Under the pieces are notes generated by a model. It did no database searches and was not told where the DNA came from. It saw only the letters and a list, made by a program, of their open reading frames with translations. This document shows, one piece after another, positions 1-51,951 of a stretch of DNA of 51,951 nucleotides (position 1 is its first letter; each line of letters opens with the position of its first letter). The stretch spans positions 1-51,951 of the forward strand of contig NZ_KE383861.1 in NCBI RefSeq assembly GCF_000422485.1. Direction: 5' to 3'. This DNA is from Paenibacillus pasadenensis DSM 19293 (GTDB taxonomy: Bacteria > Bacillota > Bacilli > Paenibacillales > Paenibacillaceae). Position numbers and translations under genes: made by a program.

Positions 1-290
<290 letters not shown>

Positions 291-340
291 GGTAGTTCGA
301 CTTGCTCATTTATGATGCTGACTTGCTTCACTCGTTGTTC

Positions 341-356
341 AGTTTTCAAAGAACAA
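341..356 (-). promoter_or_regulatory. boxA-like rRNA leader element
   Basis: On the minus strand the 16S leader contains TTGTTCTTTGAAAACT, which resembles the boxA antitermination/processing sequence of Bacillus rrn leaders. It lies between the promoter at 399-428 and the 16S start. The role is inferred from similarity. Confidence 0.6.
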
Positions 357-398
357 ATTCGCTTTGTTTCCGTCCCGCCTCTCAGCGGCGACTTGGAT

Positions 399-428
399 AA
401 TATAACACGCCCGCCTAGATGGATGCAA
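399..428 (-). promoter_or_regulatory. rRNA operon promoter
   Basis: The minus strand has TTGCAT (423-428), an 18-base spacer and TATATT (399-404), about 100 bases upstream of the 16S start. This is a plausible sigma-A promoter. No second copy was seen between it and bofA. Confidence 0.6.
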
Positions 429-477
429 GTCCTTTTTTAAACTTTTTTGATTTTCTTTTTGGACCTCGCCCGAAACG

Positions 478-498
478 AAAAAGAGCCCCATTGGGGCT
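478..498 (-). terminator. bofA terminator
   Basis: Minus-strand hairpin AGCCCC-AAT-GGGGCT followed by CTTTTT, starting four bases after the bofA stop codon. It separates the yaaL-bofA unit from the rRNA promoter. Confidence 0.8.
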
Positions 499-501
499 GT
501 C

Positions 502-765
502 TCAAAGAACGACGGCTTGAATGCCGGCCATGACGGCGACCCCCGGCAATCCGAGCACGACAGCCATACCGATCGTTGCTGGATTGAGAGGGATTTCGGC
601 CCCGGGAAGCAAGCCGGAGCCGTTGAGCAGATACAGCCCCGCCGCAGCCGCCGTCAGATGGATGGCGAATCGGCTGAACCACGACCACGACATCTTCGCT
701 CTCAGCAGCGTCAGGACGAGCAGAATCGACGAGAGGCTGAGCATGCTGAGCCAGATCCATTTCAT
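502..765 (-). CDS. bofA: pro-sigma-K processing inhibitor BofA family protein
   Basis: BofA is a small membrane protein that holds SpoIVFB inactive in the mother cell so that pro-sigma-K is cleaved at the right time during sporulation. The 87-residue product has two hydrophobic stretches and the family's C-terminal pattern (NPATIGMAVVLGLPGVAVM). The ATG at 765 was chosen because GGGAGGGA sits 9 bases upstream and because it gives an ATGA overlap with the yaaL stop; a longer frame starts at 789. The order recR-yaaL-bofA-16S is the same as in Bacillus subtilis. The family assignment rests on motif and synteny. Confidence 0.9.
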   Translation of the reverse strand: MKWIWLSMLSLSSILLVLTLLRAKMSWSWFSRFAIHLTAAAAGLYLLNGSGLLPGAEIPLNPATIGMAVVLGLPGVAVMAGIQAVVL

Positions 766-1052
766 CCCGGCATCCCTCCCTTCATCCACGCCGGCGACAC
801 CGCGCCGATCCGCTTCGCCTGACGAAGCAGCATCTCATAGCGCTTCTGCGCCGCCTCGATCGCGAAGACGGCATAATCGATCTGATCTTGGCCGGTCGCC
901 TGCTCGAAATGATACTGCGCGTTCACCCAGTCCCGATGCGCCTCCCGGATCTCGTCAAGCAGCCTGTCCAAGCTGATCTCCGCCGGCTGCTCGGACTCGA
1001 CGCTCAGCGCCAGAGCCTCGACTCGCCTGCCTTGAAATAGCCTCGCACCCAT
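762..1052 (-). CDS. yaaL: YaaL family protein (DUF2508)
   Basis: A 96-residue, charged, probably helical protein with no signal peptide. The core (ISLDRLLDEIREAHRDW, then YAVFAIEAAQKRYEMLL) fits the YaaL/DUF2508 family, whose function is unknown. Its stop codon overlaps the bofA start as ATGA, so the two genes are translationally coupled. It sits downstream of a strong terminator after recR (1185-1218), so it probably has its own promoter. I did not find a convincing one in 1053-1184. Identification depends partly on the conserved order recR-yaaL-bofA. Confidence 0.85.
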   Translation of the reverse strand: MGARLFQGRRVEALALSVESEQPAEISLDRLLDEIREAHRDWVNAQYHFEQATGQDQIDYAVFAIEAAQKRYEMLLRQAKRIGAVSPAWMKGGMPG

Positions 1053-1184
1053 TCCGCACCTACCCCTTTCGGCTTGTCCTCGCCGCCTGCTTGCCTGCCT
1101 GTATTCATTCTATAAACGGGATTCGCCGTTTAGAACGCCGCAGAGGCGATTCGACGGCCGCTCGCGGGACAGCAGGGCCGAAAG

Positions 1185-1218
1185 CAAAAAGCGACCGGCC
1201 GGAAGACCGGCCGATCGC
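1185..1218 (-). terminator. recR terminator
   Basis: Minus-strand stem GCGATCGGCCGG / CCGGCCGGTCGC with a TCTT loop, followed by TTTTT, directly after the recR stop. It separates dnaX-ebfC-recR from yaaL-bofA. Confidence 0.85.
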
Positions 1219-1232
1219 TCTCATTCAAAAAC

Positions 1233-1829
1233 TCAAAGCTCGCGCCGTCCTTCCAGCGCCTTGGACAGCGTCACCTCGTCCGCATACTCCAGATCCCCGC
1301 CCACCGGCAAGCCGTGCGCGATGCGGGTGACCTTGATGCCGAACGGCCGAACGAGCCGCGACAGGTACATCGCCGTCGCCTCTCCCTCGATATTAGGATT
1401 GGTCGCCAGAATCAGCTCCTGCACCCGCTCGTCCTCCAGGCGCCGCAGCAGCTCCGCGATCCGGATCTCCTCCGGTCCGATGCCTTCGATCGGCGAGATC
1501 GCTCCCTGCAGGACGTGGTAGTGGCCGTTGAACTCCTTGGTCCGCTCCATGGCGACGAGATCCCGTGACTCCTGCACGACGCAGATCGAGGAAGGGTCTC
1601 GGGACTTGTCCTGGCAAATGCGGCAAGGATCCGTATCGGTAATGTTGCAGCAGATCGAGCAGAAGTGAAGATTGCGCTTGACGCTGACGAGCGCCTTGGC
1701 GAAATCGATCACATCGTCTTCCTTCATCTTGAGCACATGGAAGGCCAGCCTCGCGGCCGTCTTGGGACCGATGCCCGGAAGCCGGGTAAAGGAATCGATG
1801 AGCTTCGCGATCGGTTCGGGATAATACAA
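1233..1829 (-). CDS. recR: recombination mediator protein RecR
   Basis: RecR works with RecF and RecO to load RecA at single-strand gaps. The 198-residue product has the family's normal length. It contains an N-terminal helix-hairpin-helix ([18 protein letters not shown], about 16-33), a four-cysteine zinc site (C57, C60, C69, C72) and a Toprim domain (about 80-175). The start is a TTG at 1829, with AAGGAG eight bases upstream and the expected [11 protein letters not shown]-terminus. An in-frame ATG 18 bases further upstream has no suitable ribosome binding site before it. The gene follows ebfC after a hairpin that looks like a terminator. Confidence 0.96.
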
Positions 1830-1847
1830 AAGCCCAGCTCCTTCCAT

Positions 1848-1887
1848 AAAAATCGGTACGGCCCCCCGCGAATCGGGAGGCCGTACC
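1848..1887 (-). terminator. terminator-like hairpin between ebfC and recR
   Basis: On the minus strand GGTACGGCCTCCC pairs with GGGGGGCCGTACC across a 7-base loop and is followed by GATTTTTA. The recR ribosome binding site begins a few bases further on. It may be a partial terminator that lowers recR expression relative to dnaX-ebfC. Confidence 0.65.
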
Positions 1888-1951
1888 GCCACCGCGCGCA
1901 TCTCGCGCGGCCCAGGGGGCGCCTTATGAGGCGCCTAGGCGTTGATCGGGA

Positions 1952-2263
1952 CTAGAACAGGCCCGGAATCTTCATGCCGCCGGTGAACTTGCTCATGTCC
2001 TTGTTGGCGAGCTCGTCGGCTTTGGTGATCGCATCGTTGACCGCGGTCAGAACGAGATCCTGCAGCATCTCGACATCGTCCGGATCGACCGCTTCCGGCT
2101 TGATCGCGATGCTGACGAGCTTCTTGTGTCCATTGACGACCGCAGTCACGACGCCGCCTCCGGCCGTGCCTTCGACCTGCTTCGTCTCGAGCTCCTCCTG
2201 CGCCTTCATCATCTGCTCCTGCATCTTCTTCACTTGCTTCATCATTTGGTTCATGTTGTTCAT
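1952..2263 (-). CDS. ebfC: nucleoid-associated protein, YbaB/EbfC family
   Basis: A small DNA-binding protein that forms dimers and coats the nucleoid, encoded between dnaX and recR in most bacteria. The 103-residue product starts [21 protein letters not shown] and ends KIPGLF. It has the Met-rich N-terminal helix, the central G-rich turn ([16 protein letters not shown]) and the C-terminal helix of the family. The ATG at 2263 was chosen because GAGGTG lies about 6 bases upstream; a GTG at 2272 is in frame but overlaps that binding site. It is cotranscribed with dnaX (77-base gap). Confidence 0.95.
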
Positions 2264-2340
2264 ATCGGTCACCTCTATTCCGGAATTGGACTTGCACGTA
2301 CGGTCTGGCTTCTCCCTCTGGAGTTCGAGGCTTCGGCGTC

Positions 2341-4119
2341 TTACTCCTTCTTGAGCTCAACCAGGTCCTCGCCGAACATCTTGAACGCTTCCTCCACCCA
2401 TTCCGGCCGTGCCGGAGGGGCGATCGGATCATCATGGGAGAGCTCGAACGGCTCGGCTCCGCTCTCCGCAGCCGGCTCCGAAGCCGCCTGCTGCCAATCC
2501 TTCTGCATGACGGTCGCCAGCTGCAGCGGCTTGCCGAACGCCTCCTGCAGCACGCGCTCGATCAGCTCGCGGTTGGCCTGCTTCTCCGTCGTCTCGCGGT
2601 GGATCGTATTTTTGAACGCGATGAGCGCCGTGTCGCCCGCCCAGGAGACCGGCTCGCCGTCGACGAGCCAAGCGTGGACGGTGACGCGCGCATCCTTGAC
2701 GCGCGCGAGCACTTCCGCCCACTTGGCGCGCAGCTGGGCGGTGTCGGGGCTGCCCGCGGCGGAGACGAAGGGATCGAGCTTGACGGTCCGGAGGCTGCCT
2801 CCGGACCGCGGGCCGAACCCGCCGCCGCCGCGGGCGGGAGCGCCGCGCGGCGGCGCGGCGGCGGCCGGAGCCGCCGCGACTGCGGCGCCTCCGCTGCGCT
2901 GAAGCTGCTCGAGCTTGCGCTCGAGCTGGTCGATCCGCTGCTGCAGCGCGGCGACTTCATGGCCGGAGGGGCCGGGGGCCGCTGCCCCCCGCCGCTCCGC
3001 CGCAGGCTGCGCGCCCGCGGCGGGAGCTCCGCTCTCCGGCAGGGTGCAGATCTTGAGCAGCGCGACCTCGAACAGCGTCTGCGGGTGGGCGGCGTGGCGC
3101 ATTTCGTTTTGATACCGGTTGAGCTCGTCGATCATGCGGAAGATGCGCTCCGCGCTGAACCCCTCCGCCATGTCGCGGAAGACGGCGGGATCGGCGAGCC
3201 GCCCCATGCCCTGGGCGCTGTCCGGTGCGAGCTTGAGCACGAGCAGGTCGCGGAAGTAGTAGATCAGGTTCTCGAGGCACTTGTCCGGGCTCTTGCCGGC
3301 CTGCATGAGGCCCTCGACGAGCGGCAGCACCGCCGCCGCGTCGGAGTCGCGCACCGCGACGGCGATGCCGGCGAACTGGCGGGCGGCGAGGCCGCCGGTG
3401 ACGTCGACCGCGCCCTCGAGCGTGATCTTCTCCGCGCCGAAGGCGGCCGCCTGCTCCAGCAGGCTGATCGCGTCGCGCATGCCGCCGTCCGACAGGCGGG
3501 CGATGTAGTCGAGCGCCTCCGGCTCGGCCTCGATGCCCTCCTCCTGCGTGATCTCGCGCAGCCGCTCGATCTGCTCCTCCAGCGACACCTGGCGGAAGTC
3601 GAAGCGCTGGCAGCGCGAGACGATCGTCGCCGGCAGCTTGTGCGGCTCGGTCGTCGCGAGGATGAAGATGACATGGCTCGGCGGCTCCTCGAGCGTCTTC
3701 AGAAGCGCGTTGAACGCTTCCGTCGTGAGCATGTGGACCTCGTCGATGATGTAGACCTTGTAGCGCACCTCGGACGGCGCGTAGCGCACGCTGTCGCGGA
3801 TCTCCCGAATCTCGTCGATGCCCCGGTTGGAGGCGGCGTCGATCTCCACGACGTCCATCACCGTGCCGGAGGTAATGCCTCGGCAGGCCGCGCATTCGTT
3901 GCAGGGCTCGGGCGCAGGTCCGCGCTCGCAGTTGACGGCTTTGGCGAAAACTTTGGCCGCCGTCGTCTTGCCCGTGCCCCTCGGCCCGTTGAACAAGTAA
4001 GCATGCGCGATGCGCTGCTCGCGGATCGCGTTCTGCAGCGTCTGCCGAATATGCTGTTGTCCCACCATGTCCTGGAACGTCTGCGGACGCCAGGCACGGT
4101 ACAAGGCGATATGAGTCAA
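2341..4119 (-). CDS. dnaX: DNA polymerase III subunits gamma and tau
   Basis: DnaX is the ATPase of the replicative clamp loader, and its tau form also links polymerase and helicase. The 592-residue product shows the Walker A motif GPRGTGKT (45-52), a zinc module (C64, C73, C76, C79), Walker B (IIDEVHML) and sensor motifs in the first 360 residues. A G/A/P-rich linker follows (about 370-450, very GC-rich), then a C-terminal tau-type domain. Its promoter and the SRP RNA gene lie directly upstream. I saw no clear slippage signal for making gamma. Confidence 0.97.
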
Positions 4120-4168
4120 AGGTCGGCTTCCTTTCGCGCCGCCGGATGGCGGCCGTTATCGTTCTTCC

Positions 4169-4197
4169 ATTATACATGACCGGGCGGCCGGGCAAAA
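4169..4197 (-). promoter_or_regulatory. probable dnaX promoter
   Basis: Minus strand: perfect TATAAT (4169-4174) with a weak TTTTGC (4192-4197) 17 bases upstream. It lies about 50 bases ahead of the dnaX start and downstream of the SRP RNA terminator. Between it and 4360 I see no further gene. Confidence 0.5.
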
Positions 4198-4359
4198 GGG
4201 AAACGCTCTCTGCCGAAGGAATCCGCAAAAGGCGCGGCAAGGACGGAAGGCGGGCCGGCAGATGAGCGCGCGAGCAATGGAAAACAGGCTGCGGGGCTCG
4301 GCGCCCGGCTTGCGGTCTTACGACTCCATCGACAGCGCGATCTGTCCCTGGACGGCATG

Positions 4360-4402
4360 AAAAAACGCCGGGCGACGTCTGGAATCAGACAATCGCCCGG
4401 CG
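4360..4402 (-). terminator. SRP RNA terminator
   Basis: Minus-strand stem CGCCGGGCGA / TCGCCCGGCG enclosing a second short hairpin (GTCTG...CAGAC), followed by TTTTTT. It ends the SRP RNA transcript before dnaX. Confidence 0.85.
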
Positions 4403-4420
4403 TGCGGGATTGATCGAGTA

Positions 4421-4692
4421 GAACCGTGCACCTGCCCTCGATCCATGCGTCCCAGCCGGCACTCCTGCTCCCAGCTCGGGCCAGGCGTCCCTCCGGCACA
4501 TGAACGGACTTGCTTACGGCTGCTTCCTTCCGGACCTGACCGGGTTCACAAGCGTCCATTGCGGAGGACCCGTCCGTCAACACTGTTCCTAGGCGCCAAA
4601 CGCTGCAACGCATAACCTACGGCAGGAATTCAACCTCGCTATAGCGGATTGCGAGTTACAGGGCACCGCTACCTCCCCGTCTAGCACGGCAG
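4421..4692 (-). ncRNA. ffs: signal recognition particle RNA, large (Bacillus) type
   Basis: The minus strand contains the Ffh-binding domain GTCAGGTCCGGAAGGAAGC and, upstream, the Alu-domain sequences GGGGAGGTAGCGGTGCCCTG and CAATCCGCTATAGC. The RNA begins near CCTGCCGTGCTAGACGGGG and ends near GGTGCACGGT, which gives about 272 bases, the size of the Bacillus scRNA. It has its own promoter (4699-4727) and terminator (4360-4402). In Bacillus scr also precedes dnaX. Here the tadA gene normally on its other side is replaced by the lipoprotein/rpmE block. Confidence 0.96.
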
Positions 4693-4698
4693 GGTTTC

Positions 4699-4727
4699 AG
4701 TATAGCCGATTTGCGGGGCTTGCGCAA
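4699..4727 (-). promoter_or_regulatory. SRP RNA promoter
   Basis: Minus strand TTGCGC (4722-4727), 17-base spacer, TATACT (4699-4704). The predicted start near 4692 coincides with the expected RNA 5' end. Confidence 0.8.
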
Positions 4728-4836
4728 CCGGACGAGACGAGCCTGAAGCGCGCGGCGCCGAGCCGAAGGAGCGAGCGGCCAGCCGCTGCGGAGCCTGCGC
4801 TGCGGCGAAGGGTCTTCTGCGGCGGCGGAGCCGCCT

Positions 4837-5250
4837 TTACGGCGCCAGCTCCGTCACGACATCGTAGCGAGGCATGTTGAAGGCGAGCTGGGACTGGACG
4901 CGGGCGCGCATCTCCTCGCGCTGAGCGGAGTTCATGCCGGGGCGCGGCTTCACATAGGCGCGCATCGTCGCGCCGTCGATGACGAGCCGGACGGAGCCGA
5001 CGCCCTTGACCTCCTTCGCCTTCTGCTCGGCAAAGTTCGCGTCCTGCTGGATGTTCTGCGCATGCGGCGTATTGATGAGATGCGGATTCGTATTGGTCAG
5101 GCCGAGCTGGCCGTCGCGGCCGTAGCTCTTGCCTTTCATGGAGTTCGGGCTGCCTCCGCAGCCGGACAGCAAGGCGGCGCCAAGCAGAAGGGCGCCGGCG
5201 GACAGCGCGATGCGGCGGGCAAGCGGACGGATCGTAACCATGTGGTGCAT
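4837..5250 (-). CDS. YhcN/YlaJ family sporulation lipoprotein
   Basis: A 137-residue protein with a basic N-terminus, a hydrophobic segment and the lipobox LLSGC, so it should be a membrane-anchored lipoprotein. The mature part has an N/Q-rich stretch and a C-terminal domain with GVGSVRLVIDGATMRAYVKP, the alpha/beta fold pattern of YhcN/YlaJ proteins of the spore. The start at 5250 has GGGAGG eight bases upstream, but that sequence is also the 3' arm of the rpmE terminator (5253-5295), so readthrough mRNA would hide it. No separate promoter was seen, and the molecular function is unknown. Confidence 0.85.
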   Translation of the reverse strand: MHHMVTIRPLARRIALSAGALLLGAALLSGCGGSPNSMKGKSYGRDGQLGLTNTNPHLINTPHAQNIQQDANFAEQKAKEVKGVGSVRLVIDGATMRAYVKPRPGMNSAQREEMRARVQSQLAFNMPRYDVVTELAP

Positions 5251-5252
5251 GC

Positions 5253-5295
5253 AAAAAACCTCCCTTTGGCCATAGGATGGCGAAGGGAGGTTTTT
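5253..5295 (-). terminator. rpmE terminator that contains the next gene's ribosome binding site
   Basis: Minus strand AAAAACCTCCCTT-CGCCAT-CCT-ATGGC-CAA-AGGGAGGTTTTTT forms a long hairpin with a U tract. The GGGAGG in its 3' arm is the only good ribosome binding site for the lipoprotein starting at 5250. The element is nearly symmetrical and could act in both directions. Confidence 0.85.
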
Positions 5296-5327
5296 CTATA
5301 CTGCCAATGGCTGGCAGCTGAAGTCGA

Positions 5328-5525
5328 TTAGATGCCGTATTTCTTTTTGAAACGGTCTACGCGGCCGCCGGCGTCCAGGAACTTCTGCTTGCCCGTGAAG
5401 AACGGGTGGCAAGCGGAGCAGATCTCCACGCGCAGGTTCGGTTTTACGGAACCGGTCTCGAACGTGTTGCCGCAAGCGCAAGTAGCCGTTGTCACGTGGT
5501 ATTTCGGATGAATAGCCTCTTTCAT
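5328..5525 (-). CDS. rpmE: 50S ribosomal protein L31, zinc-binding type
   Basis: The 65-residue protein carries all four cysteines of zinc-type L31 (C16, C18, C36, C39) and the typical KEAIHPKYH start and C-terminal RFKKKYG. In Bacillus, zinc-type L31 serves as a zinc reserve and is replaced by a cysteine-free paralogue under zinc starvation; that paralogue is not in this window. It has its own promoter (5587-5615) and terminator. Its place just downstream of rho (here after a radical SAM gene) matches Bacillus. Confidence 0.97.
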
Positions 5526-5586
5526 CGTCTTTCACCTCTTTTGCCCTGAGCTTCATGCGAGCCCAGAGTTATCGCAATACTTGAAT

Positions 5587-5615
5587 ACTATATCATGCAT
5601 GCCCGTACCGCGCAA
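5587..5615 (-). promoter_or_regulatory. rpmE promoter
   Basis: Minus strand TTGCGC (5610-5615), 17-base spacer, TATAGT (5587-5592) with the extended TG element. The leader to the rpmE start is about 55 bases. Confidence 0.7.
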
Positions 5616-5631
5616 TGCCCTTCGGCAGCTC

Positions 5632-6888
5632 TCAGCGGCGGCGGGCCAGCTCGGCCGGAGGCACATGCGTGTACGAGCCGATGACGACATCCGGCAGCTC
5701 CTCGCGGAAGATTTCCAGCATCTGCTTCATGCCGTAAATCTCTCCGCGCGCCTTGGGGATGAGGTTCAGGTAGCTCTCCGGGTCGATGTTGAGGTTGCGC
5801 ATCTGGATGAGCCGCAGGCCGGTCCGGCGCACGAACTCGATCATCGCCTCCATCTCCTCCTCGCGGTCGGTGACGCCCGGGAAGATGAGGTAGTTGATGG
5901 ACGTGTAGACGCCTTGGTCGGCGGCGTAGCGGAGCGATCTCTCGACATTTTTCAGCGTGTAGGCCCGAGGCTTGTAGTAGGCGTTGTAATGGTCGTCGAG
6001 CGCGCTGATCGTGCTGACGCGCATCAGATCGAGGCCCGAGTCGACGATTGCCCGCATGAAGTCGGTCAGGCCGGCGTTGGTGTTGATGTTGATGTAGCCC
6101 ATCGAGGTCTGCTCGCGCACGCGGCGGATCGCCTCGACGATGATCTTGACCTGCGTGGACGGCTCGCCCTCGCAGCCCTGTCCGAAGCTGATGATCGACT
6201 CCGGCGTGCGCAGCTGCTCCAGCATGATCTGCACGACCTCGTCGACGGTCGGCTTGAAGTTCATGCGCGTCTGCGGAGCCGGGAACGCGCTGTCCTCCGG
6301 CTGCTCGGAGATGCAGCCGAAGCAGCCGGCGTTGCAGGAATAGGAGACGGGAACCGCTCCTTCCCAGCGCTGCAGGAACGTATTGGAAGCGGTCAGGCAT
6401 TCGTAGCCGAGCGCGCAATGGGACAGATGCTCGTACAGCCGGTTGTCCGGATACTTGGCCAGCAGCTCCTCCACCTTGACGTTCAGCTCGGTCCGGTCGC
6501 AGTTCAGCGGGTTCCATCGCTCGGGATCGTCGCAGGGCTCGGCGGCGGCCCAGAAGCGGCCGTCCTTCCAGACGACGGCGGTATAGCCGAACAGCGGCAG
6601 CACGGCCGTCTTGTCCGACTTGGCGTAGCCCGGCAGCGCGAGGCGGGTGAAGCCCTGCGGCAGCAGCGCCCCGACCGCCTGATACGGCCCCGGCAGCAGC
6701 TCCATCTTGCCGCTCGGGCCGATGCCGATCGGACGCGTGCCCGGCAGCCCCACCAGCGTGGCGCCCTCCGGCAGAGGAATCAGCTCCTCCTCCATCAGCT
6801 CGATGACGATGTCCCCGCCGCGGCCGAGGCCGGTCCAGTCGGGATGGTCGAACAATTGGCCTTGTTCGTCGGCATATACAAGATTCAT
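5632..6888 (-). CDS. radical SAM protein of unknown function
   Basis: A 418-residue enzyme with the CxxxCxxC cluster motif at C185, C189 and C192 (SCNAGCFGC), so it should bind a 4Fe-4S cluster and cleave S-adenosylmethionine. The SAM-barrel signature continues with ISFGQGCEGEPS and NINTNAG. The first about 180 residues are a separate N-terminal domain with its own Cys residues (C119, C130, C158, C164). The substrate cannot be told from sequence. It lies between rho and rpmE, 35 bases after rho, in a slot with no counterpart in Bacillus subtilis, and is probably cotranscribed with rho. Confidence 0.88.
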   Translation of the reverse strand: MNLVYADEQGQLFDHPDWTGLGRGGDIVIELMEEELIPLPEGATLVGLPGTRPIGIGPSGKMELLPGPYQAVGALLPQGFTRLALPGYAKSDKTAVLPLFGYTAVVWKDGRFWAAAEPCDDPERWNPLNCDRTELNVKVEELLAKYPDNRLYEHLSHCALGYECLTASNTFLQRWEGAVPVSYSCNAGCFGCISEQPEDSAFPAPQTRMNFKPTVDEVVQIMLEQLRTPESIISFGQGCEGEPSTQVKIIVEAIRRVREQTSMGYININTNAGLTDFMRAIVDSGLDLMRVSTISALDDHYNAYYKPRAYTLKNVERSLRYAADQGVYTSINYLIFPGVTDREEEMEAMIEFVRRTGLRLIQMRNLNIDPESYLNLIPKARGEIYGMKQMLEIFREELPDVVIGSYTHVPPAELARRR

Positions 6889-6923
6889 GATGTCCTCCTA
6901 AAGTCTGTACGAAGCGCCGGCGG

Positions 6924-9170
<2,247 letters not shown>

Positions 9171-9512
9171 GATCTCACCACTTTATTCAGTTTTCGCACC
9201 TTAATCCTTACCTCATGTCGGGACGATCCGAATCTATGACTTCGATTCTCTTATTGTGTCCGGGCGGGCTTCGCCCTAACCTTCGAATCAGGATGGCAGA
9301 GGAATCGCATTAGCTCTAGGAAGGTCTGGAAGAGGGCTTGAAGGCGGGTGCAGGGGAAAAGAAAGCGCCCTGGCCCGCGGGAGCGGGCCAGTCGACGTCT
9401 GGATAGAGATAGGCAAGCCGAAGGCAGGCGCGGCTCGCGGCCGCCGCCTCGGGCGGTTCAAGCAAAAGGCCTCATCCGCAGCCGGTGCCGGCGCGGATAG
9501 AAGGCAGGCGGC
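9171..9512. other. rho-murA intergenic region
   Basis: It holds the murA terminator (9357-9391), a small hairpin GGGCG-GGCTT-CGCCC near 9266-9280, and presumably the rho promoter and leader. I found no convincing -35/-10 pair and no small gene. In Bacillus glpX lies between these genes; no remnant of it is visible. Confidence 0.5.
9357..9391 (-). terminator. murA terminator
   Basis: Minus-strand stem CTGGCCCGC / GCGGGCCAG (9-bp, four-base loop) followed by GGCGCTTTCTTTTC, about 120 bases after the murA stop. Confidence 0.75.
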
Positions 9513-10766
9513 TTACTCCTGCTCCCGCCATACGTCGGCGCCGAGCCGCCGCAGGTTCTCGACCAAATTGTCGTAGCCGCGGTCGATGTACTCGACGCCG
9601 GTAATTTCGGTGACGCCCTCGGGCACGGTCAGTCCGGCGACGACAAGCGCCGCTCCGGCGCGCAGGTCGGCGGCGCGCACCTTGGCCGCGTTGAGCGGGC
9701 CGCCCTCGATGATCGCCGAGCGCCCCTCCACGCGGATGCCCGCGCCCATGCGCACGAGCTCCGGCACATGCTTGAACCGGTTGCTGTAGACGTAATCCGT
9801 CAGGATGCTGACGCCGGAAGCTTGCGTGAGCAGGCTCGTCATCGGCGACTGCAGGTCTGTCGCGAAGCCGGGATAGACGAGCGCCCGCACGTCGATCGGC
9901 TCATAGGCCGGCGCGCCGACGATGCGGATGGACTCGTCCATCTCGATCACCTGCACGCCCATCTCCACGAGCTTGGCGCTCATCGCTTCCATATGCTTGG
10001 GGATGACGCCGTCGATGACGACGTCGCCGCGGGTCGCGGCGGCCGCGATCATGTAGGTCCCGGCCTGGATGCGGTCCGGGATGATGGAGTGGCGGCAGCC
10101 GTGCATCGCCTCCACGCCCTCGATCCGGATCGTCTCCGTGCCGGCGCCCTTGATGCGGGCTCCCATAGCGTTGAGCAGCGTCGCTACATCTATGATTTCA
10201 GGCTCCTTGGCCGCGTTCTCGATCGTCGTGACGCCCTTGGCCCTGGAGGCGGCCAGCATGATGTTGATCGTCGCTCCGACGCTGACGACGTCCAGGTAGA
10301 TCTTGGCGCCGCGCAGCTCGCGGGCGAAGATGCGGATCGAGCCGTGCTCGTTGGACACTTCCGCGCCGAGCGCCTCGAAGCCCTTGATATGCTGGTCGAT
10401 CGGACGAGGCTCGAAGTTGCATCCGCCGGGCAGGCCGATGACCGCTTCGCCGAAGCGGCCGAGCAGCGCTCCCATCAAATAATAGGAAGCCCGCAGCAGC
10501 TTCACCTTGCCGTCCGGCATCGGCGCCGACCGCAGGCGGGAAGGATCGATCCGCATCGTGTCGCCGCTCCAGGATACGCCGGCCCCGAGCTGCTCCAGGA
10601 TCTCCCCGTACACCGCCACGTCGCTCAGCTGCGGCAGGTTGTCCAGAACGACTTCAGATTCCGCCAGAATGGCGGCGGGCAGCAGCGCGACCGCGCTGTT
10701 CTTGGCACCGCTGATCTGCACCGTGCCTCGCAGCGGACGTCCGCCGCGAACCATTAGTTTCTCCAT
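9513..10766 (-). CDS. murA: UDP-N-acetylglucosamine 1-carboxyvinyltransferase
   Basis: MurA makes the first committed step of peptidoglycan synthesis, transferring enolpyruvate to UDP-GlcNAc. The 417-residue product has the SGAKNS motif with K22, and the active-site cysteine C116 in [13 protein letters not shown], so it should be fosfomycin-sensitive. The ATG at 10766 has GGGGAGGA upstream and gives MEKLMVRGG; a longer in-frame start at 10919 would add a 51-residue Arg/Cys-rich segment from the leader and is rejected. Its place between spo0F and rho corresponds to Bacillus murAB (murZ). The leader is about 150 bases and has strong pairing potential. Confidence 0.96.
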
Positions 10767-10779
10767 TAATGCTGTATCC

Positions 10780-10880
10780 TCCCCGGGAAGAAGCAGGCCG
10801 CGCCGCGCGCTGACGCGCGACGCCCTGCAGCTGAAAACAACGCAGCGCGCGCCGGCAATGCAGCTGCAAGGGCGCGCGCT
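10780..10880 (-). promoter_or_regulatory. murA 5' leader with alternative hairpins
   Basis: On the minus strand AGCGCGCGCC (10880-10871) can pair with GGCGCGCGCT (10853-10844). The same upstream arm, extended to TTGCAGCTG, can instead pair with CAGCTGCAGGGCG starting near 10832. The two pairings exclude each other. No U tract follows, so it is not a plain terminator. A regulatory role is inferred only from the pairing. Confidence 0.4.
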
Positions 10881-10927
10881 CATCGTTTGTGGTTGGTTCA
10901 GTCCAATGAAGCGGGTCATTCTGGGCT

Positions 10928-10936
10928 ATTATATCA
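10928..10936 (-). promoter_or_regulatory. murA extended -10 promoter
   Basis: Minus strand TGATATAAT, a perfect extended -10, about 20 bases beyond the spo0F terminator and 162 bases ahead of the murA start. The -35 region is poor (T-rich), as is common with extended -10 promoters. Confidence 0.65.
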
Positions 10937-10950
10937 TACTTGTCCGGGCA

Positions 10951-10977
10951 TAAAAACAGGCCCTGCTGCTCAGGACC
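10951..10977 (-). terminator. spo0F terminator
   Basis: Minus-strand stem GGTCCTG / CAGGGCC with loop AGCAG, followed by TGTTTTTA. It begins inside the last codons of spo0F. Confidence 0.7.
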
Positions 10978-11371
10978 CGATCGCGTATTTGCTGTTGTTC
11001 TCGTCGTCGCGGCGCAGCTGCATGTTGACCGCGAGCCTCATCTCGTCGATGTCGAACGGCTTGGTGAAGTGCATGACCGCGCCGAGATCGGTCGCTTCCT
11101 TGATCATGTCCAGCTCGCCGTAAGCCGTCATCATGATCACCTTGATGCTGCGGTCGATCGTCTTGACATGCTTGAGGATCTCCAGTCCGTCCATGCCGGG
11201 AATCTTCATGTCCAGCAGGACCAGATCCGGACTTTCGTTGCGGACGATCTCCAGGGCCAGCTTGCCGTTGGAAGCCTGAAAGGTCGTATATCCCTCGCTC
11301 GTAAATACCTCCATTAGCAGCACGCGGATTCCGTTCTGGTCATCCACGATGAGTACCTTCTTCTTGTCCAA
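10970..11371 (-). CDS. spo0F: sporulation phosphorelay response regulator Spo0F
   Basis: Spo0F receives phosphate from sporulation histidine kinases and passes it to Spo0B in the phosphorelay to Spo0A. The 133-residue product is a single receiver domain with acidic D10-D11, phospho-acceptor D54, T82 and K104, all at the positions known for Spo0F. It has no output domain. The start is TTG with GGGAGG seven bases upstream. It sits between pyrG and murA as in Bacillus, though fbaA and tal are missing. Upstream are a sigma-H-type promoter (11490-11519) and a perfect 0A box (11399-11405). Confidence 0.95.
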
Positions 11372-11398
11372 CTTCTCTACCTCCCGTTAGGTTCTCTC

Positions 11399-11405
11399 TT
11401 CGACA
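11399..11405 (-). promoter_or_regulatory. Spo0A box upstream of spo0F
   Basis: Minus strand TGTCGAA, an exact match to the 0A box consensus, between the sigma-H-like promoter and the spo0F ribosome binding site. Bacillus spo0F is also controlled by 0A boxes. Confidence 0.6.
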
Positions 11406-11489
11406 GATCTAGCTGCTCTATGTGTCGGATCGTTGGCGTCTGCGGCGATGAGACGGTAAGGCAACGGCTTTCGGATTTTGCCCACCCCC

Positions 11490-11519
11490 TATATTCGCCC
11501 TGCCCCTTCTATCTCCTTC
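11490..11519 (-). promoter_or_regulatory. sigma-H-type promoter of spo0F
   Basis: Minus strand AGGAGAT, then an 11-base gap to GGCGAATAT, which fits the sigma-H pattern (RNAGGAWWW-N11/12-RNNGAATWW). It lies directly after the pyrG terminator. Bacillus spo0F is a known sigma-H gene. Confidence 0.6.
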
Positions 11520-11529
11520 TCTAAATTGG

Positions 11530-11569
11530 AAAAAAGCCGCCAGCATCGCGAAAGGCGATGCCAGACGGC
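11530..11569 (-). terminator. pyrG terminator
   Basis: Minus-strand hairpin GCCGTCTGGCATCGCC / GCGATGCTGGCGGC with a short loop, followed by TTTTTT, about 30 bases after the pyrG stop. Confidence 0.9.
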
Positions 11570-11600
11570 CAAATAAGAGGGAGCCGGGCTCCTGCGCCGA

Positions 11601-13223
<1,623 letters not shown>

Positions 13224-13284
13224 CTATGGTTAGTTAAAGGTTGCCCAGGCCGGCCCTGAAACATGGCGCGGACCCCATATAAAA

Positions 13285-13321
13285 ACAAAAAAAGTGTCAC
13301 CCATATAAAGGGGGCACTTTC
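13285..13321 (-). promoter_or_regulatory. pyrG leader attenuator
   Basis: Minus strand AAAGTGCCCCC - TTTATAT - GGGTGACACTTT followed by TTTTG: a terminator in the pyrG leader. The 5' arm carries CCCCC, able to pair with a poly(G) tail added at the transcript start, which would block the terminator when CTP is scarce. This is the mechanism described for Bacillus pyrG; here it is inferred. Confidence 0.8.
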
Positions 13322-13438
13322 TACGATCACCCATGCAAATATGCAGGCATAACGCTCCGCGGCTTCCTGTCGGAATGAGCGCGAAGCAGCCTTGAGCTGA
13401 TGATGGTTTCACTAAAAGCTTCAAAAAGCCCATGCAAT

Positions 13439-13468
13439 AGTTTATCTCACCGCAATCCGCCCTGTCAA
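13439..13468 (-). promoter_or_regulatory. pyrG promoter with GGGC start
   Basis: Minus strand TTGACA (13463-13468), 18-base spacer, TAAACT (13439-13444). The predicted transcript starts at 13431 with GGGCTTTTT, the kind of start used for G addition in Bacillus pyrG. Confidence 0.75.
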
Positions 13469-13505
13469 GGACAAGCCGGACCTTTGCGAAAGGCCCCTCG
13501 AATGG

Positions 13506-13529
13506 TAAAAGGCCCCGAAAACGGGGCCT
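13506..13529 (-). terminator. rpoE terminator
   Basis: Minus-strand stem AGGCCCCG / CGGGGCCT with a TTTT loop and a TTTT tail, 40 bases after the rpoE stop. It isolates pyrG from rpoE. Confidence 0.8.
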
Positions 13530-13569
13530 CGAAACGGCCCGCCGCCAGCCGGCGGGAACCGAAGATACC

Positions 13570-14124
13570 TTACTTGCCGCCTTGCTCTTCGTCGGAGTCC
13601 TCGTCCTCGAAGTCTTCCTCGTCCTCGTCGTCGGATTCCTCGGCCTCGGCGTCGTCCTCTTCGATCGTCTCGTCGACCGCCTCGGCGTCGTCCTCTTCGC
13701 TCTCGTCGAACTCGCGGTCCTCGTCGAATAGGTCGAAGTCCTCCTCGCCCTCGGCGTAGGTGTCTTCCTCCTCCGCCTCGAACGGCTCCTCGTCCTCGAG
13801 ATCGTCATCGTCGTTGATGATGCGCGGACGCTTGGCGTTCGTGATCGGATCCTCGTTCTTCTCGACCGGATACCAGCGCTTCAGGCCCCAGGTGTTGGAG
13901 CCGACGCAGGCGAAGCGGCCGTCGATGTTGATCTCCGTGTAGACCTGGGCGATGACGTTGTTGACTTCCTCTTCCGTCAGGCCGCGGTACTTGGCGATCT
14001 CTTTCATCAAGTCGCGATAATAGTAGGGCGTATTGGCCGCTTTCAGCACTTCGAAGGCCAGATCGACCATCGGCATCTCGCGCAGCCGCTCCGCATCGAA
14101 TTTTTGGGACAGGTTCGTGCTCAT
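13570..14124 (-). CDS. rpoE: DNA-directed RNA polymerase subunit delta
   Basis: Delta is a Gram-positive RNA polymerase subunit that promotes enzyme release and recycling. The 184-residue product has the folded N-terminal domain (about 1-90; MVDLAFEVLKAANTPYYYRDLMKEIA, with the NIDGRF and WGLKRWYP motifs). A very acidic, disordered C-terminal tail of Asp/Glu runs follows (about 105-180). The ribosome binding site is weak: GAGAGG lies about 15 bases before the ATG. A TTGACT at 14187-14192 could be part of its own promoter. Position upstream of pyrG is as in Bacillus. Confidence 0.96.
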   Translation of the reverse strand: MSTNLSQKFDAERLREMPMVDLAFEVLKAANTPYYYRDLMKEIAKYRGLTEEEVNNVIAQVYTEINIDGRFACVGSNTWGLKRWYPVEKNEDPITNAKRPRIINDDDDLEDEEPFEAEEEDTYAEGEEDFDLFDEDREFDESEEDDAEAVDETIEEDDAEAEESDDEDEEDFEDEDSDEEQGGK

Positions 14125-14215
14125 CTAATCCAGACACATCCTCTCGGATAATCGTACGCAGCTCATTACGGTTCCATCTTGTCCACAGTCAACCTTTAGT
14201 AAAACCTATTTGCCT

Positions 14216-14385
14216 CAAAAAATCAAGGCGCTCCTCGAGCAGCTTGTCCGCTTCCAAAAGGGACACGCGGCCTCATAAAGGAAGAACGAAGGGCTCCCCC
14301 TTCGCTCCTGACTGTATCCTTCCGCCTGGAGCGCCTTTCCGAAAAGGAGCGGCGGATTCCCGGCTGCAAGAGTCCGACGACTCTT
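14216..14385 (-). ncRNA. candidate structured RNA or attenuator upstream of rpoE
   Basis: Minus strand: TACAAT (14392-14397) as a possible -10, then a 5' hairpin AAGAGTC-GTCG-GACTCTT. After that a 10-bp perfect stem AAGGCGCTCC (14337-14328) / GGAGCGCCTT (14234-14225) closes a 93-base loop and is followed by GATTTTTT. Inside the loop are CGAAGGG-GGAG-CCCTTCG flanked by GGAAG/CTTCC, and TGTCC/GGACA. It matches no RNA class I recognise. Read by eye only. Confidence 0.4.
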
Positions 14386-14524
14386 ACTTGCATTGTATGA
14401 AGAGCGGAGGGCGATTGACACGAGCCGCGGCCCAAATTGCCGCAAAACGGGCCGATGGCTCTATCGGGCGGAGGGCGGCCCCTCATACACTATCCAAGCA
14501 TTGTCCGTCAGGAGGGACTTCATC

Positions 14525-15643
14525 TTGGATCATCTGCTCCGCTGGCTGCGCGACCTCCCCGCCTCCGCCGGCTCTCCGGCAAAACGGCTCATGCTTACCT
14601 TCCGCCATCCCGACGACTACCGGGTCTTCCTGCATGCTTGCGGCGAAGCCCTTCTTCCGTCTGAACGGCTCGTTCCCTTGCCTCTCGTCCAGGCGGTCAG
14701 CGTGGCGCTGCCCGCCCGGCAGCCTCTGCCCCCTCCGACCGCCGGCGTCATGGCCGAGGAGGACCGCCGGATTACGATGAAAGCGTCCGGCCTGCCCAAG
14801 ACGATGCCCGAAAAAGGCCTGCCCTGGGGCGTGCAGCAGATCCGCGCCCCGCTCGCCTGGAACCGGACGACGGGCCACCGGATCAAGATCGGCGTCATCG
14901 ACACCGGCGTCGACCACAGCCATCCCGATCTCAAAGCCTCGCTCGGCCGCGGCATCAACCTGATCGACCGCGGCCAGCTGCCCCATGACGACAACGGGCA
15001 CGGCACCCATATCGCGGGCACGATCGCCGCGGCCAACCAGCCGGGCGGCATGATCGGCGTCGCCCCGCGCTCCATCGTCTATCCCGTCAAGGCGTTCGAC
15101 CAGAACGGCAGCGCCTATGTGTCGGACATCATCCTCGGCATCGAGTGGTGCGTCCGCAGCGGCATGAACATCATCAACATGAGCTTCGGCATGAAGTCGC
15201 GCAGCAAGTCGCTGCACAACGCCGTCATCAACGCCACGAACGCCGGCGTCGTCATCATCGCTTCCTCGGGCAACGACGGCCGCCGGCGCTCGGTCGACTA
15301 CCCGGCCCGCTATCCGCAGACGATCTCGGTCGGCGCGACGAACCGGCTGCGCCGCATCGCGGCGTTCAGCAACCGCGGCCCCTACATCGACATTTATGCC
15401 CCGGGCGACCGGATCCATTCGGCCTGGCTGAAGGGCAAATACCACGAGATGAGCGGCACGTCGATGGCGACCTCGCATGTGAGCGGCGCGGTGGCGCTGC
15501 TGCTGGCCCATCAGCCCGGGCTCGATCCGGGCGAGATCCGTGCGATCCTCAAGCGCTCGATGGTGCCGCTTCGCGGAGCGAAGGAAGGGCGCACCCCGGG
15601 CGAGCTCGACGTCCTGAAAATGATGAAAGCCGCCGAGGCCTGA
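14525..15643 (+). CDS. S8 family serine peptidase (subtilase)
   Basis: A 372-residue subtilisin-type protease with a complete catalytic triad: D126 (VIDTGVDHSHPDL), H159 (NGHGTHIAGT) and S313 (SGTSMATSHVSG). The first about 100 residues look like a propeptide, and no signal peptide is visible, so it may act inside the cell or leave by another route. The TTG at 14525 was chosen for its AGGAGGG ribosome binding site eight bases upstream; an in-frame ATG at 14393 has none. It stands alone, divergent from rpoE and convergent with argS, with a shared terminator. Confidence 0.93.
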   Translation: MDHLLRWLRDLPASAGSPAKRLMLTFRHPDDYRVFLHACGEALLPSERLVPLPLVQAVSVALPARQPLPPPTAGVMAEEDRRITMKASGLPKTMPEKGLPWGVQQIRAPLAWNRTTGHRIKIGVIDTGVDHSHPDLKASLGRGINLIDRGQLPHDDNGHGTHIAGTIAAANQPGGMIGVAPRSIVYPVKAFDQNGSAYVSDIILGIEWCVRSGMNIINMSFGMKSRSKSLHNAVINATNAGVVIIASSGNDGRRRSVDYPARYPQTISVGATNRLRRIAAFSNRGPYIDIYAPGDRIHSAWLKGKYHEMSGTSMATSHVSGAVALLLAHQPGLDPGEIRAILKRSMVPLRGAKEGRTPGELDVLKMMKAAEA

Positions 15644-15665
15644 TGGCTTCGGCGGCTTTCCTTTT
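15628..15665 (+). terminator. terminator between the subtilase and argS
   Basis: GCCGCCGA / TCGGCGGC stem overlapping the end of the peptidase gene, followed by TTTCCTTTT. On the other strand the stem is followed by TTTCATCATTTTC, so it probably serves argS too. Confidence 0.75.
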
Positions 15666-15687
15666 GGCGGGGAAGAAACGCTGGCGG

Positions 15688-17364
15688 CTACATGCGCTCC
15701 GGCGCGGATACGCCGATGAGGCGCAGCGCGCTGGCGATGACGGTGCGGACGGCCGCCAGCAGGGCGAGGCGCGCCTGCGTCTGCGCCGCATCCTCGGTGA
15801 TGGCGCGCTCCGCGCGATAGTAGCTGTGCAGCTGCGATGCCAACTCGTACACATAGCGCACGAGGCGATGCGGCGCATGCTGCTCGGCCGCCTGGCGGAT
15901 CTCCTGCGGATACTCGGCGAGCTTGAGCAGCAGGTCGTATTCATGCTCGCTCGTCAGGCGCGAGAGCTCGACCTGCTCCAGCGGCAGCCGGCTGACGCCC
16001 TGCTCCTCGGCCTGGCGCAGGATGCTGCAGATGCGCGCGTGGGCGTACTGCACGTAGTAGACCGGGTTCTCGTTGGAGGTGGAGACGGCCAGGTCCATGT
16101 CGAAGTCCAGATGCGAGTCCATGCTGCGCATCGTGAAGAAGTAGCGGATCGCGTCGACGCCGACCTCGTCCATCAGATCCTCCATCGTGACGGCTTTTCC
16201 GGTGCGCTTGGACATCTTGACCTTCTCGCCGTTCTGGAACAGGCTGACCATCTGGGCGATCAGCACGACAAGCTTGTCCGGATCGTTGCCGAGCGCCTCC
16301 ATGGCGGCCTTCATGCGCGGGATGTAGCCGTGATGGTCCGCGCCCCAGATGTTGATCATCGTATCGTAGCCGCGGCCGTACTTGTCGCGGTGGTAGGCGA
16401 TGTCCGGCGTCAGGTACGTATAGGAGCCGTCGTTCTTGATGAGGACGCGGTTCTTGTCGTCGCCGTAGGCGGTCGTGTTCAGCCACGTCGCGCCTTCTTC
16501 CTCGTACACCTGGCCCTTCTCGCGCAGCGCGTCGAGCGCCTGGACGACGAGTCCCTTTTCGTAAAGGGACGTCTCGCTGTACCACAGGTCGAACGGCACG
16601 CGGAAGCGCTCGAGGTCGCGCTTGATCTTGCCGAGCTCGCGCTCGAGGCCGTACGCCTTGAAGAACGCGAAGCGCTCTTCGTCCGTCAGCGAGAGCAGGC
16701 CGTCGCCCTTCTCCGCGGCCAGCTCCTTGGCGAAGCCGACGATGTCCTCGCCGTGGTAGCCGTCCTCCGGCAGCTCCGCCTGCTGGCCGAGCTGCTGGCG
16801 GTAGCGCGCCTCGATCGACCTCGCGAGGTTGTTCACCTGCGCGCCGGCGTCGTTGATGTAGTACTCGCGCGTCACTTCGTTGCCCGCGAAGTCGAGCACG
16901 TTGCACAGCGCGTCGCCGACGGCCGCGCCGCGGGCATGGCCCAGGTGCAGGCTGCCGGTCGGGTTGGCGCTGACGAACTCGACCTCCACGCGCTTGCCGG
17001 TGGCGGCGCCGCGTCCGTAGTTCTCGCCGGCGGCCTCGACCTGGCCGACGACCGGATACAGATACGCGCGGTCCAGGCGGAAGTTGATGAAGCCCGGTCC
17101 GGCGATTTCCGCCGACAGGATGGACGCCTTGCCTTTGTCCAGATGCTCCAGGATCGCCTCGGCGATCTGGCGCGGGTTTTTGCGGGCGAGCTTGGTCAGC
17201 TGCATCGCGGCGTTCGTCGCGAGGTCGCCGTGCGACTTGTCGCGGGGCACCTCCAGCACGAATACCGGCAGCTCCTCGCGGGGCGCCAGGCCGGCGGCGA
17301 CGACGGCATCGGCGATGCCCTCGCGGATGGCGGTATAGACTTGCTCCAGCACGTTCTGACTCAT
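15688..17364 (-). CDS. argS: arginine--tRNA ligase
   Basis: ArgS charges tRNA-Arg. The 558-residue product contains the N-terminal additional domain, the class I HIGH-type motif ([15 protein letters not shown]), KMSKRTG, and the C-terminal anticodon-binding domain with the DALR-type end [14 protein letters not shown]. Its ATG overlaps the stop of the upstream DUF1934 gene as ATGA, so the two are cotranscribed and coupled, as in Bacillus ywiB-argS. Confidence 0.98.
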
Positions 17365-17909
17365 GATTGATTAGCCTCCTGTATCGTAAGCCGCAGTTGG
17401 AAGCGGCCGCTTGACTCGTCTTCGATGCGCAGCCGGTACGTCCACGACAGCGTCAGCGGCAGCAGCCCCTCGCCGGGGGAAGATGCCGCCAGCTCCTCGG
17501 TCTCGGTGACGAGCGGGAACGACAGATGCGGCGACGCATAGCGCCCGCCGCGAGACTGCCCGGCCGCGAACGTCTGGTCGGACTCCACACCGCCGCGCCG
17601 CGTGAGCGTCAGCTCCTCGCCGTTCCAGCGAAGCGTCGTGCGCACGACGCCGTGCAGCTCGTCCCGCTCCTCGTACCGCAGGTAAAGAGAACGCCCCTTG
17701 GGGATGAGCTCGCCCTGGTGGCGCGCGGCGGGCGCGCGCTTGCCGTCCTGCATGCTGCTGACGGCGATGTCGACGGCAAGCTTGCCGGGACCGGGCCGGG
17801 CGACCGGCCCCCCCTCGGCAGAGCCGCCGGCCCGGCCGGCCGATCCAGCGGGGCCGGCGCTGTCCGCGTGGCGATCCGGCTTGGCGGGGGCTCGATCGTT
17901 CCGTTCCAT
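17361..17909 (-). CDS. ywiB: DUF1934 domain-containing protein (YwiB family)
   Basis: A 182-residue protein whose C-terminal about 135 residues form the lipocalin-like beta-barrel of the YwiB/DUF1934 family ([20 protein letters not shown], then [21 protein letters not shown]). The N-terminal about 45 residues are a Gly/Ala/Pro-rich low-complexity segment. The ATG at 17909 was chosen because AAGGAGGAG lies six bases upstream; a longer frame starts at 17981. The function is unknown. It is coupled to argS and driven by the promoter at 17953-17981. Confidence 0.87.
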
Positions 17910-17952
17910 GGCGTTCTCCTCCTTTGGCGCTTCCTGTCGATTGTTCCTATTT

Positions 17953-17981
17953 ACTATATACATGGCGGGCGAAAGTTTCAA
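17953..17981 (-). promoter_or_regulatory. ywiB-argS promoter
   Basis: Minus strand TTGAAA (17976-17981), 17-base spacer, TATAGT (17953-17958), 44 bases ahead of the ywiB start. A good sigma-A match. Confidence 0.75.
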
Positions 17982-18147
17982 TGATTGTCCGCCGCGAAAG
18001 CTCCAGCGGGCCGGCCGCTCCTCGGGCAGCCGGACAGCGGGCCGGCCGCTCGCCGCGCGCGGCGAAGCAGCGATTCTTGAAAGGGCGCCGCTCGGGGAGG
18101 AAACCCGGCAAGAGGCGACAAGGCCAAGCCCGAATAGCCGGCTCGAT

Positions 18148-19186
18148 CAGGGAACTTTGAGTTCCCTCATGCGTCCGATTCGCGCCTGTTGGCTCGACCA
18201 GGGAACTTTGAGTTCCCTCATGCGTCCGATTCGCGCTCGCTGGCTCGATCAGGGAACTTTGAGTTCCCTCATGTGTCCGTTTCGCGCTCGTTGGCCCGAC
18301 CAGGGAACTTTGAGTTCCCTCATGGGTCTGAATTGCGCTCGTTGGCCCGATCAGGGAAGTTTGAGTTCCCTCATGCGTCCGATTCGCGCTCGTCGGCTCG
18401 ACCAGGGAACTTTGAGTTCCCTCATGCGTCCGATTCGCACTCGTTGGCTCGACCAGGGAATTTTGAGTTCCCTCGTGCATCCGATTCGCGCTCGTTGGCT
18501 CGACCAGGGAACTTTGAGTTCCCTCATGGGTCTGAATTGCGCTCGTCGGCTCGATCAGGGAACTTTGAGTTCCCTCATGTGTCCGTTTCGCGCTCGTTGG
18601 TCCGATCAGGGAACTTTTAGTTCCCTCATGTGCCCGGATCGCACTCGCTGGCTCGATCAGGGAACTTTGAGTTCCCTCATGCGTCTGAATCGCGCTCGTT
18701 GGTCCGATCAGGGAACTTTGAGTTCCCTCATCCGTCCGATTCGCGCTCGCCGGCTCGATCAGGGAACTTTGAGTTCCCTCATGCGTCCGATTCGCGCTTG
18801 TCGGCTCGATCAGGGAACTTTGAGTTCCCTCGTGCGTCCGATTCGCGCTCGTCGGCTCGATCAGGGAACTTTGAGTTCCCTCATGCGTCTGAATCGCGCT
18901 CGTTGGCACGACCAGGGAAGTTTGAGTTCCCTCATGTGTCCGCTTTGCGCTCGCTGGCTCGATCAGGGAACTTTGAGTTCCCTCATGCGTCCGATTCGCG
19001 CTCGTGGCTCGATCAGGGAACTTTGAGTTCCCTCGTGTGCCCGATTCGCGCTCGCTGGCTTGATCAGGGAACTTTGAGTTCCCTCATGCGTCTGAATCGC
19101 GCTCGTCGGCTCGACCAGGGAAGTTTGAGTTCCCTCATGCTTCCGATTCGCGCTCGTGGCCCGATCAGGGCGCGCCGGGCTCCCTC
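18148..19186. repeat. 21-copy 51-bp tandem repeat of hairpins
   Basis: Twenty clear copies and one decayed copy (from 19166) of a 51-bp unit. Each begins with the inverted repeat AGGGAACT-TTG-AGTTCCCT and continues with a linker close to CATGCGTCCGATTCGCGCTC then GTTGGCTCGAC. Two intervals are 50 bp (at 18964 and 19116). Copies at 18352, 18913 and 19116 have G for C at the stem top; 18454 has T. Because 51 is a multiple of three, long open frames run through on both strands, but the one-base losses and lack of a start context argue against coding. The array lies between ywiB and the DNA glycosylase gene. Confidence 0.95.
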
Positions 19187-19245
19187 GTTCGTACTGCCAT
19201 CCCGGCAAGGCCATGCATCGCCGTGCGCGACTTGACGAACGAATG

Positions 19246-19283
19246 CCAAAAAGCCGCCCTAGCTGCAAAGACAGCAAGGCGGC
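19246..19283 (-). terminator. terminator of the DNA glycosylase gene
   Basis: Minus-strand stem GCCGCC(TT)GCTG / GCAGC(TA)GGGCGGC followed by TTTTTGG, about 55 bases after the stop codon and facing the hairpin array. Confidence 0.8.
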
Positions 19284-19338
19284 GTGGAGGGAAGCCTCCT
19301 GGGAGGCTGGCTGCCGGAGGGCAGCCTCCTCGTGAAGG

Positions 19339-19869
19339 CTAGCTCCCGGCGGGAATCCGCAAGTACGGCTTCAGCCCCTCCCACACCTGCAGCCGGTCCT
19401 CCAGCGTGCGCATCGCCGGAGTCGGCACGGGGCTCGTCGACGGCATCCGCAGCAGATCGAGGCCCGCCAGAGCCGGATGGTCCTTGAAATGCTTCACATA
19501 GATCGAATGCGACTTCGTGCCGTTGAAGGCGAGCGCACGCAGCGTCGGATGCGCCTCGACCAGTTCCGGCAGATCGTTCGGCTCCGCGTCGCGGATATTC
19601 ATGTCGAGGCTGCCCGGCCGGACGCATGAGCCGATCATGTCCCACATGCCGACGCCGATGCGGGCGGCGTAGCGGACGCGCTCCTCGTACGTCTCGTCCG
19701 GCTCGCGGCCGGACAGGGCGTACAGGATGCGCCATAGAAAATTGCGGTCGTTCGCATAGTAGCGCTGCGCCTGCAGCGACTTGACGCCGGGCATGCTGCC
19801 CAGCACGAGCACGGTCGCCCCCGGCTCGATGAGCGGCGGGAACGAGTAGACTTTGGTCGGCTCCGACAA
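19339..19869 (-). CDS. DNA-deoxyinosine glycosylase-like protein (uracil-DNA glycosylase superfamily)
   Basis: A 176-residue UDG-superfamily protein, likely removing a damaged base (hypoxanthine or mispaired uracil) from DNA. Visible motifs are VLVLGSMPGVKSLQAQRYYA followed by NDRNFLWRIL, the FNGTKSH segment and MPSTSPVPTPA near the end, which fit the small deoxyinosine glycosylase family. The TTG at 19869 has AGGAGG seven bases upstream and starts just before the conserved core; the open frame continues upstream through the neighbouring gene but without support. The substrate was not tested. Confidence 0.82.
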   Translation of the reverse strand: MSEPTKVYSFPPLIEPGATVLVLGSMPGVKSLQAQRYYANDRNFLWRILYALSGREPDETYEERVRYAARIGVGMWDMIGSCVRPGSLDMNIRDAEPNDLPELVEAHPTLRALAFNGTKSHSIYVKHFKDHPALAGLDLLRMPSTSPVPTPAMRTLEDRLQVWEGLKPYLRIPAGS

Positions 19870-19916
19870 GCGGATCCCTCCTCGGGACGGCAAGTCGAGA
19901 CGGGCCGGCGCCAGCT

Positions 19917-20180
19917 CTATATCTGGCCGTTCTTGCCCCGGAAGGCCGGCGGCGTGCCGTCGAGCTTCTCGATCTTGCCGCAGATTTCGTGATGCCACTC
20001 CGTATCGTCGGTCATCGACGCCAGCAGCGACATATTGTACAGATTGGCCAGACGCCGGCAATGCGAGGCGTTCACCGCCAGGCAATGCTCGAAGTCCGCT
20101 TGCTCCTCGTCCGTCAGCGCGCGGCGCTCGCGGATCGTCCACAGCTCCGCCAGATGCTCATGAATCGGCAGCAGTCCCAT
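19917..20180 (-). CDS. small conserved helical protein (DUF7667-like)
   Basis: An 87-residue soluble, probably helical protein starting MGLLPIHEHLAELWTIRE, with conserved-looking LTDEEQADFEHCL and LANLYNMSLLASMTDDTEWHHEIC. It resembles a small family I recall as common in Paenibacillus with no known function; the domain name is tentative. AAGGAGGTG lies eight bases before the ATG. It is 47 bases upstream of the DNA glycosylase gene on the same strand, so the two may be cotranscribed. Confidence 0.75.
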   Translation of the reverse strand: MGLLPIHEHLAELWTIRERRALTDEEQADFEHCLAVNASHCRRLANLYNMSLLASMTDDTEWHHEICGKIEKLDGTPPAFRGKNGQI

Positions 20181-20260
20181 GTTTCAAGCACCTCCTTGGA
20201 TTCTATCAGCCAGTATGGCCAAAGAAGAAGAGGTTCAAGCAGCCGGCGCCGCCGAAAGCG

Positions 20261-20295
20261 AAAAATCCCCGCCCTTCCAAAGGAAGCGGCGGGGA
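20261..20295 (-). terminator. speB terminator
   Basis: Minus-strand hairpin TCCCCGCC-GCTTCC / GGAAGGGCGGGGA followed by TTTTT, just after the speB stop. Confidence 0.88.
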
Positions 20296-20308
20296 ACGAA
20301 AAAGCCCT

Positions 20309-21178
20309 TTACTTGATGAAGCCGAGCAGCATCTCGCGAATGACCTTGGAAGCGACGATCTGCGTCTGCTCCGTCGGGTCGTAGGCCGGCGCGACCTCCA
20401 CGAGATCGCAGCCGACGACGTTCACGCCGGAGCGCGCGATCGCGTGCACCGCTTCGAGCAGCTCCTTGCTCGTAATGCCGCCCGCTTCGGCGGTGCCGGT
20501 GCCCGGCGCGGCCGACGGATCCAGCACGTCGATGTCGATCGTCAGGTAGACCGGACGTCCTTCCAGCTCCGGCAGCGCCTTCTTGAGCGGCTCGAGCACC
20601 TCGAACGGGTGGAAGTTGATGTTCTCGCGGGCGAACTGCCACTCCTCGCGGGAGCCGGAGCGGATGCCGAACTGGTAGACGTTCTGGCCGCCGATCAGGC
20701 CGGCCGCCTTGCGCAGCGGCGTCGAGTGGGACAGCGGCTCGCCTTCGTACGATTCGCGCAGGTCCGCGTGGGCGTCGAAGTGGATGATCGCGAGGTCCGG
20801 GTACTTCTTGTAGACCTCCTGGAAGATCGGCCAGCTGACGAGATGCTCGCCGCCGATGCCGACCGGCATCTTGCCGTCCGCCAGCACGCCGGCGACGAAC
20901 TCGCCGATGATGTCGAGCGAGCGGGCCGCGTTGCCGAACGGCAGCAGCAGGTCGCCGGCGTCGAAGTACTCGATGTCCTCGAGGCTGCGGTCGAGGTACG
21001 GGCTGTACTCCTCGAGGCCGATCGACACCTCGCGGACGCGGGCCGGGCCGAAGCGGGAGCCGGGACGGAAGCTCACGGTGAAGTCCATCGGCATGCCGTA
21101 GATGACGGCGCGCGACGCTTCATAGTTCTCGGAGCTCAGGATGAAGACGTTGCCGGAGTATTTCTGGTCGATTTTCAT
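20309..21178 (-). CDS. speB: agmatinase
   Basis: SpeB hydrolyses agmatine to putrescine and urea with a two-manganese centre. The 289-residue product has the ureohydrolase metal motifs GIGGEHLVSW, HFDAHADLRE and LTIDIDVLDPSAAPGTGT. It begins immediately after the speE stop codon with no gap, so its ribosome binding site lies in the end of speE and translation is coupled. The speE-speB pair next to pbpG and ywhD is also found in Bacillus. Confidence 0.96.
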   Translation of the reverse strand: MKIDQKYSGNVFILSSENYEASRAVIYGMPMDFTVSFRPGSRFGPARVREVSIGLEEYSPYLDRSLEDIEYFDAGDLLLPFGNAARSLDIIGEFVAGVLADGKMPVGIGGEHLVSWPIFQEVYKKYPDLAIIHFDAHADLRESYEGEPLSHSTPLRKAAGLIGGQNVYQFGIRSGSREEWQFARENINFHPFEVLEPLKKALPELEGRPVYLTIDIDVLDPSAAPGTGTAEAGGITSKELLEAVHAIARSGVNVVGCDLVEVAPAYDPTEQTQIVASKVIREMLLGFIK

Positions 21179-22006
21179 TTATTTCACCAGATCCTCGACG
21201 AACTTCGGCAGCACGAACGCGGCCTTGTGCAGGCGCGGCGTGTAGTACTTCGTCTCGCGCTCCGGAATCGCCGTCTCGTCGACCGCGAGCGGATCATGCT
21301 GCTTGGAGCCCATCGTGAACGTCCAGAGGCCGGACGGATACGTCGGCACGTTGGCCCAGAACACGCGCACGACCGGGAACACTTCCTTGACGTCGCGGTT
21401 GACGCTCTGGATGAGGTCGGCCTTGAACCAAGGGTTGTCCGTCTGCGCCACGAACAGGCCGTCTTCCTTGAGCGCCTCGTAGATGCCCTGGTAGAAGCCG
21501 CGCGTGAACAGGTTGGCCGCCGGGCCGACCGGCTCGGTGGAGTCGACCATGATGACGTCGTATTCGTTCTTGTGGTCGTGGATATGCATGAAGCCGTCGT
21601 TCACATGCACCTCGACGCGCGCGTCGTCCAGGCCGGATGCGATGTTCGGCAGATACTTCTTGGAGTATTCGATGACCTTGCCGTCGATGTCGACGAGCAC
21701 GACGCGCTTGACCTTCTCATGCTTGAGGATCTCGCGCACGACGCCGCCGTCTCCGCCGCCGACGACGAGCACCTGCTCCGGGTTCGGATGCGTGTTGAGC
21801 GCCGGGTGGGCGACCATCTCATGATAGACAAACTCGTCCTTGTCGGTCGTCATGACCATGCCGTCGAGCACGAGCATCGTGCCGAACTCCTCGGTCTCGA
21901 TCATGGCGAGCTGCTGGAAGTCCGTCTGCTCGTGGACGTAGGTTTCCTTTACTTTGGCGGTGATGCCGTACGACTCGGTCTGTTTCTCGGTATACCACAA
22001 TTCCAT
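21179..22006 (-). CDS. speE: polyamine aminopropyltransferase (spermidine synthase)
   Basis: SpeE transfers an aminopropyl group from decarboxylated S-adenosylmethionine to putrescine. The 275-residue product has the dcSAM-binding [16 protein letters not shown], the catalytic-loop region [14 protein letters not shown] and [11 protein letters not shown], close to bacterial spermidine synthases. It is first in the speE-speB operon, with a consensus-like promoter at 22298-22326 and an unusually long leader (about 285 bases). Confidence 0.97.
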
Positions 22007-22290
22007 GGTAAGAGTCCCTTCTTTCTTCTTCAGGTTTGGGGACGGGAAACCCGTCCATCGGAAGACCGCCCCGGCCTGCCGGCTGGCCCAAGCGGCACGC
22101 TCCTTCGTCCTCGGACGAAGGCGTGCGCGGCGGAGCGGCCAGAATCTATATCGGATACCAGATATATTCAGGCGCGAGAACTCGAAGCGCAGGGATGCCC
22201 CCGAAGGCTCTTACGCATACATTTCTCCCATTCGAAAGGCTGCGGCAAAAGCATATCCTGCCGAATCAGCCCCCTTAAGGTCGACGGTTC
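22007..22290 (-). promoter_or_regulatory. long structured leader of speE
   Basis: About 285 untranslated bases on the minus strand with several hairpins: GCACGC-CTTCGTC-CGAG-GACGAAG-GA-GCGTGC (about 22095-22125) and GGACGGG-TTT-CCCGTCC (22039-22055). No U tract follows them. No riboswitch class is recognised. Regulation is inferred only from length and pairing. Confidence 0.35.
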
Positions 22291-22297
22291 AACCTGT

Positions 22298-22326
22298 ATT
22301 ATAGTCAAAAGCCCCCCTCAATACAA
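22298..22326 (-). promoter_or_regulatory. speE-speB promoter
   Basis: Minus strand TTGTAT (22321-22326), 17-base spacer, perfect TATAAT (22298-22303). Confidence 0.75.
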
Positions 22327-22452
22327 ACCCTTTCCGCATGGCTTTACAGCGGTTTTAAAGAGCGGAACGGCCCTCTCGCCGGGCTCGTATATTCATGCCT
22401 CCCGATATCCATACTATGGAAAACCATGTCGAATCCTCGGGAGGAACCGCTC

Positions 22453-24594
22453 GTGACCAAACGTCCCGCCTGGCGCCGGAAAAAGAAGGCCGAAAGCTCG
22501 CCAAAGGCCGCCCGGCCGCCTCTCGCCGAAGGCCGCTCCGGCCATCGCTCGCGCAGCCCGCTGCGCTGGCTGGCGCTGCTCGCCGGCACCGGCTTCTCGC
22601 TCGCGCTGCTGCTGCTCGCGGCCGTGCTGCTGACGCTGCGCCTGCAGTCGCTGCCCGTCTCGTCCGCGTCGGAGGTGACGCAGATCTACGACGCCTCCGG
22701 CAATCTGCTCGACTCCTTCCACGCCGGACAGACGCGAGAAAGCGTGCCCCTCTCCCGCATCTCTCCCGATCTGGTCGAGGCGACGATCGCCATCGAGGAC
22801 CGCCGCTTCTACAGCCATGGCGGCTTCGACCTGCGCGGCATGGCCCGCGCCGCGCTCGTCAACCTCGAGAGCGGCCGCGCCCGCCAAGGGGCGAGCACGA
22901 TCACGCAGCAGCTCGCCCGAAACCTCTATCTCACCCATGAGCGCACGTGGAAGCGCAAGCTCAAGGAGGCGGCGTACACCGCCCAGCTGGAGATGAACCT
23001 GTCCAAGGAGCAGATCCTCGGCCAGTATTTCAACCAGATCTACTACGGGCATGGCGCGTACGGCATCGAGCGGGCGTCCAAGATGTACTACGGCAAGCAC
23101 GCTTCCGAGCTGACGCTGGCGGAGGCCGCGATGCTCGCCGGCGTGCCGAAGGGGCCGAAATACTACTCGCCCTATCTGAACGAAGCGAACGCCTATCGCC
23201 GGCAGAAGCTCGTGCTCGCCGCGATGGTCGAGACCGGCGCGATCACCGCCGAGCAGGCGGCTGCCGCCCGCGCGGAAAAGCTGGAGCTGAAGCCGCTGCA
23301 GCCGGCCGGCAGCGGGGGCGGCGCGCCGTACTTCCGCGACTATGTGCGGCAGACGGCAGTCGACCAGCTCGGCCTCGACGAAGGGCTGATCAGCGAGGGC
23401 GGCGCGCGCATCTATACGACGCTCGATCCGGCCATGCAGCAAGCGGCGGAAGCCGCCGTCAAGGAAGGGCTGCCCGCCAGCTCGCAGCAGCAGGCGGCGC
23501 TTGTCGCGATCGAGCCGTCGACCGGCTATATCCGCGCGATGGTCGGCGGCCGCGACTACCGCACCGGTCCGTTCAACCGGGCGCTGTCGCGCCGCCAGCC
23601 CGGCTCGTCGTTCAAGCCGATCCTGTACCTGGCCGCTCTCCAGAACGGGCTGACCCCGGTGACGCCGTTCACGAGCGCGCCGACGATCTTCAGCTACGAC
23701 GGCGGCCGCAAGACGTACGCGCCGCACAACTACCACGACCGCTACGCCGGCGGCGACATCACGATGCGCGAGGCGATCGCGAGCTCCGACAACACGTACG
23801 CGGTCAACACGATCCTGCGCATCGGCGCCGACAAGGTCGTCTCCGTCGCCCGGCAGCTCGGGCTTGCCGGCGACATGCAGCCGCTGCCCTCGCTCGCGCT
23901 CGGCACGTACCCGGCGAGCCCGCTGGAGATGGCATCTGCGTTCGGCGCGCTTGCCGCGGGAGGCGTGCGCGCCGAGCCGACGGCGATCCTGCGCGTCGAG
24001 GACAGCAAGGGCGAGGTGCTGTACCGCGCCGAGCCGCGCTTGTCGAGGGTGTCCGACCCCGCTCATGCGTACGTGCTCACCAGCCTGATGGAGAGCGTAT
24101 TCGAGACCGGCGGCACCGGCAGCCGCGTCTCCGCGATGATCCGCCGCCCTGTCGCCGGCAAGACCGGCACGACGGCCGACGACGCCTGGCTCGTCGGCTA
24201 TACGCCCGACCTGGCCGCAGCCGTCTGGACCGGCTATGACAAGGGCCGCAGCCTGACGGCATCGGAAGCCCACCGCGCGGCGCCGATTTTCGCCTCCTTC
24301 ACCGAGAACGCGCTGAGCGGCCGGCCCGCGCGGCCGTTCCAAGTGCCGGACGGCGTCGTCAGCGTCGCCGTCGATCCGGCGAGCGGCCTGCGCTACGGCC
24401 CCGGCTGCTCCGGCTGGCGGATGGAGCTGTTCGTCGCCGGCACGGAGCCGGTCGGCGCCTGCGACGGCAGCTCGGCCTCCGGCGCAGAGGCCGTCGCGAA
24501 TCCCGCTGCCGCCGATCCGTCCGCCAAGCCGGCCCGGGCGGACCAGGAGCGCGGCTGGCTCGGCGGCCTCTCCCGCTGGTGGCGCAAGCGCTAG
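22453..24594 (+). CDS. class A penicillin-binding protein (bifunctional transglycosylase/transpeptidase)
   Basis: A 713-residue peptidoglycan synthase: a short basic cytoplasmic start, one membrane helix (about 38-60), a GT51 glycosyltransferase domain (EDRRFYSHGGFD, RQGASTITQQLARN, then KRKLKEAAYTAQLE) and a transpeptidase domain with S385-S-F-K, SDN (ASSDNTY) and KTG (AGKTGTTADDAW). The GTG at 22453 has GGGAGGA about seven bases upstream; an ATG at 22426 lacks one. It is divergent from speE, the place of pbpG (ywhE) in Bacillus, which works in spore germination. Its TAG stop lies inside the repeat element at 24590-24758. Confidence 0.95.
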   Translation: MTKRPAWRRKKKAESSPKAARPPLAEGRSGHRSRSPLRWLALLAGTGFSLALLLLAAVLLTLRLQSLPVSSASEVTQIYDASGNLLDSFHAGQTRESVPLSRISPDLVEATIAIEDRRFYSHGGFDLRGMARAALVNLESGRARQGASTITQQLARNLYLTHERTWKRKLKEAAYTAQLEMNLSKEQILGQYFNQIYYGHGAYGIERASKMYYGKHASELTLAEAAMLAGVPKGPKYYSPYLNEANAYRRQKLVLAAMVETGAITAEQAAAARAEKLELKPLQPAGSGGGAPYFRDYVRQTAVDQLGLDEGLISEGGARIYTTLDPAMQQAAEAAVKEGLPASSQQQAALVAIEPSTGYIRAMVGGRDYRTGPFNRALSRRQPGSSFKPILYLAALQNGLTPVTPFTSAPTIFSYDGGRKTYAPHNYHDRYAGGDITMREAIASSDNTYAVNTILRIGADKVVSVARQLGLAGDMQPLPSLALGTYPASPLEMASAFGALAAGGVRAEPTAILRVEDSKGEVLYRAEPRLSRVSDPAHAYVLTSLMESVFETGGTGSRVSAMIRRPVAGKTGTTADDAWLVGYTPDLAAAVWTGYDKGRSLTASEAHRAAPIFASFTENALSGRPARPFQVPDGVVSVAVDPASGLRYGPGCSGWRMELFVAGTEPVGACDGSSASGAEAVANPAAADPSAKPARADQERGWLGGLSRWWRKR

Positions 24595-24758
24595 GGCGTG
24601 CTTGCAATCTCCGAAGGAAGCAGATAGGCCCGAATTTTTGTTCCCTGGGAGGAACGTAGACGAAGGCGTACCGGGAGTACGTCGAGTCTGCGTGACGAAG
24701 CAGGGGGCAAAAAGGCGGCGATAGATGCCCCTGAGCGGGTTTGCAAACACGCGCTAGC
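24590..24758. repeat. 169-bp element with terminal inverted repeats (MITE-like)
   Basis: Left end GCTAGGGCGTGCTTGCAA (24590-24607) and right end TTGCAAACACGCGCTAGC (24741-24758) are imperfect inverted repeats (16 of 18). Inside are GTTCC/GGAAC, CGTAGAC/GTCTGCG enclosing CGTAC/GTACG, and GGGGGCA/TGCCCC stems. No transposase or open frame is present. The PBP stop codon TAG is part of the left end. No clear target duplication was found. Confidence 0.65.
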
Positions 24759-24801
24759 TTCATCGGCCGGGCCTCGGGCCTGCCGCCTGGAGCCGAAGCG
24801 G

Positions 24802-24830
24802 GTGATTAACCCCGATGCGTCGAGTATAAT
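24802..24830 (+). promoter_or_regulatory. possible promoter of the phasin-like/AarF pair
   Basis: Perfect TATAAT at 24825-24830 with a poor GTGATT 17 bases upstream, 60 bases ahead of the 24890 start. Confidence 0.4.
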
Positions 24831-24889
24831 GAAGAAGCAAGGATGGAAAATGTTGACGATAGACTCGAAAAGAAGGCAGGTGTCGATTC

Positions 24890-25375
24890 ATGAAAGACCT
24901 CTTGAACAAAGCATTCTCGCTGGGGCTCGGCCTCGCCGCTTCGACGAAGGAGCAGGCGGAGAAGCTGGCGCAGGAGCTGTCGGCCCGAAGCGACATGAGC
25001 AAGGCCGACTCGCAGCAGTTTGTCAGCAGCATGATCTCGCGCGGACAGGAAGCCCGCAGCGGCTTGGAGACGTTCATCCGCGAGCGGGTCAAGGACGTCA
25101 CGGATGAGCTGGAGCTCGTTCATCGCAGCGAGCTGGCGCGGCTCGAGGCTCGCGTCGCGGAGCTGGAAGCGCGGCTCGGCGCCGCCTCTAGCCATGCGCC
25201 GTCCGCGCCCGCGGGCGATGCGCCGGCGGCGCTTCCCCATGGAGCGGCCGGCGAAGACGGCGCCTATGAGGGGACCGGCAAGGCCGGCCCCGGCGTGCCG
25301 CCGGCCGTCCAGCCGTCCGCAGACGCAGGCGCCGGCCCGGAGCCGGGCGGAGAGCCGGACGGCCACGGCCGATGA
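24890..25375 (+). CDS. phasin-like coiled-coil protein
   Basis: A 161-residue protein. Residues 1-105 are amphipathic and helical (LLNKAFSLGLGLAASTKEQAEKLAQEL, then ELARLEARVAELEARLG), resembling polyhydroxyalkanoate granule proteins (phasin / PhaF type). Residues about 106-161 are Gly/Ala/Pro-rich low complexity. It ends in an ATGA overlap with the AarF-like kinase gene, a pairing that suggests a shared role, perhaps at a membrane or lipid surface. No PHA synthase lies in this window, so a PHA role is unproven. Confidence 0.7.
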   Translation: MKDLLNKAFSLGLGLAASTKEQAEKLAQELSARSDMSKADSQQFVSSMISRGQEARSGLETFIRERVKDVTDELELVHRSELARLEARVAELEARLGAASSHAPSAPAGDAPAALPHGAAGEDGAYEGTGKAGPGVPPAVQPSADAGAGPEPGGEPDGHGR

Positions 25376-27126
25376 CGGCCATCCGCCGGCTGCGCCATCT
25401 GCAGCGCTATCGCGAGATCGCGCTCGCCTTTGCCCGCAACGGCTTCGGCTATTTCGTCCGGGAGCTCGGCCTCACCCGGCTCATCCCGCATTGGCGCAGC
25501 GTCGAGAGCCAGCATCATCAGCCTACCCGCACGACCGGAGAACGCCTCCGGTCTTTTTTGCAGGAGCTCGGCCCGACGTTCGTCAAGATGGGCCAGATCG
25601 CCAGCACCCGGCATGACATGTTTCCGCCGGACATCATCGAGGAGCTGCAGCGGCTGCAGGACAAGGTGCCTCCGTTTCCGTTCGAGGAAGTCCGCCGCGT
25701 CGTCGAGGAGGAGCTCGGCTCGCCGCTGGAGTCCGTCTATCGCAGCTTCGAGCCGGAGCCCGTAGCCGCCGCCTCGATCGGGCAGGTGCACCGCGCACGA
25801 CTGCGCTCCGGCGAGGAGGTCGCCGTCAAGGTGCAGCGCCCCGGCATCCTAAAGACGGTCGAGACCGACCTCGACATCCTGCGCCATCTCGCGCGGATGG
25901 CCGAGCATCGGCTGCAGTGGGCGCGGCAGTACGGCGCCTCCGAGCTCGTCGAGGAGCTGGCCGCCTCGCTCGGCGCGGAGCTCGACTACACGCACGAAGG
26001 CCGCAGCTCCGAGCGGATCGCCGCGCACTTCGAGGGCCGCAAGGATATCCGCATCCCGCGCATCTGGTGGGATCTGAGCAGCCGCCGCGTGCTGACGATG
26101 GAATTCATCCCCGGCATCCAGCTCCATGACGCCGCCGCGCTCGAGCAGGCGGGCTTCGACCGCACCGAGATCGCCGAGGCGGTATGCCGCGTCATTCTGG
26201 AGCAGGTGTTCCTGTCCGGGCATTTCCACGCCGATCCGCATCCCGGCAACGTGCTCATCCTCCCGGCGGCGGAAGGCAAGCGGACCGGACCTCGGTCCGC
26301 CTCTGCCGCGGAGGGCGGAGCAGACGATTCGGACCCGAGACCGCGGCCGGTCATCGGGCTGCTCGACTTCGGCATGACCGGACGGCTGACCCCGGGCATG
26401 AAGGAGCATTTCGCCTCGCTCATCATCGCCCTGCGCCGCCAGAGCACCGACGGCGTCATCCAGGCGATCGAGGCGATGGGGCTCATCCCGGAGAGCGCCG
26501 ACTGGCAGGAGCTGCGGCGCGACGTGGACCGGCTGCGGGAAAAGTATTACCTGATCTCCTTCGCCGACATCAGTCTCGGCGAAGCGGTCACCGACCTGTT
26601 CCAGGTGTCGTACCGCCACCGCATCCGCATGCCCGCCGACTTCATGCTGCTCGGCAAGACGCTGCTGACGCTCGAAGGCGTCATCTCCTCGCTCGATCCC
26701 GACTTCAGCGTCGTCACCGTAGCCGAGCCGTTCGGCAAAAAGCTGCTGCTCGACCGGCTGAAGCCGGCCCGCCTCGCCGAGGCGGCCGCCGGCTACGCCG
26801 CGGAATACGTCGACCTGCTGGGCGAGCTTCCCTCGCGCCTGCGCAGCCTCGGACGATTCGTCGCGCGCGGCAAGCTGCCGCTCGAGCTGTCGGTGAAGGA
26901 CGTCGACCGCATGATGAAAAAGCTGGACCGCATCAGCGGACGGCTCAGCTTCAGCATCGTGCTGCTCAGCTTCAGCATCATCATGGCCGGACTCGTCGTC
27001 GGCTCCTCGATCGGCCGCCAGCCGGGCCTGCTCTCGCGCTTCCCGGTGCTGGAGATCGGCTTCACGATCGCCGCCGTCATGTTCCTTTATATGCTCGTCT
27101 CGATTTTCCGATCCGGTCGAAAATGA
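25372..27126 (+). CDS. AarF/ABC1/UbiB family atypical kinase
   Basis: A 584-residue ABC1-family protein. It has the KxGQ motif (FVKMGQIASTRHD), the Ala-rich loop AAASIGQVHRARL, catalytic-type HADPHPGN and the DFG motif (GLLDFGMTGRL). Two hydrophobic helices end the protein (about 525-580), so it is membrane-anchored. UbiB-family members support quinone or lipid metabolism through ATP hydrolysis. An unusual hydrophilic insert (EGKRTGPRSASAAEGGADDS and neighbours) separates HPGN from DFG. It is translationally coupled to the phasin-like gene and ended by the terminator at 27131-27169. Confidence 0.93.
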   Translation: MTAIRRLRHLQRYREIALAFARNGFGYFVRELGLTRLIPHWRSVESQHHQPTRTTGERLRSFLQELGPTFVKMGQIASTRHDMFPPDIIEELQRLQDKVPPFPFEEVRRVVEEELGSPLESVYRSFEPEPVAAASIGQVHRARLRSGEEVAVKVQRPGILKTVETDLDILRHLARMAEHRLQWARQYGASELVEELAASLGAELDYTHEGRSSERIAAHFEGRKDIRIPRIWWDLSSRRVLTMEFIPGIQLHDAAALEQAGFDRTEIAEAVCRVILEQVFLSGHFHADPHPGNVLILPAAEGKRTGPRSASAAEGGADDSDPRPRPVIGLLDFGMTGRLTPGMKEHFASLIIALRRQSTDGVIQAIEAMGLIPESADWQELRRDVDRLREKYYLISFADISLGEAVTDLFQVSYRHRIRMPADFMLLGKTLLTLEGVISSLDPDFSVVTVAEPFGKKLLLDRLKPARLAEAAAGYAAEYVDLLGELPSRLRSLGRFVARGKLPLELSVKDVDRMMKKLDRISGRLSFSIVLLSFSIIMAGLVVGSSIGRQPGLLSRFPVLEIGFTIAAVMFLYMLVSIFRSGRK

Positions 27127-27130
27127 ATCG

Positions 27131-27169
27131 GCCCGGCCTCCCCGACCGCGCGGGATGCCGGGCTTTTCC
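27131..27169 (+). terminator. terminator after the AarF-like gene
   Basis: GCCCGGC (27131-27137) / GCCGGGC (27157-27163) stem followed by TTTTCC. It may also act on the convergent glycosyltransferase operon. Confidence 0.7.
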
Positions 27170-27220
27170 ATGCTCCGCCCTGCCGAATCGCTCCGTCAGG
27201 ATTTTTTTGCTTCCCGTCCG

Positions 27221-28303
27221 TCATCTCCGCGGCGGCGCCGCCATCACCTTCTTCAGCATGCCGCCGAACCGCTTGGCGTACGCCTCCTTGGAAAATGTCG
27301 CCCGGATATGCGCCTGGCCGCGCTCGCGTATCCGCTCCCGCCGCTGCCGGTCGTTCATCAGCTCCAGCGCCCTGCGGACCGCGATGTCGACCTGCCCGAC
27401 CGGGTACAGCATGCCGGTGGCCTCCGGCTGCACGAAGCGGCGGATGCCGTCCGAATCGCTGGACAGCACCGGGCAGCGGCACAGCATCGCCTCGGCGACC
27501 GCGTAGCCGAAGCCCTCGAGATGGGACGTCGAGCAGAGCAGGCCGCCCGAATCCCCGATCAGGCTCAAATAATCGGCCATCTGCCCGTGCGGCACGTTGG
27601 AATGGCGGATGAGCCGCTCCGCATAAGGCGAGGAGGCGAGCCAGAGCTCGAACGCCTCCTGCTCCAGCGGCTCGAACAGCGTCGCGTCGCCGAACATCCA
27701 CAAATAAATCGACGGATTCGCCGCCAGCAGCCGCTCGCCGATGGCGATGAACTCCCGCCAGTTCTTGTTGGCGGTAATCCGTCCGATCCAGCCGACGATC
27801 GGGTACGGCTTGGGCGGATAGGCGACATAGCCGAAGCCGGACGTGTCGAGCGGATTGTCGAAGCAGAACTGCGGCACATCGGGCAGATGCTGCTTCATCA
27901 AGGCGACGAGATGATCCGTGCGGGGGAACAGCAGCCCGTCGGCATGGCGGCGGATGTGCCCGCTGAACTCCGCCATCACCGCCCGCGCCTCCTCGATCCG
28001 CCCGAGTCCCTGCACTTCGAAGACGATGCGGCCGCGGTAACCGGCCTCTCGAATATGCTCCATCGTCCAGATGTCCGTGCAGACGACGATGGCGTCGTAG
28101 CCTCCGGCGAGGACATGCTGCCCGATCGCCGCGGGATCGGACAGGATATGGACGGGCAGGTCGGTGATGTTCTTCCTCCCTTCCCCGCCGCTCGTATAGA
28201 GCAGATGCACCTCATGCCCCGCCTCCGTCAGCGCCTGGCCGCGAATCCGGTTCAACGTCTCCATGCCTCCGCTCGGGTTGAAAAACGTGAACAGCAGCTT
28301 CAC
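27221..28303 (-). CDS. glycosyltransferase, GT4-like
   Basis: A 360-residue GT-B type glycosyltransferase. It starts KLLFTFFNPSGGMETLNRIR, has the hinge segment YPIVGWIGRITANKNW, and the nucleotide-sugar site STSHLEGFGYAVAEAMLCRCPVLSS in two adjoining parts, as in family 4. The GTG at 28303 has GGAGGGG five bases upstream and overlaps the stop of the upstream glycosyltransferase gene (GTGA). The open frame continues upstream but without support. The acceptor is unknown; surface or spore glycosylation is an inference from the neighbours. Confidence 0.9.
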   Translation of the reverse strand: MKLLFTFFNPSGGMETLNRIRGQALTEAGHEVHLLYTSGGEGRKNITDLPVHILSDPAAIGQHVLAGGYDAIVVCTDIWTMEHIREAGYRGRIVFEVQGLGRIEEARAVMAEFSGHIRRHADGLLFPRTDHLVALMKQHLPDVPQFCFDNPLDTSGFGYVAYPPKPYPIVGWIGRITANKNWREFIAIGERLLAANPSIYLWMFGDATLFEPLEQEAFELWLASSPYAERLIRHSNVPHGQMADYLSLIGDSGGLLCSTSHLEGFGYAVAEAMLCRCPVLSSDSDGIRRFVQPEATGMLYPVGQVDIAVRRALELMNDRQRRERIRERGQAHIRATFSKEAYAKRFGGMLKKVMAAPPRR

Positions 28304-29541
28304 GGCGGCCCCTCCGTTCCGAGAATCGCGCCGAGCAGGCGGACGAGGCCGTCCGTGCGGAACAGCTCGTGGAACAGGTTCGGCTTGCCCGGCGGCTCGG
28401 CCGCATCCGTGCCGCGCCGGATCGAGATCGGCGCCGGCGCAGGGCCGTCTCCGTAGAACCAGGACAGCTCGCCCGGCTTGCCGTTCGCATCCGCGTAGTC
28501 GATCAGCTGCTGGAGATCGACCACCTCGCGGAACCGGCCCGGACCGAGCACCAGCACATAAGGCGTCGTCACATGCTGCGCCGCGTACAGAATCGCGGGC
28601 GACACCCCCATGCCGGGACACCATTTGAAGCTCGTCGTCGGGTGGGAGATGGCGCCGAGCGCCGACGTCGGCTGCTGAGACTCGGACAGATCGAGCACGA
28701 TGCAGCTGTAGTTGCTGAACGACTGCTCGTAAAGATCCTCCAGCACCTCGATCTCGTTGTCCAAAGCAAGCCCGAGCGGGAACAGCACGGTCAGCTGGGC
28801 CGGAATTCCCCGCCGCAGCCGGGCCTGGTGGCGGACGAGATGATAGGCATAGCGCCATCGCCGATGCTCCTGCGGGCCGCGCAGCTGGGCGGAGATGCTG
28901 TGCGCCGAGTCGACCCGGTAGTCCATCAGCTCCACCGGCAGATGCTTCATGCGGCAGGTCTCGCTCAGGCGGAGCCAGTAGTCGTAATCCTCGACTGGCT
29001 GCATGCCGTAGCCGGCGATCTGGCGGGCGTACTGCGCTTTGTACATGAACGAGACGCCGACCATGGAATAATCGAGCAGCCGCTCCTCCGGCTGGGCCTG
29101 GTAGACGCGCAACGCCGCCAGCTCGGCCTCCGAGCGCAGCTGCCGCCCCTCGTCGTCGATGCTGCGGAACGAGCTGAAGACGAGGCCGAGCTCCGGCGGG
29201 CCTTGGACGAGCGCCGAGCGCAGCACGCCGACATAGTCGGGGCCGTACACATTGTCCGTCGAGACCCAGGTCAGGTACAGGATCGCCGGATCGGCGAGCA
29301 GCGCCTCGAAGCCCGTATTCAATGCGGCTGCGACGCCTCTGTTGTCCGGATAGGCGATGATCTCCGCCCGCGGATCTCCCGCCGTCAGCTCCTGGACGAG
29401 CGGCTCCATCTCCGGCGCTCCGTCGATGACGAGCACGAAGCGGAAGCCGCGATGCGTCTGCGCGAGCACCGACTGTACGGCCGCCGTCAGGAACTCTCTT
29501 TTCTGCCTGTAGACCGGCATGACGATTCCAACATCGGTCAA
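28300..29541 (-). CDS. glycosyltransferase family 2 protein
   Basis: A 413-residue protein with an N-terminal GT-A domain: VGIVMPVYRQKREFLTAAVQS at the start, the FVLVIDGAPE and STDN (DxD-like) segments, and EDYDYWLRLSE. The last about 160 residues form a second region of unclear type, possibly a degenerate second glycosyltransferase domain (FSNYSCIVLDLSES). It is translationally coupled to the GT4-like gene downstream and lies about 100 bases after the small beta-rich protein gene. Donor and acceptor cannot be told. Confidence 0.9.
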   Translation of the reverse strand: MTDVGIVMPVYRQKREFLTAAVQSVLAQTHRGFRFVLVIDGAPEMEPLVQELTAGDPRAEIIAYPDNRGVAAALNTGFEALLADPAILYLTWVSTDNVYGPDYVGVLRSALVQGPPELGLVFSSFRSIDDEGRQLRSEAELAALRVYQAQPEERLLDYSMVGVSFMYKAQYARQIAGYGMQPVEDYDYWLRLSETCRMKHLPVELMDYRVDSAHSISAQLRGPQEHRRWRYAYHLVRHQARLRRGIPAQLTVLFPLGLALDNEIEVLEDLYEQSFSNYSCIVLDLSESQQPTSALGAISHPTTSFKWCPGMGVSPAILYAAQHVTTPYVLVLGPGRFREVVDLQQLIDYADANGKPGELSWFYGDGPAPAPISIRRGTDAAEPPGKPNLFHELFRTDGLVRLLGAILGTEGPP

Positions 29542-29604
29542 TGCTGTCCCTCCTCGCCCGAATTGCCTTCCCTTCTTGCCTCTCCTTCTTTCATCTATAT
29601 GTAA

Positions 29605-29631
29605 GGCGCCTCTGCTTGATGAAGAGGCGCC
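29605..29631. terminator. hairpin between the small protein and GT2 genes
   Basis: Perfect 9-bp inverted repeat GGCGCCTCT / AGAGGCGCC with a 9-base loop, a few bases after the 29640 stop. No real U tract follows on either strand, so it may only reduce readthrough or stabilise mRNA. Confidence 0.5.
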
Positions 29632-29639
29632 CCGGCCTT

Positions 29640-30074
29640 TCAGCTGCTGTAGCCGGTAAAGTTGAAGCTTTCCGGTCCGACGCGCAGGATGCCCGCCACG
29701 CTGGAGGTGACGAAGACCGAATAGGGAGCGGACGATGCGTTCGGCGCTCCGGAATCGGAGCCGGTGAAGCTGATCGCGCGCGGACCGACCTCCGTCGCGA
29801 GCAGATCCTGATCCAGCGTGTAGACGACGGTGCCGGCGAACGGAGTCAGCCCGCGAATGACGTAGAACGAGATGACCGCATCAGCGGCAGCGGTCGGCTG
29901 CTGGACCGTGACGGTGCCTGAAAACTCCACTACCGTACCGCCCGCCGTTCCAAGAGACAGATCGAGCGTCTGCTGGGCGACCAGCTGCAGGGAGCCTCCC
30001 GATGCAAGCGGAATCGAGATCGAGCTGCCGTAGCTCGCATTCTGCGAGGCTTTGGCATCAAGCCATTGAGACAT
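29640..30074 (-). CDS. small beta-rich protein, possible surface or spore protein
   Basis: A 144-residue protein without signal peptide or cysteine, rich in Ser/Thr/Ala/Gly/Val and predicted to be mostly beta strand (SLQLVAQQTLDLSLGTAGG, then VVEFSGTVTVQQ). I do not recognise the family. AGGAGGG lies six bases before the ATG at 30074. Its -10 region reads CATATACTA, which fits the mother-cell sigma-K pattern CATANNNTA and also TATACT of sigma-A. Two glycosyltransferase genes follow, so it could be a glycosylated spore-coat or surface protein; this is inference. Confidence 0.7.
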   Translation of the reverse strand: MSQWLDAKASQNASYGSSISIPLASGGSLQLVAQQTLDLSLGTAGGTVVEFSGTVTVQQPTAAADAVISFYVIRGLTPFAGTVVYTLDQDLLATEVGPRAISFTGSDSGAPNASSAPYSVFVTSSVAGILRVGPESFNFTGYSS

Positions 30075-30103
30075 GAGAATCCCTCCTCGTGCGGTTGATG
30101 CCG

Positions 30104-30112
30104 TAGTATATG
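30104..30112 (-). promoter_or_regulatory. possible sporulation promoter (-10 CATATACTA)
   Basis: Minus strand CATATACTA matches the sigma-K -10 pattern CATANNNTA. The same bases give TATACT with TTGCCG 16 bases upstream for sigma-A. Which factor is used cannot be decided here. Confidence 0.4.
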
Positions 30113-30333
30113 CCGGACAAGCGGGGCGGCAACGGACAAGCGCCGAGGGACCGAGGGGCGCTCCGCCTCTGCCGTGAAGCGCCTCTCGGTCCGCACGGCA
30201 TAGAAACGCACCTGATCCTCGTAGGAACGCATCTTCAAGGCTTGTCCATCGCTGGCTTAAAATGACAGCAGGACCGGCCGGAACGGTCCGGAGGGAGGCG
30301 AAGACAGACAAGGCGGGGCATGACCGGAAATGA

Positions 30334-30347
30334 TGAAAGCGTTTTAT
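30334..30347 (+). promoter_or_regulatory. cre-like site upstream of the glucanase gene
   Basis: TGAAAGCGTTTTAT matches 12 of 14 positions of the catabolite-responsive element TGWAANCGNTNWCA, 38 bases before the gene. CcpA repression of this secreted glucanase would be expected. Confidence 0.4.
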
Positions 30348-30384
30348 ATCATTGAAGCACTCCAATTGAACGAGGAGGTACATG

Positions 30385-33300
30385 ATGTCCACGAACCTTC
30401 AAGCGAAACGAAAGGCTCCGGTTCGAAATCGCTATGTCTCCTGGCTGCTCGCGTGCATGGTGCTGCTCTCGCAGCTGTCGCTGGCGCCTGCGCCGGCGGA
30501 TGCCGCGGGAGGCCCGAACCTTGCGCTCGGCAAGGCGGCGACCGCGAGCGGCTACGCCGACGTCTACGGCGCCGGCAACGTCAACGACGGCAATGCGGGC
30601 ACGTACTGGGAAAGCGTCAACAACGCCTTTCCGCAATGGATCCAGATCGACCTCGGAGCGAGCGCCAGCATCGACCAGATCGTGCTGAAGCTGCCGTCCG
30701 GCTGGGAAACGCGCTCGCAGACGCTGTCCGTGCAGGGCAGCGCGAACGGTAGCACGTTCTCGACGCTCGTCGGCTCGGCGAGCTATACGTTCAATCCGAC
30801 CGGCGGCAACGCCGTGACCATCGGATTCTCGGCCGCCTCGGCGCGTTATGTCCGCCTCAGCTTCACCGCCAATACGGGCTGGCCGGCGGGCCAGCTGTCG
30901 GAATTCGAGATTTACGGCGCTTCCGCGCCGACTCCGACTCCGACCGCGACGCCGACGGCCACGCCAACCGCGACGCCAACCGCGACTCCGACTCCGACTC
31001 CGACGGCCACGCCGACGGCAACGCCTACCCCGACCCCGACGGCGCCTCCGACGGGGAGCAACGTCGCGCTGAACAAGCCAATCACGGCCTCGTCCGTCGT
31101 CCATACGTTCGTCGCGACGAACGCCAATGACGGCAGCGCGACGACGTACTGGGAAGGCGGCGGCAATCCAAGCCAGCTGACCGTCGATCTCGGCACGAAC
31201 CACAGCCTGAGCTCGATCGTCCTGAAGCTTGACCCGTCGAGCGCGTGGGGCACGCGCACGCAGACGATTCAGGTGCTGGGCAATACGCAGGCCAGCTCCT
31301 CGTTCACGAGCCTCGTCTCCTCCCAGTCCTACACGTTCAACCCCGCCACCGGCAACAAGATCACGATTCCGGTGACGGCGACGGCCAAGCAGGTGCAGCT
31401 GAACATCACCGCCAACTCCGGCGCTCCGGCCGGCCAAGTGGCGGAGTTCGAAGTGTACGGCACGCCGGCGGCCAATCCCGACCTGAAGGTGACGGGCATG
31501 TCCTGGACGCCGTCCTCGCCGGTCGAGAACAACGCCATCACGCTGAGCGCCACGGTGCAGAACAGCGGCACGCTCGCCTCCGGCGCGACGACGGTCGCGT
31601 TCCTGCTCGGGACCGAGCAGGTCGGCACCGCCGCGGTCGGCGCGCTTGCAGCCGGCGCATCGACGACCGTCTCGCTGAACATCGGCGCCCGCAACGCCGG
31701 TACGTACGCGCCCGGCGCCAACGTCGATCCGAACAATACGGTCGTCGAGCAGAACGAGTCGAACAACAGCTACACGCACTCCTCCTCCCTCGTCGTCGCG
31801 CCGGTGACGAGCTCCGACCTGATCGCCACGACGTCGTGGACGCCGGGCAATCCGAGCGCGGGCAACACCGTCACCTTCTCCGTCAACCTGAAGAACCAGG
31901 GCAACGCGGCCTCCGCCGCAGGCGCCCATCCGATTACGGTCGTGCTGAAAAACGCCGCCGGAGCGACCGTGCAGACGTGGAACGCGTCCTACGCCGGCTC
32001 GCTCGCCGCCGGCGCTTCCGCGAACGTCACGGCCGGCACCTGGACCGCCGTCAACGGCAGCTACAGCGTCACGACGACCGTAGCGGCCGACGGCAACGAG
32101 GTCGCGGTCAAGCAGCAGAACAATACGAGCACCTCCAGCCTCTATTCCGGCCGCGGCGCCAACATGCCGTTCACGATCCTCGAGGCCGAGGCGGCGGGCA
32201 ACGCCACGAACGGCACGCGCCTGGCGCCGAACTTCAAGCCCGGCGACTATGCCGGCGAAGCGTCGGGACGCTCTGCCGTCCAGCTGGATGCCAGCGGCGA
32301 ATACGTCGAGTTCACGCTGACCTCGCCGGCCAACGCCTTCGTGCTGCGCAGCTCCGTCGCCGAGAGCACGAGCGGCACGATCACGCTGTACGCGAACGGC
32401 GTCTCCAAGGGCAAGTTCAACGTCACGTCCAAGTTCTCGCATGTGTACGCCACGCCGAACACGCTCGGACGGCTCGGCTATGACAACGCGCCGGGCTCCG
32501 GCCTGACCGCCTACTGGCTGTACGAGGACGCGCAGCTGCTGCTCGACACCGTCTACCCGGCGGGCACGAAGATCAAGATCCAGAAGGATGCCGGCGACGT
32601 GCCGTGGATCTACGTGGACATGCTCGAGACGGAGCAGGTCGCTCCGGCCGCCTCCAACCCCGATCCGAGCAAGTACGTGCAGGTGTCCGCCTCCAAGTCG
32701 ATCGAGCAGGCGCTGAACGAGTTCCGCCAGGACTCGACCAAGAAGGGCATCTTCATCCCGGCGGGCCAGTGGGAGCTCGGCAGCAAGATCTATCTGTACG
32801 GACGCGCGACGGAAATTATCGGCGCCGGGCCATGGCACACGAAGCTCGTCGCTCCGGCCTCCCAGACCAACACGGATATCGGCTTCAACATCAGCTCGAC
32901 GGCCAACGGCTCGACGATCCGCGACCTGTCGGCATGGGGCAACTACGTCTACCGCACCGACGGCCCGGGCAAGTTCATCGACGGCAACGGCATGCAGAAC
33001 GTGACCGTCCAGAACATCTGGGTCGAGCATTTCATCTGCCTGTACTGGGGCGTAAACTCCTCGAACAACACGTTCAAGGACAACCGGATCAAAAACACGT
33101 TCGCCGACGGCATCAACATGACGAACGGCTCGTCGTACAACGTCATCGACAACAACTACTCCCGCGGAGCGGGCGACGACGCGTTCGCGCTGTTCAGCGC
33201 CGTCGACGCCGGCGGCTCCTACAACGTCGGCAACAAGTACAGTAACCTGACCGCGACCTGCGTGCGCCGCGCCGCCGCGTTCGCCGTGTACGGCGGCTCG

Positions 33301-33837
33301 GACAACCTGTACCAGAACCTGTACGGCGCGGACACGCTCACCTATCCGGGCCTGACGATCAGCAGCCTGAGCTTCGGCTACAACACGCTCGGCTTCGGCG
33401 ACAAGGATACGGTCATCGACGGCGTCACGCTCGACCGCACCGGCGGCGACTTCTGGACGAGCGTCGGCGCGGACGACAAGATCAACGACTACCAGAACTT
33501 CGGCGCCATCTGGTTCTTCGGCGGCGACCGCACGTTCAAGAACATCCTCGTGAAAAACGTCGACATCAACAACCCGGTCTACTTCGGCCTGATGTTCCAG
33601 TCCAAGTCTCCGGAAAATCTGCCGATGCAGAACGTTCGCGTCGAAAACGTCACGATCAACAACCCGTCCCGTTACGGCATCAAGCTCGTCGCCAGCGCGG
33701 AGCAGGGCCAAGGGCCGGTCTACGGCCAAGCCAGCTTCACCAACGTGAAGGTGAACAACCCGGGCGTGCAGGCCATCTACGGCGAGAGCAAGAGCCCGAG
33801 CTTCACCGTGACGCGCGTAAGCGGCAACAACTGGTAG
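30385..33837 (+). CDS. secreted multidomain alpha-1,3-glucanase (GH87 type, mutanase/mycodextranase)
   Basis: A 1150-residue exported enzyme. In order: signal peptide (1-41, LLSQLSLAPAPADAA), discoidin domain 1 (about 43-180), TP-repeat linker (181-224), discoidin domain 2 (225-358), two CARDB-type beta domains (about 362-473 and 474-588), a carbohydrate-binding beta-sandwich (about 592-752), and a C-terminal right-handed beta-helix (about 770-1150) with FADGINMTNGS and SRGAGDDAFALF, the acidic residues expected in GH87. The second of two adjacent ATGs was chosen for its spacing from GGAGG. A cre-like site precedes it. The exact substrate is inferred from domain pattern. Confidence 0.85.
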   Translation: MSTNLQAKRKAPVRNRYVSWLLACMVLLSQLSLAPAPADAAGGPNLALGKAATASGYADVYGAGNVNDGNAGTYWESVNNAFPQWIQIDLGASASIDQIVLKLPSGWETRSQTLSVQGSANGSTFSTLVGSASYTFNPTGGNAVTIGFSAASARYVRLSFTANTGWPAGQLSEFEIYGASAPTPTPTATPTATPTATPTATPTPTPTATPTATPTPTPTAPPTGSNVALNKPITASSVVHTFVATNANDGSATTYWEGGGNPSQLTVDLGTNHSLSSIVLKLDPSSAWGTRTQTIQVLGNTQASSSFTSLVSSQSYTFNPATGNKITIPVTATAKQVQLNITANSGAPAGQVAEFEVYGTPAANPDLKVTGMSWTPSSPVENNAITLSATVQNSGTLASGATTVAFLLGTEQVGTAAVGALAAGASTTVSLNIGARNAGTYAPGANVDPNNTVVEQNESNNSYTHSSSLVVAPVTSSDLIATTSWTPGNPSAGNTVTFSVNLKNQGNAASAAGAHPITVVLKNAAGATVQTWNASYAGSLAAGASANVTAGTWTAVNGSYSVTTTVAADGNEVAVKQQNNTSTSSLYSGRGANMPFTILEAEAAGNATNGTRLAPNFKPGDYAGEASGRSAVQLDASGEYVEFTLTSPANAFVLRSSVAESTSGTITLYANGVSKGKFNVTSKFSHVYATPNTLGRLGYDNAPGSGLTAYWLYEDAQLLLDTVYPAGTKIKIQKDAGDVPWIYVDMLETEQVAPAASNPDPSKYVQVSASKSIEQALNEFRQDSTKKGIFIPAGQWELGSKIYLYGRATEIIGAGPWHTKLVAPASQTNTDIGFNISSTANGSTIRDLSAWGNYVYRTDGPGKFIDGNGMQNVTVQNIWVEHFICLYWGVNSSNNTFKDNRIKNTFADGINMTNGSSYNVIDNNYSRGAGDDAFALFSAVDAGGSYNVGNKYSNLTATCVRRAAAFAVYGGSDNLYQNLYGADTLTYPGLTISSLSFGYNTLGFGDKDTVIDGVTLDRTGGDFWTSVGADDKINDYQNFGAIWFFGGDRTFKNILVKNVDINNPVYFGLMFQSKSPENLPMQNVRVENVTINNPSRYGIKLVASAEQGQGPVYGQASFTNVKVNNPGVQAIYGESKSPSFTVTRVSGNNW

Positions 33838-33848
33838 GGTAGAACAAG

Positions 33849-33896
33849 AAGAGGCTGCCTCGACTCCCGCAAGCGGAGTCGAGGCAGCCTCTTTTT
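33849..33896. terminator. bidirectional terminator between two glycoside hydrolase genes
   Basis: Perfect 19-bp arms beginning AAGAGGCTGCCTCGACTCC with a 7-base loop, followed by TTTTT on the plus strand and by TTCTTGTTCT on the minus strand. Confidence 0.92.
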
Positions 33897-34019
33897 CATG
33901 TCGTGGTCCTATGCCGGGCGTACGGGCACGGCTGCTTCGCCGTCGGCCGGCACAGGCAAAACCATCCGCTGGCCTGCACCGGTCGTCAGCTCAGCCCCGG
34001 CGGCTCGCAGCCGCTCGCC

Positions 34020-35774
34020 TCACTGCGCTCCGGCGTAGTAGGAGCGCAGCGCGTCGGCGATGCCGAGCGGGTTGCGCCGCAGATCCTTGGCGCTGAAGAA
34101 CAGCTCGCCCGTCACGGAGCCGGCCAGCTGGTTGTAGTCGAGCTGGCGGACGATCTCCGACGACGACTGCCAGCCGGCCTCGGTCGTGCCGAGCTTGTAC
34201 GGCGAGTGGCCGATGTACAGGTCGACGCCGGTGCCGCGCACCGTGCGCTGCCACCAGTCCGCCACCTTGCCGTACGGCACGGTCGGGTGGGCGAAGCTCC
34301 AGTAGATCTGCGGCGCGACGTAGTCGAGCCAGCCTTTCTGCACCCACAGGCGGACGTCGGCGTACATGCTGTCGTAGGCGGTCACGCCCGCCTTCGTCTC
34401 GGAGCCGGATGGATCGGTCGACTGGTTGCGCCAGACGCCGAACGGGCTGATGCCGAACCGGATCGAGGGCTTCGCCGCGTGGACCGCCCGGTCGAGCTGC
34501 TCGACAAAGGCGTTGATGTTGCCGCGCCGCCAGTCGCCCTTGGACAGGAGCGTCCCGGCGCTGTACAGCTTGTACGTCGCTTCGTCGTCGAACGCCGAGC
34601 CGGACGGGTAGAAGTAGTCGTCCAGATGGATTCCGTCCACGTCATATCGCGCCGCCACCTCCACGATCGCGTCGATGACCGCCTGGCGCGCCGCCGGGAT
34701 GCCGGGGTTGACGTACAGCTTGCCGCCGGAGTTCACGATCCACTCCGGATGCTGGCGCACGATGCTGCCCGCATCGAGCTGGGCCGGATCGGCCGTGCTG
34801 GCCGCGCGGAACGGATTGAACCAGGCATGCAGCTCCATGCCGCGCCGATGGGCCTCGTCGATCATGAACGCCAGCGGATCGTAGTCCGCCTTGAGCCCCT
34901 GCTTGCCGGTGAGAAACGCGGACCACGGGCTGAGCAGCGTCGGATACAAGGCGTCGCCCGCCGGACGCACCTGCACGAACGCCGCGTTCATGCCCATCGC
35001 CTGCAGCTCGTCGAGCAGCGCCGTGAACTCAAGCTTCTGCTTGGCGCTGTCGTTGCTCTTGGCGGAGGCGGCGCTCGGCCAGTCGAGGTTGTAGACGGTC
35101 GACACCCATGTCCCGCGCAGCTTGGCCGGGGCGCCCGGGCCCGGCACGACCTGGCCGGGGGTCGGCGACGGCGTCGCGCTCGGGACGGGACTCGTTCCCG
35201 GCGTCGCGCTCGGCGCCGGCGTGGCGCTCGGATTCGGACTTGGGCTCGGCGTGGCGCCCGGGCTCGGCGTCGTGCCGGGGGTCGCACTAGGCTCGCCGCC
35301 GGGCGAGGTCAGCTTGACGGTCCGGTCGGCGCTGCTCCAGGCGACGCCGAGCCCGAGCTGCTCGCCGACGAAGCGCAGCGGCACCATCGTGCGGCTCTGC
35401 TTCATCTGCACGGAAGCGTCCAGCTTCACGCGGGCTCCGTTCACGGTCGCGTAGCTTTGTCCCATGACGAGCGAAATTTCGCTGCCGGACATCGCGATGT
35501 CCGCCCGGCGCTCCTTGGCCGACCAGCTTACGGATGCGCCGAGCCCTTCGCTGACGACGCGCAGCGGCACCATCGTCACGTCCGCCTTGGGCACGATATA
35601 AGGAGGCGCCTCCGAGACAAGCGCCTGCCCGTCCAGGTACAGCCGGATCTGCGCCGCCGCTTCGGCCTGGCCGGGCACGGCCGCCGCGCCCGTTCCGAGC
35701 AGGGCCGCCAGCGACAGCGCGAGCCGCCTGCGGGCGGCGCCGGACGTCCGGTCCGGTTTCCTTGCTTGCTTCAC
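34020..35774 (-). CDS. secreted family 10-like glycoside hydrolase (GHL10) with stalk-type N-terminal domain
   Basis: A 584-residue exported protein. It has a signal peptide (ending near GQAEAAA), a copper-amine-oxidase-N-like domain (two repeats of TMVPLRVVSEGLGASVSW type, about 45-165), a Pro/Ser/Thr linker with ATPSPSPNPSATP repeats (about 166-215), and a TIM-barrel GHL10 domain (RGTWVSTVYNLDWPS, then GMELHAWFNPFR, DGIHLDDYFYP, YVAPQIYWSF). Such enzymes act on peptidoglycan or related polymers. The GTG at 35774 has GGAAGGAA about seven bases upstream and gives a proper signal peptide. It converges on the glucanase gene with a shared terminator. Confidence 0.9.
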   Translation of the reverse strand: MKQARKPDRTSGAARRRLALSLAALLGTGAAAVPGQAEAAAQIRLYLDGQALVSEAPPYIVPKADVTMVPLRVVSEGLGASVSWSAKERRADIAMSGSEISLVMGQSYATVNGARVKLDASVQMKQSRTMVPLRFVGEQLGLGVAWSSADRTVKLTSPGGEPSATPGTTPSPGATPSPSPNPSATPAPSATPGTSPVPSATPSPTPGQVVPGPGAPAKLRGTWVSTVYNLDWPSAASAKSNDSAKQKLEFTALLDELQAMGMNAAFVQVRPAGDALYPTLLSPWSAFLTGKQGLKADYDPLAFMIDEAHRRGMELHAWFNPFRAASTADPAQLDAGSIVRQHPEWIVNSGGKLYVNPGIPAARQAVIDAIVEVAARYDVDGIHLDDYFYPSGSAFDDEATYKLYSAGTLLSKGDWRRGNINAFVEQLDRAVHAAKPSIRFGISPFGVWRNQSTDPSGSETKAGVTAYDSMYADVRLWVQKGWLDYVAPQIYWSFAHPTVPYGKVADWWQRTVRGTGVDLYIGHSPYKLGTTEAGWQSSSEIVRQLDYNQLAGSVTGELFFSAKDLRRNPLGIADALRSYYAGAQ

Positions 35775-36011
35775 ATTCTCATTCCTTCCCCGATAGCATG
35801 CTGAATCTTGCGTCATGGCAACGCTTAGTTAGACGCCGTCTCCGAAGAGGAAGTTGCTGGATAAGCCTCGATAGGCGCGAGCGGAAGAGAAACTGCTTAA
35901 TTTCGCAAGAAGATGCGGAAAGGCGGCGCCTGATGCCGAAGAAGGCGGAATCCGCCCGATTTCTGATCTTTTCATAATATTCTGATTATTTAATCAATTG
36001 TAAAGATGAGC

Positions 36012-36017
36012 TATAAT
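36012..36017 (+). promoter_or_regulatory. -10 element of the candidate RNA at 36021
   Basis: Perfect TATAAT seven bases ahead of the GCACTCC that opens the closing stem. The AT-rich upstream stretch has only a weak -35 (TTTAAT, about 17 bases upstream). Confidence 0.6.
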
Positions 36018-36020
36018 GAA

Positions 36021-36343
36021 GGCACTCCTCACAGGAAGGGGATAGTCCATTGGAGACGGTAAGCGAAGCATGTCCCCGGCTGGAAGGCAACACGTTCCGG
36101 TCGGTGAAGCTGGCTCCCCGTGCAGGGCCGAGCGGACATGCGGGTACAGAAGCTGAAATCTGTTGCGCACACGAACCTGTGGTACATTCTGTATGGAGGA
36201 AACGAAATCTGAGACGGAAGCAAGCGTTAGGCTACGCAAGCTGCTGGGAATGGAGTGTCAGTGTCTAATTGAATAGGAACCGGTTTTGCAGGAGATAGGG
36301 CTTCTGGTTGTCAGCCGACAAGCAGAGGCCCTATTAGCGTTTT
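36021..36343 (+). ncRNA. candidate novel structured RNA
   Basis: Between the -10 element (36012-36017) and a strong terminator (36294-36343), 5' GGCACTCC (36021-36028) pairs with GGAGTGTC (36252-36259). Inside, GCATGTCC (36068-36075) pairs with GGACATGC (36133-36140) around a hairpin CGGCTGGAA/TTCCGGTCG, and GTACAGAA (36144-36151) pairs with TTCTGTAT (36187-36194). The motif GAGACGG(T/A)AAGC occurs on both sides (36053 and 36211). No convincing protein is encoded. It fits none of RNase P, tmRNA, SRP, 6S, T-box or the riboswitches I can recall. Confidence 0.55.
36294..36343 (+). terminator. terminator of the candidate RNA
   Basis: ATAGGGCTTCTGGTTGTC / GACAAGCAGAGGCCCTAT with loop AGCC, followed by TAGCGTTTT. 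The tail overlaps the -35 of the next promoter. Confidence 0.8.
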
Positions 36344-36368
36344 CAGGGCCGTCCGGGAAGGGTATACT
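36340..36368 (+). promoter_or_regulatory. promoter of the GNAT gene
   Basis: TTTTCA (36340-36345), 17-base spacer, TATACT (36363-36368). The leader before the ribosome binding site is only about 10 bases, so this gene does not depend on the upstream RNA transcript. Confidence 0.6.
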
Positions 36369-36394
36369 GAGGGCACGAAAAGGAGGCTCTCCGC

Positions 36395-36982
36395 ATGCCG
36401 CTGCACATTCTCGACCGTCTCGACCATCCTCTCTGGCCCGCCGCGCGGGCCATCTACGAACGCTCCTTCCCGCCTCACGGGCGCAAGCCGGAGGCGCTGC
36501 TGCGCCGCATGCTGGAGCGCGGCCAGGGGTATGTGTTCGTGCTGGCACACGAGGACTCGCAGGCGCGCCTTCCCCCGGCAGCCGCGATGGCGCTAGCCGG
36601 CCCGGGCGGGAGCGGGCTTATCGTCGACTACCTCGCCGTCGACCCGGCGCTGCGCGGGCAGGGACTCGGCAGCCGGCTGCTGGACGAGCTGGAGCTCTGG
36701 GCGCTGGAGCGGACGTCCGCGAGCGCGCTCGTCATCGAGACGGAGGCCGGAGCAGGCAAAAAGAACGAGGGTCGACGCGTATTTTGGGAGCAAGCCGGCT
36801 TTATTGCCCCGGACGGGTATGTGCATCGCTACATCTGGGTGCCGGAGCCGTATGCGGCGATGTACCGGCCGCTGCCCGGACGCGAAGGCGGCCTGCTGCC
36901 TCCTCCAAGCGGCAGGCAGCTGTTCCACTGGATAGAGGGATTTCATGCTCGGGCCTACCGCGGGTTCCGCGAGGAGGAGTAG
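36395..36982 (+). CDS. GNAT family N-acetyltransferase
   Basis: A 195-residue acetyltransferase. The acetyl-CoA site is IVDYLAVDPALRGQGLGSRLL (two adjoining motifs, about 75-95), with the usual C-terminal GNAT segment VFWEQAGFIAPDGYVHRYIW. AGGAGG lies eight bases before the ATG. The substrate is unknown. Its own promoter lies at 36340-36368, and a 15-bp minisatellite starts just after the stop. Confidence 0.9.
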   Translation: MPLHILDRLDHPLWPAARAIYERSFPPHGRKPEALLRRMLERGQGYVFVLAHEDSQARLPPAAAMALAGPGGSGLIVDYLAVDPALRGQGLGSRLLDELELWALERTSASALVIETEAGAGKKNEGRRVFWEQAGFIAPDGYVHRYIWVPEPYAAMYRPLPGREGGLLPPPSGRQLFHWIEGFHARAYRGFREEE

Positions 36983-36994
36983 ACGAGGCTTTAG

Positions 36995-37232
36995 CCGGCG
37001 GGCTGGGCAGCCGAGCCGGGCAAGTCGAGTCGGGGGCGTCGGGCTGGGGCTGTCCGGCTGGGGCCGTCGGGCTGGGGCATTCCGACTGGGGCATTCCGGC
37101 TGGGGCCGTCGGGCTGGGACCGTCGGGCTGGGGCCGGCGGGCTGGGCAGCCGAGCTGGGCAAGTCGAGTCGGGGCAGTCCGGATAGGGCAGTCCGGATGG
37201 GGCCGTCGGGCTGGGGCAGTCCGGCTGCTCAG
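36995..37232. repeat. 15-bp minisatellite with a 40-bp duplication
   Basis: About fifteen degenerate copies of a 14-15-bp unit close to GGGGCCGTCGGGCTG. The start and middle share an almost identical 40-bp block beginning CCGGCGGGCTGGGCAGCCGA (36995 and 37134). Open frames through it are Gly/Ala/Arg-rich by-products of the repeat. Confidence 0.85.
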
Positions 37233-37312
37233 AGGCCTCGGCAAAGAGCCGCTCTTTGGCCTGGAAAGGGACGTCGCCGGCAGGCTTGTCAGGCATCCGC
37301 TTCACCGTGAAT

Positions 37313-37508
37313 TCTAACGACGCGTCATCTCGTTAGACGCCATAAAACAGACCTTCGAAAAACGTAACGACTCCTCAACTTGTTAAAATCGAATTCGGGC
37401 CCAGAATCAGAGCGAAATAGACCTGACTTGGCGTCTAACGAGCTGATTCGTCGCAAGAAATCGCGAAACCCTCTCAAACCTCTTCTTACGATCTGATTCG
37501 TCGTTAGG
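37313..37508. repeat. four copies of a 25-bp hairpin, TCTAACGA-N9-TCGTTAGA
   Basis: Copies at 37313-37337 (perfect arms), about 37363-37387, 37434-37458 and 37484-37508, with decaying arms but always a 9-base loop (CGCGTCATC, CTCCTCAAC, GCTGATTCG, TCTGATTCG). The surrounding DNA is less GC-rich than the rest of the window. No gene is visible. Confidence 0.7.
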
Positions 37509-37580
37509 CAAGCTCATGCTTGACGCCAGGCGGTCCAGATTGGCCCTGAGCCCCTGTCGCCCGCCTTCTGGCACGACAAC

Positions 37581-37635
37581 AAAAAGAGGCTGACCGGAGA
37601 CATCCACCTCGGTGGACGTTCCGGCCAGCCTCTTT
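37581..37635 (-). terminator. strong terminator on the ywhD side
   Basis: Minus strand AAAGAGGCTGG-CCGGA...CCACC-GA-GGTGG...TCCGG-TCAGCCTCTTT followed by TTTGTTG. It lies almost 390 bases after the ywhD stop, beyond two tandem repeats. Confidence 0.8.
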
Positions 37636-37727
37636 GCATGCGGTGCAGCAGCGCCATGCTCGGCACTGGCGGGCAATCCGTCAGCTGCCAGCTGCTCAGG
37701 CAGCGCAAGCTGAGCCGCAGCTCCCGA

Positions 37728-37846
37728 GCTTGCGTTGCATCGGCAGCACTTGCGATACATCAGCAACGCCCGCGCTTGCGTTGCATCGGCGGCACTTGCG
37801 ATACATCAACAACGCCCGCGCTTGCGTTGCATCCGCAGCGCCTGCC
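37728..37846. repeat. 46-bp tandem repeat, about 2.5 copies
   Basis: Units start GCTTGCGTTGCATCGGC at 37728, 37774 and 37820, the first two differing at only two or three bases. No gene is supported here. Confidence 0.85.
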
Positions 37847-37888
37847 GCTTCCCCTGGCTTCGCCGCTCTACCCGTTATCCCGGCTCCC

Positions 37889-38006
37889 GCCGCTCCATCA
37901 TCCGGCTCCCGCCGGTCACCCTGGTCCGGCATCCGGCTCCCGCTGCCGGTCATGCCGCTCCATCATCCGGCCGCCGGCCGGTCGCCCTGGTCCGTCAGCC
38001 GACGCG
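37889..38006. repeat. 65-bp direct repeat, two copies
   Basis: GCCGCTCCATCATCCGG starts at 37889 and again at 37954, each followed by a CCGGTC(A/G)CCCTGGTCCG block. It lies between ywhD and the short tandem repeat. Confidence 0.75.
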
Positions 38007-38022
38007 CCTCCGGCCGGTCCTG

Positions 38023-38634
38023 CTACTCCGCCAGATGATCCTTGAGCGCCTGCGGCGAATGCTCCCACCACTCGGCGTTGTGGGAGATCAGCAGCTCGCG
38101 CAGCACGGCCTTCTCCTCCGCCGACAGCTCGTCCAGCACGAAGCGGCGCTTGATCGCATAGTCGAGGTTGTTGACATGCTGGGCGAGAATCTTCCAGCCG
38201 CGGCGCGCCTCGGTGTCGACGAGCATCGGACAGGCGGTCGCTCCCGCATAGAAGGAGCCCTCCTCGTCGCGGTCGACCGCGACCCAGACGATCCACACCG
38301 GACGGCCGTTCGGCACGTTCGCCTTGTCGGGGCTGAACTTGATCCCCTTCTCCACCTTGCTCTTGGCGTGCATCGCGCCGTTGTCGATGTAAGCCTCTCC
38401 GCCGTCGATGATGACGGAGGAGACGCGGCTGAGGTCGATCGTGCCCGCGCCGAAGCCGCGATGCTCCTTGTTGCTGACGACGTTCAGCGACAGCGAGCGC
38501 TTGCCCTTGGCCGGCTGCGCGTCCGCGGCCGGCGTTCCTTGCGCGCCGTCCGGACGGCCTGCTCCGGCATCGCCCTCCGCAGACGCCGCTTCCGCCGCGC
38601 CCTCCGGACGCTTCGCTTCCTTATTCTCTTCCAT
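38023..38634 (-). CDS. ywhD: YwhD family protein
   Basis: A 203-residue cytoplasmic protein. Its first about 45 residues are a Glu/Ala-rich, variable segment. The remainder is the compact YwhD-type domain (LNVVSNKEHRGFGAGTIDLS, then PVWIVWVAVDRDEEGSFYAG and HNAEWWEHSPQALKDHL). The function is unknown. The ATG at 38634 has GGAAGGGAG six bases upstream; a longer frame to 38721 lacks support. In Bacillus ywhD lies next to pbpG and speE-speB; here it is about 14 kb from them, so the block has been split. Confidence 0.88.
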   Translation of the reverse strand: MEENKEAKRPEGAAEAASAEGDAGAGRPDGAQGTPAADAQPAKGKRSLSLNVVSNKEHRGFGAGTIDLSRVSSVIIDGGEAYIDNGAMHAKSKVEKGIKFSPDKANVPNGRPVWIVWVAVDRDEEGSFYAGATACPMLVDTEARRGWKILAQHVNNLDYAIKRRFVLDELSAEEKAVLRELLISHNAEWWEHSPQALKDHLAE

Positions 38635-38820
38635 GCCCCGCTCCCTTCCATGACTTTCCGTGTCCAAAGACAAGCCATCTATGGTCCGAGCCCCCGCCCG
38701 CACGCCGCTCCCGGCGTACAAGCAGGGGCTTGTATTCGATATTTTTCATTTTAGCTAATAATCCGGCAAAAGCAAACATATAGATGGCTTACAAGCTTGT
38801 CAACGGGAGGGAACCGGTTC

Positions 38821-40773
38821 ATGACCTGTCGCCGATCATACAAACCTTTTCTGCATGCAGCCCTGCTGCTCGCCCTCTTGCCGCTGCCGTGGGCCGGAAC
38901 GGGACTGGCCTACGCGGAGCCTGCCGCCGGACAGGCCGCCACGCCCGCAGTCGAAGCCTCCCCGGCTCCCGCCCCCGTGTCGCAGCCGCTGTCCCAGCGC
39001 GTCACGGACTACCAGATCCAGGTCAAGCTGAGCGGCAAGACGCTGACCGGCACCGAGACCGTCACGTGGAAAAATCCCGGCAAGAAGACCGTGTCGGACA
39101 TGTACCTTCATCTGTATCCGAACGCCTTTCTGTCGGACGAGACGACGTTCATGAAGGAGTCGGGCGGACGGCTCCGCGAGGACAAGGCGACCGAGGCGAG
39201 CCGCGGCTACATGCGGCTGGAGTCGCTCAAGACCGAGGACGGCGCGAGCCTGATGCCGCGCGTGCACTTCGTCCAGCCGGACGACGGCAACGAGAGCGAC
39301 TACACGCTGGCCAAGCTCAAGCTCCCGCAGCCGGTCGCGCCCGGCGAGGAAGTGACGCTGCACATCGGCTTCAGCGTCGGCCTGCCGGAGGTGTTCGCGC
39401 GCATGGGCTACTCCGGCAGCTTCGTCATGGCCGGCCAGTGGTTCCCGAAGATCGCCGCCTACAACACCGCGTCCGGCTCGCGCCCCGAGGGCTGGAACGC
39501 CCATCAGTACCACGGCAACTCCGAGTTCTACAGCGACTTCGGCCTCTACTCGGTCAAGATCGACGTGCCGGCCGGCTACAAGGTGGCGGCGACCGGCGTG
39601 CAGACGAAGCCCGCCGAGGCGTCCAAGGACGGCCAGACGTTCACGTTCTACGCCGAGGACGTGCATGACTTCGCCTGGTCGGCCTCGCCGGACTTCCTCT
39701 ACAGCGAGGAGGCGTTCTCCGCGCCGGGCGTGCCCGGCGTGCGCATCAAGCTTTACCTCGACCCGCTCCACAAGAAGCTGGCCGAGCGCTACATGCATGC
39801 GGCCAAGTCGGCTCTCGCCAAGTACTCGCAGTGGTACGGCGCCTATCCCTACAGCACGCTGTCGATCGTCGTCCCTCCCGCGGCCGCGAACGGCGCCGGA
39901 GGCATGGAATATCCGACCCTCGTGACCGCCTTCGGCGCCGAGACGGACAATCCCGGCTACAGCCTCGAGCGCACCGTCGTGCATGAGATCGGGCATCAGT
40001 ACTGGTACGGCATGGTCGCGTCCAATGAATTCGAGGAAGCCTGGCTCGACGAGGGCTTCACCTCCTACTCGGAGGACAAGATCATGGAAAGCGAGTACGG
40101 CGTCGAGCCGCGCACCGCGCTGGAGGCGAGCTACGTCACCGATCCCGCTCCGCTCAAGCTGCTGTCCTGGTCGTACGGCTCCCATGGCCGCTACGCCGAC
40201 AACGTCTACAGCCGGGCGAAGCTCGTGCTGACCGGCATCGAGCAGCGGACGGGACCGACGATGATGAACAAGATCCTGCGGACGTATTTCAACCAGTACA
40301 AATTCAAGCATCCGACGACGGCCGACTTCAAGCGGGTCGTGGAGCAGGTGACCAAGGACAGCTGGGACGACTACTTCAGCCAGTTCGTCTATGGCGGCCA
40401 GACGGCCGACTACGCGGTCGACTCGATCCGCGTCTCCCCGCTGGAAAGCGGCGGCGGCAAGCCCGGCTACGAGTCGCAGGTCGTCATCCGCCGCCTCGAC
40501 GGCGTATACGGCCCGGTGAACATCCGCTTCCGCTTCGCCGACGGACGAACGATCGAGCGCATGTGGGACGGCGTGGAGGCCGACACGAGCTTCAAGCTGA
40601 CCTCCTCCTCCCCGCTGCTGTGGGCGGCGGTCGATCCGGATCGGCTCAACGTGCTGGACAACCGGCAGATCAACAACTTCCTGCGCGCCGAGGCGCCGGC
40701 GGACCAGCGGGTGCGGATCAGCCTCGGCATCGTCAAGGCGCTGGAATGGCTCGCAGGAGCGTTCGCCTGGTGA
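38821..40773 (+). CDS. secreted M1 family metallopeptidase
   Basis: A 650-residue exported aminopeptidase-like protein. It has a signal peptide (ending near GLAYAEP), an N-terminal beta domain, the substrate-binding GGMEYPTLV, the zinc site HEIGHQYW (388-395) and the second zinc ligand in NEFEEAWLDEGFTSYSED. A C-terminal beta-sandwich and a final hydrophobic stretch (ALEWLAGAFAW) follow. GGGAGGG lies about nine bases before the ATG. The membrane protein gene follows 28 bases later, probably in one operon. Confidence 0.92.
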   Translation: MTCRRSYKPFLHAALLLALLPLPWAGTGLAYAEPAAGQAATPAVEASPAPAPVSQPLSQRVTDYQIQVKLSGKTLTGTETVTWKNPGKKTVSDMYLHLYPNAFLSDETTFMKESGGRLREDKATEASRGYMRLESLKTEDGASLMPRVHFVQPDDGNESDYTLAKLKLPQPVAPGEEVTLHIGFSVGLPEVFARMGYSGSFVMAGQWFPKIAAYNTASGSRPEGWNAHQYHGNSEFYSDFGLYSVKIDVPAGYKVAATGVQTKPAEASKDGQTFTFYAEDVHDFAWSASPDFLYSEEAFSAPGVPGVRIKLYLDPLHKKLAERYMHAAKSALAKYSQWYGAYPYSTLSIVVPPAAANGAGGMEYPTLVTAFGAETDNPGYSLERTVVHEIGHQYWYGMVASNEFEEAWLDEGFTSYSEDKIMESEYGVEPRTALEASYVTDPAPLKLLSWSYGSHGRYADNVYSRAKLVLTGIEQRTGPTMMNKILRTYFNQYKFKHPTTADFKRVVEQVTKDSWDDYFSQFVYGGQTADYAVDSIRVSPLESGGGKPGYESQVVIRRLDGVYGPVNIRFRFADGRTIERMWDGVEADTSFKLTSSSPLLWAAVDPDRLNVLDNRQINNFLRAEAPADQRVRISLGIVKALEWLAGAFAW

Positions 40774-40801
40774 GGGCGGCGGAAGAAAGGAGCGTGATCC
40801 C

Positions 40802-41650
40802 GTGTCCACCTATCTCAAGCAAGGCTGGGGGCTGACTGTCAAGCATCTGCCGATCGCCGCCTTCCTGTTCCTGTACCGGCTGCTGTGGGGCTTCTTCCTG
40901 TACCGGCTCGTCGACTCCGTCGTGCGCCCGCTCGTGCAGCGCTATCCCGGGGCGGACGGAGCCGCCTCCGGCGCAGACGCGATCTTCTGGGCGGAGTCGC
41001 AGTTCCGGCTGCTCAAGACGGATCTGGCCCATCCGTATCTATGGCTGCTGGGCGGACTGCTGCTCGCCCGCCTGCTGCTCGGTCCGCTGCTGAGCGCCGG
41101 ACTCGCCTACTCCGTGCGGCATGCCGCGGAGTCCGGAGCCGAAGGAGGCACGCGCTTCCTCGAGGGCATCCGCGTCTGCTGGAAGCCGTTCATCCTGCTC
41201 GCTGCCGCCGAGCTGACGCTCGCGCTCGCTCCGGCCGTCTGGCTTGCGCGGGAGGGCTTCCAACGCTTCCAGCACTACAGCTCGCTGCCGCAGCTGGCCG
41301 CGGACGCGCTGCCCTGGGCCGGAGCGTGGCTGCTCTGGATCGGACTGCTCCATGTGCTGATCCTCAGCCTGCAGTTCGGCGCGGCAAGCGGCCTGGGCGC
41401 AGGGGCGAGCTTCCGCCAGGCGCTGCGCCGCCTGCTGCCGCTGGCAGGCGTCAGCCTCGTCCTGCTGCTGCTGTCGGGCCTGCTGCAAGCCGGCGTCAGC
41501 GCTGGGGCGATGGCCTGGGCCGGCCTTGCCGCCATCGTCATCCAGCAAGGGTATCATTTCGTCCGCACGCTGATCGACGTCTGGATCCTCTCCGCGCAGT
41601 ACAGCTGCTGGTCCGACAAGCCAGATGCCGGAGGACGTCAGGTTAGTTGA
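40802..41650 (+). CDS. integral membrane protein of unknown function
   Basis: A 282-residue protein with about five or six hydrophobic helices (FLFLYRLLWGFFLYRL, LWLLGGLLLARLLL, ILLAAAELTLALA, AWLLWIGLLHVLIL, GVSLVLLLLSGLL, WAGLAAIVI). No transporter or enzyme signature is visible. It starts at a GTG behind AAAGGAG, 28 bases after the M1 peptidase gene, which suggests that the two work together. Its stop codon overlaps the -35 box of the perfect promoter at 41647-41675. Confidence 0.8.
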   Translation: MSTYLKQGWGLTVKHLPIAAFLFLYRLLWGFFLYRLVDSVVRPLVQRYPGADGAASGADAIFWAESQFRLLKTDLAHPYLWLLGGLLLARLLLGPLLSAGLAYSVRHAAESGAEGGTRFLEGIRVCWKPFILLAAAELTLALAPAVWLAREGFQRFQHYSSLPQLAADALPWAGAWLLWIGLLHVLILSLQFGAASGLGAGASFRQALRRLLPLAGVSLVLLLLSGLLQAGVSAGAMAWAGLAAIVIQQGYHFVRTLIDVWILSAQYSCWSDKPDAGGRQVS

Positions 41651-41675
41651 CAAATCCGAATGTCCATCCTATAAT
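41647..41675 (+). promoter_or_regulatory. perfect sigma-A consensus promoter
   Basis: TTGACA (41647-41652), exactly 17 bases, TATAAT (41670-41675). The predicted start near 41683 leaves a leader of about 220 bases before the gene at 41904. Confidence 0.88.
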
Positions 41676-41797
41676 TGTGTAAATTCTCTGACAATTTTGT
41701 CTTGTTTTTCGGACCCGAATGCGGTGTATATAACATCCAGGCCGGCCGCGCAGCGCCGCCCCGGCACCGCCCCGCGAACACCAAACCTTCATCTGCC

Positions 41798-41815
41798 GAT
41801 GATCGTACGATCATC
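41798..41815. promoter_or_regulatory. 18-bp perfect palindrome in the leader
   Basis: GATGATCGTACGATCATC reads the same on both strands. It lies about 115 bases after the consensus promoter. It could be a repressor operator or an RNA hairpin; no repressor gene is nearby. Confidence 0.5.
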
Positions 41816-41903
41816 ATCCGCAGCTTTAATGGAGCATAGAAGCCATCGAATGCAGGACATGCTAGAGGAGAGTTTCATTTTAGAGAGAGAGGAAAGATTG
41901 ACC

Positions 41904-42131
41904 ATGACCGAAAAAATCTACGCCTACTACGAGCAGCTGCATCAAGCGACCGGCGATCTGCTGGACCGCGCCGGCGCCTACCGGAACGCGCAGGAGCTGG
42001 AAGCCCTGCAGAGCGAGCACGCCCGCCTGCGCCCGGAAGGGCTCGATCTCAGCGAGGCCGCGCTGACCCGCCTGATGGGCATGCGCACGAAGCTGCTCAC
42101 GTTGATGGAAAACTCGCTGTACACGGCCTGA
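41904..42131 (+). CDS. small helical protein of unknown function
   Basis: A 75-residue, charged, all-helical protein (YAYYEQLHQATGDLLDRAGA, then LTRLMGMRTKLLTLMENSLY) with no signal peptide or cysteine. It may form a small coiled coil; I do not recognise the family. GAGGAAAG lies seven bases before the ATG. It is a single-gene unit with the strongest promoter in the window, a leader of about 220 bases and a clean terminator, so it may be highly expressed. Confidence 0.75.
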   Translation: MTEKIYAYYEQLHQATGDLLDRAGAYRNAQELEALQSEHARLRPEGLDLSEAALTRLMGMRTKLLTLMENSLYTA

Positions 42132-42177
42132 TCCCCCGATTCGGATCGCTCCGGCGCGAACGACGCGCCGACCGCAA

Positions 42178-42207
42178 AAGCGCCCCTCGCGGGGGGCGCT
42201 TTTTTTC
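42178..42207 (+). terminator. terminator of the 41904 gene
   Basis: GCGCCCC / GGGGCGC hairpin followed by seven T residues. Confidence 0.92.
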
Positions 42208-42365
42208 GATGCGGCAGAGCCGAAGCGGCCCGCCGGCAGAGGCGTCGATTCGACTCGAGCCCCCGAAGCAAGCGCTGTCATTTGTCTCTTTCAACATGAG
42301 AATTATGAGAAAATGTCGGGAAAGGGAGGAAAATAGCTTAAAGAAAAGAATACCACTTCCAGAAG

Positions 42366-42520
42366 CAGTTCAAACATGCCGAGTTCCATGACTATGGAAA
42401 CGGGGGAACCATCTCAGGGTGAATTGATTTCGCCCTCCTCGCCGCAAGGCAGGAAGGCCGAGAAATCATAGGGAACCTTCAACCGAACCCCACAGCTAAC
42501 CTCGTAGGCTCTGGAAGGAG
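42366..42520 (+). promoter_or_regulatory. cyclic di-AMP riboswitch (ydaO/yuaA type)
   Basis: The region carries the conserved segments of the ydaO leader: CGGGGGAACC, GGGTGAATT, AGGGAACCTTC-AACCGAACCC, and CACAGCTAACCTCGTAGGC directly before GGAAGGAG. In Gram-positive bacteria this RNA binds c-di-AMP and represses cell-wall hydrolase and potassium/osmolyte genes. It ends at the ribosome binding site of the NlpC/P60 gene. The 5' boundary is approximate, and I saw no strong promoter between 42208 and 42366. Confidence 0.93.
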
Positions 42521-42530
42521 CACTTCAGCT

Positions 42531-43034
42531 TTGAAGAAGAAAGCCGCAGCAATCGCACTCGGACTTGCCCTGCTGTTCTCGGCAGGCGCGCAAAGCGCAT
42601 CGGCAGGATCCAAAATGGACGGCGTCATCAGCGACGTCATCGGCACGCCGTACAAGTCGGCGGGCACCACCTCGAAAGGCTTCGACTGCTCGGGCTTCAC
42701 GTCCTACGTGTTCAAGCAGTTCAAGATCACGCTCCCCCACTCGTCCGCGGCTCAATCGGCCATGGGCAAGAAGGTCGCCAAAGACGACCTGAAGGCGGGA
42801 GATCTCGTGTTCTTCAATACGAGCGGCAAGGGCGTCTCCCATGTGGGCGTCTACGTCGGCGACGGCAAGTTCGCTCACGCTTCCTCAAGCCGAGGCGTGA
42901 CGATCAGCGAGCTGAGCGAGTCCTACTACGCCAAGCGCTATATGTCCGCCCGCCGCGTCATGGACGACAAGACGTTCGAGAAGTACGCGGACGACGCTGC
43001 CGACCAGCCGGACGGCGGTCCGGACGTCGATTAA
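42531..43034 (+). CDS. secreted NlpC/P60 family cell-wall hydrolase
   Basis: A 167-residue exported peptidase that should cleave peptidoglycan stem peptides. The signal peptide ends near AQSASAG. The domain has the catalytic Cys in FDCSGFTSYVF (C53) and the His in GVSHVGVYVG. The C-terminus is a short acidic tail. The start is TTG, ten bases after GGAAGGAG at the end of the c-di-AMP riboswitch, a combination known for this family in Bacilli. Confidence 0.94.
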   Translation: MKKKAAAIALGLALLFSAGAQSASAGSKMDGVISDVIGTPYKSAGTTSKGFDCSGFTSYVFKQFKITLPHSSAAQSAMGKKVAKDDLKAGDLVFFNTSGKGVSHVGVYVGDGKFAHASSSRGVTISELSESYYAKRYMSARRVMDDKTFEKYADDAADQPDGGPDVD

Positions 43035-43059
43035 AAGCCTTTCGAAGCCGGACGAGCAG

Positions 43060-43103
43060 ACCGCAGCAAGCCTCCCCTCGGAGCGCCTGCTGCGGTTTGT
43101 TTG
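43060..43103 (+). terminator. terminator of the NlpC/P60 gene
   Basis: ACCGCAGCA (43060-43068) / TGCTGCGGT (43088-43096) stem followed by TTGTTTG, 26 bases after the stop. Confidence 0.8.
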
Positions 43104-43166
43104 CATTCCGGCAGGGTAGTACGGAAAGAGCATGATCGGCCGCGGCCGATCCAAGGAGGCAAGGAC

Positions 43167-44678
43167 ATGTATCTGTTCATCCACCGCAAGGATCTCCGAG
43201 CGGGCGATCTGCGCGCGTTCGACTACGCCGCCAGCCTCGGCATGCCGGGCATCCATGCGCTGATCCTCGATCCGGCGCAGCTCGGGAACGGCCGCGCCGA
43301 GTCCCATCCCGGACGGCATTTCCTGCGGGCAGCCGGGATGCTGCAGCGGGATTATGCGGCGCAAGGGGCCGAGCTGCAGCTGCTGCACGGCGATCCCGCC
43401 GACGTGCTGGACGACCTGCTCGAGCGGGAGCCGATCCGCGAGGTCGTCGTCACCGCCGACCATACGCCTTATGCGCGGCGGCGGGACGAGCGGCTCGCCG
43501 CCGTCTGCCGCAGCCGGGGCGTGCGCTGGACGGCGCTGGAGGACGTGCCTCTCGCCGATCTGGACGCGTTCCAGGAGCAGACGGGAAGAAAAGAGCCGTA
43601 CCGCGTGTTCACGCCGTTCTACCGGGCGTGGAACGGTTATGTCCGCTCGCGGCTCGCGCCGCCTCCGGCCGTCGCTGCCGGCGGCCTGCCGACCGCCCGG
43701 CTCTCCGGCGGCGGCAGCTGGAGCGTGCCGGGCGAGCTGATCGGACTGCTCGCGGCCGCCGTGCCGGAGGACGAGCGCCCCGAGCGGCAGCTGGAGCGGT
43801 TCCTCGGCGGCAGCCTGCAGGCGTACGAGGAGCTGCGCGACCGCTACGCGCTGGATGCCGGGAGCGGCCTCTCGCGCTGGCTGAACGTCGGCGCGCTGTC
43901 GGCCCAGCGCGCCTACGGCCTCGCTCTGGATGCCGCCCGGACCGAGGACGGGCGCGAGCCGCTTGCCTTCGGCGGAGCGGCCGGCTGGCGGGCGGACGCC
44001 GCGAGCCAGCTCGAGCTGGCGCTGCCGGGCAGCGGCGAAGGCCCTGGCTCCGCGCCGCGCGATCCGTCGGCCGCGGCGGCGCGCTCCGGCGCGGAGAGCT
44101 GGATCCGCCAGCTCGCCTGGCGGGAGTTCTACCTGTACCAGGCGCGGTTCGACGCGGACTTTTTCCGCTATGAGGAGCAGGTCGACCTGTCCGGCCTGAC
44201 GGAGCGGCATGCGGAGGCATGGCGGCAAGGCCGCACCGGCATCCCGCTCATCGACGCGGCGATGACGCAGCTGCGGACGACCGGCGAGCTGCCGAACCGG
44301 CTGCGCATGATCGCGGCGATGTTCCTGTGCAAAAACCTGCTGGCGCCGTTCACGGCGGGAGAGCGATGGTTCCGCGAGCAGCTGCTCGACTACGACGCTA
44401 CGCTGAACCGCGGCGGCTGGCTGTGGAGCAGCTCGCTCGGCTTCGACGCCGCTCCGTACTTCCGCATCATGAATCCGGTCGTCCAGTCCAAGCGCTGGGA
44501 TCCGGACGGCGCCTACATCCGGCGCTGGCTGCCCGAGCGGGCCGGATGGTCCGCCGCCGCCGTGCACGAGCCTTCGCCGCAGGCGGTCGTCGACCTCAAG
44601 GCGTCGCGCGCCCGCGCCATCGAGACGTACAAGCGGCTGCTCGCGAAGCCTTCCCGCCCGCTCGATCGTCTTCATTAG
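43167..44678 (+). CDS. phr: deoxyribodipyrimidine photolyase / cryptochrome family
   Basis: A 503-residue flavoprotein expected to repair UV-induced pyrimidine dimers with light. It has the N-terminal antenna domain (YLFIHRKDLRAGDLRAFDYA) and the C-terminal FAD domain (WIRQLAWREFYL, then TGIPLIDAAMTQLRTTGELP, NRLRMIAAMFL, GGWLWSS and DAAPYFRIMNP). The usual NNGGWQW segment reads LNRGGWLW and TGTDAAP reads LGFDAAP, so light-driven electron transfer may differ. AAGGAGG lies seven bases before the ATG. The M15 peptidase gene follows after 47 bases. Confidence 0.9.
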   Translation: MYLFIHRKDLRAGDLRAFDYAASLGMPGIHALILDPAQLGNGRAESHPGRHFLRAAGMLQRDYAAQGAELQLLHGDPADVLDDLLEREPIREVVVTADHTPYARRRDERLAAVCRSRGVRWTALEDVPLADLDAFQEQTGRKEPYRVFTPFYRAWNGYVRSRLAPPPAVAAGGLPTARLSGGGSWSVPGELIGLLAAAVPEDERPERQLERFLGGSLQAYEELRDRYALDAGSGLSRWLNVGALSAQRAYGLALDAARTEDGREPLAFGGAAGWRADAASQLELALPGSGEGPGSAPRDPSAAAARSGAESWIRQLAWREFYLYQARFDADFFRYEEQVDLSGLTERHAEAWRQGRTGIPLIDAAMTQLRTTGELPNRLRMIAAMFLCKNLLAPFTAGERWFREQLLDYDATLNRGGWLWSSSLGFDAAPYFRIMNPVVQSKRWDPDGAYIRRWLPERAGWSAAAVHEPSPQAVVDLKASRARAIETYKRLLAKPSRPLDRLH

Positions 44679-44725
44679 AACATAGACAAGGCGCAACCAA
44701 GACTACGCCAGCGAAGGAGACGCAC

Positions 44726-45409
44726 ATGGGAATGCCTCGACCGACACACGCCCCCGCCCGGGCAGACGCCCGCGCCGCCGTCCGGCGCAAGCCGCGGCGC
44801 AAGCGGAGCCCGCTGGGCGGGCTGCTCATCGTCGCCGGACTGGCCGCCGGGACGCTCGCCCTGCTCAAGCTGGAGCTGCCGCGGGCGTTCGACAAGATCG
44901 TGCCGCAAGGCCTGTACCGCGACGTGCCGCCCGTCGCCGGCCTGCATCCCGAAGTGCGGGCGGCGAGCGAGCGGCTCGCCGCCCAGGCGAAGGCCGCCGG
45001 CATCGCCGTCGTGTTCACCGACGGCTTCCGCAGCGAGGCCGAGCAGGACGAGATCTACGCCCAGGGACGGGATCGCGAGGGCCGCATCGTCACCCATGCC
45101 AAGGGCGGCGAGTCGTTCCACAACTACGGGCTCGCGATCGACTTCGCCCTGAAGGACCGCTCCGGCGACATCATCTGGGACATGGAGTACGACGGCAACA
45201 AAAACGGCCGGGCCGACTGGCTTGAGGTCGCCGACATGGCCAAGCGGCTCGGCTTCAGCTGGGGCGGCGACTGGGAAGGCTTCAAGGACAACCCTCATCT
45301 GCAGATGGATTTCGGCTACTCGATCCGCGAGCTGCAGCTCGGCAACCGTCCGGACGGCTCGCTGCTCGCAGACGGCACGGCGAGCGGGCCGCCAGAGAAG
45401 ACGGAATAA
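44726..45409 (+). CDS. M15 family peptidase (D-Ala-D-Ala carboxypeptidase / L-Ala-D-Glu endopeptidase type)
   Basis: A 227-residue wall peptidase. An Arg-rich start leads to one membrane helix (GGLLIVAGLAAGTLALL) and then the M15 domain with the zinc ligands in GESFHNYGLAIDF (SxHxxGxAxD) and PHLQMDFG. It resembles CwlK/VanY-type enzymes, and its fold suggests cleavage of stem peptides. GAAGGAGA lies five bases before the ATG. It is anchored in the membrane or exported. It is 104 bases upstream of the alkaline phosphatase. Confidence 0.9.
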   Translation: MGMPRPTHAPARADARAAVRRKPRRKRSPLGGLLIVAGLAAGTLALLKLELPRAFDKIVPQGLYRDVPPVAGLHPEVRAASERLAAQAKAAGIAVVFTDGFRSEAEQDEIYAQGRDREGRIVTHAKGGESFHNYGLAIDFALKDRSGDIIWDMEYDGNKNGRADWLEVADMAKRLGFSWGGDWEGFKDNPHLQMDFGYSIRELQLGNRPDGSLLADGTASGPPEKTE

Positions 45410-45513
45410 TTTACAAATAAACTATTTGCCGATAAACATCCCCGCATAAAGCCCTCTTAAGATAACGGATGAGCACTCGTTCATACCTAATTCTCTTGGG
45501 AGGGTTTTTTGAG

Positions 45514-47583
45514 ATGAGAAAATCAAGCAAGACGAGCCGCATCCTGCTCGGGGCGATGCTGGCCGCCGCGACGGCCGTCGGCGGAGCCGGACTCGCCGAG
45601 CTCGGCCCGCAGCCCGCCGCGGCCGCGGAAGCTGCGGAGACGGCGAATGCCGCCGCCCCGTCCATCTACATTGCCCCGATCCACCAGGCCAAGTTCCTCG
45701 CCGGCGCGAAGTTCGATTTCCGCGTCGAGCTGAACGACTGGACGGGCGACGCCTCGGCCGTCCGCATCACGATCAACGGCAAGGGCCCCGAAGCCGTCTT
45801 CGGCAAAAAGCTCGAGCTGACCTCCACCGCCAAGAGCCGCGAATTCACCGTCCGCGACGTCTCCTTCCCCAAGGCCGGACCCGTCTCCGTCTCCGTCCAG
45901 GCCGGCAGCCTGAAGCGCACCGTGCAGTATGAAGTCGTGAATACGGAGCAGGCCGGCCGCAAGGCGAAAAATGTCATCCTGTTCGTCGGCGACGGCATGG
46001 CCCAGCCGAGCATTACGATCGCCCGCGTCATGTCCAAGGGACTGACCGAGGGCAAGTACAACGGCCTGCTCGAGCTGGACAAGCTGGAGCAGCGCGCCGT
46101 CGTGACGACGTCGGGCATGGACTCCCTCGTCACCGACTCCGCCAACAGCGCGAGCGCCTACAACACCGGCCACAAATCGGCGGTGAACGCGCTCGGCATC
46201 TACCCCGACAATACGGAGAACTCGCTCGACGATCCGAAGGTCGAGACGCTGGCCGAGATGCTCAAGCGCTCGCGCGGCATGTCCGTCGGCATCGTGACGA
46301 CGTCCGAGATCGAGGACGCCACGCCGGCCGCGGTCGTCTCCCATACGCGCCGCCGCGCCGACAAGGCCGAGATCGCCGACATGATGCTGCAGCTGCAGCC
46401 GGAGGTCGTGATGGGCGGAGGCTCGGCGTACTTCCTGCCGAAGTCCGTGCCGGGCTCCAAGCGCAAGGACGAGAAGGACCTGATCGGCGGCTTTGAAAAG
46501 GCGGGCTATACGTTCGTCGAGAGCGCGGCCGGCCTGAAAAGCTCCGGCACGCCGGACAAGCTGCTCGGCCTGTTCCATACCGGCGACATGAATGTGTACT
46601 ACGACCGCTCCACGGGCAACGCGGCGGCGCTCAAGTCGTTCACCGACCAGCCGACGCTCTGGGACATGACGAAAAAGGCGATCGACGTGCTGAAGAAGAA
46701 CGACAACGGCTTCTTCCTCGTCGTCGAGGGCGCGAGCATCGACAAGCAGCTGCACACGATGGACTGGGAGCGCTCCGCCTACGACACGATCGAGATGGAC
46801 AAGGCGATCGGCCTCGCCCGCGCCTATGCCGACGCCAGCGGCGACACGCTCGTCGTGGCGACGGCCGACCATGCCCACTCCACGAGCATCGCCGGCACAT
46901 ACTGGGAAGGCGACGGCAAGACCGGCCGCGAGGCGGTGCGCACGTACGAGCAGTCGAAGTTCCCGACGTACGTCGATGCCGACAAGGACGGCTTCCCGGA
47001 CTCGCCGGACGTGGACCGCAAGCTGGCCGTCGTCTTCGGCGCGACGCCGGACTACTATGAGGACTACAAGTTCAGCGCCGTGCCGCAGGCTCCGGCCGTG
47101 CTGTCGGGCGACGCCTACATCGCCAATCCCGGCACGCTCGCCGATCCGAAGGCCGAGGACAAGGACAAGTACCTGCACACCGGCACGCTGCCGAAGTCCG
47201 AGGGCACCGAGGTGCATTCGGCCGACGACGTTCCGCTGATGGCGCATGGTCCCGGAGCGGAGTACTTCAAGGGCACGCTCGACAATACCGACGTATTCTT
47301 CGGCATGGCCCAGGCGCTCGGGCTGCGCCTCGACGGCAGCAAGCTCGACGCCAAGCAGAACTGGATCGAGCTGGACGGGTTCCTGCGCTCGTTCGGCGGC
47401 AGCCGCACATACGATGCCAAAACGGCCGTCTCGACCGTCAAGGCCGACGGAACGACGCTCGTGCTCGATCACGGAAAAGGCATCGCCAAAAAGGGCAGCC
47501 AGACGGTTCCCCTGAAGTTCAAGACCGAGAACGGCAAATTGATCGTCTCCAGCGACTCGCTGCTGGCTTCCCTCAGCCGATGA
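45514..47583 (+). CDS. secreted alkaline phosphatase
   Basis: A 689-residue exported enzyme that releases phosphate from organic monoesters using zinc and magnesium. It has a signal peptide (ending near QPAAAAEA), an N-terminal beta domain (about 35-145), then the phosphatase core: VILFVGDGMAQ, the phosphoserine region TDSANSASAYNTG with S209, VEGASIDKQLH, TADHAHS, and VHSADDVPLMAHGPG. A C-terminal region of about 75 residues follows (copper-amine-oxidase-N-like, KKGSQTVPLKF). The ATG at 45514 has GGGAGGG about nine bases upstream. I found no convincing Pho box. Its stop overlaps the lipoprotein start (ATGA). Confidence 0.94.
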   Translation: MRKSSKTSRILLGAMLAAATAVGGAGLAELGPQPAAAAEAAETANAAAPSIYIAPIHQAKFLAGAKFDFRVELNDWTGDASAVRITINGKGPEAVFGKKLELTSTAKSREFTVRDVSFPKAGPVSVSVQAGSLKRTVQYEVVNTEQAGRKAKNVILFVGDGMAQPSITIARVMSKGLTEGKYNGLLELDKLEQRAVVTTSGMDSLVTDSANSASAYNTGHKSAVNALGIYPDNTENSLDDPKVETLAEMLKRSRGMSVGIVTTSEIEDATPAAVVSHTRRRADKAEIADMMLQLQPEVVMGGGSAYFLPKSVPGSKRKDEKDLIGGFEKAGYTFVESAAGLKSSGTPDKLLGLFHTGDMNVYYDRSTGNAAALKSFTDQPTLWDMTKKAIDVLKKNDNGFFLVVEGASIDKQLHTMDWERSAYDTIEMDKAIGLARAYADASGDTLVVATADHAHSTSIAGTYWEGDGKTGREAVRTYEQSKFPTYVDADKDGFPDSPDVDRKLAVVFGATPDYYEDYKFSAVPQAPAVLSGDAYIANPGTLADPKAEDKDKYLHTGTLPKSEGTEVHSADDVPLMAHGPGAEYFKGTLDNTDVFFGMAQALGLRLDGSKLDAKQNWIELDGFLRSFGGSRTYDAKTAVSTVKADGTTLVLDHGKGIAKKGSQTVPLKFKTENGKLIVSSDSLLASLSR

Positions 47584-48644
47584 GGAGCCGCAGCGCAGTG
47601 CTTGGCGCCTGCAGCCTCGTGCCGCGCCGCGCCTCCGCCATCGTGGCGGGGCTCGCGGCGGCCGGGCTGCTGCTGGGCGGCTGCGGAGCCCCGGCTCTCC
47701 CTCTAGAGGGAGAGCCGATGGCCGTTGCCGGGGCGCAGCCGGGCGCAGCCGGCGAGCCGCAGGCTGCGGCGGCGCAGAGCGGAGACGGCTCGCTCGCGGC
47801 GGGCGGCGAGGTGCGCGGCAGCGAGGCGCGCGGCGGCGCGAACGGCTCTGAGGCGGCAGCGGCGCCGGCAGCGGCCGGAGCGGCAGCGGCGGGCAGCGAA
47901 GCGGCTGGAGCGGGCGGCGAGGCGGCCGCGAGCGGCTCCTCCGCAGACGCTTCGCCGAATGGCGGAGCCTCGGCGCCGGGCGCCTCGGCGAAGCCGGCGG
48001 CCAGCGCTTCGCCGGACGCTCCGTCCGCCGCGAGCGCCGCTCCTGCGGGCACGGCGTCGAAGCCGTCGCCGCACGCCGCCGCGAGTGGCGCGCCGGCTGC
48101 CGCTCCCGCCTCGGCGGGAGCGGCTTCCGCTTCGCCCGCAGCCCCTTCCTCCGTCCCGTCTTTCGCTCCGTCGCAGGCTCCGGCCATGTCCGCCTCGCCG
48201 ACTGCAAGCCCGCTGCGGACCGCTGCTCCTTCTCCTGCCGTCAAGCCAACGGTTCGGCAGAGCCTGGACGGCCCGGCGACGATCCGCTTCTCCGAGCTGT
48301 ACGGCAAGGAGAGCGTGCGCGGCCTCGCCTTCTCCGACAAGCTCAAGGAGCTGGACGGCATGAAGGTGGAAATGACCGGCTACATGGCTCCTCCGCTGAC
48401 GGCGACCGTCCGCTTTTTCGTCCTCACCCGCATCCCGCTGGCCGTCTGTCCGTTCTGCTCCTCGGATGCGGACTGGCCGTCGGACATCGTCGTCATCCAG
48501 CTGCCCGAGGGCAAGGAGCTGACTCCGACCGAGCATCAGGTGAAGGTGACCGGGACACTCAGCATCGGCTCGCAGACCGACGAGGAGACCGGCTTCGTCA
48601 GCCTAATCCGCATCGTCGCCGACAAGACGGAGGTGCTGTCATGA
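47580..48644 (+). CDS. lipoprotein with CPFC motif (DUF3299-like), linked to an ABC exporter
   Basis: A 354-residue lipoprotein with lipobox LLGGC at residue 35. Residues about 40-225 are an Ala/Gly/Ser/Pro-rich low-complexity linker. The C-terminal about 125 residues form a small domain with MTGYMAPPL and AVCPFCSSDADWP (first Cys near 289), probably metal-binding or redox-active. It overlaps the phosphatase stop and its own stop overlaps the ABC ATPase start (both ATGA), so translation is coupled through. I recall lipoprotein/ATPase/permease sets of this type in zinc-responsive operons of Gram-negatives; transfer of that role is inference. Confidence 0.8.
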   Translation: MRSRSAVLGACSLVPRRASAIVAGLAAAGLLLGGCGAPALPLEGEPMAVAGAQPGAAGEPQAAAAQSGDGSLAAGGEVRGSEARGGANGSEAAAAPAAAGAAAAGSEAAGAGGEAAASGSSADASPNGGASAPGASAKPAASASPDAPSAASAAPAGTASKPSPHAAASGAPAAAPASAGAASASPAAPSSVPSFAPSQAPAMSASPTASPLRTAAPSPAVKPTVRQSLDGPATIRFSELYGKESVRGLAFSDKLKELDGMKVEMTGYMAPPLTATVRFFVLTRIPLAVCPFCSSDADWPSDIVVIQLPEGKELTPTEHQVKVTGTLSIGSQTDEETGFVSLIRIVADKTEVLS

Positions 48645-49336
48645 CGCTGCTTCGCCTGGAGAATGTCGTCAAGCGCTACCGCGCTCCGGACGGAACGGAG
48701 CTGACCGTGCTGGAGGTGCCCTGGTGGGAGCTCGATCGAGGCGAGCGCGTGGCGCTCGTCGGTCCGAGCGGGTCCGGCAAGAGCACGCTGCTCCATCTGC
48801 TGTGCGGCATCGTCCGTCCGAGCTCCGGCTCGATCACGCTGCTCGGCGAGCGGCTGGAGACGATGAAGGAAAGCGCGCTCGACCGCCTGCGCGCCTCCCA
48901 GGTCGGCTATGTCCACCAAAGCTTTCAGCTGCTGCCCGGCTTCACCGCGCTGGAGAACGTGCTTGCCGCGGCCGCCTTCGGCAGCTCCCTGAGCAAGCGG
49001 CGGCAGCGCGAGCGCGCGGCCGAGCTGCTCGAGCGGGCCGGTCTCGGCGACCGCCTGGACCATCTGCCCCGCCAGCTCAGCCAGGGCCAGCAGCAGCGCG
49101 TCGCGATCGCCCGCGCGCTCGTCAACGAGCCGGCGCTGCTGCTGGCGGACGAGCCGACGGCGAGCCTCGATCCCGAGACGGCGGCCCGCGTCATGGAGCT
49201 GCTGATCGGCTCGGCCGCCGCTTCCGGAGCGGCGCTGCTGCTGTGCACGCACGATCCGGAGATGGCCGCGCGCATGGAGCGGTCCGTATCCATCAAGGAG
49301 CTGGCGGCGCGGCCCGCCGCCGTTCGGCTCGCCTGA
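48641..49336 (+). CDS. ABC transporter ATP-binding protein (LolD/MacB type)
   Basis: A 231-residue ATPase with Walker A GPSGSGKST (41-49), signature LSQGQQQR and Walker B ALLLADEP. It is close to the LolD/MacB/FtsE group that works with permeases having few membrane helices and large outer domains. It overlaps the lipoprotein gene by ATGA. The partner permease follows after 191 bases that contain a GC-rich gap and an AAGGAGG ribosome binding site. Confidence 0.95.
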   Translation: MTLLRLENVVKRYRAPDGTELTVLEVPWWELDRGERVALVGPSGSGKSTLLHLLCGIVRPSSGSITLLGERLETMKESALDRLRASQVGYVHQSFQLLPGFTALENVLAAAAFGSSLSKRRQRERAAELLERAGLGDRLDHLPRQLSQGQQQRVAIARALVNEPALLLADEPTASLDPETAARVMELLIGSAAASGAALLLCTHDPEMAARMERSVSIKELAARPAAVRLA

Positions 49337-49527
49337 CGGACTCTGGTGCGCGGAGCCGCTGCAGACCGCGATCTGGCCCGCATGGAGCGTCTGGAGACCG
49401 CGCGCCGTTCGCTGCGCTCCGTCCTCGCCTGCGCGGTTCGCCGGAAGGACAGGACAGCGACATGCGGCCCCTTCCGGCCTCCACGCATCGCCTCATCCTT
49501 TCGACCGCATAAGGAGGTCCGATCGAC

Positions 49528-50811
49528 ATGTCCCTCTTCTCCATGGCCTGGCGCGGCCTGATGGCCCGCCGGGCGCAGACGCTGATTACCGCCGCCGTCG
49601 TCATGATCGGCCTGTCGGTGACGCTCGCCGTGCTCCTGCTCTCCAGCGGAGCGCGGCAAGGCATCGAGCGGGCGAGCGAGCCGTTCGGGCTGCTCATCGG
49701 CTCCAAGGGCAGCGCCAACCAGCTCGTATTCAATACGATTTTCCTCATGGACAAACCGCTGGCCAACCTGAGCTATGCCTACTACGAACGTCTCGCCGCC
49801 GATCCCGAGATTCGGACGGCCGTGCCGTTCGCGCTCGGCGACCAGTACCGGGGCCGCAGGCTCGTCGGCACGACGCCGGCCTTTTTCGGCCTGAGCGCCC
49901 GGCCGGCCGATCCGCCTTATTTCAAGCTGCGCGAGGGCCGGCTGTTCGACCAGCCGTTCGAGGCGGTCGTCGGCGCGGAAGTCGCCGCCCGCGACGGCTT
50001 GCGCATCGGCGACACGTTCGTGTCGGAGCATGGCGTCGCGGCATCGGCCGAACCGGACGAGCACGGCGAGCATCCGTATACGGTCGTCGGCATCCTGGAG
50101 CGGCTGCACGCCCCGTCCGATCAGGGCATCTACGTGAGCATGGAAAGCTATTGGCAAAGCCATGATCATGGCGCGGACGAGGCGGCGGCAGGCGGCGAGG
50201 CTCATGTGGTCGAGAATGCCGTTGGCGGCGGCGAGGCCCATGCGGACGAGTCGCCGGAAGACGAGGCGGCTCACGGCGTGACAGCGATCCTCGTCAAGCC
50301 GAACAGCTACATCGGCCTGATGAAGCTGTACCAGCAGACGAACGCCGGCGAGGAAGCGCAGGCCGTCCTGCCCGGCCAGACGCTCGCCATGCTGTTCGAC
50401 ATGATGGGCAGCGGGGAGCAGGCGCTGCGCGGCATCGGCTGGGTGCTGCTCGGCATGGCCGGCCTGACCGTATGCCTCTCGCTGTACAGCTCGGCGGTCG
50501 AGCGCAGGCGCAGCGTCGCTATCCTGCGCTCGCTCGGAGCCGGGCGGCGGCAGGTGATGGCCATCGTGCTGCTCGAATCCGCGCTCATGACCGGGCTCGG
50601 CTGCGCGCTCGGCGTGCTCGGCGCCTACGGGCTCGCTGCCGCGCTGGCCGGCTACGCCCGCTCTCACGTATCCATCGCTTTACCCTTGGGCTTCGACTGG
50701 TCCTCGATCGGCCTCGCGGCGCTCGTACTCGCCGCCGGCATCGTATCCGGCCTCGCTCCCGCCATCGGAGCTTACCGGACCGAGACGGCCCGCCACCTGA
50801 GTCCATCCTGA
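49528..50811 (+). CDS. FtsX/MacB-like ABC transporter permease with His-rich insert
   Basis: A 427-residue permease with the MacB/LolE layout: one N-terminal membrane helix (about 18-40), a large extracytoplasmic domain (about 45-300), and three C-terminal helices including GIGWVLLGMAGLTVCLSLY and ERRRSVAILRSLGA. Residues about 211-250 form a His/Asp/Glu-rich insert (QSHDHGADEAA, GGEAHADESPEDEAAHG) that could bind metal ions. It should pair with the ATPase at 48641. A 20-bp perfect hairpin follows the stop. Confidence 0.92.
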   Translation: MSLFSMAWRGLMARRAQTLITAAVVMIGLSVTLAVLLLSSGARQGIERASEPFGLLIGSKGSANQLVFNTIFLMDKPLANLSYAYYERLAADPEIRTAVPFALGDQYRGRRLVGTTPAFFGLSARPADPPYFKLREGRLFDQPFEAVVGAEVAARDGLRIGDTFVSEHGVAASAEPDEHGEHPYTVVGILERLHAPSDQGIYVSMESYWQSHDHGADEAAAGGEAHVVENAVGGGEAHADESPEDEAAHGVTAILVKPNSYIGLMKLYQQTNAGEEAQAVLPGQTLAMLFDMMGSGEQALRGIGWVLLGMAGLTVCLSLYSSAVERRRSVAILRSLGAGRRQVMAIVLLESALMTGLGCALGVLGAYGLAAALAGYARSHVSIALPLGFDWSSIGLAALVLAAGIVSGLAPAIGAYRTETARHLSPS

Positions 50812-50818
50812 CCGCCAA

Positions 50819-50868
50819 GCGAAAGCCCGCGAGCAAGGGCGTTTTTGTCCTTGCTCGCGGGCTTTCGC
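50819..50868 (+). terminator. 20-bp perfect hairpin after the permease gene
   Basis: GCGAAAGCCCGCGAGCAAGG (50819-50838) and its exact complement at 50849-50868, with loop GCGTTTTTGT. The only T run is in the loop, not after the stem, so it is either an unusual terminator or an mRNA end-protecting hairpin. Confidence 0.65.
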
Positions 50869-51008
50869 ACGGGCTGGCGCTCCGGCCGCTGCCAGCTCGG
50901 ACCTGCTGCTCCGCCAATGCCCGCCACCGTCGTCCTGGCGCGGGCTTTTCGGCCGCATTGCAGCGGCTTTTCGTCTCGGAGCCTTGCGGCCGCTTCCTTT
51001 CCCTTCCG

Positions 51009-51038
51009 CTGACAACGCTCGTCCCCCCGTGCTACACT
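51009..51038 (+). promoter_or_regulatory. exonuclease III promoter
   Basis: CTGACA (51009-51014), 18-base spacer, TACACT (51033-51038), 36 bases before the start codon. Confidence 0.6.
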
Positions 51039-51073
51039 GGACGGACGATCACGACAGCAGGGAGAGAAGCGAA

Positions 51074-51844
51074 TTGAAGCTCGTATCATGGAACGTCAAC
51101 GGCCTGCGAGCCTGCGTGAAAAAAGGCTTCGCCGACTACTTCGAGGCGATGGACGCCGACGTCTTCTGCGTGCAGGAGACGAAGCTGCAAGAGGGGCAGA
51201 TCGAGCTGGAGCACGGCGAGGGCTACCATCTGTTCTGGAATTATGCCGCGCGCAAGGGCTACTCCGGCACGGCGGTCTGGACGCGCAAGCTGCCGCTGTC
51301 CGTGCGGTACGGGCTGGAGGACGACTTCGAGGAGGAAGGACGCATCCTGACGCTGGAGTTCGACGGCTGGTACCTCGTCAACGTCTACACGCCCAACTCG
51401 CGGCGCGATCTGTCGCGGCTGCCCTACCGGCTGGAATGGGAAGCCCGCATGCTGGCATATCTCAAAGGACTGGACGCCGTCAAGCCGGTCATCCTGTGCG
51501 GCGATCTGAACGTCGCCCACCAGGACATCGACCTCAAGAACGCCAAGCCGAACCGCGGCAACTCGGGCTTCACCGACGAGGAGCGGGGCTGCACGAGCGC
51601 CTTGCTGGAGAGCGGCTTCACGGACACGTTCCGCCATCTGCATCCGGACCGGACGGACGCCTATACCTGGTGGTCGTTCATGCCCAAGGTGCGGGAGCGG
51701 AACATCGGCTGGCGCATCGACTATTTCCTCGTATCGGACCGGCTGCGCCCGCTGCTCGCCGCTGCGGAGATCGACAGCGCGGTGCTCGGCAGCGACCATT
51801 GCCCGGTCGTGCTGGAGCTGACGGAGGAGCCGGCCGCAGGTTGA
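51074..51844 (+). CDS. xth: exodeoxyribonuclease III
   Basis: ExoIII/ExoA is the main AP endonuclease and 3'-end cleaning enzyme of base excision repair. The 256-residue product starts KLVSWNVNGLRACVKKGF, with the metal site in FCVQETKLQ, catalytic NVYTPNS, GDLNVAHQDID and the GSDHCPV end. Start is TTG; AGGGAGAG lies about seven bases upstream. It has its own promoter at 51009-51038. After its stop, 51845-51951 shows no feature. Confidence 0.97.
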   Translation: MKLVSWNVNGLRACVKKGFADYFEAMDADVFCVQETKLQEGQIELEHGEGYHLFWNYAARKGYSGTAVWTRKLPLSVRYGLEDDFEEEGRILTLEFDGWYLVNVYTPNSRRDLSRLPYRLEWEARMLAYLKGLDAVKPVILCGDLNVAHQDIDLKNAKPNRGNSGFTDEERGCTSALLESGFTDTFRHLHPDRTDAYTWWSFMPKVRERNIGWRIDYFLVSDRLRPLLAAAEIDSAVLGSDHCPVVLELTEEPAAG

Positions 51845-51951
51845 GGCTGAGCCATGAGCGATCGGATGGCTCCGGAGACGGAGCCTTGCGGCCGCGGCCG
51901 GCCGCTGGGCGCCGCTCTACCCGAGCTGCTCGGTTTTTCCGCGCAACTCCG

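Follow-up and report, generated by a model that had tools for sequence, protein, structure and literature searches.

Judged from compensatory changes among its homologues, the element that we studied in the window (the whole analysed stretch of 51,951 nucleotides from Paenibacillus pasadenensis DSM 19293) is a structured RNA with covarying helices, and it belongs to an apparently undescribed family that is common in Paenibacillus and its relatives. The putative ribosome-binding signals of this family are well supported by the alignments. We suggest that this new RNA family of the Paenibacillales and scattered other Bacilli may act by engaging ribosomes, a reading to which we give somewhat less than an even chance. 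The comparison of genomes shows, at the level of aligned sequence, the start codons, the in-frame stops of a 3′ mini-ORF, the hairpins, the tandem arrangement and a promoter element. Because the features kept across genera are what an initiating ribosome reads, and not a message, an RNA that takes up ribosomes would be the simplest reading.

Distribution and Novelty of the RNA Family

The blastn search with the element matched 63 of the 197 genomes of the family, and the first alignment had two conserved end blocks and a variable middle. Covariance models were built for the 5′ module (R1) and the 3′ module (R2), and a wider model (R3) was used as well. R1 matched 104 of 197 family genomes (11 of 19 genera) and, at E up to 0.01, 153 of 296 genomes of the order (28 of 48 genera); in the class, it matched 22 of 398 genomes. 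R3 matched 62 of 118 family genomes and 27 of 398 class genomes, the latter in 17 of 146 genera. Twelve of these 27 genomes belonged to the order; outside the order, eight were strong matches (E below 1e-9) from six families, and seven further ones, G561 among them, were weak (E 2e-5 to 7e-4). When named genomes were scanned with a pattern, 94 stretches matched; the 80 of them that were listed belong to Paenibacillus or Cohnella, with one 'Bacillus sp.' record in addition. The window's own genome held a single copy. The first inspection of the letters (hereafter the sequence-only reading) had proposed a search for homologues in relatives, and conservation proved to be wide, across the Paenibacillales and in scattered other Bacilli.

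That reading had also assigned the element to no known family, and this held: no Rfam 15 family, the 6S RNA family included, scored above its gathering threshold in the window element. The permissive Rfam 15 search of the element gave two matches, both far below gathering. In 18 homologue-bearing loci, no match fell at the element, and the one cspA match (L265, 375-723) lay outside it. The window copy was also searched by blastn against plasmids and phages, together with an exact pattern scan of viral contigs, and gave no match; a phage or plasmid origin was therefore rejected. Among the literature matches listed, made up of titles and abstract openings with subscription journals mostly outside, there was no description of this RNA, and the string 'Paenibacill' is absent from the main text of a paper on non-coding RNAs in 50 genomes. 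The accessible text of an RNA-seq paper on P. riograndensis gives 27 small RNAs, all but 3 without an assigned function. Related literature on minigenes, stabilisers and non-coding RNAs includes PMC8708949, PMC8309854, PMC3997798, PMC11109978 and PMC5670726.

Locus and Modular Architecture

On the + strand, the element has a long divergent ORF (minus strand, 34020-35816) upstream of it and the gene of a GNAT acetyltransferase (36395-36982) downstream. The downstream neighbour was convergent, on the same strand and lacking in 75, 39 and 2 of 116 loci, respectively, and the flanking genes vary between genera. Because of the frequent convergent neighbour and the differing flanks, the status of a free-standing RNA and not the leader of a gene is supported, in agreement with the sequence-only reading, and a cis-acting attenuator or riboswitch regulating the neighbour was rejected for want of a fixed same-strand gene downstream. 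The promoter that had been noticed overlapping the hairpin tail was recovered as well, as a promoter-like TTTTCA (36340) to TATACT (36368).

Elsewhere, the window has a c-di-AMP riboswitch (RF00379) at 42367-42525 (+) and an SRP RNA at 4424-4689 (-). The 5′ portion of a 16S rRNA lies at 1-290 (-), which suggests that the start of the contig falls within an rRNA operon. Behind the GNAT gene, positions 37000-37250 hold degenerate, GC-rich repeats in tandem, of the form GGGGCCGTCGGGCTG or GGGGCAGTCCGG. The sequence GTTAGACGCC occurs at 35828-35837, 37332-37341 and 37430-37439 (the last as complement), on both sides of the locus.

Across species, the architecture is one to about five tandem 5′ modules followed by one 3′ module. 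Genus g7 has approximately four 5′ modules in tandem, spaced roughly 180-450 nt, with up to five matches in one genome; the tandem unit is 80 nt in genome G243, and G289 has three 5′ modules. R2 (E up to 0.1) found a same-strand downstream 3′ module in 17 of 20 loci, which were chosen mostly for arrays, and found none at L127, L129 and L139. By a simple pattern, which undercounts relative to the covariance model, the 139 parsed loci had 1, 2, 3 and 4 modules in 122, 10, 4 and 3 cases, respectively. At L059 (G057), the 5′ module is partially duplicated in tandem about 125 nt apart, and the start codon is kept in both copies.

Promoter and CodY-like Box

The -10 hexamer TATAAT, read from the sequence at 36012-36017 (+), places the transcription start probably near 36024. 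The sequence-only reading had taken it as the RNA's own promoter, at the right distance from the first arm of a long-range pairing; the hexamer stands, but the -35 hexamer TTTAAT (35989-35994, +) is a poor match, and the promoter scan rule did not report the promoter of the window RNA. Loci with a perfect GAATATTTACAA have TTTACA as -35. This 12-mer, which contains the -35, was perfect in 59 of 139 loci and had one mismatch in 11, and L265, L268 and L253, far outside the family, were among the loci with the perfect form. Together with its left flank it reads AATWWTCWGAATATT in most of the 51 tabulated boxes.

The -35 hexamer of the window is overlapped by a CodY-like box, AATATTCTGATTATT (35976-35990, +), with 3 mismatches to the consensus AATTTTCWGAAAATT; relatives match better. 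At most 2 mismatches were found in 33 of 108 distinct loci compared with 0.26% of shuffles, and at most 3 mismatches in 65 of 108 compared with 2.6% of shuffles. The box is asymmetric, its right half being far better kept than a symmetric CodY site needs. The CodY gene is present in this genome. Some g2 copies, L009, L012 and L021 among them, have TGTACACT as their -10, at a position farther upstream, and a longer leader before the module.

Ribosome-Binding Signals of the 5′ Module

The best-kept block of the family is GRRAGGGGAUAGUCCA, directly 5′ of a start codon. The sequence-only reading missed that the block is an extended Shine-Dalgarno sequence followed by a start codon, as it missed the tandem 5′ modules of other species and the tiny ORF that ends at the 3′ hairpin foot. 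In the window, the block is GGAAGGGGATAGTCCA (36034-36049, +), with a predicted duplex of -17.1 kcal/mol with the 16S 3′ tail; the alignment of 102 modules gives TTG at 36050-36052 (+) as the start codon, and the near-invariant RNA motif AGCGAAGC (36062-36069, +) stands between the start codon and hairpin P2. The start codon was present in 102 of 102 aligned modules (ATG 63, TTG 38 and GTG 1). This model-based alignment set no start-codon requirement and is the independent evidence on this point, the locus-parsing patterns behind other start-codon counts demanding NTG. In alignment A5, the weak R1 matches fall to the E-value limit and eight sources were left out, and its rows are not independent, with array copies and close relatives included.

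The 16S 3′ tail of the host, which we take to be GGAUCACCUCCUUUCUA, was not found in the genomic sequence searched, and a search with the 5′ part of the 16S rRNA in two relatives likewise gave nothing. With this assumed tail, the blocks of the 102 modules were predicted to pair at a median of -17.3 kcal/mol; the mean was -10.3 for shuffles, 2.3% of which reached that median, and windows downstream gave -6.7. Anti-SD-binding sites numbered 3.2 per RNA compared with 2.1 in shuffles and were higher in 34 of 41 loci; the window RNA, with 3 compared with 2.7 in its own shuffles, was hardly above. The predicted openness of the Shine-Dalgarno block, 0.45, was only slightly above the 0.40 of the whole RNA, and the block was more open in 72 of 106 loci.

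Codon 3 is a stop in 40 of 102 aligned modules (TAG 31, TAA 6 and TGA 3), and only 8 ORFs exceed 25 codons, which argues that no shared protein starts at the module; this candidate was rejected. The two-codon form was found in 77 of 166 pattern-found modules, the pattern requiring a start codon. The window copy itself is not a two-codon minigene, and in the 5′-module stop frequencies by frame, frame 0 was not separated from the other frames. Because AGCGAAGC varies too little for kept codons, we take it as kept at the RNA level.

The 3′ Mini-ORF

The 3′ module usually has GGAG followed by (T/A/G)TGAAT. In the window, the alignment gives GGAG at 36252-36255 (+) as the Shine-Dalgarno sequence of a 3′ mini-ORF, TTG AAT AGG AAC CGG TTT TGC AGG AGA TAG (36269-36298, +), which has 9 codons and ends in the foot of the 3′ hairpin. 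In 121 of 127 copies, the stop came after 6-9 codons, at the hairpin foot, and all three stop codons are used. The same ORF length was found in 105 of 110 distinct linkers compared with 25% of shuffled linkers; since the sequences share ancestry, this contrast is indicative and not a probability. Among the six exceptions, L130, L260 and L262 were mis-picked starts, L025 and L056 were real, and the sixth was L129. Twelve of the 139 parsed loci gave no 3′ start of the usual form; L203 and L243 among them are cut by the locus end, and L131, L145, L253, L265 and L268 were read by eye, L253 via L266, which is the same place. L015, L054, L057, L067, L070, L185 and L223 form a subgroup with ATG as the 3′ start, and its closely read members have a different 3′ hairpin sequence (CCTCCGTTTATC..ATAAACGG).

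Covarying Hairpins

The perfect internal 8-bp stem that had been seen in the letters is present and forms the hairpin P2 (36068-36141, +), with arms 36068-36075/36134-36141 and a variable interior. Among 22 modules aligned with MAFFT, 5 of 8 pairs had two-sided changes and 97.7% of cells were paired; in 101 distinct model-aligned modules, the corresponding values were 7 of 8 and 94.7%. The covariation score was reached by 0 of 500 shuffles in either alignment. In the unsupervised scan of alignment A3, which is fitted to P2, the P2 pairs ranked 1, 2, 3 and 5, and no helix besides P2 was found in the module. Because the sequences are related and the alignments A3 and A5 had each been fitted to P2, these shuffle contrasts are indicative and not probabilities.

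The 3′ hairpin (36295-36334, +, arms 36295-36312/36317-36334) is conserved in sequence, and 13 of its 17 pairs changed on both sides, with 0 of 500 shuffles scoring as high. Its G.G mismatch is kept in most of 23 sequences, with a standard pair in 5 of 23. Covariation, which the sequence-only reading had proposed to test, came out in favour of both P2 and the 3′ hairpin. The hairpin is a probable terminator, with a weak U tract to 36343; of the strong terminator claimed earlier, the long hairpin stood, but the U tract is weak and the terminator rule found none. RNAalifold on the full-length alignment gave little beyond these two hairpins because the middle varies in length. The region folded better than dinucleotide shuffles in two tests (z -2.3, 2 of 100 as good; z -2.9, 0 of 100 as good).

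The proposed long-range helix P1 fared less well. The complementary 8-mers GGCACTCC (36021-36028) and GGAGTGTC (36252-36259) exist, and the pairing is strong in the window's clade (-14.7 kcal/mol in the window), but over 86 single-module loci it was no better, at -6.80 kcal/mol, than the -6.79 with shuffled leaders, and P1 was rejected as a general feature. The first GG of its arm lies probably upstream of the start site, and in the minimum-energy fold the 5′ end pairs with AGGAG (36290-36294) and not with GGAGTG. The two copies of the GAGACGG repeat were likewise found (GAGACGGTAAGC at 36053 and GAGACGGAAGC at 36211), but they differ by a one-base gap, and the second copy is already altered within the genus (GAGAAGG, AAGAAGG); a role for the repeat was not supported.

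The 72-Codon ORF of the Window's Genus

The small ORF at 36050-36268 (+) has 72 codons and a strong ribosome-binding site, and its stop TAA abuts the TTG of the 3′ mini-ORF, which suggests that translation of the two may be coupled. All 8 of the genomes examined in the genus keep this frame open, at 68-72 codons. The dN/dS was 0.13-0.27 in the seven genome pairs compared, and third positions took 18 of 25 changes between the window copy L001 and L003 (p 9e-5). The open frame, the low dN/dS and the third-position bias make the ORF look protein-coding in this genus; the 72-aa product had no Pfam match. The statement of the sequence-only reading that the interval lacks a credible ORF was therefore wrong for 36050-36268, and a purely non-coding RNA does not fit the coding selection seen in this genus. 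Here the RNA would be dual-function, with an ORF that looks to be selected at the protein level. Outside this genus, the same ORF is mostly too short. Inside the RNA of L040, L044 and L047 (Cohnella-type), the 3′ module is directly preceded by another short, basic ORF (MKSKKITI...), which has a GGAGGT site of its own.

Discussion

RNA decoys are known to control abundant machines, such as 6S RNA for RNA polymerase and CsrB for CsrA. 6S RNA mimics DNA for RNA polymerase; as a global machine-binding RNA it offers an analogy, the present RNA being one that would mimic mRNA for the ribosome. To our knowledge, no chromosomal RNA has a conserved architecture of ribosome initiation sites without a message. 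SR1 and RNAIII are dual-function small RNAs and, like the RNA of the window's genus, combine a free-standing, regulatory-looking RNA with a small ORF; in contrast to them, it is the initiation signals and not a peptide that are conserved across genera here.

We speculate that each 5′ module would present a start codon together with a Shine-Dalgarno pairing of unusual length to the 16S 3′ tail, with the covarying hairpin P2 predicted to begin at about +19 from the start codon and a stop that in many species would end translation after two codons. A second putative site at the RNA end would open the ORF of 6-9 codons that stops at the 3′ hairpin foot. Ribosomes may load on the module sites in the cell, and loading without a protein being made may be the purpose itself, occupying or titrating initiating ribosomes, perhaps when starvation lifts CodY repression. 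Copies with more modules would then hold more ribosomes. In the window's genus, the 5′ ORF would have become, or remained, a real 72-codon gene. Some observations weigh against the ribosome-engaging reading. Ordinary mRNAs have ribosome-binding sites too, and in one clade the ORF looks to encode a protein under selection. The conservation of AGCGAAGC and P2 would be without explanation in a pure decoy. The small gain in openness of the Shine-Dalgarno block, the anti-SD site count of the window RNA, the stop frequencies by frame in the 5′ modules, the loci without the usual 3′ start and the asymmetry of the CodY-like box count on the same side. A more specific version is a 6S-like regulator of ribosomes, a starvation-induced mimic of 1-5 tandem initiation regions with ORFs of two to nine codons that holds or wastes initiating ribosomes or initiator tRNA, and in which a new small protein gene arose in one genus. 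We consider it possible but doubtful.

Known minigenes offer the closest comparison for the module. Like its two-codon forms in many species, the minigenes axe-txe mg2, EHEC LEE1/LEE4 and B. subtilis ycbK consist of a Shine-Dalgarno sequence, a start codon, one or few codons and a stop, as described in the accessible text of PMC8708949. According to the same text, minigenes with strong sites hold ribosomes and protect RNA, some inhibit growth when overexpressed, the axe-txe minigene did not do so, and in EHEC LEE4 it is ribosome occupancy rather than the peptide that matters (PMC8708949). The minigenes described there act in cis in a gene leader, whereas the RNA described here would be transcribed on its own, and it has tandem modules, a hairpin that covaries and a 3′ hairpin besides.

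The ribosome-binding modules might only protect the RNA, initiating ribosomes at its 5′ end blocking RNase J1 or Y in the manner of a STAB-SD, with AGCGAAGC, P2 or the 3′ hairpin acting in trans on a protein or on target RNAs; we hold this to be about as doubtful as the 6S-like regulator. A STAB-SD reportedly has no start-codon requirement and no modules and is always part of an mRNA, unlike this RNA. Such polypurine stabilisers of Bacillus resemble the conserved block in being Shine-Dalgarno-like and near the RNA 5′ end, as they appear in the accessible text of two reviews (after Agaisse and Lereclus 1996), and pairing with the 16S 3′ end, a mark of a STAB-SD, is predicted here with the assumed tail. 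The near-invariance of AGCGAAGC at the RNA level and the protection of the LEE4 mRNA of EHEC by ribosomes on a six-codon minigene (described in PMC8708949) also suit protection with action in trans. A stabiliser, however, could do without the start codon that all 102 modules keep, and it needs neither an in-frame stop at the 3′ hairpin foot nor internal tandem copies. The dN/dS and third-position bias of the 68-72 codon ORF, open in 8 genomes, together with the second short ORF and its GGAGGT site in some Cohnella-type copies, would fit a small-protein gene with an ordinary leader, the conservation outside the genus being that of regulatory leader sequence. We regard this as unlikely: in 40 of 102 modules the third codon is a stop, ORFs longer than 25 codons number only 8, and the 72-aa product lacks a Pfam match.

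A ribosome that ends the 3′ mini-ORF could also melt the terminator and let transcription enter the downstream gene. A first in-frame stop at the base of the hairpin, as 121 of 127 copies have it, would serve such a translation-coupled attenuator, and a same-strand gene, the GNAT acetyltransferase gene in the window, follows in 39 of 116 loci; with a neighbour that is convergent in 75 of the 116 loci and not conserved between genera, we think this very improbable. We give still less credit to a sponge role, with CsrA or another GGA-binding protein as the target. By eye, GGA motifs are many, and AAAGGAG is often found in the P2 loop, but roughly half of the 102 distinct modules have lost the GGA at the start codon (column G51, A43, C4, T4), and the start codon and AGCGAAGC stay where it is lost.

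If the ribosome-engaging reading is confirmed, the family would represent a new level at which translation is controlled in Paenibacillus and its relatives among the Bacilli, and a direct test case for the biology of minimal ORFs, and the window's genus would hold a protein gene inside a regulatory RNA.
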